Positions 1 through 49,746 of a DNA stretch of 49,746 nucleotides are shown piece by piece (the first letter of the stretch is position 1; every line of letters starts with the position of its first letter). The translations under genes and the position numbers were made by a program. The stretch is taken from contig JAKFUF010000157.1 of NCBI GenBank assembly GCA_021732845.1, forward strand, positions 1 through 49,746, in the 5' to 3' direction. Source of the stretch: Planctomycetaceae bacterium. GTDB taxonomy: Bacteria > Planctomycetota > Planctomycetia > Planctomycetales > Planctomycetaceae. Under the pieces are notes generated by a model that was not told the DNA's origin, did no database searches, and saw only the letters and a program-made list of their open reading frames with translations.

Positions 1-377
1 GCCTCCTTGGGTGTGAACACACGGGACGTTTCGACAACTCCCCTATGTTTCCCCAACGGAGGCACTTTCTTCCACCGTCAACACCGAAAAACCCGCCGTT
101 TTCCACAGCGGATGACCGGTTACACCCCTTTCATTTGAGCGGCACGGCGCACCCCCGCGATGCCGCATGTGGGCTCAACCCCAACTGCGTTCGCGGCGCG
201 TTTTCTCGGGCCGTGGCCAAAACGAAAAACCCTCCGGAAGGGCACCGTCGAGTCCGACTGCCGGGCGTTGCGGCCCGGCAGTCGGTTCGAACGATGTTCC
301 CACGGAGGTCTTTAGGCGGGTCGGACGAAAACCAGCCTGGCTTCAGTCGTCGTTACGCATCCCCGAGGGGACTGAAC
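1..377. other. Intergenic region, no gene seen
   Basis: No credible coding sequence is visible. Frames that are open here are GC-biased and shadow the Cys-rich gene on the other strand. The stretch holds a strong hairpin (254-285) and, near 134-147, a short word (GCGGCACGGCGCA) that also begins the dispersed repeat at 18064. Confidence 0.5.
254..285 (-). terminator. Strong hairpin, probable terminator of the Cys-rich gene
   Basis: A perfect 13-bp stem (254-266 with 273-285) closes a 6-nt loop. It lies about 95 bases beyond the stop of the minus-strand Cys-rich gene. There is no U-run directly after the stem, but a second weak hairpin (230-242) followed by five Ts in the minus-strand sense (225-229) comes next. 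Confidence 0.5.
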
Positions 378-995
378 TCAGTTGCAGCAGCGGGGAGCAC
401 AGCAGCTCGGAGCGGCGGGAGCACAGCACTTCGGAGCACAGTGGTGAACCGGGGCACAGCAGGTCGGGGCACAGTGGTGAACTGGGGCACAGCAGGTCGG
501 TGCAGCCGGAGCACAGCACTTCGGAGCACAGCACTTCTTGAACCAGCCACGGAACGGGTTGCAACGGGGCTTGCAGCACTTCTGGCAGCTATTGCAGCCA
601 CCGCAAACCGGGCCGCAGGAAGGACCGCAGGTGGAGACAGGAGCACAGCAGCTAGGAGCGGCTGGGCCACAGGTCGGGCCACAGGTTGGGCCACAAGCAG
701 GAGCGGCGGGAGCACAGCAGGTCGGAGCGACAGGAGCGATGGGGGCACAGCAGGTCGGAGCGGCGGGAGCACACGCAGGTCCGCACGCGGGAGCGGCTGG
801 GGCACAGCAGCTTGGAGCGGCGGGAGCGCAGCAGCTTGGGGCGGACGAGCAGCAGCTATGAACGTTGCAGCCCTTGTCCCAACCGCAGCAGGACTTCGTC
901 TTGCAGCACCGCATGAAATCAAAGCACCCTGCCTTTGCGTCAGTCACGCTGGCGCAACACACGAGCAGAGCTGCGGAAATTGTGAACCACTTCAT
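378..995 (-). CDS. Secreted cysteine-rich CCAP-repeat protein
   Basis: Protein of 205 residues. The first 22 residues (MKWFTISAALLVCCASVTDA) look like a Sec signal peptide, so the product should be exported. The rest is low-complexity: repeats of the form S/TCCAPAAP, CGPxCGP and PVHHCAP, with paired cysteines throughout and a shorter segment (CNSCQKCCKPRCNPFRGWFKKCC) in the middle. Cys, Pro and Ala dominate. The pattern suggests a disulfide-linked or metal-binding envelope or extracellular structural protein; this is inference, and no named family is recognised. Three other frames over this region stay open only because the repeat is periodic and GC-rich. The signal peptide and repeat logic favour this frame. 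It is transcribed alone. Confidence 0.8.
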   Translation of the reverse strand: MKWFTISAALLVCCASVTDAKAGCFDFMRCCKTKSCCGWDKGCNVHSCCSSAPSCCAPAAPSCCAPAAPACGPACAPAAPTCCAPIAPVAPTCCAPAAPACGPTCGPTCGPAAPSCCAPVSTCGPSCGPVCGGCNSCQKCCKPRCNPFRGWFKKCCAPKCCAPAAPTCCAPVHHCAPTCCAPVHHCAPKCCAPAAPSCCAPRCCN

Positions 996-1648
996 TGATT
1001 AATCTCCAGGGGAAAACGTACGAATGTGGGGGTGAAGGCGAACAACGGATGTGGAAGCCACCCAGGGTCAGGTCGTCCCCTGGCGGAGCATCGGGCGTCC
1101 ATCGGGTTTCGTCACCTTCATGTCACCGCAAGATTAAAATCGTCCCAAGTGAGCCACACCCATCACGCCAAACGACCGCTCAAACAGGGCGGTGTCCCGA
1201 CAAGTTCCGAAGATGCCGGATCTTCCGAACAGTAGGCACTGCCAGCTCTTTCCCTACAGGAATACTCACCGGCGGCGGCAAGGTTTGACAGGAAAAATGA
1301 CTCAATGACCAATGTCCCAATGACCAATGCGCTGCGCCAAAGCCCCTGGGTCAGGCGGTGAACTCCGATTGTTCCGGCGGGAGCGGCTATAGGGGAGGCG
1401 CTGCGCGAATGACTCAATGTCCAAGGTTCCAATGACCAATGTTTCGGGACAGGACGATCGCGCCGCTCCGACATGGCGGGCGGCATTGGTCATTGCCTCA
1501 TTGGTCATTGGGTCATTCGTGGACGGAGTCCGCGCGCTGTGAAGTTCATTTCAGATGCGTTAAGCTTCGACGCTTGGGCTCCTTGCTGGAGCTGTCTCAC
1601 GAATGGATGCTCCGGTTGAACCGGATTTTGATGATGCGGGAGTGACGG
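996..1648. repeat. Intergenic region with inverted ATGACCAATG repeats
   Basis: This 650-base gap has no convincing gene. It carries several copies of the word ATGACCAATG in one orientation (about 1304-1329 and 1430-1440) and its complement CATTGGTCAT (about 1484-1513), giving an inverted-repeat element of about 210 bp. Similar words recur at 7545-7572 and near 37093 and 37126, so this is a dispersed element family of the genome. Confidence 0.55.
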
Positions 1649-3760
1649 ATGGCGGACAATATCGATCCTTACGCGCTGTGTCCCTGTGGCAGCGGCAAGA
1701 AAATCAAATTCTGCTGCCAGGATGTGGCGACGGAGATGAGCCGCATTGTCCGGATGAATCAAACCGGGCAGACGGAACTGGCGCGGCAGATGCTCGCCGC
1801 GCTGGCGGTGAAGCCCCATCCGGGCGCGTGGACGCGGTCGTGGATCAAGGGTGTGCAGTTCGTCACCCACCCCGACCATTACAGCGAAGAGGCGCAGGGT
1901 TATCTGCGGGAGAGCCTGAAAGAGAATCCGCTCAATCCGCTGTCGACGGTGATGGAAGCCACACGATTGATGCAGGAGCAGGGGTTCCCGGCGGCCCAGG
2001 CGGCTTTCGAGCAGGCACTGATCGCCAACAAAGGCCGCCGCACGGAGCCCCTGGGAGCACTGGCGCAGTGGATTGTCCGGCATCTTCTGGGGGAGGGGGC
2101 CGTCTCCGCGAGCATTCGCTTTGGCGAGATCGCCGCGGGCCACATCCCTGAGGACAAGGTTGAAGACTATCAGGAGTCGTTGCGCAACCGGCAGTTCAGC
2201 TACATCGCCCGCGTGGGGTTCACGCCACGGCAGTTGCCGGAGCCCAGCACGCAGTCCGAACAGTATGCCAGCGCCGGCGAATTGCTGGCGGTGGGAGCTT
2301 CGGCTCAGGCCGCCAAGCTGTTTGACGCGATTGCCCACGCCGAACCGGCACCCGCCAACTGGATCAATGCCGGGATTGCCCACGCCTGGGGCTGCGAACA
2401 CAAACAGGCCGTGGCTGCCTTCCGCAAGGCGGCGGCCCTGGCCCGCGACTCGAATTTCGACCTGGCCGTCGAAGCGGAAACCCTGGCACAGCAAGTGGAA
2501 ATTGAAGTCTTGCTGCCCCGCGCCATGGCCTCCAGCGGACGGTATACCGTCAAGGATCTGGAACAGACCAAAGAACGGCTGGCCACCCAGCCCCGGCTGC
2601 ATCCACTCCGGGAGATGCCCGGGGCGGCAGCCCAATTCCTGCTGCTGGACCGGCCGGCCGATCCGCCATCCAGCCTCTCGCTGGCAGAGCTGCCGCGGGT
2701 GCTGGGCGTGGTTGTGCTGACAGTCGCGGGTGTTCTGGTCATCGAAGTCGGGCCGGGCACGGACCTGACGATGTGCGAAAACGCCGTGGCCGACATGCTG
2801 GGCTACGAGCTGCTGCCGTTGGACGAGATCGAGGAGAACCCCAATGGGGCGGCCGAACGTCAGCCGCTCAGTCCCAACCGGTACTTCCTGAATCACCTGA
2901 CCATATCCCAGCAGAAAACGGTGGAGAAGTCCGAATTTCATGAGGTGGTGGACCAGGTCTGGCCACACATGAAGCTGTCCGCCCTGGGAGGGAAAACTCC
3001 CCGCGAGGCGGCGGGAGTGCCGGAACTGCGCGTGGCTCTGGCCGCCGCCATTTTCCAGTTGGACGCGCACTGTTCCCGGCTGGGCAACGCCTTGGATGTC
3101 GAACTCATCCGCAGCCGTTTCGGGTTGCCGCCCGCCGAGATCATTGAACTTCCGGCCGGGCAAAGCCTGGAAACGGTGACCGCACTCGAACTGCTGCGGC
3201 TGGATCTGTCGAGCCTGGATGACGATGCGATCATGCGGGTGATGCAGTTCAGCGTCGACTTTGGGCATGACATGTTCACCTCGCGGGTGACCATGGATGT
3301 GCTGGGCCGGCCGAAACTGCTGGAAAAAGGGATGCCTTCGCAGTTGCATTTGCAACTGGCGCGGCTCAGCGTGCAGCGGTTCAGCTATGAAGAGGCATTG
3401 GCGTGGCTGCAGCGCGGCAAGCGCGAGCTGGAGGCCGACCGCGAGGCCGACCTGAACGACCGCCTGGGGTTCGAGTTGGATGAATTCATGATCCGCTCGC
3501 AGATCCCCAACGATCCGCAATTGCCGAAAGTCGCCGAACACCTGTGGAACTTCTACGCCCGCAAAATTCCACAGGTTCGGCAGCAGGTGATCGGCCTGCT
3601 GCTGCGGTCTGGACTGCCCGGGCCGTGGGAGAACCCCAGCCTACTCGTTGGCGGTGAATTCCCACTGGCCGGTAGTCAGTTGTGGACTCCGGAACTGGAA
3701 CGGGAGCCCTCAGCCAGCTCGCCGACGGCCACGAAGCTGTGGGTGCCTGGGCAGTCGTGA
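1649..3760 (+). CDS. SEC-C motif and TPR-like protein
   Basis: Protein of 703 residues. Residues 11-23 (CPCGSGKKIKFCC) are a textbook SEC-C zinc-binding motif, CxC-x8-CC, as found at the end of SecA and in many unrelated proteins. Residues from roughly 200 to 280 contain helical-hairpin repeats resembling TPRs (ALFDAIAHAEP-type and AFRKAAALARD-type segments). The remainder is helical and unassigned. No signal peptide is present, so it is probably cytoplasmic. The role is unknown; a zinc-stabilised protein-interaction scaffold is the most one can infer. A 678-aa open frame lies antisense to it, but only this strand shows a recognisable motif, and a hairpin terminator follows immediately. ATG start at 1649; the motif begins ten residues in. 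Confidence 0.85.
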   Translation: MADNIDPYALCPCGSGKKIKFCCQDVATEMSRIVRMNQTGQTELARQMLAALAVKPHPGAWTRSWIKGVQFVTHPDHYSEEAQGYLRESLKENPLNPLSTVMEATRLMQEQGFPAAQAAFEQALIANKGRRTEPLGALAQWIVRHLLGEGAVSASIRFGEIAAGHIPEDKVEDYQESLRNRQFSYIARVGFTPRQLPEPSTQSEQYASAGELLAVGASAQAAKLFDAIAHAEPAPANWINAGIAHAWGCEHKQAVAAFRKAAALARDSNFDLAVEAETLAQQVEIEVLLPRAMASSGRYTVKDLEQTKERLATQPRLHPLREMPGAAAQFLLLDRPADPPSSLSLAELPRVLGVVVLTVAGVLVIEVGPGTDLTMCENAVADMLGYELLPLDEIEENPNGAAERQPLSPNRYFLNHLTISQQKTVEKSEFHEVVDQVWPHMKLSALGGKTPREAAGVPELRVALAAAIFQLDAHCSRLGNALDVELIRSRFGLPPAEIIELPAGQSLETVTALELLRLDLSSLDDDAIMRVMQFSVDFGHDMFTSRVTMDVLGRPKLLEKGMPSQLHLQLARLSVQRFSYEEALAWLQRGKRELEADREADLNDRLGFELDEFMIRSQIPNDPQLPKVAEHLWNFYARKIPQVRQQVIGLLLRSGLPGPWENPSLLVGGEFPLAGSQLWTPELEREPSASSPTATKLWVPGQS

Positions 3761-3764
3761 GGCA

Positions 3765-3803
3765 AAATCTCAGATCAGACTTCAGAGTGAAGATCTGAGA
3801 TTT
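3765..3803 (+). terminator. Hairpin terminator after the SEC-C gene
   Basis: A perfect 12-bp stem (3765-3776 with 3792-3803) begins 4 bases after the stop codon. The loop itself can form a small CTTCA/TGAAG stem. The stem is AT-rich at its base (AAATCT/AGATTT), giving a T-rich end on either strand. Confidence 0.7.
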
Positions 3804-3904
3804 GCGACTCCACTTGGCCGCACCTCTGAAGACCGCCTAGAGTCACAGCGAACCCTGATTCTCGTAGCCATTCATTCCTCGGTCCTAACTTGCTTGGAAC
3901 CGCC

Positions 3905-4735
3905 ATGAGTCGATGCCCAGCCTGCGATGAACGGATCGCCGAGACCGACCGGGAATGCCCCAGTTGCGGCGAGTCGCTCGCCCCGCCCAAGAAGAAGGGC
4001 AACAACACCGTGTTGGTGGTGCTGCTGACCATTGCCGGCCTGGGCGTCATGGCGATGTGCGCGCTGCCGATCCTGATCGCGCTGCTGCTGCCGGCTGTTC
4101 AACAGGCGCGGGTGGCAGCCCGCCGCGCTCAGTCGAAAAACAATCTCAAAATGATTGGGTTGGCAGAGCACATGTACTCAGACGTGCATGTGACCTTCAC
4201 ACCCAGCGGCAGCTTCGGGGAGAATGATACGCCGCATCACAGTTGGCAGACGATGCTGCTGCCCATGATGGATCAGCAGCCTCTCTACAACACGATTGAT
4301 CAATCAGCCCCGTGGACCGATCCGGCTCAACGAGCGGCGTTCACGCAAAAGGTGCCATCGTACCTCGATCCCAACCAGGCCATGGTGACCAGTGCCGACG
4401 GGCTCGCGCTGACGCATTACACCATCAATGCGAATCTGGCGGGGCCGAACAAGGCGATGAAGCTCGGGGAGGTGACAGATGGCCTCTCGAACACGATCAT
4501 GTTGGGTGAGGTGGCAACCGGATTCGTCCCTTGGGGTGATCCCTCCAACGCGCGCGACCCGGCGTTGGGGATCGGAAAAGGGCTTGGGATGTTCGGGAGT
4601 AATTATTTTGGTGGCGCGAACATCGTCATGGCAGACGGAGCGGTTCGTTTCCTGTCCGAGAACATCGATCCAGCGGTGTTGAAGGCGCTCAGCACACCGA
4701 ACGGTGGGGAGACAGTCAGGGACACCGACTTCTAA
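3905..4735 (+). CDS. Zinc-ribbon DUF1559 (prepilin-like) protein
   Basis: Protein of 276 residues. An N-terminal zinc ribbon has Cys 4, 7, 18 and 21 (MSRCPACDE ... CPSCGESL). A hydrophobic helix follows at about 32-60, then the DUF1559 signature LLPAVQQARVAARRAQSKNNLKMIG and, near the end, the H-x9-DG-like element ADGAVRFLSENIDP. DUF1559 proteins are abundant in planctomycetes and normally start with a type IV pilin-like methylation site. Here the pilin-like leader is replaced by a cytoplasmic zinc ribbon, suggesting membrane anchoring with the DUF1559 domain outside. The ATG at 3905 is preferred over an in-frame TTG at 3890. It is probably transcribed alone, after the terminator of the SEC-C gene. 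Confidence 0.85.
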   Translation: MSRCPACDERIAETDRECPSCGESLAPPKKKGNNTVLVVLLTIAGLGVMAMCALPILIALLLPAVQQARVAARRAQSKNNLKMIGLAEHMYSDVHVTFTPSGSFGENDTPHHSWQTMLLPMMDQQPLYNTIDQSAPWTDPAQRAAFTQKVPSYLDPNQAMVTSADGLALTHYTINANLAGPNKAMKLGEVTDGLSNTIMLGEVATGFVPWGDPSNARDPALGIGKGLGMFGSNYFGGANIVMADGAVRFLSENIDPAVLKALSTPNGGETVRDTDF

Positions 4736-4780
4736 CTTGCGGCCGCGCTGCCGGGCTGGACACCCCACTACAATTCCGCC

Positions 4781-6472
4781 ATGCCGACCGACACTGACGC
4801 GCTGCTTGCGGACCTGCTGGAAAAACTGACTGACCGTCAGCGACGCGGCGAACGTGTCGACCTGGCCGAAGAGATCCGGCTGCATCCCGATCTGGCCAGC
4901 GAGATTCGCGAACTGTGGGCGACGGTGCAGATCGCCGATGAGTTTGCCAGCGGCGATGCCCTGGGCGACCCGCTGGGCTCCGACGATCCCGCTGAACTCT
5001 CAAGCGGTGTCGCCCCGCGCTGGTTTGGCGACTATGAGCTGCTGGAGGAGTTGGGCCGGGGCGGGATGGGGGTGGTGTACCGGGCTCGGCAGTTGAGCCT
5101 CGGGCGGGTCGTGGCTCTCAAGTTGATCCTGCGCGGCGAATTCGCTTCCGCCGCGGAGATCGGGCGGTTTCGTGTCGAAGCCGCAGCCGGAGCGCAGGTC
5201 GAACATCCGCACATCGTGCCGGTCTACGAGGTGGGGGAGGTCGACGGCCAGCCGTTCTTCACCATGAAGTACATCGCTGGCACCACACTCTCCCGCAAGC
5301 TGGCCGAAGGACCACTGTCGGCCCGCGACACCGCCGAGCTGATGCTGCCCGTCTGCCTGGCGATTGCCGACGCTCATCAACGGGGCGTGGTCCACCGCGA
5401 CCTGAAGCCATCCAACATCCTCATTGACCAGCAGGGACAGCCCCATGTCAGCGATTTTGGCTTGGCCAAGCGGCTGAACCTGCCAACAACCATGCGCGAG
5501 GTAACGCCATCACTGGAAGAGCTGAAGCGGGAAGGAGATAGCCGCTCGCTGACCCACACCGGCGACATTCTGGGCACGCCGAGCTACATTTCGCCGGAGC
5601 AGGCGGCAGGCAATCGTGGCGAAGTGGGGCCGGCCTCTGATGTGTACAGCCTGGGGGCGATCTTGTATCAGTGCCTCACTGGCCGGCCGCCGTTTCAGGC
5701 AGCCTCACCGGTCGATGTGCTGTTGATGGTGCTGGATCAGGATCCGCTGCTGCCGCGCGTGGTGAACCCGCGGGCTGATCCCGATCTGGAAATGATCACC
5801 CTGAAGTGCCTCCAAAAGCCGCCGGATCTGCGGTATGTTTCCGCCGCCGCGCTGGCCGACGACCTGAGGGCGTTTCTCGCCAGCGAACCGATCGCGGCCC
5901 GCTCGACGAACATCGGGCAGTTGTTCAGCCGTCTGCTGCGCGAGACGCACCACGCGGCGGTCCTGGAGAACTGGGGCCTGCTCTGGATGTGGCACAGCCT
6001 CGTGCTGCTGGTGTTGTGCGTCATCACCAACGTCCTCAAGCTCAACGCCGTGACTTCGTTCAAGCCCTACCTGTCGGTGTGGATCATCGGACTGGGAACG
6101 TGGGCGGCGGCGTTTTGGGCGCTTCGCCGCCGCGCGGGGCTGATCACCTTCGTGGAACGCCAGATCGCCCACATCTGGGCTGGCAGCGTCATCTGCAGTT
6201 GCATGCTGTTCCTGATCGAGATCCAGCTCAAGCTCGAAGTCCTGCAGCTTTCGCCCGTGCTCGGCTTGATCAGCGGCATGGTCTTCTTGTGCAAAGCCGG
6301 AATCCTCACCGGAGCCTTCTACGTCCAGGCCCTCGCCCTGTTCCTGACGGCGATCGTCATGGCCGCGTTTCCTGACTACGGCATCTCGATCTTTGGCCTG
6401 GTCTCGGCGATCTGCTTCTTCGTGCCGGGACTCAAGTACTACCGGCAGCGCCGTGTGGGGCAGACGGCGTGA
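4781..6472 (+). CDS. Membrane Ser/Thr protein kinase
   Basis: Protein of 563 residues. Residues 1-80 form a helical extension of the kind common in planctomycete kinases (DLAEEIRLHPDLASEIRELW). The Hanks-type kinase domain runs from about 85 to 370: glycine loop LGRGGMGVVY (91-100), ATP-binding Lys 114 in VALK, catalytic HRDLKPSN (205-212), DFG (225-227) and GTPSYISPEQA. All key residues are present, so it should be active. The C-terminus (about 400-560) holds five or six hydrophobic helices instead of the usual extracellular WD40 or PQQ repeats, so the kinase is bound to the membrane by a polytopic module. It starts 45 bases after the DUF1559 gene and may share its transcript. Substrates are unknown. 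Confidence 0.92.
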   Translation: MPTDTDALLADLLEKLTDRQRRGERVDLAEEIRLHPDLASEIRELWATVQIADEFASGDALGDPLGSDDPAELSSGVAPRWFGDYELLEELGRGGMGVVYRARQLSLGRVVALKLILRGEFASAAEIGRFRVEAAAGAQVEHPHIVPVYEVGEVDGQPFFTMKYIAGTTLSRKLAEGPLSARDTAELMLPVCLAIADAHQRGVVHRDLKPSNILIDQQGQPHVSDFGLAKRLNLPTTMREVTPSLEELKREGDSRSLTHTGDILGTPSYISPEQAAGNRGEVGPASDVYSLGAILYQCLTGRPPFQAASPVDVLLMVLDQDPLLPRVVNPRADPDLEMITLKCLQKPPDLRYVSAAALADDLRAFLASEPIAARSTNIGQLFSRLLRETHHAAVLENWGLLWMWHSLVLLVLCVITNVLKLNAVTSFKPYLSVWIIGLGTWAAAFWALRRRAGLITFVERQIAHIWAGSVICSCMLFLIEIQLKLEVLQLSPVLGLISGMVFLCKAGILTGAFYVQALALFLTAIVMAAFPDYGISIFGLVSAICFFVPGLKYYRQRRVGQTA

Positions 6473-6476
6473 GCGT

Positions 6477-6909
6477 TTAAGCTGATTCCGGCGGCGTTTC
6501 GACCTGAATCGGGACGCTGCCAGGGGTCTCATAGATGACTCGACCCCGACAAAAGCGTGACATCTTGAACATGGCACCAATGACGATTTCTGTCTTGCGG
6601 TTGTCGTAAGTCATCTCTGGAACATGGCAGTGCCCCGGATCTTCTGCTGTTGGGGAGGCGACAATGGTGAGTCCAAGATCTTTGATCTCCCGCGCCGTCA
6701 GCCAAACGACCGCGTAGCCATTTTTGGATGGTCCCTTTGCCGCGTCTTCGGGCTTGGTGATTGCCGCTCGCGTGAGGGAAATTCCATCCGCATCGTACTC
6801 TGGGGCCAAATGCCTGTTCGGCAATCATTCCATCCTTGATTGCCGGTGGGCTCTTTGGGATCCGTCGATACACTGTTTCGAATTCATCAATCATTTCCGG
6901 CGGCATCAT
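6477..6909 (-). pseudogene. Unknown protein, frameshifted second gene of a pair
   Basis: Reading from the ATG at 6909 gives MMPPEMIDEFETVYRRIPK and runs to EQAF, after which the sense changes. The downstream frame continues with LAPEYDADGISLTRAAI and ends at 6477. Removing one base from the AAA at 6808-6810 (TTT in the coding sense) joins the two halves as ...MIAEQALAPEYDADG..., a smooth protein of about 143 residues. So this is one gene with a +1 frameshift, either a recent mutation or a sequencing error. No family is recognised; residues such as YAVVWLTAREIKDLGL suggest a small alpha/beta domain. Its start overlaps the stop of the upstream gene (ATGA), so the two are translationally coupled and probably act together. 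Confidence 0.65.
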
Positions 6910-7373
6910 TCTTTACGACTCGGATGTGCCCAGATTTGCCGCAAAAAAATGCCGCCATCACGAATTCCGATGTATTCCGCCGAACCATCTGAATCAAACA
7001 CGACTTTTTCGGTGGCGTTTCCGATCTGCTTCTCGAAGACCACGCCGCCATCGCCGGTTGGAAGAATGAACGTCGGCGGGACACATCCGCGTTGGTACAT
7101 TCGAAATCCCAACTGCTTGGCACGCTTCAATGCCACAGGTGTTGGAGGGCGGGATTCCCCGTCATCACACAGACTCGGATCGTCGAGCCAGCGCCCCACA
7201 TCGCGCAGAAAATCGAACCACACGTCGTGCTTCGGAGCACAATCCGCAGTGTTGAGAGCGGTCTCGATCTGCTCCAGCATCACCGGTTCGATTTCCTCGG
7301 GCTCGATCTTCTCCGGCGTGGGTCGCGCCCACTCGTGGTTTGAGCAGCCCGGAGATTCAACGAGAGGATTCAT
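6906..7373 (-). CDS. Unknown protein, first gene of a coupled pair
   Basis: Protein of 155 residues, soluble, no signal peptide. Residues about 90-150 (VALKRAKQLGFRMYQRG ... PTGDGGVVFEKQIG ... VVFDSDGSAEYIGI) look like a compact beta-rich domain with two antiparallel repeats of the form GGVVFE / KVVFDSDG. No named family is recognised. A GAGG box lies five bases before the ATG. The stop overlaps the start of the frameshifted downstream gene by ATGA, the usual arrangement for a two-protein module. Function unknown; a toxin-antitoxin-like or immunity pair is conceivable from the size and coupling but nothing in the sequence proves it. Confidence 0.75.
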   Translation of the reverse strand: MNPLVESPGCSNHEWARPTPEKIEPEEIEPVMLEQIETALNTADCAPKHDVWFDFLRDVGRWLDDPSLCDDGESRPPTPVALKRAKQLGFRMYQRGCVPPTFILPTGDGGVVFEKQIGNATEKVVFDSDGSAEYIGIRDGGIFLRQIWAHPSRKE

Positions 7374-7584
7374 TTCAACCTCTGGAGTTGGGTTGGCAGT
7401 GACCTGCCCCGATCAAGATTCGGGGTTTATTTAGAAGAGGGCTGTCGTCTCGGGCTGAAAAATGTTGTGAGGACAACGACCTGTAGTGATTCTACCGGAA
7501 TTCGCATGTCGCGGTACAACCGAAAAAGACGTGGCAAATTTTGGTCATTGTGACATTGGTCATTGAGTCATTGCGCAGCAAAAA

Positions 7585-7611
7585 CCCCACGCCACCAGGG
7601 GCGGCGTGGGG
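7585..7611 (-). terminator. Intrinsic terminator of the small 85-aa gene
   Basis: A perfect 9-bp GC-rich stem (7585-7593 with 7603-7611) is followed, in the minus-strand sense, by five Ts (7584-7580). This is a classical rho-independent terminator 28 bases after the stop at 7640, and it supports that small gene being real. Confidence 0.8.
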
Positions 7612-7639
7612 TCTTGTGTGTCGGCCTCTCAAGAAAGGG

Positions 7640-7897
7640 CTATGAAACCCCTGCCAGCGCGTGATCCAAGATCGCGAATTCCTTGGCGACCAGAATTTCC
7701 GCAGTGGTGGAATTCCAGCCACGGAAATAGGCGGCCGCGCGGCCGCGGTGCGGGTTGCGGTAGAGGACGCGGTCGCCCTCCACGACGAGGTACATGCGAC
7801 GCCGCCGGTGGCGGCCGCGTTTGCGCACAATGCGCGGTCCCCCCTGTTCTTTGGGGTTTGACACAATCAATCGGGTCTGAACATCGGATCCCTTCAT
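7640..7897 (-). CDS. Small basic protein of unknown function
   Basis: Protein of 85 residues from the ATG at 7897 (MKGSDVQTRLIVSNPKEQGG). The middle is very basic (RIVRKRGRHRRRRMYLVVEG), followed by GDRVLYRNPHRGRAAAYFRGWNSTTAEILVAKEF. The basic tract suggests nucleic-acid binding, as inference only; no family recognised. A GGAG box stands two bases before the ATG, which is close, so an upstream in-frame start as far as 8050 remains possible. The intrinsic terminator at 7585-7611 directly behind it argues that it is expressed. Between it and the previous gene pair (7374-7584) lies another copy of the ATGACCAATG-type repeat. Confidence 0.5.
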   Translation of the reverse strand: MKGSDVQTRLIVSNPKEQGGPRIVRKRGRHRRRRMYLVVEGDRVLYRNPHRGRAAAYFRGWNSTTAEILVAKEFAILDHALAGVS

Positions 7898-8152
7898 GGC
7901 TCCAACTACCTGTTGCTGAGACTTCCTGTACGCCAGGAAGCAAGTGGCCCGGCCCTGCCGGAACAAAGGTGCCCACTCCTGTTGTCGCATGTGCCGGCCA
8001 GAGCCCTCGGCCGAGTCTCCAGAAACCGCGTCCGGCACATCACCCGCCATCCGTGTTCACGCCCGTCTTGAGGCGGAACTTCGCGAGGCACAAGGCAGTG
8101 TCCTTGTGTTCAGCACTTTAGCCGTAGCGGAGGTGGGAAGCAACAGGAAATC

Positions 8153-8174
8153 GCACCACAAAGTCTTGTGGTGC
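8153..8174 (-). terminator. Hairpin after nadK
   Basis: A perfect 9-bp stem (GCACCACAA with TTGTGGTGC) and 4-nt loop lie 36 bases after the NAD kinase stop. No U-run follows, so this is a possible rather than certain terminator. Confidence 0.45.
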
Positions 8175-8209
8175 GTGTGTTCAGTAGCCACCAAGGGGAG
8201 CCAGACCGG

Positions 8210-9112
8210 TCAGGTCGTCGGCTTGTTGGGATCGTACGGCGGGGGCAGAATTCCGCCGCGGGACTGGTAGTTGGGCTGTCCGCCCCAGTTCAGCTTCCGG
8301 TGCAGGTTCAGGTAGTAATTGCTGCCGGGAACCTTGGCGATCTGCATCCGCACGGCCGCGCGGCGCACATCCACGCGGTCGCCGGAATTGAGCGGCAGGC
8401 GGATCTGGCCATCGACCATCAGATGCACACCGTCGGGAATGTCGGGGACTTCCAGGGTGTAGACACAGTCGGCGCTGTCGACGAGAGCCCGCATGGTGAG
8501 CGCATGCGGACAGATGGGGGTGATGACAAACGCCTGCAGATCCTGGCGAACAATGGGGCCGCCCGCCGACAGGTTGTGCGCGGTGGATCCCACCGGGGTG
8601 CTGATGATGACACCGTCGCCGCTGTAGGTCGTGACCGGGACATCATCGATCGACAACTGGACATCGATCATCTTCATCGCCGCGCCGGAGAGCACCTCCA
8701 CCTCGTTGAGTCCCAGCATCACCTGCCGCTCGCCGTTTTTGCGGATCAGCGCGCATTCGAACATCAGATACTGCAGGATGTGATACTGGCGTTCGGCGAT
8801 CTGTGGCAGAAGGTCGCAGAATTCGGTGGGAGACAGGTCCGCGAGGAAACCCAGGCGGCCGAGATTGACGCCCAGAATTGGAAGCTGCCACTGGCCCATG
8901 TGGCGGCAGGCGCGGAGGATCGCTCCGTCGCCGCCGATCACGATGACGAGTTCAGACTTGGTGGTGGTGTAGTCCAGGCCCCCTTCATCCACGCCGGTGA
9001 CGATCAGGTCTTTGCGGCTGCGGACGATCGGCTCCAACCGTTCCCAGGCGACCTGAACCTTGGGAATGCGGGGGTCGGCCACAATGATGGCGCGAAGGGG
9101 AGTATCGTGCAT
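8210..9112 (-). CDS. nadK: NAD kinase
   Basis: Protein of 300 residues that phosphorylates NAD to NADP in the cytoplasm. The diagnostic GGDG motif is at 60-63 (VIGGDGAILRACRHM) with the catalytic Asp 62, followed by NLGRLGFLAD and the second signature GDGVIISTPVGSTAHNLSAGGPIV, which binds the substrate in this family. Length matches bacterial NAD kinases. The ATG at 9112 is preferred to the TTG one codon upstream. It stands alone, with a hairpin behind it. Assignment is secure from the two motifs. Confidence 0.95.
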   Translation of the reverse strand: MHDTPLRAIIVADPRIPKVQVAWERLEPIVRSRKDLIVTGVDEGGLDYTTTKSELVIVIGGDGAILRACRHMGQWQLPILGVNLGRLGFLADLSPTEFCDLLPQIAERQYHILQYLMFECALIRKNGERQVMLGLNEVEVLSGAAMKMIDVQLSIDDVPVTTYSGDGVIISTPVGSTAHNLSAGGPIVRQDLQAFVITPICPHALTMRALVDSADCVYTLEVPDIPDGVHLMVDGQIRLPLNSGDRVDVRRAAVRMQIAKVPGSNYYLNLHRKLNWGGQPNYQSRGGILPPPYDPNKPTT

Positions 9113-9281
9113 CAATCACCTGTCAGGAAATTCCAGGATGCTGTCAGCGCAGGAGGCTGGACGCTGCGGATGTGTTCGCCAGCATATGCGCCACGGCAGG
9201 AATATGCCAATGCCCGACGCGGCGGCGGCGGATTTTGTGAGGCGACCCCTCAAGCGGTCTGGGCACGACCCAGAAATGCGG

Positions 9282-9317
9282 ACAAGCGAGGCGGGCTGTT
9301 CTGCCCGGCTCGCTTGT
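9282..9317 (-). terminator. Hairpin terminator after the secreted protein gene
   Basis: A 9-bp outer stem (9282-9290 with 9309-9317) and a further GGGC/GCCC inner pairing form a long hairpin 16 bases after the stop at 9334. A strict U-run is missing. Confidence 0.6.
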
Positions 9318-9333
9318 TGCTGGAAGCACTCGA

Positions 9334-9900
9334 TCAATAGCCACAGGGATAGCAGCACCAGAACGGGCGGCTGTGGCATTCCCACTTGCCGGGCCGCAAT
9401 TGGCCATTGTAGTCGTGGCACCAGGCATTGCAGTCTTGCTGATCGGCCGCCCACTTGAAGGGGACCAAGGGCAGCGCTCCAAAGAAGCGGACTGTCGCAC
9501 CCACCGGCTGCAGGGCCGGGTGCATCTCGCAGCCGTAGCGTTCCTGGGGAATGTCTTCAAAGTACAGCGGGTCGTGGCACAGAAGGTAGTGCCGGCCGTA
9601 GAGGGTGTCACAGCGCCATCCGGCGGTGTCGCCGATGGCCGTCGACGGGAAGTGTGACTGCCAGGTGCGCTTCATGTTCTCCGGGACGGTGCCGGAAACG
9701 ATCTTGATCTCCGACAGAGCCTTGGGTGGTTTGACGTTCGGCGGACCGTTGTCGGCGATTTTTTCATCCTGCGCGGTAAAAGCCGCCGGTGCCTGGGCCC
9801 GGCAGTCCGCCGCCAAGCCCAACACAACCAGGCCAAACACCCCCCAGACGCATCGCCGCGAAGCTTCCGTCCATCGCGGCAATTCACGGCAACCCAACAT
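9334..9900 (-). CDS. Secreted Trp- and Cys-containing protein, unknown
   Basis: Protein of 188 residues. A basic start and a hydrophobic stretch (CVWGVFGLVVLGLAADCRAQA, about 17-37) form a signal peptide, probably cleaved after CRA. The mature part has GWRCDTLYGRHYLLCHDPLYFED, then a C-terminal half rich in Cys, Trp and aromatic residues (QDCNAWCHDYNGQ, KWECHSRPFWCCYPCGY). Seven mature cysteines suggest disulfides outside the cytoplasm. No family recognised. Expressed alone, with a hairpin directly behind it. Confidence 0.75.
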   Translation of the reverse strand: MLGCRELPRWTEASRRCVWGVFGLVVLGLAADCRAQAPAAFTAQDEKIADNGPPNVKPPKALSEIKIVSGTVPENMKRTWQSHFPSTAIGDTAGWRCDTLYGRHYLLCHDPLYFEDIPQERYGCEMHPALQPVGATVRFFGALPLVPFKWAADQQDCNAWCHDYNGQLRPGKWECHSRPFWCCYPCGY

Positions 9901-10083
9901 GGTTTCGCCCCCTCAGGCATCCAGACCAAAATCCGCCGGGTCTGAACCGGCCAAGGGTTGGCGGCAGGCAGCCGAAAACCCTGTCAACCCTAATTATCGG
10001 GTTTAACGGCACAACCGCATGACAAGGAAAATCGGCAACGTTCGCGCTGGGGCGCAAACTCCAGCCAGGCCATCTCGGCGGAC

Positions 10084-10587
10084 TCAGCCACGGCTGACGG
10101 TGATCGGCGGCGGCGACTTGAGCGTCTGGAACACCACGCAGTAGCGTTCGGCCAGTTGAATCAGCTTGTCGACCTGTTCTGCCGGGGCGTCCGTGTCGAC
10201 CTGAAACTTGACGCGGATGGCCGTGAAGCCGACCGGTGTTTCGCGGCTGACCCCAAGTGTGCCCCGGAAATCCATGTCGCCTTCGACGGTGACGGTTCCA
10301 CTCCTGAGCGGGATGTTCATCGCCGTGGCTACGGCCCGGAGCGTCACCCCGGCACAGCCCGCCAGCGACTCCAGCAGCATGTCGCCCGCGCAGGCGTCGG
10401 AGCCATCGCCCCCGGCCGCACGATGCAGGCCAGCATGAATCGAACCGCGCGGCGACTGCACGTCGCACGCGATCTCGGTCGGATCAAGCTGGCCCACAAT
10501 GCGAATCGTGACTTGGGCGGTCGCCGGATTCTCCTTGTACTGGGCCTTGAGCGGAGCCTGGAGCGCCCGGAGTTCGTCACCGGTCAT
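10084..10587 (-). CDS. OsmC family protein
   Basis: Protein of 167 residues of the OsmC/Ohr family, cytoplasmic thiol peroxidases and related proteins. The family pattern is visible: Cys 78 in LLESLAGCAGVTLRAVA and the second Cys near the end in LAERYCVVFQTLKSPPPI, the pair that forms the redox centre in active members. The central segment VTVEGDMDFRGTLGV is the usual beta region. It lacks the distinctive Ohr features I would need to call an organic hydroperoxide reductase. It starts 72 bases after the stop of the upstream TlpA-like gene on the same strand, so the two may be co-transcribed, which would fit a shared redox theme. Confidence 0.85.
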   Translation of the reverse strand: MTGDELRALQAPLKAQYKENPATAQVTIRIVGQLDPTEIACDVQSPRGSIHAGLHRAAGGDGSDACAGDMLLESLAGCAGVTLRAVATAMNIPLRSGTVTVEGDMDFRGTLGVSRETPVGFTAIRVKFQVDTDAPAEQVDKLIQLAERYCVVFQTLKSPPPITVSRG

Positions 10588-10659
10588 GATGGATTCCTTG
10601 GGATTTCGACTTCGAACCGTGGGGGTTGGCCCGCAGCGTTACGGAATCAGGGGCACCGC

Positions 10660-11940
10660 CTATTTGACCAGCGACTCCAACTCTTTGCCCAGCAATGTTT
10701 TCAGCTCGCCAGATCGACCCTGATGGACCGCCTGCACCGTCCCCTGCTGGTTGACGACGATGAACACCGGCAGTGCGACCACGTCGCAGGCTTCGGCGGC
10801 GATGCCGCGCGGGTCCAGCACGAGCGTGCTCTGAAAAGGCTGTTTGGCGACAAACTTCTTCACGTCTTCAGGTTCTTCACCCACGTTCACGGCATAAAAC
10901 TTCACTCCCTTGGCCTGGTATTCCTTCACCAACTGGCTAATCGCCGGCATTTCGCTGAGGCTTGGGGCGCACCAGGTGGCCCAGAAGATCACCACCAGGC
11001 CCTTGTCGTCTGGTCCCTTCTGAATCTTGGTCTTTTGTCCGTCAAGCTGCAGAACTTCCAGATCGACCCAGGGCTTGCCTTCCAGCGCTGGTGGCTGCCC
11101 GCCGAGCGTGGCATAGATGTCGTCGACAAAATCCGTCCCTGCGGGGGGGACATAGACAAACGTCGCCGGGGGCGGGGCCTCCATCTGCCACGTGAGTTTT
11201 GAAGTCATCACCTGCTCATAGCTGTCCATCTCGCCCTTGTCGTTCATCCCCAGGTTCACGTTCGTGGTCTGGACGATTCGCTTGAGAATGGGCTGTTTGC
11301 CGAGGGCCATGGCAAATTCCGCCTGGCGATGCCCCCAGTGCATCTTGAAGATCCGGCACGGGATATTCTCGATCGTTTCCTCCCCCGTCACTTCCACGTC
11401 CGAGGCGTGGCTATGAATGTAGTCGGGGAGGTCAGGACGCAGCAGAAGGTCCAGTCCGGTCGTGGCGAGGCTCAGCGAGAGAATCACGTTCCGTCGCAAT
11501 CCCTGACCCTTGCCGAGCATCACCGAGGACGACGCCATTTTTGCGTTGGTCAGGTAGGTGACGACCTTTTCGCCATCACCCACACAGATGAGATCCACCG
11601 TCGGCGGCTGATTGGGCTCGGCGGACTTGGAGCCGAGTTCCACACGGAAATGCCGCGGCGGTCCGCGCAGGACGCGGGCGGTCTGCATGCCAGTGGCGGT
11701 CCCCTGCGGCCCGGTCGACTTCCACTCGGAAGCCACGTCGATCACGTAACCGGGCTGTTCCTTGAGGTAGGCCTGCATGTCGCGAATCGTGGCTTCCAGC
11801 ACCGCACCGCCATGATCGGCAGGGGCAACCACAGGTCGCGGAGCAACCTTGGGGTCCTCGGCGTGAGTTCCACCTTGCAGGAGCAGCAGGAGGCCGACCA
11901 GGGACAGCGTCCAGAGGGTGACAGTTGGATTTCGCGGCAT
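10660..11940 (-). CDS. Exported TlpA-like thioredoxin-fold protein with WCAPS site
   Basis: Protein of 426 residues. Residues 1-27 are a signal peptide. Residues about 45-270 form a lipoprotein-carrier-like domain (IRDMQAYLKEQPGYVIDVASEW, later IPCRIFKMHW), of the DUF2092 type often fused to thioredoxin domains in planctomycetes. The C-terminal 130 residues are a TlpA/ResA thioredoxin fold (VVIFWATWCAPSLSEMPAISQL). The active site reads Cys324-Ala-Pro-Ser327 where the family has CxxC, so the resolving cysteine is lost and a normal disulfide reductase cycle is not possible. The cis-Pro region is present (VVALPVFIVVNQQG). Likely periplasmic; a monothiol or binding role is inferred. Confidence 0.85.
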   Translation of the reverse strand: MPRNPTVTLWTLSLVGLLLLLQGGTHAEDPKVAPRPVVAPADHGGAVLEATIRDMQAYLKEQPGYVIDVASEWKSTGPQGTATGMQTARVLRGPPRHFRVELGSKSAEPNQPPTVDLICVGDGEKVVTYLTNAKMASSSVMLGKGQGLRRNVILSLSLATTGLDLLLRPDLPDYIHSHASDVEVTGEETIENIPCRIFKMHWGHRQAEFAMALGKQPILKRIVQTTNVNLGMNDKGEMDSYEQVMTSKLTWQMEAPPPATFVYVPPAGTDFVDDIYATLGGQPPALEGKPWVDLEVLQLDGQKTKIQKGPDDKGLVVIFWATWCAPSLSEMPAISQLVKEYQAKGVKFYAVNVGEEPEDVKKFVAKQPFQSTLVLDPRGIAAEACDVVALPVFIVVNQQGTVQAVHQGRSGELKTLLGKELESLVK

Positions 11941-12026
11941 GTTCCTACTCCATCAGGATGTACCGATGAGTCAGCCGCTTCCGGCTTCGCTCACGATCAA
12001 TGAACTGCTTGATTCTTGATTCTTGC

Positions 12027-13040
12027 TTACTTCCGACTCGTCAGCCAGCGTTGCAGGTCTGCCCTGGTTTCAAAATCAAAGATTTTGTCACCAAGTTGTT
12101 CCAAATCCGCCAGCGGCAGCTTTTCAATACGACTCGCCAAAGTCTTGCCGATGGCTTCGTGGCCGAATTTGCGTCGCAAAAACTGCAGGGCCATTGCAGC
12201 GCGTCCCTGCTCAAGTCCCTGCTCAAGTCCCTTTTCCAAGCCTTCAGCTCGTCCCTCCTGTCGCGCCTCCTCGACGAAGCTCTTCACGAGATCCTCCCCT
12301 TCTGGAAATGCCTGATGCAGCGCCGCCCCCAGTTGCTCGGCGTTCAGCATGCGGGTGGACGCGAGATATTGGAAGATCGGCTCCATGGATTTTAGCTGTG
12401 TCGCCAGTTCCAGCGGGAGTTGAGCCAACAGATTTGGCAATTCGGCCTGAAAAGCCTCGTCGGGCTGATAAGCCCAGTGGAGCAGGTTGAGGGCGACGCG
12501 AGTCCAAGGATCGCCGGCGATCTCTGTGTCGGACTGGGCTGAAATGTCCAGCAGCCGATATTCAAACTGCGGGACAAACCGCAGAAGTGCCGCGGGGATT
12601 TCTCCAAACTGGTCAGCAAACTGGCATGAGTCTCGCCATACGGACTTCCCGTGGTACAGCACCAGCGGGATAACAATTGGCAATGGCAGCTTGCCGTGTT
12701 TCAGGTGCTCCGTCCAGCATTGCTGCTGATATTGCAGGAGTTGCAGCCGCACCTTGCCGTCTGGCTCGCTCTTATGCTCAATCAGCAACAGCACAAAAAT
12801 CTGGTATTTTGAGGTGCGTCGGCGCTGCTTTTCGGCCCACTCACAGTGAAACAGGCAGTCCGCGAAATACTCCTTCAAATTCGCGTCCACCCATGAGCCA
12901 CGGGCAGGTTTCAGCGTCGAGATGTCGAGCAGTTCCACCACGTCCTGCGGCAGATACTCCCGCACGAGGCTTTGAGCGCTCTCCCGCCGCGAAATCGTTT
13001 CCTTCGCGAACCGGTCGTGGGGATGTTGGACATCGGACAT
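12027..13040 (-). CDS. Rpn/YhgA-type putative transposase-nuclease
   Basis: Protein of 337 residues of the Rpn (recombination-promoting nuclease, Transposase_31) family, PD-(D/E)xK fold DNA endonucleases. Family landmarks: HDRFAKETISRRESAQSLVREYL at the N-terminus, a probable active site Asp 61 (YFADCLF) and Glu 88-x-Lys 90 (LLLIEHKS), and the conserved LPIVIPLVLYHG strand. The C-terminus has the usual tract EGRAEGLEKGLEQGLEQG followed by a DUF4351-like tail (LADLEQLGDKIFDFETRADL). All predicted catalytic residues are present. The gene starts only 12 bases after the ilvE stop on the same strand, so it may ride on the ilvE transcript. These genes are usually mobile and not tied to a pathway. 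Confidence 0.85.
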   Translation of the reverse strand: MSDVQHPHDRFAKETISRRESAQSLVREYLPQDVVELLDISTLKPARGSWVDANLKEYFADCLFHCEWAEKQRRRTSKYQIFVLLLIEHKSEPDGKVRLQLLQYQQQCWTEHLKHGKLPLPIVIPLVLYHGKSVWRDSCQFADQFGEIPAALLRFVPQFEYRLLDISAQSDTEIAGDPWTRVALNLLHWAYQPDEAFQAELPNLLAQLPLELATQLKSMEPIFQYLASTRMLNAEQLGAALHQAFPEGEDLVKSFVEEARQEGRAEGLEKGLEQGLEQGRAAMALQFLRRKFGHEAIGKTLASRIEKLPLADLEQLGDKIFDFETRADLQRWLTSRK

Positions 13041-13052
13041 TCAATCACCCGC

Positions 13053-13910
13053 TCATCCACCGCGCTTGAGCGTCTGAAACCTGGCCAGCAAATCCTTGGT
13101 CACCGGTCCCGGCTTCCCATCGCCGATCGTGCGCCCGTCCAGACTCGTTACGGGGATGACTTCCGCTGCGGTGCCGGTCAGGAAACATTCGTCAGCCACG
13201 TAGAGGTCGTGCCGGGTAAGGGGCAGTTCCTGAACTTCAATGCCTGCGGCGCGGGCCAGCTTCATGACGGCACCGCGTGTAATTCCTTCCAGGATACCGG
13301 ATTCCGCCGACGGCGTCATGAGGACGTTGTGCTTGACGATGAAGATGTTGTCGCCCGTGCATTCGGCCACTTCGCCCTTGTGGTTCAGCATCAGGGCTTC
13401 GACGCAGCCAGCGTCGGCGCCTTCAATCTTGGCCATGATGTTGTTCAGGTAGTTCAGCGATTTGATCCGCGGGCTGAGCGCCTGTGGGTGGTTGCGGATC
13501 GTGCTGGCGGTGACCAGTTTCATCCCCTTTTCGTAGGTTTCCGTGGGGTAGAGCGTGATCGTGTCGGCGATGATGATGATCTGCGGATCGCTGGTCCGCT
13601 TGGGGTCGAGCCCGAGGTAGCCCGCACCGCGGGTGATCACCAGGCGGACGTAACCGTCGTCCAGCTTGTTCGCCGCCACGGTCTCTTCCGTGGCCTTGGA
13701 AAGTGCGGCTGGGGAGAGGGGGATTTCCAGCCGGATCGCCTTGGCGCTTTCGTACAGCCGGTCGATGTGTTCCTTCAGCAGGAAGACCCGCCCGCTGTAA
13801 ACGCGAATTCCCTCGAAGACGCCGTCGCCGTACAGCAGTCCATGGTCGAAAACGCTGATCATCGCCTGCTCTTTGTCAAAGAGCTTGCCGGAAATGTAGA
13901 CCTTGCTCAT
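13053..13910 (-). CDS. ilvE: Branched-chain amino acid aminotransferase
   Basis: Protein of 285 residues, fold-type IV PLP enzyme that carries out the last step of Leu, Ile and Val synthesis. The PLP-binding lysine is Lys 150 in SPRIKSLNYLNNI. Other family marks: FDHGLLYGDGVFEGIR (21-36), GYVRLVITRGAGYLGLDP, EALMLNHKGEVAECTGDNIF and the C-terminal ADECFLTGTAAEVIPV. Length is that of short bacterial IlvE proteins. The ATG at 13910 is chosen because homology begins there; the frame stays open about 430 bases further upstream by chance. D-amino acid aminotransferase is a related alternative, but the sequence fits IlvE better. Confidence 0.93.
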   Translation of the reverse strand: MSKVYISGKLFDKEQAMISVFDHGLLYGDGVFEGIRVYSGRVFLLKEHIDRLYESAKAIRLEIPLSPAALSKATEETVAANKLDDGYVRLVITRGAGYLGLDPKRTSDPQIIIIADTITLYPTETYEKGMKLVTASTIRNHPQALSPRIKSLNYLNNIMAKIEGADAGCVEALMLNHKGEVAECTGDNIFIVKHNVLMTPSAESGILEGITRGAVMKLARAAGIEVQELPLTRHDLYVADECFLTGTAAEVIPVTSLDGRTIGDGKPGPVTKDLLARFQTLKRGG

Positions 13911-14067
13911 GGCGAAAACTGTCGAGGGAATGGGGATCCGGCAATTTGAACTGCCGTTCTGTGGATGCTGTGCAAAAACGGAGTGGCAATTGTTGCTTCC
14001 CCCGTCGCTCAAGTCGAGGGGAGTGCAATCTTGATCCGGCGCAATCCGCCGCGGCGTAGAAACGAGA

Positions 14068-14101
14068 AAAGACTCCTGGTCCATCGGAACCAGGAGTCTT
14101 T
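14068..14101. terminator. Bidirectional hairpin terminator
   Basis: A perfect 13-bp stem (14068-14080 with 14089-14101) with A-rich left and T-rich right base. In the minus-strand sense it lies 54 bases after the ROK kinase stop and is followed by TTTTC, so it should end that transcript before ilvE. Confidence 0.8.
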
Positions 14102-14155
14102 GAGCCACGCCATCGAAGATTTGTTCGCGAAAATCTATCCGTGAATGTTGCCGGG

Positions 14156-14818
14156 CTACATATTGGCGTCTTTGTCCCACAGCCGGAAGCCACCGATGAA
14201 GGCGTGCTTGTTGTCGCCCAGCCGCGCGCCCTGGGGCAGTTCCAGCAGTTTGCGGGCGTTGCCGCCGCCCAGCACGACGTAATCGGCGATAAACGCGTTC
14301 TTCAGCAGGCCGACCACTTCCTTGACCGATTCGCGCCACTTGGCTTTGCCGCGTTCTTCCATCCCGCGGACACCCACGTATTCCTCGTAGCTCTTCTTCT
14401 TCTTGTAGGGGAGGTGGCCCAGTTCCAGCGGAGCGATCACGCCATCAATGACCAGCGCCGTTCCCAGGCCGGTTCCCAGCCCCAGAAACAGCATCCGACC
14501 GCCGTCGTAGGCACCCAGCGCCTGCATGGCCGCGTCGTTGATGATTTTGACGGGTTTGCCGAAGGCCGCCGCGAAGTCGTAGCCCACCCAGCCGGGAGGC
14601 AGGTTCTTGGGTTCGAGGATCAGCTTTCCATTGACCACCGGACCGGGATAGCCGATGGAAATGGCATCGAACTCCCAGTCTTTGGTGGCGGCTTTGACCG
14701 ACTCAACCATTCGCGCGGCCGACATTTCCGGCCCCGATGGAATTTTCACCGGATCGGCCTTGCCGGTTACCAGCACCTTGACGTTTGTGCCACCAACGTC
14801 GATCACGAGCACCTTCAT
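14156..14818 (-). CDS. ROK-family sugar kinase (polyphosphate glucokinase-like)
   Basis: Protein of 220 residues. The ASKHA phosphate motif MKVLVIDVGGTNVKVLV is at the very N-terminus, with a second glycine-rich motif GLGTGLGTALVIDG and the ROK-type LELGHLPY, plus a third VVLGGGNARKL near the end. The short length and lack of the ROK zinc-finger motif resemble polyphosphate/ATP glucokinases. Probable reaction: phosphorylation of glucose or a related sugar. IINDAAMQALGAY contains the expected catalytic Asp (NDA). The ATG at 14818 is chosen because the phosphate-binding strand starts there. It is a single gene with a terminator behind it, divergent from hpt. Confidence 0.85.
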   Translation of the reverse strand: MKVLVIDVGGTNVKVLVTGKADPVKIPSGPEMSAARMVESVKAATKDWEFDAISIGYPGPVVNGKLILEPKNLPPGWVGYDFAAAFGKPVKIINDAAMQALGAYDGGRMLFLGLGTGLGTALVIDGVIAPLELGHLPYKKKKSYEEYVGVRGMEERGKAKWRESVKEVVGLLKNAFIADYVVLGGGNARKLLELPQGARLGDNKHAFIGGFRLWDKDANM

Positions 14819-15029
14819 CGTTCTCCCCCAGTTCAGCGCCAGGTCAATGCCGGTTGGCAGTTTGGTTCTTGAAAGCAGCCTCTCATGATTCCAGTACACC
14901 GACAGTGGAGCCCAGTGAGCGCCAGTGAGCAGTTCCACGACAGGTGTACCGAAATCACGCAACCAGATTCTACACGACTATACTACTCTGCGAATCGGAC
15001 CGTGCTTGGAATTCCAAAAGGATCTTCCC

Positions 15030-15593
15030 GTGGACCGCATTGATGTTCTCATTTCCGCGGAGCAGATCCGGACAGCCGTCAACCGCGTGGCTCAACAGAT
15101 CTCCACCGACTACCACAACCGGCCGCTGACCATTCTGGGCGTGATGACCGGCAGCTTGATGTTTCTCGCCGACCTGATCCGCCAGCTCGACATGCCGCTG
15201 CAAGTGGGGATGATCCAGGCGTCCAGCTACCGTGGCACTCAAACGACCCCCGGAACGCTCCGCATCAATGCGGATTTTCTCCCTCGGCTGGAGGACCGCG
15301 ATGTCCTTCTGCTCGACGATATCTTTGACACAGGCCAGACATTGAGCGCCCTCTGCACGCATCTGGCTGCCCCTGCGGTTCCCTCCGCGTCGCCTGGTAA
15401 ACCACGCAGCCTAAAAGCGGCCGTCCTGCTGTGGAAAGAGGGCCGGCAGACGGTCACAATGCAGCCGGACTACTTTGGCTTCCGCATTCCCGACCAGTTT
15501 GTGGTGGGCTATGGTCTCGATTTCAACAACGAATACCGGCATCTGCCGTATGTTGGCGTGGTGCATCCGGTGACACCGTTGCCCGTGGCTTAA
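15030..15593 (+). CDS. hpt: Hypoxanthine phosphoribosyltransferase
   Basis: Protein of 187 residues, purine salvage enzyme converting hypoxanthine or guanine plus PRPP to IMP or GMP. The PRPP-binding signature is at 91-105 (DVLLLDDIFDTGQTL). Also visible: the flexible-loop segment QASSYRGTQTT, LGVMTGSLMFLADL near residue 40, and the C-terminal VVGYGLDFNNEYRHLPYVGV typical of HPRT. The GTG at 15030 is preferred because it gives the family length and has an AAGGA-like box at about -9; an in-frame start at 14925 would add 35 unconserved residues. Confidence 0.93.
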   Translation: MDRIDVLISAEQIRTAVNRVAQQISTDYHNRPLTILGVMTGSLMFLADLIRQLDMPLQVGMIQASSYRGTQTTPGTLRINADFLPRLEDRDVLLLDDIFDTGQTLSALCTHLAAPAVPSASPGKPRSLKAAVLLWKEGRQTVTMQPDYFGFRIPDQFVVGYGLDFNNEYRHLPYVGVVHPVTPLPVA

Positions 15594-15807
15594 TCGTCAG
15601 AATTCGTGCCGAACGCTCTGGTTTCGCAAATTGTCACCGAATGAAGATTCGCCAGCTTTCGAGTGGAATCGGGTTTCAGCGCGCGTCTATACTGGTCGAT
15701 AGCAACACGCATGGTTCCGTTCGGCTCCCGCGTGGACCGCTCGCCGCCCTTCGCGGTGCGATCTCGGGCAGGCCACATTGGCTGCTCACTCTGGGATGGA
15801 CTTCACG

Positions 15808-15987
15808 ATGCCAAAGAAGCTGATTTTCGCCTCGGCAGGAGCCGCCGGGATTGTCGCGCTGCTGGCGGTTCTGGACATGGTCCTCAAGGTTCCCTTTCGG
15901 GGAGCCATGGTGCTGGACATCATGTTTCTCGTGGCCGCCGGGGTCATCCTCTACATGTCGTTCGACACCTTTCGCGAACTCAACTAA
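15808..15987 (+). CDS. Small two-helix membrane protein
   Basis: Protein of 59 residues, nearly all of it two hydrophobic helices: MPKKLIFASAGAAGIVALLAVLDMV and GAMVLDIMFLVAAGVILYMS, ending in charged FDTFRELN. The ATG at 15808 follows a basic start (MPKK) and is preferred to in-frame starts at 15796 and 15778. It lies 79 bases before the next membrane protein gene, on the same strand, and the two are probably an operon. No family recognised. Confidence 0.65.
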   Translation: MPKKLIFASAGAAGIVALLAVLDMVLKVPFRGAMVLDIMFLVAAGVILYMSFDTFRELN

Positions 15988-16066
15988 CCGCCCGGCACGA
16001 TTTCGGCACTGCCTTCCGAGAGCCACGGCTCTCGCGGATTCACGCTCTTAAATTTGGAGACTCAAC

Positions 16067-16561
16067 GTGAGTCGGATGCAACTTGTGCTCGTCTCTCTCG
16101 TTCCGGCCTTCAGCGGCTTGGCGCTGGCCGCAATCTGCGGCATGTCGTTCCTGTCGTATGCCGACCAGTCGCCGATGATGTTCAAGCTCGTCGGGGTGAT
16201 GGGCCTGCTGCTGGGGATGGTTGGCGTGCTGATGCCGCCCGCCTTCTGGCTGATGGGGGCTCCACCCCGCGCTGCCGCCCCCGCCAAAGAAGCGACCAAG
16301 GGAAAAGACAAAGGAAAGTCCGCCGATCAGGACAAAGACGACGAGGACGCGGAAGAGGCTGTCTCGGGCACCATGGACGCGGATGGCGTCGAATTTGCCA
16401 GCGAGGGCGATGCGGATGTCTTCGCCGAAACCGACACCGGCCTCGAAGTTTTCGACGACGACTCCCTGGTCTCTGGCTCCGAAGAATTCGTAGCCGAAGA
16501 AGAAGTGGAAGAAGAGTTCGAAGAAGAGGAAGAGGCTCCTAAAAAGAAGAAGAAACGCTGA
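16067..16561 (+). CDS. Membrane protein with acidic tail
   Basis: Protein of 164 residues. Two hydrophobic helices (about 5-28 and 37-62, SYADQSPMMF between) are followed by a short Ala/Lys-rich linker and then about 85 residues dominated by Asp and Glu, ending in a basic KKKKKR. The charged tail must be cytoplasmic or periplasmic and unstructured. Start is GTG at 16067; an ATG at 16076 is an alternative. Likely partner of the 59-residue membrane protein just upstream. No function can be assigned. Confidence 0.7.
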   Translation: MSRMQLVLVSLVPAFSGLALAAICGMSFLSYADQSPMMFKLVGVMGLLLGMVGVLMPPAFWLMGAPPRAAAPAKEATKGKDKGKSADQDKDDEDAEEAVSGTMDADGVEFASEGDADVFAETDTGLEVFDDDSLVSGSEEFVAEEEVEEEFEEEEEAPKKKKKR

Positions 16562-16655
16562 ACTCGCGAGCGGAGCAGCCCGCCAGCGGACCAAGAAAGT
16601 GGCTTGCCACTGGTCCGCGACAGGGCTGCGGGAGCGAGCAAAAAAGCAGGAGTAG

Positions 16656-16711
16656 ATCACGAATCAACCTTGAAGACGGCCATTGAGGCCGATTCGCCGT
16701 TGATTCGTGAT
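16656..16711. terminator. Long hairpin between convergent genes
   Basis: A perfect 13-bp stem (16656-16668 with 16699-16711), with further GGCC/GGCC pairing inside, sits between the converging acidic-tail gene and the Gfo/Idh/MocA gene. T-rich sequence follows in the + sense (TTTCGCTTTTG), so it could terminate both. Confidence 0.65.
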
Positions 16712-16743
16712 TTCGCTTTTGATGGGCCAGACTTTTCCCGCTG

Positions 16744-17877
16744 TCAAACGTTCGTCCACTGGTGGTTGGCCGCGCTCTTCAGCACCGCATCACAGATCTT
16801 CTGTGTTTCGAGGGCATCGCGGAATGTCGGCGGACAGGGCTTGTTGGCAGCGAGGGCCTGCAGGAAGTCGGCCACCTGGTGAATGAAGGTATGCTCGTAG
16901 CCGATTTGCAGACCGGGCACCCACCACTGCTTCATGTACGGCTGGTCGCCATCGGTCACATGCACCGACCGCCACCCGCGGACAATCCCTTCGTCCTTGT
17001 GGTCGAACCACTGCAGGCGGTGCAGGTCGTGCAGATCCCACTTGATTGACGCGTTCTCGCCGTTGATTTCCAGCGTGTACAGCGCCTTGTGCCCGCGGGC
17101 GTAGCGCGTCGATTCAAACAGCCCCAGTGAACCATTGGCGAAGTGACAGAGGAAGGCACACGCATCGTCGATGCCAACCTTTTCCACCTTGCCGGTGAGG
17201 TTGTGCTTGCGTTCCTTGATGAACGTTTCCGTCATCGCCGTGACGTTCGTGATGCTGCCGTTCAGCCAGATCGCCGTGTCGATGCAGTGCGCCAACAGGT
17301 CGCCGGTCACGCCGCTGCCGGCCGCTGCCGCATCCAGCCGCCACAACGCGGTCCCGCCCTGCGGCAGGTCGGCGGAAATGGTCCAGTCCTGCAGGAAGTT
17401 GGCCCGATAGTGGAAGATCCGGCCGAGCTTGCCCGTGTCGATGATCTGCTTGGCCAGCGTCACGGCCGGGACCCGGCGGTAGTTGTACCAGACCGTGTTG
17501 GGAACCCCGGCCTTCTCGACGGCCTGGCACATCTCTTCGCCTTCAGCCGTGTTCATCGACAGCGGCTTTTCGCACAGGATCATTTTGCCGTTGGCGGCGG
17601 CCGCCAGGGCGATTTCCTTGTGCAGGTTGTTGGGCGTGCAGATGTCGACGGCATCGATGTCCTGGCGTTCGACCAGCTTTCGCCAGTCGGTCTCCACCGA
17701 TTCGTAGCCCCACTGGCTGGCAAACGCCTTGACCTTCTCGGCATCCCGCGCGCAGACCGCCTTCAATTCGGGACGGTATTCGAGGTCAAAGAACTGGTTG
17801 ACCTGCCGATACGCATTGGAGTGCGTCCGGCCCATGAATCCATAACCGATGAGGCCGATGCGGAGGGGCTTGGGCAT
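16744..17877 (-). CDS. Gfo/Idh/MocA family oxidoreductase (cytoplasmic)
   Basis: Protein of 377 residues. N-terminal Rossmann fold with the dinucleotide motif [18 protein letters not shown], then [20 protein letters not shown] and the family signature CEKPLSMN with the conserved Lys of the EKP motif. The C-terminal domain has [13 protein letters not shown], in which the His serves as catalytic residue in many members. No signal peptide, unlike the second family member at 25015. Substrate is likely a sugar or inositol derivative; cannot be narrowed. Single gene, divergent from mlaE. Confidence 0.9.
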
Positions 17878-18356
17878 TGCAGGTCCTTTCGGGATGACAT
17901 TTTCGCACGCGAATGTTCATCCGTCGCTGGCATGAGGGATCGTCGAGTGGTGTTTGGACCAGAGATTACGCCCTTGCCCAACGCGCAGGCAAGTCAGCCA
18001 GCGCTGAATTGAAGCAGCCCAGCGATTCACCCGTGGCCTCGTGCCCGTCCGCCTCCATTTTAGCGGCACGGCGCAAGCCGTCCGGTGAGCGATTATCCAC
18101 ACGGTGGCTCACCGGAGGGTTCGCGCCGGCACACGCCCTTCCGCTTCCATGTCGACGGCACGGGGCAAGCAGGTCCACGGATTGTGCGAGCGTCACTCGA
18201 CGACCGCAGAAGGAAAACGGTTCCTGGCTCGTCACGCCTGCGCGCGAAAGGGGCTGTCGAACTGGTCTCGCGTCGTCTGGCGACTTGAGTTAAGTTTCTC
18301 CCCCCGTGGGGTTTCCCCGCGCCGGAGAGACCCTTCACCCTGCCCGATGCCGGCCC
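17878..18356. repeat. Divergent intergenic region with a dispersed palindromic repeat
   Basis: No gene is supported. At 18064-18088 lies a 25-base word found again, inverted and exact, at 48194-48218. Just after it, CCGGTGAGC (18082-18090) and GCTCACCGG (18107-18115) form a 9-bp hairpin. The 13-base word GTGGCTCACCGGA at 18104-18116 also recurs at 48066-48078. The region must also hold the promoters for the Gfo/Idh/MocA gene and mlaE, but none is recognisable. Confidence 0.6.
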
Positions 18357-19199
18357 ATGCAGACCGCCCTCCAAACCGACTCTCCCTTGTCCGCCCCGAT
18401 TCGGGCCGTGGGGAAGATCACCATTGAGGGGGTGACGCTGGCGGGTGACCTGGCGATTTTCGCCGGGCAGATGCTCGCGTGGCTCTTCACGCGGCTGCCC
18501 CGCTACAGCGTGATCCTGACAAGCGCCTATGCCATCGGTGTGATGAGCCTGCCGGTCGTGCTCCTGACTGGTGCCTTCATCGGCATGGTGATCGCCGTCC
18601 AGACTTTCGAACAGTTCCAGTTCATGCATCTGGAAACCCAACTGGGGGCGACGATCAACATGTCGCTCGTCCGCGAGCTGGGTCCGGTGCTGACCGCCAC
18701 GATGCTTGCCGGGCGTGTGGGCAGTTCCATCGCGGCCGAGCTGGGGACGATGAAGATCACCGAACAAATCGACGCCCTGCGGGTGCTGGGGGCGAATCCG
18801 ATCCAATACCTGGTTGTGCCACGCTTTGTCGCCTGCGTCCTGTTGATCCCGCTGCTGGCCCTCTGTGCCGATGCGGCGGGAGTGGTGGGCGGCTGGTTTT
18901 TCGGCTCCCAGATTCTGGGGGTCAACAGCGTCCACTACTGGAACCACAGCGAAGACTTCATCGGAGCCTTCGACCTGTTCACGGGGGCGGCCAAGTGTGC
19001 GTTCTTTGGGGCGGCGATCGCGATCATCGCCTGTCATCGTGGCTTCCACTGCAGCGCCGGTGCCGAGGGCGTGGGCAAGGCGGCGACCGAGGCGTTTGTG
19101 CTGTCCTTCGTGGCCATTCTCGTGCTGGACTTCCTCGCCGGGATCCTGCTCAACGAAATCTATCACCTGCTCTACATGCCCTCTGTCGGGGTTGGCTGA
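18357..19199 (+). CDS. mlaE: MlaE-type ABC transporter permease
   Basis: Protein of 280 residues, inner-membrane permease of a lipid-transport ABC system. Family features are clear: MSLPVVLLTGAFIGMVIAVQTFEQFQFM, then LVRELGPVLTATMLAGRVGSSIAAELGTMKITEQIDALRVLGANPIQYLVVPR, the most conserved segment of MlaE. About five hydrophobic helices. The ATG at 18357 is chosen over an upstream in-frame start at 18306 because homology begins after it. The ATPase gene follows 23 bases later and an MCE-domain gene further on, giving the complete inner-membrane set except the periplasmic shuttle. Confidence 0.93.
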   Translation: MQTALQTDSPLSAPIRAVGKITIEGVTLAGDLAIFAGQMLAWLFTRLPRYSVILTSAYAIGVMSLPVVLLTGAFIGMVIAVQTFEQFQFMHLETQLGATINMSLVRELGPVLTATMLAGRVGSSIAAELGTMKITEQIDALRVLGANPIQYLVVPRFVACVLLIPLLALCADAAGVVGGWFFGSQILGVNSVHYWNHSEDFIGAFDLFTGAAKCAFFGAAIAIIACHRGFHCSAGAEGVGKAATEAFVLSFVAILVLDFLAGILLNEIYHLLYMPSVGVG

Positions 19200-19222
19200 G
19201 TGGACCGGGGATCCTGCACCTG

Positions 19223-20023
19223 ATGACAACCGAGCCACCGATCATCGAATTCCGCAACGTCACGCGCTCCTTCGGATCGCAGATGATTCTGCGGAACGTC
19301 TCGTTCAAACTCGAACGGGGACAGACGGTGGCCGTCATCGGTGAAAGCGGCTGTGGCAAGAGCGTCACCCTGAAGCTGATGATCGGCCTGATCGCCCCCA
19401 ACTCGGGCGACGTCCTGCTCGACGGACGCTCGCACGCGAGCCGCAGCGAACGCGAGCTGACAAAAGAACGGCTGCGGTTCGGCTACGTCTTTCAAGGAGC
19501 GGCATTGTTCGACAGCCTCACGGTCGGCGAGAACATCGCCTTCCCGCTGCGGCAGAACACGCAAATGACCGATCAGCAGATTCACAACGAGATGCAGGAG
19601 CGGCTGCGCGACGTGGGCCTGCCGCCGCTGGTCGCCCACAAGCGGCCGGCGGAACTGTCGGGTGGGATGAAGAAGCGTGTCGGGCTGGCGCGGGCGCTGG
19701 CACTTCAGCCGGAGATCATGCTCTACGACGAGCCCACCACCGGCCTCGACCCGATCATGACCGACGTGATCAACACGCTCATCGCCCAAACGCGGGAAAA
19801 ACGCCCGATGACCAGCGTCGTGGTGACGCACGAGATGTCCACGGTTGGCCGCACGGCCGACCGCGTGCTGATGCTCTATCCGCTGCCACGGCTGGAAGCC
19901 ACGGACGGCCAGGTCGTGTTCGACGGATCACCGGCCGAAGCCTTCAGTACCGAAAACCGCCGCGTCTACCAGTTTGTGCATGGCATGGCGGGCGAACGGC
20001 TGGAAGAGTTGGCGGTGAAGTAG
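19223..20023 (+). CDS. mlaF: MlaF-type ABC transporter ATPase
   Basis: Protein of 266 residues, ATPase partner of MlaE. Walker A GESGCGKS (40-47), Q-loop region FGYVFQGAALFDSLTVGENI, signature LSGGMKKRVGLARAL, Walker B IMLYDEPTTGLDP and the switch His in VVVTHEMSTVGRTADRV. The MKKR form of the signature and the phrase ALFDSLTVGENIAFPL are typical of MlaF-type ATPases. ATG at 19223, directly behind mlaE. Confidence 0.94.
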   Translation: MTTEPPIIEFRNVTRSFGSQMILRNVSFKLERGQTVAVIGESGCGKSVTLKLMIGLIAPNSGDVLLDGRSHASRSERELTKERLRFGYVFQGAALFDSLTVGENIAFPLRQNTQMTDQQIHNEMQERLRDVGLPPLVAHKRPAELSGGMKKRVGLARALALQPEIMLYDEPTTGLDPIMTDVINTLIAQTREKRPMTSVVVTHEMSTVGRTADRVLMLYPLPRLEATDGQVVFDGSPAEAFSTENRRVYQFVHGMAGERLEELAVK

Positions 20024-20943
20024 GGCATGCCGCCCCTGTTGGAAAAGAGGAATCACGCCAAGGCGCGGAGGCGCAGAGGAGGTTTGGGGAAGTTGGTTGG
20101 TTGCGGATAGTGAAGAATCTCCAATCTCAGCTTTAAAACTCACAGTGATGGATGTGCGAGAAGTTATCAAGAATGCTGCGAACGAGCGGGGTCGCCAAAC
20201 TTAGGACCGCGGCAAGAATAACTGTCGACTTTTGACAAGCCGTACAGCCAATGAGCCGGAGGGCCTTAGCCCCCGGTTGGAGGATAATCGGAAGACGCCA
20301 GCGCCACGAACCGGACGCTAAGGCTCGCGGCAAAAATAACTGTGACATTTGTCTCCCTATCCAGCAGCGAACGCCATCAAGGACAGCGAATGAAGTTGGT
20401 GGTGAAGTCGACAAGGCTGGCAAAACGGTGCGGGAATCGTACGGTCATAAATTAACCACGAATTTTCACGAATTTTCACGAATTTTCACGAATTTTCACG
20501 AATGATCAACCGGCATGGCTTCGCGGGTGATGGAATCCTGCGCGTTGTTGTTCGTGACATTCGTCTTATTCGTGAAAATTCGTGGTCCCCCTTCTCGTTG
20601 CCTAAGACCGGCCTTCGGTTAGCATCTTGAAGCGTGCTTTATTCTTTGTCCGGTCCTTAACAAAAACGTGGATCAACAACCTCTCATTCGTGATGATTCG
20701 TATTATTCGTGAGATTCGTGGTTAATTTAGAAGCCCTGAACGAGGAGCCGTGTTGTTGGACAGGACGACTACACCCAACACCTCCGCCCTTGTGATCGCG
20801 ATTCTCATTGAACGCACTAACATAGCTTTTTGACGACAGTTATTGATTCTGCAAGCATCGACGGCGTGACTAGTGGCCTCCGAAGTCTGAATTTCGTCGA
20901 ACGCAGACGTAGCACCTGATTCACCTCTTCCTCCGGCGTTCCC
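20024..20943. repeat. 920-base repeat-rich gap between mlaF and mlaD
   Basis: No gene is supported. The main structure is an element at 20451-20726 bounded by perfect 13-base inverted ends (ATTAACCACGAAT and ATTCGTGGTTAAT). Inside its left end are four exact tandem copies of AATTTTCACG (20461-20500), and their complement recurs at 20568-20585. Upstream, at about 20212-20345, are two copies of a word like AATAACTGT(C)GAC flanking a GC-rich stretch; a related word is near 43405. A fragment at 20050-20080 resembles the GCAAAGGCGCA-type repeat also seen at 40617-40731. Confidence 0.65.
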
Positions 20944-22047
20944 ATGACCGAGTCGCGACTGCAGTTTACCGTGGGCTTGTTCGTGATCGGATCGGCGCTC
21001 GTCGGCGCGGGACTGGCCCTGCGGTTTGGGGAACTCAAGTTTCTCTGGGAGAAGTCGTACAACGTGACGGTGCATTTTCCCGAGGCGCCCAACGTGCAGA
21101 CGGGGACGCCAGTCCGCAAGAACGGCGTCAACATCGGGCGGGTCAGCGCCCTGTCATTTGATGAACAGCACGGCGGCGTTTCAGTCACGTTGGCCTTGAA
21201 CACAAAGTACACCTTGCGGGCCGACTCGCATCCGCGGCTCACGCAGTCGCTGCTGGGGGATTCCACGGTCGAGTTCAGCCCCGGTTCCAGCGCGGAGATC
21301 CTCAAGCCCGGCGCCGTCCTCGAAGGATCACCGCCGGTCGACCCGATGAAGCTGGTGGCGCGGCTCGAATCGAAGGTGTTCGACACCCTGACCACGCTGC
21401 ACGAGACCACCGACGAGTGGAAGCGCGTCGGCAAGAACGTCAATTCGCTGGTCGAAACGAACCGCGGCAATCTGGATCAGGTCGTGGAGCGTGCCGCCGA
21501 GTCGCTCAGCGAATTCACCACCGCCATGAAGAGCGCCAACAAATACCTCAGCGATCCGCAGAACGAGGAGAACTTGAAGAAGACCCTGGCCGCCTTGCCG
21601 GCGATGGTCAAGGACACACAGATGACAATCACCGCCGTCCGTTCGGCTGTCCAAAAGATGGACGAAAACATGACCAACCTGAACCGGGTCACGGCTCCCC
21701 TGGCGAAGCGCAGCGAGTCAATTGTCAGCAAGCTCGACGGCAGCATGGGCAACCTCGAGATCCTGCTGGCGGAACTGAATGTGTTCGCCCAGGCAGTGAA
21801 TGCCGAGGATGGCTCCCTCAAAAAGTTTGTCTCCGACCCCGAGCTGTATCGCAATCTAAATCAGACGGCCTCGACGCTGAACACGCTGATGCGGAACCTC
21901 GACCCCGTGATCCGCGACATTCGTGTCTTCTCCGACAAAATCTCCCGGCATCCGGAACTGATCGGCGTGGGCGGTGCCCTCCGGCCCAGTTCGGGCGTGA
22001 AGGCCGCCGAATATCAGAAACCGGCAAACCCAACACGACGTGAGTAG
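20944..22047 (+). CDS. mlaD: MCE-domain lipid-binding protein
   Basis: Protein of 367 residues. An N-terminal signal-anchor helix (FTVGLFVIGSALVGAGLAL) is followed by the MCE domain (about 38-115: YNVTVHFPEAPNVQTGTPVRKNGVNIGRVSALSFD, later LTQSLLGDSTVEFSPGS). The remaining 250 residues are helical, probably coiled coil, including repeats of the type FDTLTTLHETTDEW and NLEILLAELNVFAQAV. In the Mla system this protein forms a hexameric ring in the periplasm and passes phospholipids to or from MlaEF. The long helical tail resembles tunnel-forming MCE proteins more than the short E. coli MlaD. It follows mlaEF on the same strand but is separated by 920 bases of repeats, so it may have its own promoter. 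Confidence 0.9.
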   Translation: MTESRLQFTVGLFVIGSALVGAGLALRFGELKFLWEKSYNVTVHFPEAPNVQTGTPVRKNGVNIGRVSALSFDEQHGGVSVTLALNTKYTLRADSHPRLTQSLLGDSTVEFSPGSSAEILKPGAVLEGSPPVDPMKLVARLESKVFDTLTTLHETTDEWKRVGKNVNSLVETNRGNLDQVVERAAESLSEFTTAMKSANKYLSDPQNEENLKKTLAALPAMVKDTQMTITAVRSAVQKMDENMTNLNRVTAPLAKRSESIVSKLDGSMGNLEILLAELNVFAQAVNAEDGSLKKFVSDPELYRNLNQTASTLNTLMRNLDPVIRDIRVFSDKISRHPELIGVGGALRPSSGVKAAEYQKPANPTRRE

Positions 22048-22100
22048 ACTTACCACGAACAGAGAACTGAAGGCCGTGCTTGATCAATAAAAGGGTGCTT

Positions 22101-22201
22101 AACCACGAATAGCACGAATCCTCACGAATAAAGTTGTTCATCCGCGTTGTTGGTGATTTTGGCGATCGAGCTTATTCGTGTTATTCGTGAGATTCGTGGT
22201 T
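22101..22201. repeat. Palindromic AACCACGAAT element after mlaD
   Basis: The ends AACCACGAAT and ATTCGTGGTT are inverted copies, and the arms continue to match imperfectly for about 30 bases each. The interior shares GCGTTGTTG with the larger element at 20451-20726. The two are the same family and flank mlaD on both sides. Confidence 0.75.
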
Positions 22202-22344
22202 CGCTAACTTCATGCCCGCCAACCAAAAAACGTTGATCAATATTGTTGGGGTTCGTAGTGCAAAGGCCCGGATCCACCGAGACAAGCTCGGTGGGGTATT
22301 CACGAGGTTGCACGGTTGACGCGAAACGAAGCGAGTTTTCCGCG

Positions 22345-23310
22345 ATGCTCCAAACTTCAGCCCATCCCGTGAACGGTCTTCGCACCGAGGTTCACGCGCC
22401 GCCGGCTGAGGCACACTGGCTGTCCGGTGTCCGGCTGTTGTGCGTCGACTCTCAGCAGCGGAGTTCCATCAATCTGGCGCTCCAACTGGATGCGGCGGGC
22501 TGCATTGATCCTGAAATCCAGTGGGTGACCTCCGCCGCGGACGCCCTGTTCGCGCTGCGTGAGGAGAGTTTTGACTGCGTGATCGTGGGACGGCTGTCCG
22601 AGCAGGCTGAGCCACGGGAGTCGCTGGAGTTGCTGCAGAGCATCCGCATGGGTGGGTGCGACGACCCGCTGGTGGTGCTGGTGTCCGGGGCGGCGGATCT
22701 GCTGTGGGGCGAGTTCGCCGAGCACGAAGCGGAACTGCTGACGGCCCCCGCCCGCTGGGAATCGCGGTCGCTGCTGTCGGTCATTCGGCGGGCGATGCAC
22801 CGGATGCAGGTCCTGCGCGAGAACCAGCGGTTTCTCGCCGCCGAACGGCAGCGGTTGATGCGCGACCGCGACGAGGCCGAACACCTGCTGCATCAGCAAC
22901 GGCAAATCTTGAGCGAGCTGGAACAACTGGCCTCCGGCACGGGGCTGAGCCCCCAGCGGCCAGGCCCTCTGGCGAACTTTGCCCCATCGTCTCTCCCCGC
23001 CCGTCCGCAACTGCCACCGGAACTGGGAGCCTATTATCAGGAGTTGCTGCGGAACTATGTGATCATGGGGACGGGCAGCCTGGCGGGTGAAATCTCCAAG
23101 CTGGCGAACATGCTGGCCGACGCCGACGTGAGTCCTGGTCACGCGCTGGAACTGCATCTGCAGCATGTGGAACGGCTGGTGCTGGGTCTGGGCAACCGCA
23201 GCACCCGGCATGTGATGGCCCGCGCCGACCTGTTGGCCCTGGAACTCGTGATGCGGCTGGGTGAGTGCTATCAGGCGCGGGCATCGCATCGTAGCCGAGT
23301 CACTCCGTGA
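22345..23310 (+). CDS. Degenerate receiver-like protein with coiled coil
   Basis: Protein of 321 residues from the ATG at 22345; a TTG at 22243 would add 34 residues. About 22-140 reads as a response-regulator receiver fold (LSGVRLLCVDSQQRSSINLAL ... AADALFALREESFDCVIVGRLSE ... ESLELLQSIRMGGCDDPLVVLVSG). The phosphoacceptor position appears as CVIVGRL rather than DLxLP, and the N-terminal acidic pair is reduced to one Asp, so phosphorylation is doubtful. A coiled coil follows (AAERQRLMRDRDEAEHLLHQQ) and a helical C-terminal domain. The last five residues, SRVTP, and the stop codon lie inside the first REP hairpin of the repeat array, so the array has replaced the natural end of this gene. Confidence 0.7.
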   Translation: MLQTSAHPVNGLRTEVHAPPAEAHWLSGVRLLCVDSQQRSSINLALQLDAAGCIDPEIQWVTSAADALFALREESFDCVIVGRLSEQAEPRESLELLQSIRMGGCDDPLVVLVSGAADLLWGEFAEHEAELLTAPARWESRSLLSVIRRAMHRMQVLRENQRFLAAERQRLMRDRDEAEHLLHQQRQILSELEQLASGTGLSPQRPGPLANFAPSSLPARPQLPPELGAYYQELLRNYVIMGTGSLAGEISKLANMLADADVSPGHALELHLQHVERLVLGLGNRSTRHVMARADLLALELVMRLGECYQARASHRSRVTP

Positions 23311-24225
23311 CTCGATCGCGATCTCCTTTCATGCACCGATCGAATTCAACAACCAGGCCGAGAGGCCAAGCTCGCTGCACGAGCGGGTTCGAGTCACGGA
23401 GTGACTCGCCTACTTGGCAGCGCATCGGAGCCGAGTCACTCCGTGAATCGATCGCGATCTCCTTTCATGCACCGACCGAATTCAACAACCAACCGAGAGG
23501 CCAAGCTCGCTGTGCGAGCGGGTTCGAGTCACGGAGTGACTCGCCTACTTGGCAGCGCATCGGAGCCGAGTCACTCCGTGACTCGATCGCGATCTCCTTT
23601 CATGCGCCGATCGAATTCAACAATCAGGCCGAGAGGCCAAGCTCGCTGCGCCAGCGGGTTCGAGTCACGGAGTGACTCGCCTACTTGGCAGCGCATCGGA
23701 GCCGAGTCACTCCGTGACTCGATCGCGATCTCCTTTCATGCACCAACCGAATTCAACAACCAACCGAGAGGCCAAGCTCGCTGTGCGAGCGGGTTCGAGT
23801 CACGGAGTGACTCGCCTACTTGGCAGCGCATCGGAGCCGAGTCACTCCGTGACTCGATCGCGATCTCCTTTCATTCATCGACCGAATTCAACAATCAGGC
23901 CGAGAGGCCAAGCTCGCTGCGCGAGCGCATTCGAGTCACGGAGTAACTCGCCTACTTGGCAGCGCATCGGAGCCGAGTCACTCCGTGACTCGATCGCGAT
24001 CTCCTTTCATGCACCGATCGAATTCAACAATCAGGCCGAGAGGCCAGCTCGCTGCGCGAGCGCATTCGAGTCACGGAGTGACTCGCCTACTTGGCAGCGC
24101 ATCGGAGCCGAGTCACTCCGTGACTCGATCGCGATCTCCTTTCATGCGCCGATCGAATTCAACAATCAGGCCGAGAGGCCAGCTCGCTGCGCGAGCGCAT
24201 TCGAGTCACGGAGTGACTCGCCTAC
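23291..24225. repeat. Tandem array of seven REPIN-like units
   Basis: Seven units start with GTAG or GGAG at 23291, 23427, 23562, 23698, 23833, 23969 and 24104, spaced 136, 135, 136, 135, 136 and 135 bases. Each holds the hairpin CGAGTCACTCCGTGACTCG (8-bp stem, 3-nt loop) and, about 75 bases on, its inverse CGAGTCACGGAGTGACTCG followed by the complement of GTAG. A hairpin after a GTAG/GGAG tetranucleotide is the hallmark of bacterial REP sequences, and two REPs in inverse orientation make a REPIN. Copy 5 has one mutated arm (GGAGTAACTCG). All reading frames inside the array are artefacts of the repeat. Confidence 0.9.
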
Positions 24226-24899
24226 TTGGGACGTTTCCAGTGCCTATACTCACCCTTCACAAGTCCAGCCAACGGACCGTTGTCCGCGATGTAACGTTGA
24301 AAGCGTTCAAAATGTTCCGCGCTCCGCACCAGATGATCGAAGCTCTCTGGCTGCCAGAACTCGCCGCTCTGGTTCAACGCATTGTTGATCTTTGTGGCCG
24401 TGAACTTCTTCCAGGAGTAGCACTGTTTTTCGACCTCGGTCTTGCCGAGCAATCCAACCAGCAGATGGACATGGTTCGGCATCACGACGAAGTCGCCCAG
24501 GTGATAGCGCTCTCCGTCGAAATGGTGCAGACTATCCACGACGATATCCGCCAGGTTGGGCCGGCAAAGCACGCAGGCACCGTGGCCTTTGTCGAGACAT
24601 TCCTGATATTCCCTCGAGAACGTGGAATGGAACTCCTGTTGCACGGGTTCAGGCAGACGCCGCAATGCAGCCTGCCAATTCGTTGCTCCTGGAACAATGC
24701 GGTGGTGTCGCAGCCAATCATCGCGGCGGCGATACCACAGATCAGCGACCTCCTTCGGCATCGAATCCCCGGTACGAAAGGTGATGAAGTACGTTGCCCC
24801 CGGTTGATACCAGTGCGGCAGGTTGCCGACATCGATCCGTAGATCGCCCGCTGGATCGAACAGGTTGAATTGCATTGGTACCTCAAGTCGCCGAGCCAT
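24222..24899 (-). CDS. REP-associated tyrosine transposase (RAYT)
   Basis: Protein of 225 residues of the Y1 transposase family (TnpA_REP). HUH motif: FVVMPNHVHLLVG, with His 143 and His 145. The single catalytic tyrosine is Tyr 161 in CYSWKKFTATKINNAL. Also typical: the opening HWYQPGATYFITFRT, the GEFWQPESFDHLVRS segment after the Tyr helix, and RFQRYIADNGPLAGL. All catalytic residues are present. Such enzymes nick and rejoin single-stranded REP DNA and are domesticated rather than selfish. The stop codon TAG is part of the GTAG tetranucleotide of the last REP. The ATG at 24899 is used; a GTG at 24920 or an ATG at 24875 are alternatives. Confidence 0.93.
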   Translation of the reverse strand: MARRLEVPMQFNLFDPAGDLRIDVGNLPHWYQPGATYFITFRTGDSMPKEVADLWYRRRDDWLRHHRIVPGATNWQAALRRLPEPVQQEFHSTFSREYQECLDKGHGACVLCRPNLADIVVDSLHHFDGERYHLGDFVVMPNHVHLLVGLLGKTEVEKQCYSWKKFTATKINNALNQSGEFWQPESFDHLVRSAEHFERFQRYIADNGPLAGLVKGEYRHWKRPK

Positions 24900-24954
24900 T
24901 CGTGACTCGAAACCGTTCACGCAGTCGCTGGGTCAGACTGCAGAGTTCGGCCTG

Positions 24955-25000
24955 TGAATGAAAGGATCTCGCGATCAAGTCACCGGAGTGACTCGGCTAC
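24955..25000 (-). repeat. Divergent REP upstream of the RAYT gene
   Basis: Read on the minus strand, this starts with GTAG and matches the array unit for about 46 bases (GTAGCCGAGTCACTCCG, then GATCGCGA and TCCTTTCAT) with a few changes: an extra G in the loop side, one stem mismatch and a swapped dinucleotide. It is a single decayed half-unit beyond the 5' end of the RAYT gene, so REPs flank the gene on both sides. Confidence 0.8.
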
Positions 25001-25014
25001 TTGGCCGATTACGA

Positions 25015-26091
25015 TCAAGTCAACGGCATCGCGCCCGCGCGGAGCACGGTCTCCTGCACCGCCAGGTCATGTTCGTACGAAAAATCGGCCGTCTTTTCGC
25101 CGAGCAGAATCCTTCGCATGTCCTCCGCATCGTCCACGTACCGGTTGTACTTGGGGAACGTGAGTTCGTGGTGGCCCGCCTTGAAGTCGCCCCGTGGCTT
25201 GCCTGCCGTCCAATGGGCCTGGGGGTCATCCAGCGGCTGAATCTGGTAGGTGCCCTCCGTCCCGCAGACCAGCAGGTGCCGCCGCGAGCCTCCATCAACC
25301 TCCATGGCGCTGGTCTTGATCGTCGCGGTGGCTCGCGGATACTGCAGCACCGCCAGCATGTTGTCCTGCAGGCCGTCGTCGATGCTGGAGGCATGTTGCG
25401 GGAAGGCCGTCACGCTCTGTGGCTTGCCCAGAATCCCCACCACCAGATCGATGACGTGGCAGCCGAGTTCAAACATCATCCCGCCCTGAAAAGCGGCCAG
25501 TTCGCGCCGCTGGGCTGGAGGGACGACCTTGCTCATCACCGTATGAACTTCGAAGATGTCGCCGAGCCACCCGTTTTTCAACATTTCTCGCAGCCGCACG
25601 ATCCCGGGGTTGTACCGGTACATGTAGCCCATCTGCAGCAGGAGCTTCTTCTCCGCCGCGATTTGCAGGCAGCGGTGAAAATGCGGCAGTGACGAACCGG
25701 CCGGCTTGTCGAGATGCACATGCTTGCCCGCCTTGAGGCACGCTTCGGCGGTCGAGAGCAGTTGGGGAACTTCGGTTTCGACCAGCACGGCCTGCACATC
25801 CGGGTTACCCAGCAGTTCGTCTTGCGTAAGCCACCGCACGCCTTGGAAGGCTGGCTGCGACTCGGCCTGCTGCCGCAGCTTGGCGTCCGGCTCCACGACG
25901 CCAACCACCTCATATCCCGCCGATTTCCGGTAGACCCCCAGCTTCGACGCGTGCGGATGCCCAACGCCGATTTGACCAATCTGAATCGGTTTGGATGCCG
26001 GCTCCGCCCCGCCCGCCACCGGACCCAGAAGGGCCGGCACCGCCAGCGCTGCGGTTCCCGCCAACAATTGCCGTCGAGAGAGAGTGGTCAT
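25015..26091 (-). CDS. Exported Gfo/Idh/MocA family oxidoreductase
   Basis: Protein of 358 residues. The start MTTLSRRQLLAGTAALAVPAL is a Tat signal (twin Arg in SRRQLL), so the protein should be exported folded with its cofactor, as is common for this family in planctomycetes. The Rossmann motif is IQIGQIGVGHPHASKLGVY, somewhat unusual, since the third glycine of GxGxxG is replaced by His-Pro. The EKP-like signature reads HLDKPAGSSL. The later segment FELGCHVIDLVVGILG carries the family His. Substrate unknown. Its stop lies 15 bases past the divergent REP. Confidence 0.88.
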   Translation of the reverse strand: MTTLSRRQLLAGTAALAVPALLGPVAGGAEPASKPIQIGQIGVGHPHASKLGVYRKSAGYEVVGVVEPDAKLRQQAESQPAFQGVRWLTQDELLGNPDVQAVLVETEVPQLLSTAEACLKAGKHVHLDKPAGSSLPHFHRCLQIAAEKKLLLQMGYMYRYNPGIVRLREMLKNGWLGDIFEVHTVMSKVVPPAQRRELAAFQGGMMFELGCHVIDLVVGILGKPQSVTAFPQHASSIDDGLQDNMLAVLQYPRATATIKTSAMEVDGGSRRHLLVCGTEGTYQIQPLDDPQAHWTAGKPRGDFKAGHHELTFPKYNRYVDDAEDMRRILLGEKTADFSYEHDLAVQETVLRAGAMPLT

Positions 26092-26145
26092 GGGAGATCC
26101 TGGTGACGGAAACCGATTGATTGAAACTGGGGCGACTTTGCAATC

Positions 26146-28449
26146 TTACCCGCGTCCCACCGGCTGCAGGTGGCTCTTGCTGGCGAGAAAGCTGACCGGT
26201 TCGCTGTCTTCAAATTGGACCATCAGGGTCCGATGCTTGCCTTCGCCGCTGACACTCATGATCGAGCCCATGCCATAGCGCGGGTGCCGGACCAGCATGC
26301 CAGGCCGGAACATCTGCGGGATCGAGGCAGGCTCGGCCGTGCCCGCCAGCAGGGCCGCTCCGGTGGTGAGCGGAATGCCGTTCATCGCCCGTCGTGCCGC
26401 TTCGGCCCGGCGGGTGCTCATAGTTTCTGGCGGTGGCTCGCGCAGCGCGGCGGCCGCGGAAGCGTCCCAGAAATCCAGGTCGCGGGCGTCGATGTATTTG
26501 AGGGACGGGCCGATCTCACGCAGAAACGAGCTTTCGATGGTGGTGCCGCGTGAGCCACGGAACTCACGGGTTTCGGCGCGGGTCAGATACAGCCGTTCGC
26601 GGGCGCGCGTCATGCCGACAAACAGCAGCCGCCGTTCTTCTTCGATCCCCTCGTATTGGTCCATTGAGCGCTGGTGCGGGAGGATGTTGTGCTCGACGGC
26701 GAGGACCACGACGACGGGGAACTCCAGCCCCTTGGCCGAGTGCAGCGTCAGCAGCGTCACCTTGCCCGCCGCTTCGTCGACGCTGTCCACATCGGCAGCC
26801 AGGCCGGCCGTCTCCAGAAAGCCTTCCAGGGAGGCATCCTCGGGGTTCAACCGGTCGTACTGCTCGGTCGCCGTGAGCATCTCGTCGATGTTGGCCACGC
26901 GCTGCTGGTCGTCGTCGGAGCTGCTGTTGCCGAACATTTCGCGGTAGTAGGTCTTCGTCAGCACCGCCCGCAGCAGTTCCGTCACACCGCCGCCTGCGGA
27001 CTGCGTCAGTTCCTGCATCAGCGTGGCAAACCGCTTGAGACAGTAGGCCCCCTTCTTGGGGATGCCGGGGATCGTGTCGGCGACCGCAGCCGCTTCCAGT
27101 GAACTGCTGCCGTTCCGGTTGGCCCACTCGCGGGCCTTGCGCAATGACTTCAGCCCAATGCCGCGCGGCGGAGTGTTGACCACCCGTTGGAACGCCGCCT
27201 CATCGCTCGGGTTGTGAATGAGCCTCAGGTAGGCCATCAAATCCTTGATCTCGCTGCGGTCATAAAACGCGACACCGGCCGCGACCTGATAGGGAATGCC
27301 ATGCCGGACAAACGCCAGTTCCAAGCCACGCGAGAGGGCGTTGGTGCGATAGGTGATGGCGAAGTCGGACCAGGGTCGGTTCTCCTGCTTGTGCAGATGC
27401 AGGATCATCCGGGCCAGTCCATCGGCTTCCTCACGCTGGTCTTGGAAGGTGACAAGCATCGGCGGGTGCCCCTCGCCGATGTCCGAGAACAATTCCTTGT
27501 GCTTCCGCCGTTCGTTGCGGCTGATGAGCGCCCCCGCTCCGCTCAGAATGGCCTGTGTGCTGCGATAGTTTTGTTCCAGACGGACAATCGAAGCCCGCGG
27601 AAAGTCGCGTTCAAACCGCAGGATGTTTTCAATCTGCGCGCCGCGCCAGCCATAAATCGACTGGTCCGGATCGCCCGTGGCACACAAGTTGGGATAGTCC
27701 TGCGACAGCGCCTGCACGATGCGGTACTGCACCAGGTTCGTGTCCTGGTACTCATCCACCAGCACGAAGCGGAAGCGGTTGTCGAGCGTCGAGCGAATCT
27801 CGTCGTTCTCCATGAGCAGCCGGGCGATGTGAACCAGCAGGTCATCGAAGTCGACGGCGTTCGACTGCATCAACTGCTGCTGATAGCGCGTATACACCTT
27901 GGCGATGATCAGGTCGTTGAAGCTGGCCCCGCGTTCGTTGACATCCAGGTCGAACTGCTCGGGCGTGAGCATCTTCTGCTTCGCTTCGCTGATGCGGTGC
28001 AGCATGCCCGCCGGCGAGTAATGGGCGGTGTCGATCTCCAGTTCGTTGCACACACCCTTCATGATCTGCCGCTGGTCGGCCGTGTCGAAGATCGAGAAAT
28101 TGGGCTGCAACCCAACCGCCTGCGCATACTTCCGCAGCAGCCGCGCGCACATTTTGTGAAACGTGCTGACCCACACCTTCCCGCCGGCCTCCGGAAGCAG
28201 CGACTGGACGCGGTGCTCCATCTCCTTGGCGGCCTTGTTGGTGAAGGTGATCGCCAGTATTCGCCACGGGTCGACGCCGCGTTCAATGAGCCGCGCGATC
28301 CGCCGCGTGATGACCCGCGTCTTCCCGGAGCCCGGTCCCGCCAGCACCAGCAGCGGCCCTTCGAAATGCTCCACCGCCGCCAGTTGCGGGGCGTTCAAAT
28401 CGGTCGCGGGAACCGGCAGAGAAAGTACGGCGGGGACGGACGCGGACAT
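26146..28449 (-). CDS. pcrA: ATP-dependent DNA helicase PcrA/UvrD
   Basis: Protein of 767 residues, superfamily 1A 3'-5' helicase for repair and replication-conflict removal. Motifs in order: Q motif LNAPQLAAVEHFEGPLLVLAG, Walker A AGPGSGKTRVITRR, motif Ia ITFTNKAAKEM, Walker B FVLVDEYQDTN, motif III GDPDQSIYGWRGA, motif IV VRLEQNYRST, motif V TLHSAKGLEFPVVVVLAVEHNILPH, motif VI EERRLLFVGMTRARERLYL. The C-terminus VRHPRYGMGSIMSVSGEG is the Tudor-like tail that binds RNA polymerase in PcrA. The ATG at 28449 is used; upstream in-frame residues to 28758 are low-complexity and not conserved. Confidence 0.95.
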   Translation of the reverse strand: MSASVPAVLSLPVPATDLNAPQLAAVEHFEGPLLVLAGPGSGKTRVITRRIARLIERGVDPWRILAITFTNKAAKEMEHRVQSLLPEAGGKVWVSTFHKMCARLLRKYAQAVGLQPNFSIFDTADQRQIMKGVCNELEIDTAHYSPAGMLHRISEAKQKMLTPEQFDLDVNERGASFNDLIIAKVYTRYQQQLMQSNAVDFDDLLVHIARLLMENDEIRSTLDNRFRFVLVDEYQDTNLVQYRIVQALSQDYPNLCATGDPDQSIYGWRGAQIENILRFERDFPRASIVRLEQNYRSTQAILSGAGALISRNERRKHKELFSDIGEGHPPMLVTFQDQREEADGLARMILHLHKQENRPWSDFAITYRTNALSRGLELAFVRHGIPYQVAAGVAFYDRSEIKDLMAYLRLIHNPSDEAAFQRVVNTPPRGIGLKSLRKAREWANRNGSSSLEAAAVADTIPGIPKKGAYCLKRFATLMQELTQSAGGGVTELLRAVLTKTYYREMFGNSSSDDDQQRVANIDEMLTATEQYDRLNPEDASLEGFLETAGLAADVDSVDEAAGKVTLLTLHSAKGLEFPVVVVLAVEHNILPHQRSMDQYEGIEEERRLLFVGMTRARERLYLTRAETREFRGSRGTTIESSFLREIGPSLKYIDARDLDFWDASAAAALREPPPETMSTRRAEAARRAMNGIPLTTGAALLAGTAEPASIPQMFRPGMLVRHPRYGMGSIMSVSGEGKHRTLMVQFEDSEPVSFLASKSHLQPVGRG

Positions 28450-28831
28450 GCAAACTCCGTTTCGGGAATCCTGTGGCTGAGCCACGCCAATTATCCCAGA
28501 CTCGGCGGGCGCTTCCAGTCGCGGGCCATTTTCGATTTTTGATTTTCGATTTTTGATTGGGTCGGCCATTGACGGGTCGGACTGCGGGGGCTTGTGCCCT
28601 TCCGCTTTCATAGCCTGCCCAAGACTGTCACAGAAGAATGGCGGGAGGGCGTTTTCGCGTGATATAGTTGGCGATTCCGCGCCTTGACTGAGTATGGGGT
28701 CGCTTCTTCGAGTTTCTAAACAGAAGGGCGCAATGGAACCGAATCCTGCGAGGTGCATTCCCCTTGTTTACCTGTGATTTACTTACTGAGTCGTTGCAAC
28801 AGACGTGCTGCACACAAGGAGGCGAGAGACG
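28450..28831. other. Intergenic region with AT-rich repeat
   Basis: No gene is supported in this 380-base gap. At about 28527-28557 is a short AT-rich direct repeat of the word CGATTTTTGATT. At 28471-28485 GTGGCTGAGCCAC forms a small palindrome around one copy of the frequent word TGAGCCAC. Promoters for pcrA and the downstream + genes must lie here but are not obvious. Confidence 0.5.
28816..28822 (+). promoter_or_regulatory. Strong Shine-Dalgarno site
   Basis: AAGGAGG lies 9 bases before the ATG at 28832. It is the strongest ribosome-binding site noticed in the window, where most genes have weak ones, and it fixes the start of the 120-residue membrane protein. Confidence 0.8.
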
Positions 28832-29194
28832 ATGGATCATTCACAATCACTGCCGGCGAGGGTCAGGCGTCATTCGCTTAAGACGTTCGTGGTGAGGGTT
28901 TCTGGCGGTCTCTTGTGGGTCATTCTCTGTTTCGTTGTTTATTTGGAGTTGCCGCGTGTGGAGCAGTTTTTTGAAGGGTTTGACCTGGGGCTGCCGATCC
29001 CTGCTTTTGTCGTCCTCAGCTACTCGTGGCTGGCAGTTCCGCTGATTGCCATTTTCGCCGGGGCCGCCCTGGCGCTCACCCGTACGCGGCTCGCTTCGGT
29101 GCTGGTGCTCGTCTTTCTTCCCCTGCTGCTGCTCGCCTTGGTCGGGATTGCCGTTGTCCCGCCAATGCTGAAGCTGATGGACGACCTGTCGTAA
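28832..29194 (+). CDS. Three-helix membrane protein
   Basis: Protein of 120 residues with three hydrophobic helices (about 22-40 FVVRVSGGLLWVILCFVVYL, 60-80 IPAFVVLSYSWLAVPLIAIF, 86-110 RLASVLVLVFLPLLLLALVG). It resembles small type II secretion-like or holin-like membrane proteins only in size; no family is assigned. A strong SD precedes it, and the 2115-residue membrane protein begins 39 bases after its stop, so the two are likely an operon. Confidence 0.75.
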   Translation: MDHSQSLPARVRRHSLKTFVVRVSGGLLWVILCFVVYLELPRVEQFFEGFDLGLPIPAFVVLSYSWLAVPLIAIFAGAALALTRTRLASVLVLVFLPLLLLALVGIAVVPPMLKLMDDLS

Positions 29195-29233
29195 GGCCCT
29201 TGCAACGCATGACACCGCCCACAGGATGACACG

Positions 29234-32200
29234 ATGTGCGAACTCTTCGGCCTGTTGCCGGTCCTCGCCTTCTTCGCGATGCTGATTGGCATTGGTGTGG
29301 CGATTGGCAAGGCGTCCAACAAGGGGCACCTGGCACTGCGTTGTCCGGGTTGCCACCGGCAGTGGCCCGAGCCGTTTGACCGCTGCGGCGCGTGTGGCTG
29401 GGTTCGCGGGGCGGCCAACCGGCGGGACGATCTGGCGGAATGGGCCATCGTCGCCCGCCGCTTGCGGATCCTTCAGGCGGAGGCCGCCATCCCGGAGGAG
29501 ATTGGCCGACAGGTGCTCGACGCGGTTGAACGGCAGATTGAGATTCAACAGGCCGCTGCTCCTCCCACGCCGCTGTATTTCCCGATCAACCGGTCGCCGG
29601 CTGCCGAGACCCGTCGTCGGCTCATCCCGGAACAGGTGCCGGATGCTGAGCCACAGGATGTGGTGGAATTCTTGGATGAAGAGGCACCGCCGCAGCCTGT
29701 GACTTCGACGCCCCACACCGCGACGCACGCCACTTCGCTCGTTGCGGCACTCAAAGCGGAAACCACGCCGCCTGAACCACCGCGACAGCCACGACGGCAA
29801 CTGTCGGATGTGCTGCGGGCGTTCATGGAAGAACGCAACATACGCTGGGGTGAGATCCTCAGCGGGCTGTTGATCGTGGGCAGTGCCATCGGGTTGATCG
29901 TCAGCCTGTGGGCCACGCTGAAACAAGCGATTCCCTATTTCCCGGCGCTGGTCTTCCTCGGCGTGACGGCGGGAATTCATGGGGCGGGCGTCTACACATT
30001 GCACCGCTGGCGACTCAAATCCACCAGCCGCGCCCTGTTGATCATCGCCACGCTGCTGGTGCCGCTGAACTACCTGGCGGCAATCGCCCTGTCTGACATG
30101 CGGCCGGTCACCGATCCGCTGTACCTGACGGCACTGGGAATCAGCCTGATCGTCTTCGGCGCGCAGACGCTGTCGGCCGCCAGCATTCTTGTGCCACGAC
30201 GGGCGTTCGCCCTGTGGCTCGCCGTCATGGGGCCATCCTTGGCTCAATTGATGATTGCCCGCCTGGCACGGCCCGGCCTGCCCACGGAAAGCGTACTCGG
30301 CATGATGCTGGTCCCGGCCGCCAGCTTCGCCGTGGCGCTGGCCTGGACAACCAATGGCTTCCGGCGGCTGGCTGTGCCACGGGTTGGGCAATTGGTGTTG
30401 CTGAGTGGGATCGCGACGTTCTGCCTCCTCGCACCGACCGGATTGCTGCTGTTCAAAAGTGAGTCGCTGCGCTGGACGGGTGGCCAGTTGGGGCCGGTCT
30501 TGGTGCTGGTGGGAACCCTCTGGATCAGTCTGGGGCAGCTTGTCCGGCGGCGGTTCGCTGGCAAGCGGCTGCCGACAGTGCAAACCGCCGCCACCAGCAC
30601 GATGCTGTTTGGCAGCGTGATGCTCCTGGCCGCACTGGGGCTCGCCTGGCCCAATCCGCAATTGGTGTTGCTGACGAGCGGTGCCGGCTGTGTGGCTTTG
30701 TTTGCACTGGCGCTGTCCGGACGGGTCCCGGTCCTGCAGGCCCCGGCGATCTGGCTGGGCACGTTTGCCGGTTTGGTCGTGATCCACCGCGCGTTGGGAG
30801 CGGACTGGGGCCTGCCACCGGGTGCGCGGTTCCCTGACTTGTTGCAGACTGGAACCAGCAGCCTCTTCATCACCGGGTGTGGCGTACTCACGGGCGGCCT
30901 GGCACTGGTCTGGCGCAGGCGGCGATGGCACGATTTGGCGGCGACCTATGCGGTATCGATGCTGGTTCTGGCAGTCATCAGTCTGCTCTTGGGTGTGGAT
31001 GTCGGCTTCACGCACACTGCGGGGTTTGACCGCAACCTGACCACACTGGTGTTCGCCGGTTGGTCGCTGATGGGGCTGATCGCAGTTCCGCCATTGGTGC
31101 GCGAGAAGAATCTCCGTGAGCAGGAGGCAGGGATCGTCGGCTGGGTATTGTCGGGCTTGGCCCTCACGGCCACGGCTCACGGCCTGCTGTTCAACACGTG
31201 GGTGGCGGGCCAACTGCGCGCGGCGGGCCTGTTTCCCGTGTATCCGCTGGTGGCGACGATCTTCACGCATGGCTTGTTGATCTCCGGCTGCGCGGCGTTG
31301 TTCCGGTATCGCAGGGGGATCAATCCTCATGCTGATACACCCAATGAAACGCAGTCGGCCCTGGTGGCAGGCCTCTGCTGGTCGGTATGGGTAACTTCTG
31401 CACTGGGGCTGATGTTGCTCAAGGCGGCGGCGACGCACCCATTGCCATCGCTGACGCCGTTCGGCATGCCCGCCGCGTATGTGTGGTGGGCCGGCGCGAT
31501 CTGGGCCTTGTGTGCCGTGGCGATCCGCCGGCAGGCGGGCCGCGTGGGTGCCGCCAGCGAGCTGAGCTTTGTCGCGTTTCAAGGGCTGTCGACGGTTGCG
31601 GTCGTCCTCTCGGTGAGCTGGCTGTGTGAACGCTACGAATGGGTCAACTGGACCCACTTCACTCAGGGTTGGTGGAGCGTGCGGCATCTGCATGCCCAGG
31701 CGGTGGGCCTGTCCGCGTGGGCGCTGCTGTGGATGGCGGTCATCCGCTGGGGCAATGCGCCTGTCGTCTGGTTGGGATCCGCCACGCGGCGGGTGCCGCA
31801 GGTGCTGCTGACGGTGGTGGTCGCCAGTGGCGTGTGGCTCGCGGGGATGGCGCTCTGTCCCAGCGTCGCCACGGAATTCGCTTTCAGCCCTGGTCCGGCA
31901 CGCGTCGACATGGCCTTGTACGGCGTTATGCTTCCCACGCTGGTCATGGGCATTCTGGCCTCGCTCGCGCTGGCCGCGAGCCGCGCGCAATGGGGAATGG
32001 TGTTTGTCGCCGGCTGCCTGCTGACCGTGGTCGTGGCTCAGTCGTTCTGGGAGCCGGCGGTGCTCGAATGGTGGCGGCAGGGCATTGATGAGCCACAGGC
32101 GGCGTTCGGGCCGGAGGCGTGGCTCACGTGGTCCATGCCCCTCGTCGCCGTTGTGCTGCTGGTCGCCTCGGCGCGCAAAAATCCCTCCAAATGGAGCGTC

Positions 32201-35200
32201 GGTTTGTTGGCCACCGTGGCCTTCTGGGGACTGCTGCTGACCGTCGGCGAAGTGGCTCCGTGGCTCGGCGTGGCGTCGACGCTGCGATGGAGCGCGGCGC
32301 TGACGGCACTGCTGATCGCGGGACTGCGCTCTATAGGCGCGTTCGCCTGGGTGACGCCCATTTCCTTGGAACCGACTGAACCCACCCGAATCCCAAGGGG
32401 CGACGCTCTGAACCAGGGCGTCAGCCTCGTCTGCATCGGCGCGTTGCTGTTCGTTGCGGGGTTGACCGCACGCTTCTTTGCCGGCGTCCTGCAGGGCGGC
32501 ACACTGCCAACACTGACCGGCCTTACCCTGTGGGTTGGTCCCGTCCTGTCCTATGCCGTTCCGCTCGGAGTGTTGGCGGTCGCCTGTGGCTTGACCGCGT
32601 TCCGCCGGTCGCCGCTCAATGCCCTGGCCGCGGCACTCCTAACCAACCTGACCGTAAGCGTGGTCTACCTGCTGCGGCACTGGGCCGGGCCGACGCGGTT
32701 CACCGTCGACAACATGGCCGAACTCGTGCAATGGAACGCCCTCGCCCTGTCGGCCGTGGCGTGGATCTGGCTGGCGGGCCGCCGCTCCATCGAAGGCGGC
32801 TCAATCGAGCGCGGCGGACCCGTGCCGGTTTCGCCGCTGAGCGTGCACATGGTGCGGACGGGACTGGCAGGTCCGCTGCTGGCCCTGTGGACCGTGGTCT
32901 TCGTCCTCTTGAGTCCAAACCGGCCAACGGCGGTGCTCGGAATTCTGGGCAACGGTCTGAGCTACGCCTGCGTGGCTCTCTCGCTGGGGGCCTGGGGCTG
33001 GTATCTGCGGCTCCTGCGCGAGCCCGCGAGTGACCTCACGGCCGACCCGGCCGTCACCCTCGAACGCCGGTTTGCTGCCCGCAGCACCGGAACGCATGTC
33101 GCCGCATTGGCGTGGCTCTCGCTCGCGGGAATCACCGCCGCCACCAGCAGCGCCTGGAGCCAGTTCAGCGCATGGGTCGGCCTGTACGTTCTGCTCAGCG
33201 GTTGGATCTTCTTTGTCGCCACGGCCGTCGCGATCTCGTGGATCTTGACCTGGAGGCAGCAGACACTGGTCAACACGCTTCCCGCCGACCGCATTCCCGG
33301 CAAGTGGCTGGGCGAACTCGACCTCACCTTGGCCGACCTGGAACGCCAGAACGAATTTCTAAACTCCGTCGTCCGTTGGGCGTTGATGGTGGGGTCGGGT
33401 GTCGCCTTCCTCGGTCTCTATGCCCTGCCGCTGGACCCCTGGCGGCCGTGGACCACCGTCGCCGCGTGGGGGTTGATGGCCTGCGCCTCCGCCGCGCTGG
33501 CCCTCCGCAGCCGCAACCAAACGTATGCCTGGCTGGCGACATTGATGACACTCGCCGCCACCGTTGCCTTCAGCCTGCGGCCGTGGCTCGGCCTTGGCGT
33601 CGCGCAGCATGACAGCGATCTCGTCGTGTTCCTCGAAACCAACCTGATCGGCCTGGTCGCCGCGGCGATCGGCTGGCTGGGTGTCGAACTCTGGTGGCAG
33701 ACCCGCCGCGCCAGCCCGTTTGACGTGCGTCCTGCATTGACGGTGGTGCATCGCACACTGGCCATGTTCACGCTCACCGCCAGCCTGTTCTTGATCATCC
33801 TGCAGGTCTGCTCGATCCATCCGTATGCACGGCTGTTCTTCCCGTCGCCGTGGCTGCACCCCGCGCCGGGCATCCTGGTCCTGCTGCTGACAGCGCTGCA
33901 CGCCGGCATGCTGTGGGATCGGAAGTCGCATGCGGCGTTTTCCGGTCTGTACGTCTGCGGCCTGATGGGAATCGGCCTCGCCCTCAGCGGGCGCGATTGG
34001 AATGAAGCCGCGTTGATGACCACGGGCAGCGCCACATTGGCGGGCTACACGCTGGCCGTCAGCCTGTTGTGGCTCAGCCGCAGGGCCGTGGTCCGCACGC
34101 TCTGGACATTGTCTGTGCCACGGGCGATGGCACGCAGCCTGCATGTGGTCACGTGGCTGCCCGGCAGCCAGATGGTCGTTTCAGTGGGGGTGCTCATCGC
34201 GGCCTGCTTCATCAGCCTCACCGATAGTGACCAGCGCCACTCCTGGACCGTGGCTGCGGCTGCCGTGGGACTCGTGCCCGCGCTGGCGCTGCTGGTTCCC
34301 CCGCGCCGCATGCGGTTGGTGCCGTCGACGGAACTGGCCGACATGACCTGTGTGGCGTTTACTGCCGCGGTCATCTTGCTGGGCTGGGCACCGCTGCAAG
34401 TTCCCGTGCAGCGACAAGGCATGGACTTTGTCATTCGCGCCCTGCTGATGCTCGGAGCCGCCGCGACGGCGATGGGGCTGTTGTCATTCCTTTGCAGACA
34501 AAAATCCTTTTGGAAGCGGCGGCTGCAAACTGCGGCGATGGCGGTGTGGTCACTGTCGGGCAGCGTGTTTGTGTTCCTGGATGTGATGTACTTCCAGGAA
34601 CTCCGGCGTCCGCCGATCAGCCTCGTCGACATGGTGCTGGTCTGTGGTGGCCTGGCCGTTTCCGCCGGCCTGTTGATCCGCATTGCCCTGCGGATGCAGC
34701 CAGTTCTCGACGACACCGCCCCCAGCCGGGCGAAGGGTTGCGTCTTCGGTGCCGAGGCGCTGGTGGCCCTGGCCTTCCTGCATGCGTGGGTGGTCCGTCC
34801 CGATCTGTTCCAACTGTGGCGTCCGTGGTGGCCGTTCATCGTGATGGCGATCGCCTTTGCCGGTGTGGCCGTGGGCGAACTCTTCCGTCGCCGCCACTGG
34901 CGGGTGCTGGCCGACCCCGTGCAGCAGACGGCAGCGTTCCTCCCGTTGCTGCCTGCTCTGGGCTTCTGGCTCGGCGCCCCGCGAGGCTCACATTCCACGA
35001 TCCTGTTCCTCGCCGGCATCGCCTACGTTCTGCTCGCCACGTCGCGCGGCGGCCTGCTGTATCAGGTGGCCGCAGCCCTGGCCGGCAACGCCGCGCTGTG
35101 GGCACTGTGGCACGAACAGGGGATCACACTGTTCACCCACCCGCAAGTGTGGCTCATCCCGCCCGCGCTGGTGGTCCTCATCGCCGGACAGATCCATCGC

Positions 35201-35581
35201 CGCCAACTCTCTGATGCACAGCTTGGAGCGCTACGGTACGCGATGATCCTGCAGATCTATGTGAGTTCCGCCGGTGAAATGTTTCTGACTGGCGTGGGCC
35301 AAAACCTGTGGATGCCGATGGTCCTGGCAACGCTGTCTGTCGCCGGAGCGTTGTGCGGCATCATGCTGCGAATCCGCGCGTTCCTCTATCTTGGGGCGTC
35401 GTTCCTGCTGCTGGCGATCGTGAGCATGGTGAGCCACGCCGCCCAGCACATCAACCACGTCTGGCCCTGGTGGGCCTTCGGCCTCGCCCTGGGCCTCGCC
35501 ATCCTCACCCTCTTCGGCCTGTTCGAGAAGCGGCGGCAGGAGATGCTGGATTTGGTGGGGCAGATGAAAACGTGGGAGTGA
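29234..35581 (+). CDS. Giant polytopic membrane protein with zinc ribbon
   Basis: Protein of 2115 residues. An N-terminal helix (3-25) is followed by a zinc ribbon with Cys 37, 40, 51 and 54 (CPGCHRQWPEPFDRCGACGW). A soluble helical segment to about 195 contains RRLRILQAEAAIPEEIGRQVLD and a Pro-rich linker. From about 196 (IRWGEILSGLLIVGSAIGLIVS) to the end there are several dozen hydrophobic helices with short loops. The style resembles DUF2339/DUF2157-type proteins, but the length is far greater. Repeated helix-pair units suggest growth by duplication. A 1047-residue antisense frame and many others are shadows; hydrophobic periodicity fits only this strand. No function known. Confidence 0.88.
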   Translation: MCELFGLLPVLAFFAMLIGIGVAIGKASNKGHLALRCPGCHRQWPEPFDRCGACGWVRGAANRRDDLAEWAIVARRLRILQAEAAIPEEIGRQVLDAVERQIEIQQAAAPPTPLYFPINRSPAAETRRRLIPEQVPDAEPQDVVEFLDEEAPPQPVTSTPHTATHATSLVAALKAETTPPEPPRQPRRQLSDVLRAFMEERNIRWGEILSGLLIVGSAIGLIVSLWATLKQAIPYFPALVFLGVTAGIHGAGVYTLHRWRLKSTSRALLIIATLLVPLNYLAAIALSDMRPVTDPLYLTALGISLIVFGAQTLSAASILVPRRAFALWLAVMGPSLAQLMIARLARPGLPTESVLGMMLVPAASFAVALAWTTNGFRRLAVPRVGQLVLLSGIATFCLLAPTGLLLFKSESLRWTGGQLGPVLVLVGTLWISLGQLVRRRFAGKRLPTVQTAATSTMLFGSVMLLAALGLAWPNPQLVLLTSGAGCVALFALALSGRVPVLQAPAIWLGTFAGLVVIHRALGADWGLPPGARFPDLLQTGTSSLFITGCGVLTGGLALVWRRRRWHDLAATYAVSMLVLAVISLLLGVDVGFTHTAGFDRNLTTLVFAGWSLMGLIAVPPLVREKNLREQEAGIVGWVLSGLALTATAHGLLFNTWVAGQLRAAGLFPVYPLVATIFTHGLLISGCAALFRYRRGINPHADTPNETQSALVAGLCWSVWVTSALGLMLLKAAATHPLPSLTPFGMPAAYVWWAGAIWALCAVAIRRQAGRVGAASELSFVAFQGLSTVAVVLSVSWLCERYEWVNWTHFTQGWWSVRHLHAQAVGLSAWALLWMAVIRWGNAPVVWLGSATRRVPQVLLTVVVASGVWLAGMALCPSVATEFAFSPGPARVDMALYGVMLPTLVMGILASLALAASRAQWGMVFVAGCLLTVVVAQSFWEPAVLEWWRQGIDEPQAAFGPEAWLTWSMPLVAVVLLVASARKNPSKWSVGLLATVAFWGLLLTVGEVAPWLGVASTLRWSAALTALLIAGLRSIGAFAWVTPISLEPTEPTRIPRGDALNQGVSLVCIGALLFVAGLTARFFAGVLQGGTLPTLTGLTLWVGPVLSYAVPLGVLAVACGLTAFRRSPLNALAAALLTNLTVSVVYLLRHWAGPTRFTVDNMAELVQWNALALSAVAWIWLAGRRSIEGGSIERGGPVPVSPLSVHMVRTGLAGPLLALWTVVFVLLSPNRPTAVLGILGNGLSYACVALSLGAWGWYLRLLREPASDLTADPAVTLERRFAARSTGTHVAALAWLSLAGITAATSSAWSQFSAWVGLYVLLSGWIFFVATAVAISWILTWRQQTLVNTLPADRIPGKWLGELDLTLADLERQNEFLNSVVRWALMVGSGVAFLGLYALPLDPWRPWTTVAAWGLMACASAALALRSRNQTYAWLATLMTLAATVAFSLRPWLGLGVAQHDSDLVVFLETNLIGLVAAAIGWLGVELWWQTRRASPFDVRPALTVVHRTLAMFTLTASLFLIILQVCSIHPYARLFFPSPWLHPAPGILVLLLTALHAGMLWDRKSHAAFSGLYVCGLMGIGLALSGRDWNEAALMTTGSATLAGYTLAVSLLWLSRRAVVRTLWTLSVPRAMARSLHVVTWLPGSQMVVSVGVLIAACFISLTDSDQRHSWTVAAAAVGLVPALALLVPPRRMRLVPSTELADMTCVAFTAAVILLGWAPLQVPVQRQGMDFVIRALLMLGAAATAMGLLSFLCRQKSFWKRRLQTAAMAVWSLSGSVFVFLDVMYFQELRRPPISLVDMVLVCGGLAVSAGLLIRIALRMQPVLDDTAPSRAKGCVFGAEALVALAFLHAWVVRPDLFQLWRPWWPFIVMAIAFAGVAVGELFRRRHWRVLADPVQQTAAFLPLLPALGFWLGAPRGSHSTILFLAGIAYVLLATSRGGLLYQVAAALAGNAALWALWHEQGITLFTHPQVWLIPPALVVLIAGQIHRRQLSDAQLGALRYAMILQIYVSSAGEMFLTGVGQNLWMPMVLATLSVAGALCGIMLRIRAFLYLGASFLLLAIVSMVSHAAQHINHVWPWWAFGLALGLAILTLFGLFEKRRQEMLDLVGQMKTWE

Positions 35582-35706
35582 CCGACATGGTACTGGCACT
35601 CCGTAACTTGGCCTTCCCAGGCCGGAAGTTGACCTTTGAAAGCCCCGGCGTCCGGCGGATGTGGCACACTCGCCTGCCGCCAGTGCCCGCCCTGTCCCGG
35701 GTTCGC

Positions 35707-36288
35707 TCAAGTCATCCGATAGGGCGCGTAACCATAGTATTTCGGGCGGTCATCCAATCGCACATGGAGCCACGACACACCCGCGCCGGCGGTGCTGAGC
35801 CACACGGGTTTGGGGCTCAGCCGGTGCGCCAGCGTTTTGCCGACGGCCTGCCACAAGGCGTGCCGCTGGGTCTCGGGAGCAGTCCGGACGAATGCGGCCA
35901 AGTGTCCGTAGGTTGTAGGTGCGGCGAGCGGACGCGGGGCGACCATCAAGGCGTTGGCCCCCAAATTGGTGAAGACCGCCACTCCATGATTGCTCCCGTC
36001 AAAGTGTTCGGCGAACGCCAGTGGCTCGGGTTCGCGGGCGAGACTCGGAGAGTCCAGCAGCACAAACTCAAACGGACGCGTCACCGTGGCTGCGGTGAGC
36101 GCCGGTGTTTCCCAGCGGAACGCGGTGTACGGCGCATCGGCCAGCAAGGCGTTGAAGAATGTGCGAAACTCGGCATCGTCCTGCCAGCCGTGCAGCACCT
36201 CTTCAAAGGTCGCGGGGCGGGGACCAAAATTCAGGAAGAACTTTGAGCCACGACCATCGGGCAGTGGTTCGTTTCGCGCGGTCCACAT
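35707..36288 (-). CDS. Conserved hypothetical protein (possibly DUF6940-like)
   Basis: Protein of 193 residues, soluble. Recognisable stretches are FEEVLHGWQDDAEFRTFFNALLADAPYTAFRWETPAL, FEFVLLDSPSLA, FAEHFDGSNHGVAVFTNLGANALMVAPRP and VSWLHVRLDDRPKYYGYAPYR. This resembles a small uncharacterised family I recall as DUF6940, but the match is from memory and uncertain. Near the N-terminus EPLPDGRGS is encoded by a DNA word that forms a hairpin and looks like an inserted dispersed repeat. It converges with the giant membrane protein gene. Confidence 0.7.
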   Translation of the reverse strand: MWTARNEPLPDGRGSKFFLNFGPRPATFEEVLHGWQDDAEFRTFFNALLADAPYTAFRWETPALTAATVTRPFEFVLLDSPSLAREPEPLAFAEHFDGSNHGVAVFTNLGANALMVAPRPLAAPTTYGHLAAFVRTAPETQRHALWQAVGKTLAHRLSPKPVWLSTAGAGVSWLHVRLDDRPKYYGYAPYRMT

Positions 36289-36304
36289 GCATGCTCACTC
36301 AACT

Positions 36305-36486
36305 GACAGTTCGCTGCGGCGCGGTTCTAAAGTCATTTCAAATTTCAGATTTCAAATTTCACAGTAAAATGCTTTTAGAACTCGCACTGCCTGCCGAATG
36401 ATGTGTTTTGAGCCGCTGACACCTCAGCCGACAGTTCGATGCGGCACTTCAGACTGTGAAATCTGAAATTTGAGATTTGAAATTCA
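36305..36486. repeat. Inverted AT-rich element (CAAATTTCAGATTTC type)
   Basis: Left arm about 36333-36364 and right arm about 36452-36486 are inverted copies built from the word CAAATTTCAGATTTC, with mismatches. A direct repeat GACAGTTCG(C/A)TGCGGC sits at 36305-36320 and again at about 36430-36445. The element fills the gap between two minus-strand genes and could act as a terminator or an insertion remnant. Confidence 0.6.
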
Positions 36487-36548
36487 CTTTATCAGTCACA
36501 GTATGAGGTCCGTTTGAGTTCCACGCGACAGCATTTGTCCCGGTTCAA

Positions 36549-37097
36549 TCACGGTGCCTTGAACTCGGGCGGCAGGGATTTCTTTTGCAACCGCAGCCGC
36601 AGCGGTCCCTGGCAGCATTCGCACTCTTTGATTTCATACATGGGAATGGCGCAGATGTCGCACCAGTAGTCCATGATCTTGCGTTCGCCATCCTCGTCGA
36701 TCAGGAAGATCGACTGGACGCGCAGGTAGGGAACGCCGGGATCACGTAAAACGATCAGGTCTGTTGGACGGTCGCGCAGCCGCTCGTCCTGGAAGAACGC
36801 CCGGCCGCGCCAGTCGGGAAGAATCGGCCACAGTTCGCCCGTGGCCGTTTCCAGCACCACCTGCCCTTTGATCTCTGGTTGATAGGTCTTGATCTCTTTC
36901 CGCTTCAAGGCCTCGGAGAGCAGGACGACTTTGCCGCTGAGGAGTTCGCGCTTGGCCGCCGGCTTCTCCGTGGCGGACGCCTCCTTGGGGGCGTCTTCAG
37001 CGAGGCTATTGCGCCGGTCTCCGGTCGCCAGCGCCAGGGTCAGGCAAATCGCATGCAGCAGGGACAGGCCACGCCTGCGGGTGGGCGATCTTGTCAT
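36549..37097 (-). CDS. Exported protein with Cys cluster, unknown
   Basis: Protein of 182 residues. Basic N-terminus plus helix RGLSLLHAICLTLALATG looks like a signal peptide, though weak. The C-terminal third has Cys 146, 149, 159, 161 and 162 (YWCDICAIPMYEIKECECCQ), a likely metal-binding or redox site. The middle resembles a small beta domain (KGQVVLETATGELWPILPDWRGRAFFQD). No family recognised. It lies 45 bases after the 111-residue membrane protein and could be co-transcribed. Confidence 0.7.
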   Translation of the reverse strand: MTRSPTRRRGLSLLHAICLTLALATGDRRNSLAEDAPKEASATEKPAAKRELLSGKVVLLSEALKRKEIKTYQPEIKGQVVLETATGELWPILPDWRGRAFFQDERLRDRPTDLIVLRDPGVPYLRVQSIFLIDEDGERKIMDYWCDICAIPMYEIKECECCQGPLRLRLQKKSLPPEFKAP

Positions 37098-37142
37098 TGG
37101 TGGTGGCTCCGTCGGCTTGGGCCATCGGTCATTGCCGCGATC

Positions 37143-37478
37143 CTAACACGCGGCCAGCATCTGAAGATAGATTCCCGTTGCAACCCACACGGCCAAGGCC
37201 ATCACGCCCAGGGTCATGGCAACGCGGTTTGGGAAGCCACGGGCGATTCCAAAGGCCGCGGAACATGGCAGAGCGATATCGACCCCAACGTCTGAATCCG
37301 GCTTCTGGTTGAGGAGGAGCCACATCGGCCCTCGAAGAAAATTGCCTTCTGGATCGTACACGCCATCATATGGGTACGTGACGGCCAGCACGGCAGCCGC
37401 GACTGCCAGCGAGATGCCAACCCGGCTGATGAATCGATCGCGGATCCGCGGCCTGTCAGGGACGTTCTGAATGGACAT
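37143..37478 (-). CDS. Small membrane protein, unknown
   Basis: Protein of 111 residues from the ATG at 37478 (MSIQNVPDRPRIRDRFISRV). Helices at about 20-36 (VGISLAVAAAVLAVTYPY) and at the C-terminus (MTLGVMALAVWVATGIYLQML), with a possible weak third at about 68-82 (IALPCSAAFGIARG). The open frame extends upstream to 37592 but that part lacks any conserved look. It lies between purL and the exported Cys-cluster protein, all on the minus strand. No family recognised. Confidence 0.6.
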   Translation of the reverse strand: MSIQNVPDRPRIRDRFISRVGISLAVAAAVLAVTYPYDGVYDPEGNFLRGPMWLLLNQKPDSDVGVDIALPCSAAFGIARGFPNRVAMTLGVMALAVWVATGIYLQMLAAC

Positions 37479-37545
37479 TCGCGATTGGCTCCAGAACCAA
37501 TTGGAACGTTTGCCGCGGCCGAGAAAATCCCCTTCGTGCTGTGAA

Positions 37546-40440
37546 CTACTCCCATGCCAGCGGCTGCTGCCAGGCCGTTTTGAGTTCGGCAATCTCCGCT
37601 TCGATCTCGGTCTGGCCGCCGTTCACGATCCGCAGGCGGGTCGAGTCGGTCACTGTTCCCAGGTCGGCCAGTGGAAGCCCGTTAAAAATCTTTCGCAGAG
37701 CGTCCAGTTTGGACGGTTCGACTTCGAGAACGAAGCGCGTGTTGCTTTCGGAGAAGAGCAACGCCGTGGCCGACAAACTGGTCTGAGCCGACAGGTCCGT
37801 CAGCGAAACTTCGGCCCCCAGCCCACCGGCAAAGCACATCTCCGCCAGGGCCGCCGCCAGGCCGCCCTCCGACAAGTCGTGGCTCGCCCGCACCAGCCCA
37901 TCACGAATGGCCGCGTGGACTGCCGTGAAGATCTTAGGGGCATGCTCCGCATCCACCTGTGGCACATGTCCGCCGCTGGCACCGGTGACAAACTCATAGT
38001 GGCTGCCGCCCAGTTCCTCGAGCGTGTTGCCGACCAGCAGCAGGTGGTTCCCCGCCGTCTTCAGGTCCATGGTCACCGCCAGACGCACGTCGTCCATCTG
38101 CCCCAGCGCGCTGATGAGCAGCGAGGCCGGAATGGCCACCGTGTGCTTCTTCTCATCCGCGTCGAGGTACGAAAATTCATTGTTCAGGCTGTCCTTGCCG
38201 CTGATGAACGGCGTGCCGAAGGCGATGGCAATTTCGCGGCAGGCCAAGGCGGCGCGGACGAGGCTTCCCAGCGTTTCCGGCCGGTCGGTGTAGCCCCAGC
38301 AGAAATTGTCGAGGATCGCGATCCGCGCGGGGTCGGCTCCGACGGCCACGCAGTTTCGCACCGCTTCGTCGATGGCCGAGGCGGCCATCCAGTAGGGGTC
38401 GAGGTCGCCGAACCGCGGGTTCATCCCGCAGGAGATCACCACGCCGCGCTGCGACGTCAGGTCGGGCCGGATGACCGCCGCGTCGGACGGGCCATCTTCA
38501 GCCACGCCAACCAGGGGTTTTACCACGCTGCCCGCCTGGACTTCATGGTCGTACTGGCGGATCACCCATTCCTTGCTGCAAACGTTCAACGAACCCAGGA
38601 TCTTTTTGAGAATCGCGTCGGCTGTCAGGCTGGGATCCGCCGGATGCTGCACATGTGCCGGCGGCAGATAGAACGCATCGCGGACGACGGGGGGCCGGCC
38701 CTCATGCAGGAAGTGCATGCTGAGTTCGCCGACCGGCGTGCCCTTGTACGACAGCTCCAGTCGACCGGTGTTGGTGAACTCCCCCAGCACCGTGGCTTCC
38801 ACACCCTCAGACGCACAAAGGGCATGGAACTCTTCCCACTTCTGGGGAGAAACCGACAGCACCATCCGCTCCTGAGCTTCGGAAATCCAGATCTCGGTGT
38901 AGGACAGGCCGGCGTATTTCAGCGGAGCCAGTTCGAGGCGGACATGCGCCCCGGTTTCGGCCCCCATCTCACCCACCGCACTGCTAAAGCCACCGGCACC
39001 ACAGTCGGTGACGGCGGTATACAGACCCAGGTCGCGGGCCTGCAGCAGCACATCCATCAGCATTTTTTCCGTAATGGCGTTGCCGATCTGCACGGCCCCG
39101 CCCGAAAGATGCTCGCTCTCGTGCGTCAGTTCCACCGAAGAGAACGTCGCCCCATGAATCCCGTCGCGCCCCGTCCGGCCGCCGAGAGCCACGATGTAGT
39201 CGCCCGGCTGCGCCGCCTTCTGGATTTTGTCGACCGGAATCATGGCGACATTTCCGCAGAACACCAGCGGATTGCCGAGATACCGTTTGTCGAACAGGAT
39301 CGACCCGTTGACGGTGGGGATGCCCATCCGGTTGCCGTAGTCGCGGACGCCAGACACCACGCCCTGCATCACCGCCCGCGGGTGCAGCACACCCGGCGGC
39401 AGTGAAGCCGCCGCGGTATCGGGCGGGGCGAAACAAAAGATGTCGGTGTTGCAGATCGGCCGGGCGCCGAGGCCGGTGCCCAGCGGGTCACGAATCACGC
39501 CGCCCAGGCCGGTGTTCGCCCCGCCGTACGGTTCGATGGCCGAGGGATGGTTGTGCGTCTCGACCTTGAAGCAGACGTGCTGCTTGTCGTCGAACTTGAC
39601 GACACCAGCGTTGTCTTCGAAGACGCTCACGCACCAGTCGTCCGCGCCCAGTTTGTTCCGGATCTCGACCGTGGCGGCAAAGATCGTTTCCTTCAGCAGG
39701 TTGTTGAAGGTGTGTTCGCGTTGCTCATCGCGGTAACGCACGCGGCCACGCAGCGTCTTGTGCGAACAGTGTTCGCTCCACGTCTGGGCGATCGTCTCCA
39801 GTTCGATGTCGGTGGGATCACGCTGCTGTTCCTGAAAATGCTGCTGGATCGTGTGCATTTCTGCGAGCGTGAGCGACAACTGCCCCTCGCGGCTGGTCTT
39901 CATCAGCGCGGCATCGTCCATCGCCCGCAGCGGCAGCACGATCCGCTGAAACGTATAGTCCGACCCCATCGCCAGCGTCGTCAGGTGCAGGTTGCCCCAG
40001 ACCACCTGTTGAATGGCGTCGTTCGCCAGCACGCGGGTGGCGATCCGCTCGACCTCCGCTTTCGCCGCGTCGGCAGGGAACCAGAATTTGTGACAGGTGC
40101 GGACAGCCGTCACGGAATGATTCGCCGCGATCAGGGCGTGTTTCACCGATTCGGCGACATTGTCGGTCACGCCCGGCTTGAACAGCACATTCAGCGTGGC
40201 TCCCGCCCGGTCATCCTTCCGCGCCAGATCGCGGATCTCTGCCGTCTCGACCACCGCATCCGTCAGCAGCCCGGAGGCGACGCGCGTGATGGCCGCCTGG
40301 TCCAGATCGCCTTCAATGAGAAACGACCGGGCCGTTTTGACCGCGCTGATCGATTGTGCCCCAAAATCGCGGCACTGCTGCAACACCCGCAAGCCATCAC
40401 GGTCGACACCCACCGGCCGGATTTCCACTTCCCAAAGCAT
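37546..40440 (-). CDS. purL: Phosphoribosylformylglycinamidine synthase with PurS-like N-domain
   Basis: Protein of 964 residues, fourth step of purine synthesis (FGAR to FGAM). About 230 onward is Pur[26 protein letters not shown], the ATP and Mg site [28 protein letters not shown], and GKDSLNNEF later. The first 170 residues carry two PurS-like halves ([18 protein letters not shown]... and [23 protein letters not shown]), as in the N-domain of large PurL enzymes. The C-terminal glutaminase domain is absent, so a separate PurQ is needed. The ATG at 40440 is preferred to one five codons upstream. It is divergent from purE, 358 bases away. Confidence 0.94.
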
Positions 40441-40798
40441 CTCAAAACTCTCCATTCACGACTGTTTCTCCGCAATTACTGTGGGTGGATGATAGCAGTT
40501 TCAGGTCCCACCCGCGCAGTCGGGCGTTCACGTTTGAGAGCCATGCCGTCCCGCACCTGCATGGCGCTTCCTGAAATTGCCGTTGGCGGCGGCTATACTG
40601 CATGATCTGAAGAATTGGCGCACGCAAAGCCGCAAAGAACGCAAAGAAAGTCTGAAATACAAACTCCGCAAGCAGTTTCAGGCACAATGATGCTCTTGCC
40701 TTGCCTTCTTCTGTGCGCCTTTGCGTGCCATCCCAAAACAAGTTCCTGTCACGACCGTCGCACATTTTCGTTCCCCCACAAATCAAGATTGACCCCAT
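40441..40798. promoter_or_regulatory. Divergent purL-purE intergenic region
   Basis: This 358-base gap must contain the promoters of both pur genes. It also holds a palindromic dispersed repeat: the left arm about 40617-40640 (GGCGCACGCAAAG...) and the right arm about 40706-40730 (...GCGCCTTTGCGTGCC) are inverted copies. A TATACT box-like word at 40594 is the only promoter-like element noticed. No PurR-type operator or riboswitch is recognised. Confidence 0.45.
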
Positions 40799-41290
40799 AT
40801 GGACTCCGCAGCGCCGCTGGTCGGCATCATCATGGGCAGCAAGTCCGACTGGGAAACGATGCGTCACGCGGATGAGCGCCTGACCCATTTTGGCATCCCG
40901 CATGAATGCCGGATCGTTTCCGCCCACCGCACACCGCACTGGATGGTCGAATACGCCGAGACCGCCGAAACCCGTGGCTTGCAGGTCATCATCGCCGGAG
41001 CCGGCGGCGCGGCACACCTGCCCGGAATGGTCGCCGGGCACACGCTGCTGCCGGTGCTGGGGGTTCCCGTCCAAAGCCAGGCCCTGAACGGCCTCGATTC
41101 GCTCCTGTCGATCGTGCAGATGCCCGGCGGCGTCCCCGTGGGCACGATGGCCATCGGCAAAGCCGGTGCCATCAACGCCGCCCTGCTCGCGGTCCGGATC
41201 CTCGCCACAACCCGTCCCGGCCTCCGCGAAGCGCTGCGAATTTTCCATCAGGAGCAGACGGAGGCGGTGATGAAGGACGAACTCACATAG
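40799..41290 (+). CDS. purE: N5-carboxyaminoimidazole ribonucleotide mutase
   Basis: Protein of 163 residues, moves the carboxyl group of N5-CAIR to give CAIR in purine synthesis. Class I PurE marks: [17 protein letters not shown] at the start, the catalytic His in [37 protein letters not shown] and [30 protein letters not shown]. Full length. The class I sequence implies a partner PurK, which is not in the window. Confidence 0.95.
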
Positions 41291-41323
41291 TCGTGCATGT
41301 GTCTTCGTCTGGATTTTTGACGG

Positions 41324-41435
41324 GGAGGCAACCTGAATGATGCTGATGCTGGAAGATGACGTCGCCGTTGAGCTTCTCGATACAGGGCCCCCACTCCTGG
41401 AGGCAACCTGAATGATGCTGATGCTGGAAGATGAC
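41324..41435 (+). repeat. Direct 37-base repeat duplicating a translation start
   Basis: Exact 37-base copies at 41324-41360 and 41399-41435, 75 bases (25 codons) apart. Each copy contains GGAGG, a TGA, and ATGATGCTGATGCTGG, that is, the ribosome-binding site and first eight codons of the receiver gene. The 38 bases between the copies do not match the continuation of the gene. The first copy opens a 24-codon frame (41337-41411) whose TGA sits right before the ATG of the real gene. Confidence 0.85.
41337..41411 (+). CDS. Short leader-like ORF ahead of the receiver gene
   Basis: A 24-residue frame (MMLMLEDDVAVELLDTGPPLLEAT) with its own GGAGG box. Its stop TGA is directly followed by the ATG of the next gene, so translation could be coupled. 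The first eight residues are those of the downstream receiver. Either a functional leader peptide or a truncated duplicate; the sequence alone cannot tell. Confidence 0.35.
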   Translation: MMLMLEDDVAVELLDTGPPLLEAT

Positions 41436-41825
41436 CCCGAACGGATCGTCAGGTTTTCGAAAGTTCTTGGCACCCTCTCCCCAAGGCTCTCGCTCAACGT
41501 GTGGCGGGACGCCCATGTGATGATCCGTGAAGCCCCGCCACTTCTGGCGACAGCAACCGTAATCGCGCTCGACCACGATTTGGAACCGGAACCAGGCTGT
41601 CCCGACCCTGGCGAGGGCTATCTGGTGACAAAGTGGCTGACCTCGCAGCCGATCGTTCGCCCTGTGATCGTGCATTCAAGCAACGCCCGGCGGGCATCAT
41701 GGATGGCAGGTGAATTTGACCTGTCGGGTTGGAAGCATTGGCGGGTCGCTCCGTTGGGAAGCGATTGGATCGAGCTGGACTGGATCCGCACCGTTCGTCA
41801 GATTTTGGTCGAGGTTGAGGCTTGA
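41412..41825 (+). CDS. Cyclic-phosphate-type receiver domain (cREC) protein
   Basis: Protein of 137 residues. It has the compact receiver-like fold of the cREC family: acidic start MMLMLEDDPERIVRFSKVL (Glu 6, Asp 7, Asp 8), the central VIALDHDLEPEPGCPDPGEGYLVTKWL, in which the DHDL element replaces the response-regulator phosphosite, and PVIVHSSNARRASWMAGEF, where the HSxN segment is typical. The family is proposed to act on cyclic phosphates or nucleic-acid ends in defence-like settings; no activity is shown for this protein. Strong GGAGG eight bases before the ATG. The addiction-module-type gene follows 52 bases later. Confidence 0.75.
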   Translation: MMLMLEDDPERIVRFSKVLGTLSPRLSLNVWRDAHVMIREAPPLLATATVIALDHDLEPEPGCPDPGEGYLVTKWLTSQPIVRPVIVHSSNARRASWMAGEFDLSGWKHWRVAPLGSDWIELDWIRTVRQILVEVEA

Positions 41826-41877
41826 GGTTGAAAGAGACCACTCCCCGTACCTTCCCAGCGAGAGAGGGATGTAACCA

Positions 41878-42156
41878 ATGACGCCCCGTGAACTGGTGCT
41901 TCAACAGGTATTCGCATTGCCGCTGGCGGATCAGGCATTTGTGGCTCAAGCCGTGGAAGACAATCTGCTCAGCCATCTGCCTCCCGGGACTGACCACGAA
42001 GCGAATGGTGACGAGACATTTCTTCTGGAACTTCGCAGGCGTTCGTCCGCATATCACGCGGGCGAGACGACCGCTCGCGATGCCTTTGAAGTCATGGCTG
42101 ATCTGTGGCGGCGGCAAACAAGCGAGGCCAAGCAGACCGAATCCTCACAAAGCTGA
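41878..42156 (+). CDS. Addiction-module component family protein, orphan
   Basis: Protein of 92 residues. The N-terminal helices RELVLQQVFALPLADQAFVAQAVEDNLLSHL and the end of the form ELRRRSSAYHAGETTARDAFEVMADL resemble the putative addiction module component family (TIGR02574 type, antitoxin-like partners of RelE/ParE toxins). The usual toxin gene should follow at once, but the next 237 bases contain no RelE/ParE-like frame. So it is an orphan, or its partner is the cREC protein upstream, which would be a new pairing; that is inference. Confidence 0.7.
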   Translation: MTPRELVLQQVFALPLADQAFVAQAVEDNLLSHLPPGTDHEANGDETFLLELRRRSSAYHAGETTARDAFEVMADLWRRQTSEAKQTESSQS

Positions 42157-42393
42157 TACCGAGCGGCTCCTGGTTCACTGCCTGAAAGTTCCAAATTTTC
42201 GCGATCGCCGCCGTTTTCTCGGTAATCGAAGCGGCCTACCATCGAACTAATTGTTCACAGACAACTGCAGGCTCGACGCCGAAATCTTGACTCCCATCGG
42301 AACTCAAGATGAAATGTCTTTGGCGCGGTGAGTTCGTTTGCCGTCGCGACCAAGATCAAAGTGAAGCTCCCCAATACCCCCGTGAGAGATCCC

Positions 42394-43278
42394 ATGCGCA
42401 CGCTCATTCGTGGACTGGCAGTTCTGGCATTGGCGGGATGGATTCAATCGCCTGCGTTCGTCCGGGCGGAGAATCCGGCGGTTGTGACGATCGAGGTCTC
42501 CATTCTCGAACTGGCCGAAAAACCAGAGCCGAGCAGTGTCGAAGCCGAGGCAGCCGAAACGTGGATCGCGAAGCTCAAAGAGATGGAGGCGGCGGGCAAA
42601 CTGGCGGGCATCACCCGCGTGAAGCTATCGACGCTTGAGGACTGCATTGCCACAGCGCAGTCTGGCGAGCGGGTGCCGACCATCTCTGGACGTCAATTTG
42701 TCGGTCGCGGAGGACCGGCGGGACAGGACCAAGGGCAGCCGATCTATACCGTGCAAAGTTATGGAACGGTGGTGACCGCCACGCCCCGCGTCGAGGAGAG
42801 CGGATCGATCCTGCTGGAACTCATGATTGAAAAGACTGGTCCGTCGTTGGGAGCTTCCGACGCCGCCAAGGCCGACCAGGCGGCACCAGTCGCGGACATC
42901 GCCCGAAATCGCGTGCTGAACATCAACCTGAAATCGACGGTTCGCATTCCCAACGGGCAAACGATCATCGCGGGAGCATCGGGCACCACGGACAACAAAG
43001 CCCCTTCGCAGACAGTGATCCTGGTCTCCGCCCGTGCCGACAAGGCCCCCGCGATCGCGCCCAAGGCGGTGACCCAACTGCAGGTGTACTACCTCAAGTA
43101 CGTGCAGGCGGGCGGCACCGTTGACGTGTTGCAGAAACTGTTCGACAACGCGCTGAAAGTGTCGGCCGACGAGCGAACAAACACCCTGATTGTTTCAGCC
43201 ACGGCGGAGCAGGCGAACACGATCGAAGCGCTGCTGAAATTTCTGGATGCCCCGAAGGAGACGGCACCAGCGCGGTGA
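42394..43278 (+). CDS. Exported secretin-like protein with inverted domain order
   Basis: Protein of 294 residues. Signal peptide MRTLIRGLAVLALAGWIQSPAFVRA. About 105-235 resembles the secretin core (TVVTATPRVEESGSILLELMIEKTG ... LKSTVRIPNGQTIIAGASG ... QTVILVSARAD). About 245-290 is a NolW/secretin N-like module (LQVYYLKYVQAGGTVDVLQKLFDN ... ADERTNTLIVSATAEQANTIEALLKFLDAP). In classical secretins the N modules come first; here the order is reversed. The protein is too short to be a full outer-membrane secretin. An in-frame GTG at 42328 is less likely than the ATG before the signal peptide. Confidence 0.8.
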   Translation: MRTLIRGLAVLALAGWIQSPAFVRAENPAVVTIEVSILELAEKPEPSSVEAEAAETWIAKLKEMEAAGKLAGITRVKLSTLEDCIATAQSGERVPTISGRQFVGRGGPAGQDQGQPIYTVQSYGTVVTATPRVEESGSILLELMIEKTGPSLGASDAAKADQAAPVADIARNRVLNINLKSTVRIPNGQTIIAGASGTTDNKAPSQTVILVSARADKAPAIAPKAVTQLQVYYLKYVQAGGTVDVLQKLFDNALKVSADERTNTLIVSATAEQANTIEALLKFLDAPKETAPAR

Positions 43279-43912
43279 GTGCCTCGGCGTTTGGTGAGTC
43301 AGCGGCTGATTACAGGAGCTGGATTTAAGCCACGGATGAAACACGGATTGAGTCAGTTGTTCGCGATGGCACACCGCGAACAGGAAACTTAAGGGTCGGA
43401 GAAAGAATAACTGTCGCATTCTTGGAACGAATTACTCTCCCGGGCGACGATGCCAAAAGATCATCCCGGAGGGATGAAAGCTCTTAGCCGGGGGTTGAGC
43501 GAAGCGACACCCCCGGTTAGGAACCAGGAAATGATCCGATCCCGGAGGGATCGCAGCATGCCTTGCGTGATTCCGGGACACCGCCAGTGGAGCCAGAGCG
43601 AATGGCTTCACGATAGGTGTTCCGGAATCTCGCAATTTGATACAGCGAGGAACGGTGCTGGCACCCCTGCCGGGGTGCATTCGTCACTCTCGCTTTTCCG
43701 GGGGTGTCGCTGCGTGTCTGTCGACACTTCGCTCAACCCCCGGCTAAGAGCTGTGATCCCTCCGGGATCATCCTTGGTGACGCTGCTCTTTCAATCAACT
43801 GCTGTTCTGTGCTCCTCAACACGCCGACATAAAACTCCCTGTTATTGATGACGCGATCCTAAATCCGTGTTGATCTGTGTTTCATCCGTGGCAACCTCGT
43901 GTATCTGTGCGG
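43279..43912. repeat. Gap with a 330-bp inverted-repeat element
   Basis: The left arm, about 43460-43516, and the right arm, about 43700-43785, are inverted copies sharing ATCCCGGAGGGAT, AGCTCTTAGCCGGGGG, TTGAGCGAAG and CGACACCCCCGG in the same order. The right copy has an extra insert between the last two words. The central part holds another copy of the GATCCCGGAGGGATCG palindrome at about 43538-43553. Open frames across it are not credible. A word related to the AATAACTGTCG repeat of the mlaF-mlaD gap lies at about 43407. The remaining sequence shows nothing. Confidence 0.7.
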
Positions 43913-45448
43913 TTACCGCAGATCCTTGACACCATGTTCCAGTTCGAACAGGTGCTTGACCTCGGCATCCGTCAGCGCGCGGTTGAAGACGGCGAGGTCA
44001 TCCATGTGGCCGACATAGGACGCTCCCAGAATCAGTTGCACCTGGGCCGGATCCCAGCCGAAGCTCAGATCCCAGTTCTCGATGGTGCCCTGCAGCTTCC
44101 CGTTCACATGCAGCCGGCCCATCTGCCGCTTGGTCTTGTCATTCACGTTCTGCAGGCTGAAGACCACGTGGGTCCACTTATCCCGTGAGAACGGTGGCTT
44201 CGCGACCTGAACCATCGGCCGCTTTTCAAACGGGATGTCGGCCCACGTGACGCCCGTGGGGTTCCAGATGTGGAACAGCGGCCGGATCGCGTACCGGAAA
44301 TAGCGGGGTGTTTCGTCCTTGGAGAATTCCAGGAAGATGTAGCCCTTCTTGGTGTCGTCCCCGACAATCTGAATCGGGTCGCAGTAGCCCGGTTCCAGGT
44401 CCTCATCGGGAGTCAGGCGCAGCCACGTCGAGACGGAGGTCGTCCAGTTTTCGGCGTTGTAGCCGACGGTCCCCGCGTCCTTGTAGGCCGGGCGGAAGTC
44501 ATTCTTTTTCGTGAAGTGCAGCGCTCCGCCGAAGCGTCCCGCATCTGGTTCAAGCCGCACTTCGTCCGTCGGGCTTGCCTTGGCAGTTCCCTTGCCCTGG
44601 GCGTAGCACGTTTTGTCCCCCTTGGCGAACTCGGCATCCAACCCCGCGTCGAACGAGGCATGCAGCGTCAGCGCCTTGGCCAGAGTGGAGTGCGTCTCCG
44701 CCTTGGCGTCGGCGAGAATCTTCTGCGATTCTTCCGGTGAAAACTCTTTCACAAAGATGTTGCGCCAGCGAATTTCGCCGCCATGCGTTTGCAGCATGAT
44801 CGGGCCTTTGGCCGGCAGCGGGTTGGCGCGGTCGGCGTAGTTTTCCATGACCGCATCAGCCACCACGACCTTGTCGTTGAGCCACACCCAGGTTCGGTCA
44901 CTCACCTGGCGGATGCGGAACTGGTTCCATTCGCCAAAGGGCCGGTCCGCCAGGACCAGCGGATCTCGTCCGGAGGTGCCCGGCGTGTTGTTGAACAGCC
45001 CGCCGGAGCCCAGGTGCGGCCGGCGCGTCGGTGCCTTGAGGTCGTAGACCTGGTTCCAGTCCCAGATCTGGACCTGGGGCAAGCCACGCAGGTAAATGCC
45101 GCTGTCGGCCTTGGGCACGGTTTTGTAGTCGATCAGCAGTTCGATGTCGCCATAGTCCGCGTCGGTGTTCGCATACGGACCGTGGCCGTCGTTGACCAGC
45201 TCGCCGTTTTCCACCTTCCAGTTCGTGGGGAACTCGGCGCGCTGCTTGGCCAGATTCGCCTCCTTCTGTTCACCCGTCAGCTTCTCGACCCCGTGCGGAT
45301 TGAGGCCATGCCAGCCGGTGAGATCCTTCCCATTGAAAATCGCCTTAAACCCCTCCGGCGGCCGTGGCTCATCGGCCTGCGTGAAAGCCACGCTCCCGAT
45401 CGAAGTGAGAACTGCCAAGAACAGTATGTGCGGAATTCGGCTTCGCAT
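43913..45448 (-). CDS. Exported DUF1080 and LamG-like protein
   Basis: Protein of 511 residues. Signal peptide MRSRIPHILFLAVLTSIGSVAFTQA. About 30-245 is a DUF1080 (3-keto-disaccharide hydrolase) domain: GFKAIFNGKDLTGWHGLNPHG, then NWKVENGELVNDGHG, DIELLIDYKTVPKADSGIYLRG and the closing KGPIMLQTHGGEIRWRNIFVKEF. The rest, from about 270, is a concanavalin/LamG fold (LTLHASFDAGLDAEFAKGD ... GRFGGALHFTKKNDF ... VGHMDDLAVFNRALTDAEVKHLFEL). Both modules bind or cut carbohydrates, and such proteins are very numerous in planctomycetes. Extracellular or periplasmic. The ATG at 45448 begins the signal peptide. Confidence 0.92.
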   Translation of the reverse strand: MRSRIPHILFLAVLTSIGSVAFTQADEPRPPEGFKAIFNGKDLTGWHGLNPHGVEKLTGEQKEANLAKQRAEFPTNWKVENGELVNDGHGPYANTDADYGDIELLIDYKTVPKADSGIYLRGLPQVQIWDWNQVYDLKAPTRRPHLGSGGLFNNTPGTSGRDPLVLADRPFGEWNQFRIRQVSDRTWVWLNDKVVVADAVMENYADRANPLPAKGPIMLQTHGGEIRWRNIFVKEFSPEESQKILADAKAETHSTLAKALTLHASFDAGLDAEFAKGDKTCYAQGKGTAKASPTDEVRLEPDAGRFGGALHFTKKNDFRPAYKDAGTVGYNAENWTTSVSTWLRLTPDEDLEPGYCDPIQIVGDDTKKGYIFLEFSKDETPRYFRYAIRPLFHIWNPTGVTWADIPFEKRPMVQVAKPPFSRDKWTHVVFSLQNVNDKTKRQMGRLHVNGKLQGTIENWDLSFGWDPAQVQLILGASYVGHMDDLAVFNRALTDAEVKHLFELEHGVKDLR

Positions 45449-45581
45449 GATTTTCCTTGAATCTGATCCTGCCAGGCTGCCGCAAGAAGCGGGCATACAG
45501 CCCGAGCGGACCCATATTCTACCCTTGCCGGGAGAGCGCGTCAGCTTTCATGGTCGCTGCCGCGCCGCAGAATGTGAGGCT

Positions 45582-48041
45582 CTAAAAGTCACCGATCACT
45601 TCCCCGCCCGCCATCGTGCTCAGGGCCTCAAACGTCTGCGGGTCAATGTCCTGGGACACAAACCGGACGGAGCCATCGCCCAGCAGCACATGGCAGCCGC
45701 CGCGGAACGGTCCACCGATGCCATCGGCCCCGTTGATGTAGGGCTTGCTGGTCAGCGCGCGAATGGACCCCTGTGCTTGAGCCCAGGGGGTGAAGTCCTT
45801 GGAGACTTCGGTCACCATGATGGTGTTGGAGGTTCCATCCGTGATCTGCGTAATCCGTGTGCTGCGGTTGTAGCCGAAGATGCCACAGGTTTTGTCGGGC
45901 TTGGTCATGGTCAACGAGTCTTTGCCCACGCCGCCCATGCCGGCGTAGCTGGTGTGGCCAAATTTCTGCTGGGGAGGCTCCACGACCTGCGGGTTGAGCA
46001 GCGTCACCAGCCGCAGTGCCGCCATCGTCGCATTGTCGCCGCTGTCCCATGCCTGGTCCTGCTTGACTCTCTCGGAGACCACGGCCTGATCAATGAACGG
46101 CAGGATCTGAGTGATCCAACTGAGTTGCTTCTCTGGTTTCAGTTTCTCATTCTCGACGGCGCCACGGGGAAACGTGTTGAACGAAGAGTGATAGTTGTGC
46201 AGCGCCAGGCCGATCTGCTTCATGTTGTTCATGGACTGGGCCCGCCGCGCGGCGATGCGGGCCTGCTGCACCGCGGGCAGGAGCAGGGCCACGCCGACGG
46301 CCGTCACCGCCACGGTTTCAGGTCCGCCCGCTCCCGTGGGCAGCGATGAACGCGAGAAACTCCGCACCCCGGTTTTGTCGACCACGGAGTAAGAGACGTT
46401 CGCGAACAGCGGCTTGACGAACGGTCCCGCATCCGGGATGTCCTTCGCGGTGAGCGGAAAGTCCGGAGGCATGGCCCGGAAGTTCGCCAGGCTCTGGTCG
46501 GCCAGCGCCAGCAAAGCCGTATAGGCCTTGGCGGTGTCCATCAATGTCAGGGAGGAAAGCTCTGCCGGAAGGCCGTTCGTGGCGTTGCCAAAGGCCGTCC
46601 TCAGATCCAGCGCCGGACCTTTCTTGTCCAGTCGTTCCAGCAGTGCCTTCTGGTCATCCTTGACCACGTTGATAAATGCCCAATCCTTGCCGATCGTGAC
46701 CCAGGCCTCGATCGGGGTTCCAGCCGGACTCCCCAGGTCCAATTTGACCACATCCCGGCCGCCCTCCTTGCTCCATTCACTGGAGACCGCTCCCGTGGAG
46801 TCTCCGACTTTATTGAGCACGGTTTCGAGCGCATCTTTGAATCTGTCCGCATCCTTCACCTGCAGGGCCACGAGCATCGACACCGAATGGTGAGTGCTGC
46901 ACGTGCAGTAGATTGGACCCAGACCTGCAAATATTTCATCGGGTTCGACACCGACAAAGATGGGAATCTGGCTGATGAAGGACTCAATGGTGTCCACCGT
47001 GACCGGCGGTCCCAGCTTGGCCAGGTTGCGGATGACTTCGATCAGTTCGCCGTACCCTTTCTTCAGGTCGAGGGATGACGCATGCACGTAGGTGGCGCCC
47101 GGCGGCAGTGGCGGAAGGTCGGCCAGTTTGAACTTTGGCTGGTCCAGAATCGTCACCAGCCCTTCGCGCGGCCCGGGGGCATTCACCTGCATCTCCGTCA
47201 CCAGCGCCCGATCCTTGAGACCGCCACGGGAAACAACCGGACCCAGACCGTTCAACCCGGTCGCGGTCAGCAGTTGGTCGACGGTGACTTCGGTGCCGGG
47301 ACCCATGGGGATCGCCAGCTTGCCGTACGTCTTCCGCAGCAGCGGCGCGTCGACCCAGCTCACGGAGGTGAGTTCAAAGTCGCCCGCCTTTTTGGCACCG
47401 GCCCAAAGGGGGTTCGTGGTGATGTTGGGCGACTTGCCACTGGCCACGGCGATCGCCGTGTCCGCCGCATCGACACCGGCCACAACCACCAGATGCCCGC
47501 CTTCGTTCCAGAAGGCCACTTCGCCGCCCGGAAGATCCGGCAGCATGTCTGCCGAAACCGTCCGCCCAGACATCTGCCGGTCTTTGAACCTGTTCGATTC
47601 GCTGTTCATCAGCTTGGCCAGGCCCGGCTTGAGGCCAGCGGCATTGTGCAGCACGAGCGTCAGCATTGGCAGCGCGGGACCATCGCCCTTGGCGTCAGGC
47701 AGGCTGATCGACAGCGACACACCGTTTTTCAAGACCGTGTCATAAATGGGGCGAATCAGTTCTCCACTATTGCCATCGCCCTGCTTGGTGGCATACGCCA
47801 GAACTTTGTCCAGTGCCTCAAGGACATGGCCTGCCTGCAGGGCTTCATAGGCCGCCGTCTTCTTCCAGGCAGCGGCATGCGTCTCGATCCCATCGACACC
47901 CACATACAACACGCTGTTCGCCGGCAGCAGCGTCTCCGGGGAGGGCGTCTTTGCCGGTTTGGTCTGAGCCACGACAATCGACAACGTCACCAGCGTGATC
48001 AGCAGGATTCCGCCGTTCCGCATCCAATGGACTGACCGCAT
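45582..48041 (-). CDS. 819-residue DUF1559 fusion protein
   Basis: Signal peptide MRNGGILLITLVTLSIVVAQT within the first 30 residues. About 35-560 is a DUF3352-like exported domain of two similar halves (LPANSVLYVGVDGIETHAAAW ... ATYVHASSLDLKKGYGELI ... VGVEPDEIFAGLGPIYCTCS). The C-terminal 230 residues are DUF1559: VALLLPAVQQARIAARRAQSMNNMKQIGLALHNYHS and CHVLLGDGSVRFVSQDIDPQTF. The pilin-like helix lies inside the protein, not at its start, so the domain cannot be a processed pseudopilin in the usual way. It starts about 210 bases after the enolase-superfamily gene on the same strand. Confidence 0.85.
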   Translation of the reverse strand: MRSVHWMRNGGILLITLVTLSIVVAQTKPAKTPSPETLLPANSVLYVGVDGIETHAAAWKKTAAYEALQAGHVLEALDKVLAYATKQGDGNSGELIRPIYDTVLKNGVSLSISLPDAKGDGPALPMLTLVLHNAAGLKPGLAKLMNSESNRFKDRQMSGRTVSADMLPDLPGGEVAFWNEGGHLVVVAGVDAADTAIAVASGKSPNITTNPLWAGAKKAGDFELTSVSWVDAPLLRKTYGKLAIPMGPGTEVTVDQLLTATGLNGLGPVVSRGGLKDRALVTEMQVNAPGPREGLVTILDQPKFKLADLPPLPPGATYVHASSLDLKKGYGELIEVIRNLAKLGPPVTVDTIESFISQIPIFVGVEPDEIFAGLGPIYCTCSTHHSVSMLVALQVKDADRFKDALETVLNKVGDSTGAVSSEWSKEGGRDVVKLDLGSPAGTPIEAWVTIGKDWAFINVVKDDQKALLERLDKKGPALDLRTAFGNATNGLPAELSSLTLMDTAKAYTALLALADQSLANFRAMPPDFPLTAKDIPDAGPFVKPLFANVSYSVVDKTGVRSFSRSSLPTGAGGPETVAVTAVGVALLLPAVQQARIAARRAQSMNNMKQIGLALHNYHSSFNTFPRGAVENEKLKPEKQLSWITQILPFIDQAVVSERVKQDQAWDSGDNATMAALRLVTLLNPQVVEPPQQKFGHTSYAGMGGVGKDSLTMTKPDKTCGIFGYNRSTRITQITDGTSNTIMVTEVSKDFTPWAQAQGSIRALTSKPYINGADGIGGPFRGGCHVLLGDGSVRFVSQDIDPQTFEALSTMAGGEVIGDF

Positions 48042-48252
48042 TCCAATACTCCCTCAAGGATCTGCGTGGCTCACCGGACCGGGGACCGGGAGAAGACATG
48101 CTGTCGGAAGTATGCGCCAAGGCGATGGCGGTGTCCACGGACTTGGAACCTGCTGCGTCCGCGGGGGTGGGGGACAAGTGATGACGGCGACAGTCACCGG
48201 ACGGCTTGCGCCGTGCCGGTAGCATGGGAAAGCAACGCGCGCCGTTCGCCGC
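48042..48252. repeat. Second copy of the dispersed GTGGCTCACCGGA repeat
   Basis: The word GTGGCTCACCGGA at 48066-48078 and the 25-base word at 48194-48218 are exact copies (the second inverted) of words at 18104-18116 and 18064-18088. No gene is supported here. Confidence 0.6.
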
Positions 48253-49470
48253 TCAATAATCGCGGACACTCCCATCCGGCAGCGTCAGCTTGGGCCAGAC
48301 GAACTTGCGTTTGGGGTCGGCGTTGACCTTTTCAAACTGGGATTCATCCACATGCACGCCCAAGCCGGGGCCTTCCGGGGCGGTCACATGGCCATCGTCC
48401 AGCACCTTGAAGGTCTTGTTGGCCACGCCCGGCGGCATCAAGTGACCGTCGAGGTACATCTCGTGGATCACCAGAAACGGAACGACGAACGCCGCCTGCA
48501 GGCTGGCCGAGACGCCCAATTCCGAACAGGTGCAGTGCGGGGCGAGCGGGACCATGTAGGCCTCCGCCAGCGTGGCGATCTTGTGCATCTGACTGATGCC
48601 GCCGGTATGCGCGCAGTCCGGCTGCAGGATGTCGATACAGCGCTCCTGCAGATAGGGGATCATTCCCCAGATCGTCCGGTCGCGTTCGCCGGTGGCCAGC
48701 GGAATCTTGATGCTTTCTTTAAGCCGTTTGAAGACCTCGATGTTCCCAGGGACCGCCGGCTCTTCCAGAAACAGGATGTCGTAGGGCTCGATCGCCGCGG
48801 CCAGTTGAATGAGCATCGCCGGTGGAATGGCGCAATGCGCGTCGAACATCACCGTGCCATCGGGACCGACGCGTTCCCGCGTCTGCTTGATGTTCTTCAC
48901 CAGTGGCTCAATGTCGCGCGGGTCTCCCGAATGCGGATGCGGCCCGCCGGTGCCCACCTTGTGAGCCTTGGCATGCGAATAGTACCGCACCTTGTCACGC
49001 ACGGGACCGCCCAGCAGACGGTAGACCGGCAGGCCCCAGGCCTTGCCGGCGATGTCCCACAGCGCCATGTCGATGGCCGAAATGACGTGCGTCATGAACG
49101 GGCCGCCGCGCATGTCGCGGTGCGAGCGGTAGAGCTTCTGCCACAGATATTCAACGCGCGTGGGGTTCTCGCCATCCAGCAGTTCGAACAGCGACTGGGC
49201 AAGAGCCACGGCGACCATCGGCTCCAGCCCGGTGACTTCGCCCCAGCCGGTGATCTGCCGGTTGGTCTCGATCTTGATGTAGGCCTTCGTGCCGACCCGA
49301 AATCCCTTCAGTGAAGTGATCTGAATGTTGGTGCCCCGGTCTTCGACATTCGCCGCCGGGTTGTCCTGGCTGTGCGACACATCCGCCAGCATCGCCAGCC
49401 CGGCGGCCATCGACCCGGCAGTCAGCAGTTTGCGGCGGGACAACGCAGCTTTCGTGTGCGGATCGGCCAT
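48253..49470 (-). CDS. Exported enolase-superfamily (mandelate racemase/muconate lactonizing) protein
   Basis: Protein of 405 residues. Tat signal SRRKLLTAGSMAAGLAML. The capping domain contains KAYIKIETNRQITGWGEVTGLEP. The barrel has the metal ligands of the superfamily: Asp in VMFDAHCAIPPA, Glu in ILFLEEPAVPGN and Glu in LATGERDRTIWG, followed by ILQPDCAHTGGISQMHKIA and VPLAPHCTCSELG. The DAHCA and PHCT segments place it near the galactonate/mannonate dehydratase-like group (sugar acid dehydratases), but the exact substrate is not readable. An AGGA box lies about six bases upstream of the ATG at 49470; an in-frame start at 49557 would hide the Tat signal. Confidence 0.9.
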   Translation of the reverse strand: MADPHTKAALSRRKLLTAGSMAAGLAMLADVSHSQDNPAANVEDRGTNIQITSLKGFRVGTKAYIKIETNRQITGWGEVTGLEPMVAVALAQSLFELLDGENPTRVEYLWQKLYRSHRDMRGGPFMTHVISAIDMALWDIAGKAWGLPVYRLLGGPVRDKVRYYSHAKAHKVGTGGPHPHSGDPRDIEPLVKNIKQTRERVGPDGTVMFDAHCAIPPAMLIQLAAAIEPYDILFLEEPAVPGNIEVFKRLKESIKIPLATGERDRTIWGMIPYLQERCIDILQPDCAHTGGISQMHKIATLAEAYMVPLAPHCTCSELGVSASLQAAFVVPFLVIHEMYLDGHLMPPGVANKTFKVLDDGHVTAPEGPGLGVHVDESQFEKVNADPKRKFVWPKLTLPDGSVRDY

Positions 49471-49619
49471 GGTCAATCCTTCGAGCAGAAGTTGAACGAG
49501 GTAATAGCGTCGGAATGACGGATGGGGCTGGGGCGACCACCTCGCTGTTACAGACAACTCCGCAGCAAGGCGGAACGAATGCCGAGTTCGACGGCACCTA
49601 CCCGCAGGGCGACGGTGCG

Positions 49620-49746
49620 GATAGGGGTAGGGAGGGCCGATTGGTTTCGGCTCCCCCCTCCCTCCGAACCGGACTGGCGGATTTCCCGCATCCGGCTCTC
49701 CAGTTGATGGTCTTACCTGGGACAGGGTTGAAGTGCGAGTTTGTGG
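49620..49746 (-). mobile_element. Possible group II intron fragment at the window edge
   Basis: Read on the minus strand, 49697-49666 gives GAGCCGGATGCGGGAAATC, then CGCCAGTCCGGTTCGG. This folds into a two-part stem (CCGGA with TCCGG, GCGG with CCGC) around a GAAA-type loop, followed by GGAGGGAGGGGGGAG and CCCTACCCCTATCC. I recall this signature next to reverse-transcriptase genes of bacterial group II introns. The reverse transcriptase would lie beyond the end of the window. From memory only, so uncertain. Confidence 0.4.

Follow-up and report, generated by a model that had tools for sequence, protein, structure and literature searches.

The window analysed here, a 49,746-nt stretch of Planctomycetaceae DNA, contains what is likely a REPtron, a gene for a REP-associated tyrosine transposase (RAYT) with REPs on both sides, in which local tandem duplication has turned the single REPIN on the 3' side into a run of seven. 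The features of the locus are:

22243..23310, + strand: convergent neighbouring open frame, with its final codons and stop within the first REP
23286..24228, no strand: tandem array of seven REPIN units (135/136 bp), the last unit without part of the linker
23291..23413, no strand: REPIN of unit 1, with a GTAG hairpin on the left (outermost) and an inverted GTAG hairpin on the right
24202..24225, - strand: last REP of the array, whose GTAG gives the RAYT stop
24222..24875, - strand: RAYT (Y1 transposase) gene, 217 aa from ATG
24884..25000, - strand: decayed REPIN on the 5' side of the RAYT, 73% identical to unit 1

Tandem Repeats Finder detected 7.0 copies of a 135-bp repeat with 95% matches (23280-24229), and the units start at 23286, 23422, 23557, 23693, 23828, 23964 and 24099, with lengths of 136, 135, 136, 135, 136, 135 and 130 bp in that order. 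Each unit consists of one forward hairpin and one inverted hairpin 93/94 bp further on; twelve of the fourteen array hairpins are the exact 19-nt CGAGTCACTCCGTGACTCG, the left hairpin of unit 2 and the right hairpin of unit 5 each carrying a single mismatch to it. The right-hand hairpin is tagged GTAG in all seven units, the left-hand one is tagged GTAG in the outermost unit 1 and GGAG in units 2-7, and both tags therefore read GT[AG]G in unit 1 only. As single-stranded DNA, a single REPIN is predicted to fold into one long hairpin (-36.7 kcal/mol, z -6.8; none of 200 shuffled sequences folded as well), so that the unit has the layout of a REPIN, two inverted REPs with outward tags within one single-stranded hairpin. 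A preliminary description of this stretch had reported seven units of 135-136 bp, each with two inverted hairpins preceded by GTAG or GGAG; repeat finding and unit splitting bear this out, with GGAG confined to the six internal left hairpins. The convergent neighbouring frame had no match in Pfam or NCBIfam.

The gene beside the array is a RAYT by sequence and by predicted fold. The HxH motif and the tyrosine are invariant in a 29-row alignment of RAYT relatives, from which L113 and L152 were omitted because of in-frame stops. The protein scored 27.3 bits against Pfam Y1_Tnp (cut-off 23) and 63.6 bits against NCBIfam NF047646 (REP_Tyr_transpos; E 1.7e-17, under the curated cut-off of 80), and the best solved match of its profile was E. 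coli TnpAREP (4er8, E 1.6e-05). The AlphaFold2 model (mean pLDDT 84.5) likewise had as its top fold match 4er8, a REP-associated tyrosine transposase in complex with a REP hairpin (E 7.9e-07), followed by IS200/IS605-type transposases. The start is likely the ATG at 24875; a longer frame with a GTG start (ORF 24222-24920) overlaps the 5' REPIN. Both flanks of the gene carry inverted tagged hairpins: the REP on the 3' side has GTAG, and the decayed 5' REPIN has GTAG on the outside and GTCG on the inside. The earlier identification of a RAYT with REPINs is thus upheld by profile, hairpin layout and the fold match to 4er8, as is the placing of the array directly against an intact Y1 transposase gene, by open reading frame and alignment.

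The RAYT gene takes its stop codon from the array: the TAG at 24224-24222 is part of the GTAG that tags the nearest hairpin. A stop codon within GTAG was found in 30 of 64 RAYTs, versus 55 of 394 other open frames in the same loci, a comparison in which the other frames (>=200 aa) were called mechanically and are partly spurious and the RAYTs are related rather than independent; over all loci with a stop, including the three intact RAYTs of this genome, the figure is 31 of 82. TAG stops supplied by REPs are already published (PMC3733652) and we do not claim them as new.

The units themselves are informative on how the array grew. They share 93-96% identity with unit 1 and are told apart by 17 variable columns; units 2 and 4 differ at 2 columns, units 6 and 7 at 1, and the remaining pairs at 4-10, a pattern which, at the level of sequence, points to recent local copies arising by repeated local duplication and exchange. 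The units are separated by the linker CTTGGCAGCGCATCG, the sequence to the right of the last REPIN is CTACTTGG and that to the left of the first is GGCATCGCATCG. The linker would appear to be the right flank and the left flank joined with GG microhomology, the joint expected after tandem duplication of a single REPIN together with its flanks. The 3' REPIN has probably been multiplied in place, by replication slippage or unequal crossing-over, and further exchanges may have homogenised the units, of which 2 and 4, and 6 and 7, are near-identical. The RAYT, by analogy with E. coli TnpAREP, would bind and nick single-stranded REP DNA guided by the tag, and over long times it may have spread REPs with the CGAGTCACTCCGTGACTCG hairpin. 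The preliminary suggestion of an amplification site holds only in the sense of a local tandem duplication, for which unit identity and the pairwise differences speak. Contraction of a tandem run has been seen in E. coli, where a mutation-accumulation line lost five REPINs out of six (PMC8049555, available text).

Lying between two convergent frames, the array may also act as a putative transcription terminator for both. A stronger version, in which a host function keeps the array as a double-sided terminator, an mRNA stabiliser or a gyrase/IHF-type site between convergent genes, is possible but unlikely; it would fit the convergent setting, the provision of the RAYT stop codon and the strong predicted folding of the whole array (z -15.7, 20 shuffles), and BIMEs are bound by gyrase and IHF in E. 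coli (PMC2817692, in the part available), yet related RAYTs have other REPs, mostly in few units, and conservation of the array was not seen among them.

The hairpin is far from confined to the window. The preliminary description had proposed a genome-wide search, with no further copies counting against it; copies proved abundant, with 294 exact matches to CGAGTCACTCCGTGACTCG in the 9.25-Mb draft genome and 0 for the reversed control, and the cognate hairpin of this RAYT is thus multi-copy, as expected for such an enzyme. Tagged hairpins numbered 133 with GTAG, 123 with GTTG and 24 with GTCG (controls 0). Elsewhere in the class the exact hairpin was present in five of 296 other genomes (24, 22, 12, 8 and 1 copies), where RAYT matches share 34-59% identity; in the stretches around those matches (L274-L286) this hairpin was absent at up to 2 mismatches, and the genome G308 contains versions of it at 3-4 mismatches.

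The RAYT of the window (C57) is one of several in its genome. Open RAYT frames are also present in C58 and C63, there are fragments in C101 and C261, and more distant RAYTs occur as well. In a tree built without L113, L127, L152, L181 and the 29-residue C101 fragment, the C57, C58, C63 and C261 RAYTs form one clade (support 100/99) with no other row inside. The C101 and C261 ends look as if an insertion had split a single RAYT between them: a 9-base repeat is present at both edges of the break, and the C261 side also lacks the catalytic half. C58 and C63 encode proteins that show no difference in the matched stretch; the two loci have ~2.5 kb in common, neighbouring gene included, which makes segmental duplication the simpler account for that pair. 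C57 and C58 are ~80% alike in DNA over 821-827 bp, a stretch that begins at the last REPIN and ends at the first REP on the 5' side; beyond it only REPIN units match.

RAYTs have been described as single-copy and not self-copying (PMC8049555), this being their usual trait rather than their definition, and multiple rayt copies were not found according to the accessible text of PMC2817692; two identical proteins and one broken copy in a single genome depart from it. Four RAYT loci of one recent, lineage-specific clade are thus at odds with the usual description. A possible RAYT duplication in three Pseudomonas strains has been mentioned (PMC3686654, in the portion available), so several RAYTs per genome are not new in themselves.

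REP clusters were delimited in contigs C1-C107, for which the site lists are complete, from exact tagged sites (mismatched or otherwise tagged REPs excluded), allowing gaps of up to 600 bp; the 194 sites fell into 89 clusters, 47 of them single. Clusters of at least four REPs numbered 20, four within 3 kb of a RAYT match and 16 away from any found, so that clusters are not special to RAYTs. A cluster of at least four REPs nevertheless lies within 3 kb at all four same-clade RAYT loci (C101/C261 counted as one), above what duplication blind to the RAYT would lead one to expect, and the RAYT may therefore promote duplication. Five other arrays of the genome (C10, C58, C63, C101 and C114) have a common junction layout: the right REP is cut after 16/19 bases with its tag lost, and three other bases follow, succeeded in turn by the next unit's eight-base lead (AAAG...). 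The intervening triplet reads GAC in C10, C58, C63 and a single C114 junction out of five, AAC at the remaining four C114 junctions, and TGA at the single C101 junction matched. For this recurring layout plain slippage is not obviously the explanation. We also considered loss of internal tags as a rule of array stability, which fits the window (internal left GGAG) and the C63-type and L109 arrays (internal right tags missing); it was dropped because five loci (L108, L129, L133, L168 and L180) retain intact internal tags.

A scan of species genomes gave 121 related RAYT loci; the best 80 of them, mostly from Planctomycetota and Verrucomicrobiota, were compared. Together with the tree, these relatives of its RAYT make a planctomycete the likely source of the window. 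A hairpin common to both flanks was found in 67 of the 80. Its density is 7.7 per kb up to 250 bp from the gene and 0.05-0.23 per kb at distances over 1 kb, with the nearest bins high by construction, since the two 350-bp flanks served to choose the hairpin. Tandem repeats with a period of at least 50 bp occurred within 160 bp of the RAYT match in 13 of the 80 loci (hairpins were inspected in 11 of these), mostly with ~2 copies and with a maximum of 4.7; such counts are lower bounds, since some contigs end near the RAYT. With seven units, the array in the window is the longest RAYT-adjacent array among these related loci. The arrays of the 13 loci lie 3' of the gene in 11 and 5' in 4 (on both sides in L140 and L168), and a preference of arrays for the 3' side was rejected, as REP counts within 1 kb showed no difference between the sides (mean 1.99 vs. 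2.10, Wilcoxon p 0.34, n=67).

The clusters at all four clade loci and the junction layout common to five arrays would suit a direct role of the enzyme, in which the RAYT nicks near the tag and repeatedly transfers single-stranded REPIN circles beside a REP, building head-to-tail units. So would the related loci, where at least three copies of the shared hairpin lie within 1 kb on the 3' side in 14 of 67 and on the 5' side in 16 of 67, with few beyond, the near bins being biased upward. We regard array building by the RAYT as improbable: the junction in the window is a flank-derived linker with microhomology and no tag-defined joint, most large REP clusters in C1-C107 are away from the RAYTs found, and six of the seven left tags are GGAG, whereas the E. 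coli enzyme tolerates no GTAG mutation (PMC8266576, in the text available).

REP arrays elsewhere in the genome adjoin genes for unnamed helix-turn-helix-like proteins. This family has 63 matches in the genome at E 0.001 (fragments included) and 55 at E 1e-5. A REP (up to 3 mismatches) lies within 1 kb in 25 of 60 family rows (three second fragments dropped; several contigs end before 1 kb), 17 of the 20 closest copies and 8 of the 40 others. In the control, 20 kb at a fixed place in each of the 20 longest contigs, a REP was equally close for 4 of 295 open frames (>=200 aa) and for 402 of 20000 random 600-bp stretches. The control comes from the middles of contigs and is not a perfect match for the family, many of whose members sit close to contig ends. 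Close copies align over a common block that opens ~100 bp ahead of the start and closes near the stop; the DNA before it differs between copies and often bears REPs. A single-sequence search of 39 relatives gave no family match at E 1e-5, a profile search gave weak matches to the first half of the profile in 7 of 169 other genomes of the taxonomic family, and the contig of the window has no member.

As to what these proteins are, the C34 member matched no Pfam family at cut-off, the divergent C58 and C63 members just pass Pfam HTH_8, four members had no NCBIfam match, and a PDB fold search with a model of modest confidence (mean pLDDT 70.9) gave no significant match. A phage origin was considered and rejected: a viral-contig scan with a single sequence found no relative, and three of four members had no PHROG match, the C58 member matching a PHROG of unknown function (E 2.8e-4). 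We treat the family as a lead, not as a result on the window. It would enter a broader reading in which REPs and RAYTs of this lineage behave like a true family of mobile elements: REP-bounded RAYT units would have copied themselves to at least four loci, the tag would have split into GTAG and GTTG classes served by diverged RAYT paralogues, and the REPs would flank ~55-60 lineage-specific helix-turn-helix-like genes and have helped spread them as passenger cassettes. Taken as a whole, we find this doubtful.

A wrong copy number, through repeat collapse or false joining in a draft of 262 contigs, several of which have REPs close to an end (within a few hundred bases), is very unlikely, as 17 variable columns separate the units and the array lies inside a contig of 49.7 kb.

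The preliminary description had also offered the array as the birthplace of the REPIN family. The same 19-nt hairpin does recur throughout the genome, and many dispersed REPs match the right end of the unit exactly over 29-32 bases. Outside the window, however, the best near-full-length matches to unit 1 reach 77-78%, in the REPIN arrays of C10, C101 and C63, and the C261 RAYT locus has a match of 86% over half the length, in a first comparison covering 40 of 216 first-look candidates; when unit 1 was run by BLAST against 180 loci of the genome chosen for their REPs (0.96 Mb, overlaps counted twice), the maximum was 78.4%. Within this scope the hairpin is dispersed and the unit as a whole is not, and since no full-length relative above 78% was found elsewhere, the array is unlikely to be the source of the dispersed copies. 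Dispersed REPINs have other bodies and often another hairpin spacing (113/115 or 138 bp vs. 93/94), six of the seven left tags are not GTAG, and the genome has three more RAYT loci. From these comparisons, over the 40 of 216 candidates scored and the 180 loci, the birthplace reading appears largely refuted, and we give it hardly any credence.

The locus resembles the E. coli TnpAREP REPtron (4er8) in that a Y1 HUH transposase gene is flanked by GTAG-tagged hairpins; REPtrons and eight TnpAREP groups have been described (PMC6006769), as have the tag requirements of TnpAREP (PMC8266576), and E. coli has three REPINs at its TnpAREP gene and tandem BIMEs elsewhere (PMC6006769, PMC2817692). It differs in that the RAYT belongs to a planctomycete/verrucomicrobial clade (14% identity to 4er8 in the fold alignment), the stem is perfect and without the E. 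coli bulge, the GTAG and GTTG tags are nearly even across the genome (133 and 123), and four RAYT loci derive from one ancestor. Another likeness is with Pseudomonas fluorescens SBW25, where tandem REPINs with flanking DNA also lie beside a RAYT; the parts of PMC3116915 available describe 16 clusters of REPINs in ordered tandem and, next to each of its three RAYTs, one cluster of higher order, the largest ordered cluster comprising four REPINs and one REP (REP arrays of 12 also occur), compared with seven units here. A rayt directly joined to a BIME has been reported too (PMC2817692). The earlier remark that a tandem array next to its own RAYT is uncommon is therefore not sustained, given these RAYT-adjacent clusters (PMC3116915 and PMC2817692, as far as available) and the tandem repeats at 13 of 80 related loci. 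Among the latter, Rhodopirellula solitaria CA85 (L152) also has GTAG-tagged hairpins: 4.7 units of 83 bp follow its RAYT match at a distance of 30 bp, and on either side, ~2 kb away, are seven-copy arrays of 82 bp. Its hairpin is a different one, and there is a stop within the frame at the RAYT match.

GTAG repeats have been noted in Planctomycetes (PMC3733652, accessible portion), and among the papers listed for RAYTs or REPs and Planctomycetes in the openly accessible literature, none was a RAYT-centred study of the phylum. The array is a case of REPIN tandem growth beside a RAYT outside the Proteobacteria. Of greater interest are the multiplied RAYTs of this genome, its split between GTAG and GTTG tags and its REP-linked gene family: with them one could test whether a RAYT can ever spread as a self-copying transposon, and whether tag and enzyme diverge together, the tag acting as a guide.

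The REPs of the 9.25-Mb draft genome (tagged 19-nt hairpins) are divided between tags, with 133 GTAG-, 123 GTTG- and 24 GTCG-tagged hairpins counted, and a single REPIN is often mixed, carrying GTAG on one end and GTTG on the other. For one Marinomonas enzyme, the tag is reported to determine the choice of cleavage site (PMC8266576). Two RAYT genes elsewhere in the genome encode identical proteins, sharing 83% identity with the RAYT of the window:

C58:27468-28106, RAYT gene
C63:41176-41814, RAYT gene

Each has a separate REP cluster, and GTTG-tagged REPs adjoin the gene at both. Another RAYT has apparently been split by an insertion element, with its parts at the right end of L047 (contig C101) and in L043 (contig C261); a 9-base repeat is present at both contig ends, and the C261 part also lacks the catalytic half. 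Positions 416-857, close to the window's left end, are densely packed with short tandem repeats (periods 12-57) and may represent repetitive coding sequence.

The genome also encodes ca. 55-60 helix-turn-helix-like proteins forming one lineage-specific family (63 matches listed), including:

L214:1600-2832 (C34), family member
L231:2679-3929 (C29), family member
L041:8482-9801 (C58), family member

A REP lay within 1 kb of 25 of 60 family rows, many of them near contig ends, vs. 4 of 295 control frames (≥200 aa, from 20-kb middle stretches of the 20 longest contigs). None of 39 relatives matched the family in a single-sequence search, and in a profile search 7 of 169 genomes gave weak matches covering half the length.

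A second GTAG-tagged palindrome, GTAGGATGGCCTTCCGAGGCCGTC, is located just where the helix-turn-helix-like gene ends. Among the 19 close copies for which sequence beyond the gene is available, 8 take their stop codon from this palindrome, which is found at the gene end in:

L214, L215, L217, L219, L224, L226, L229, L232

This second palindrome suggests that the genome holds more REP families than one.
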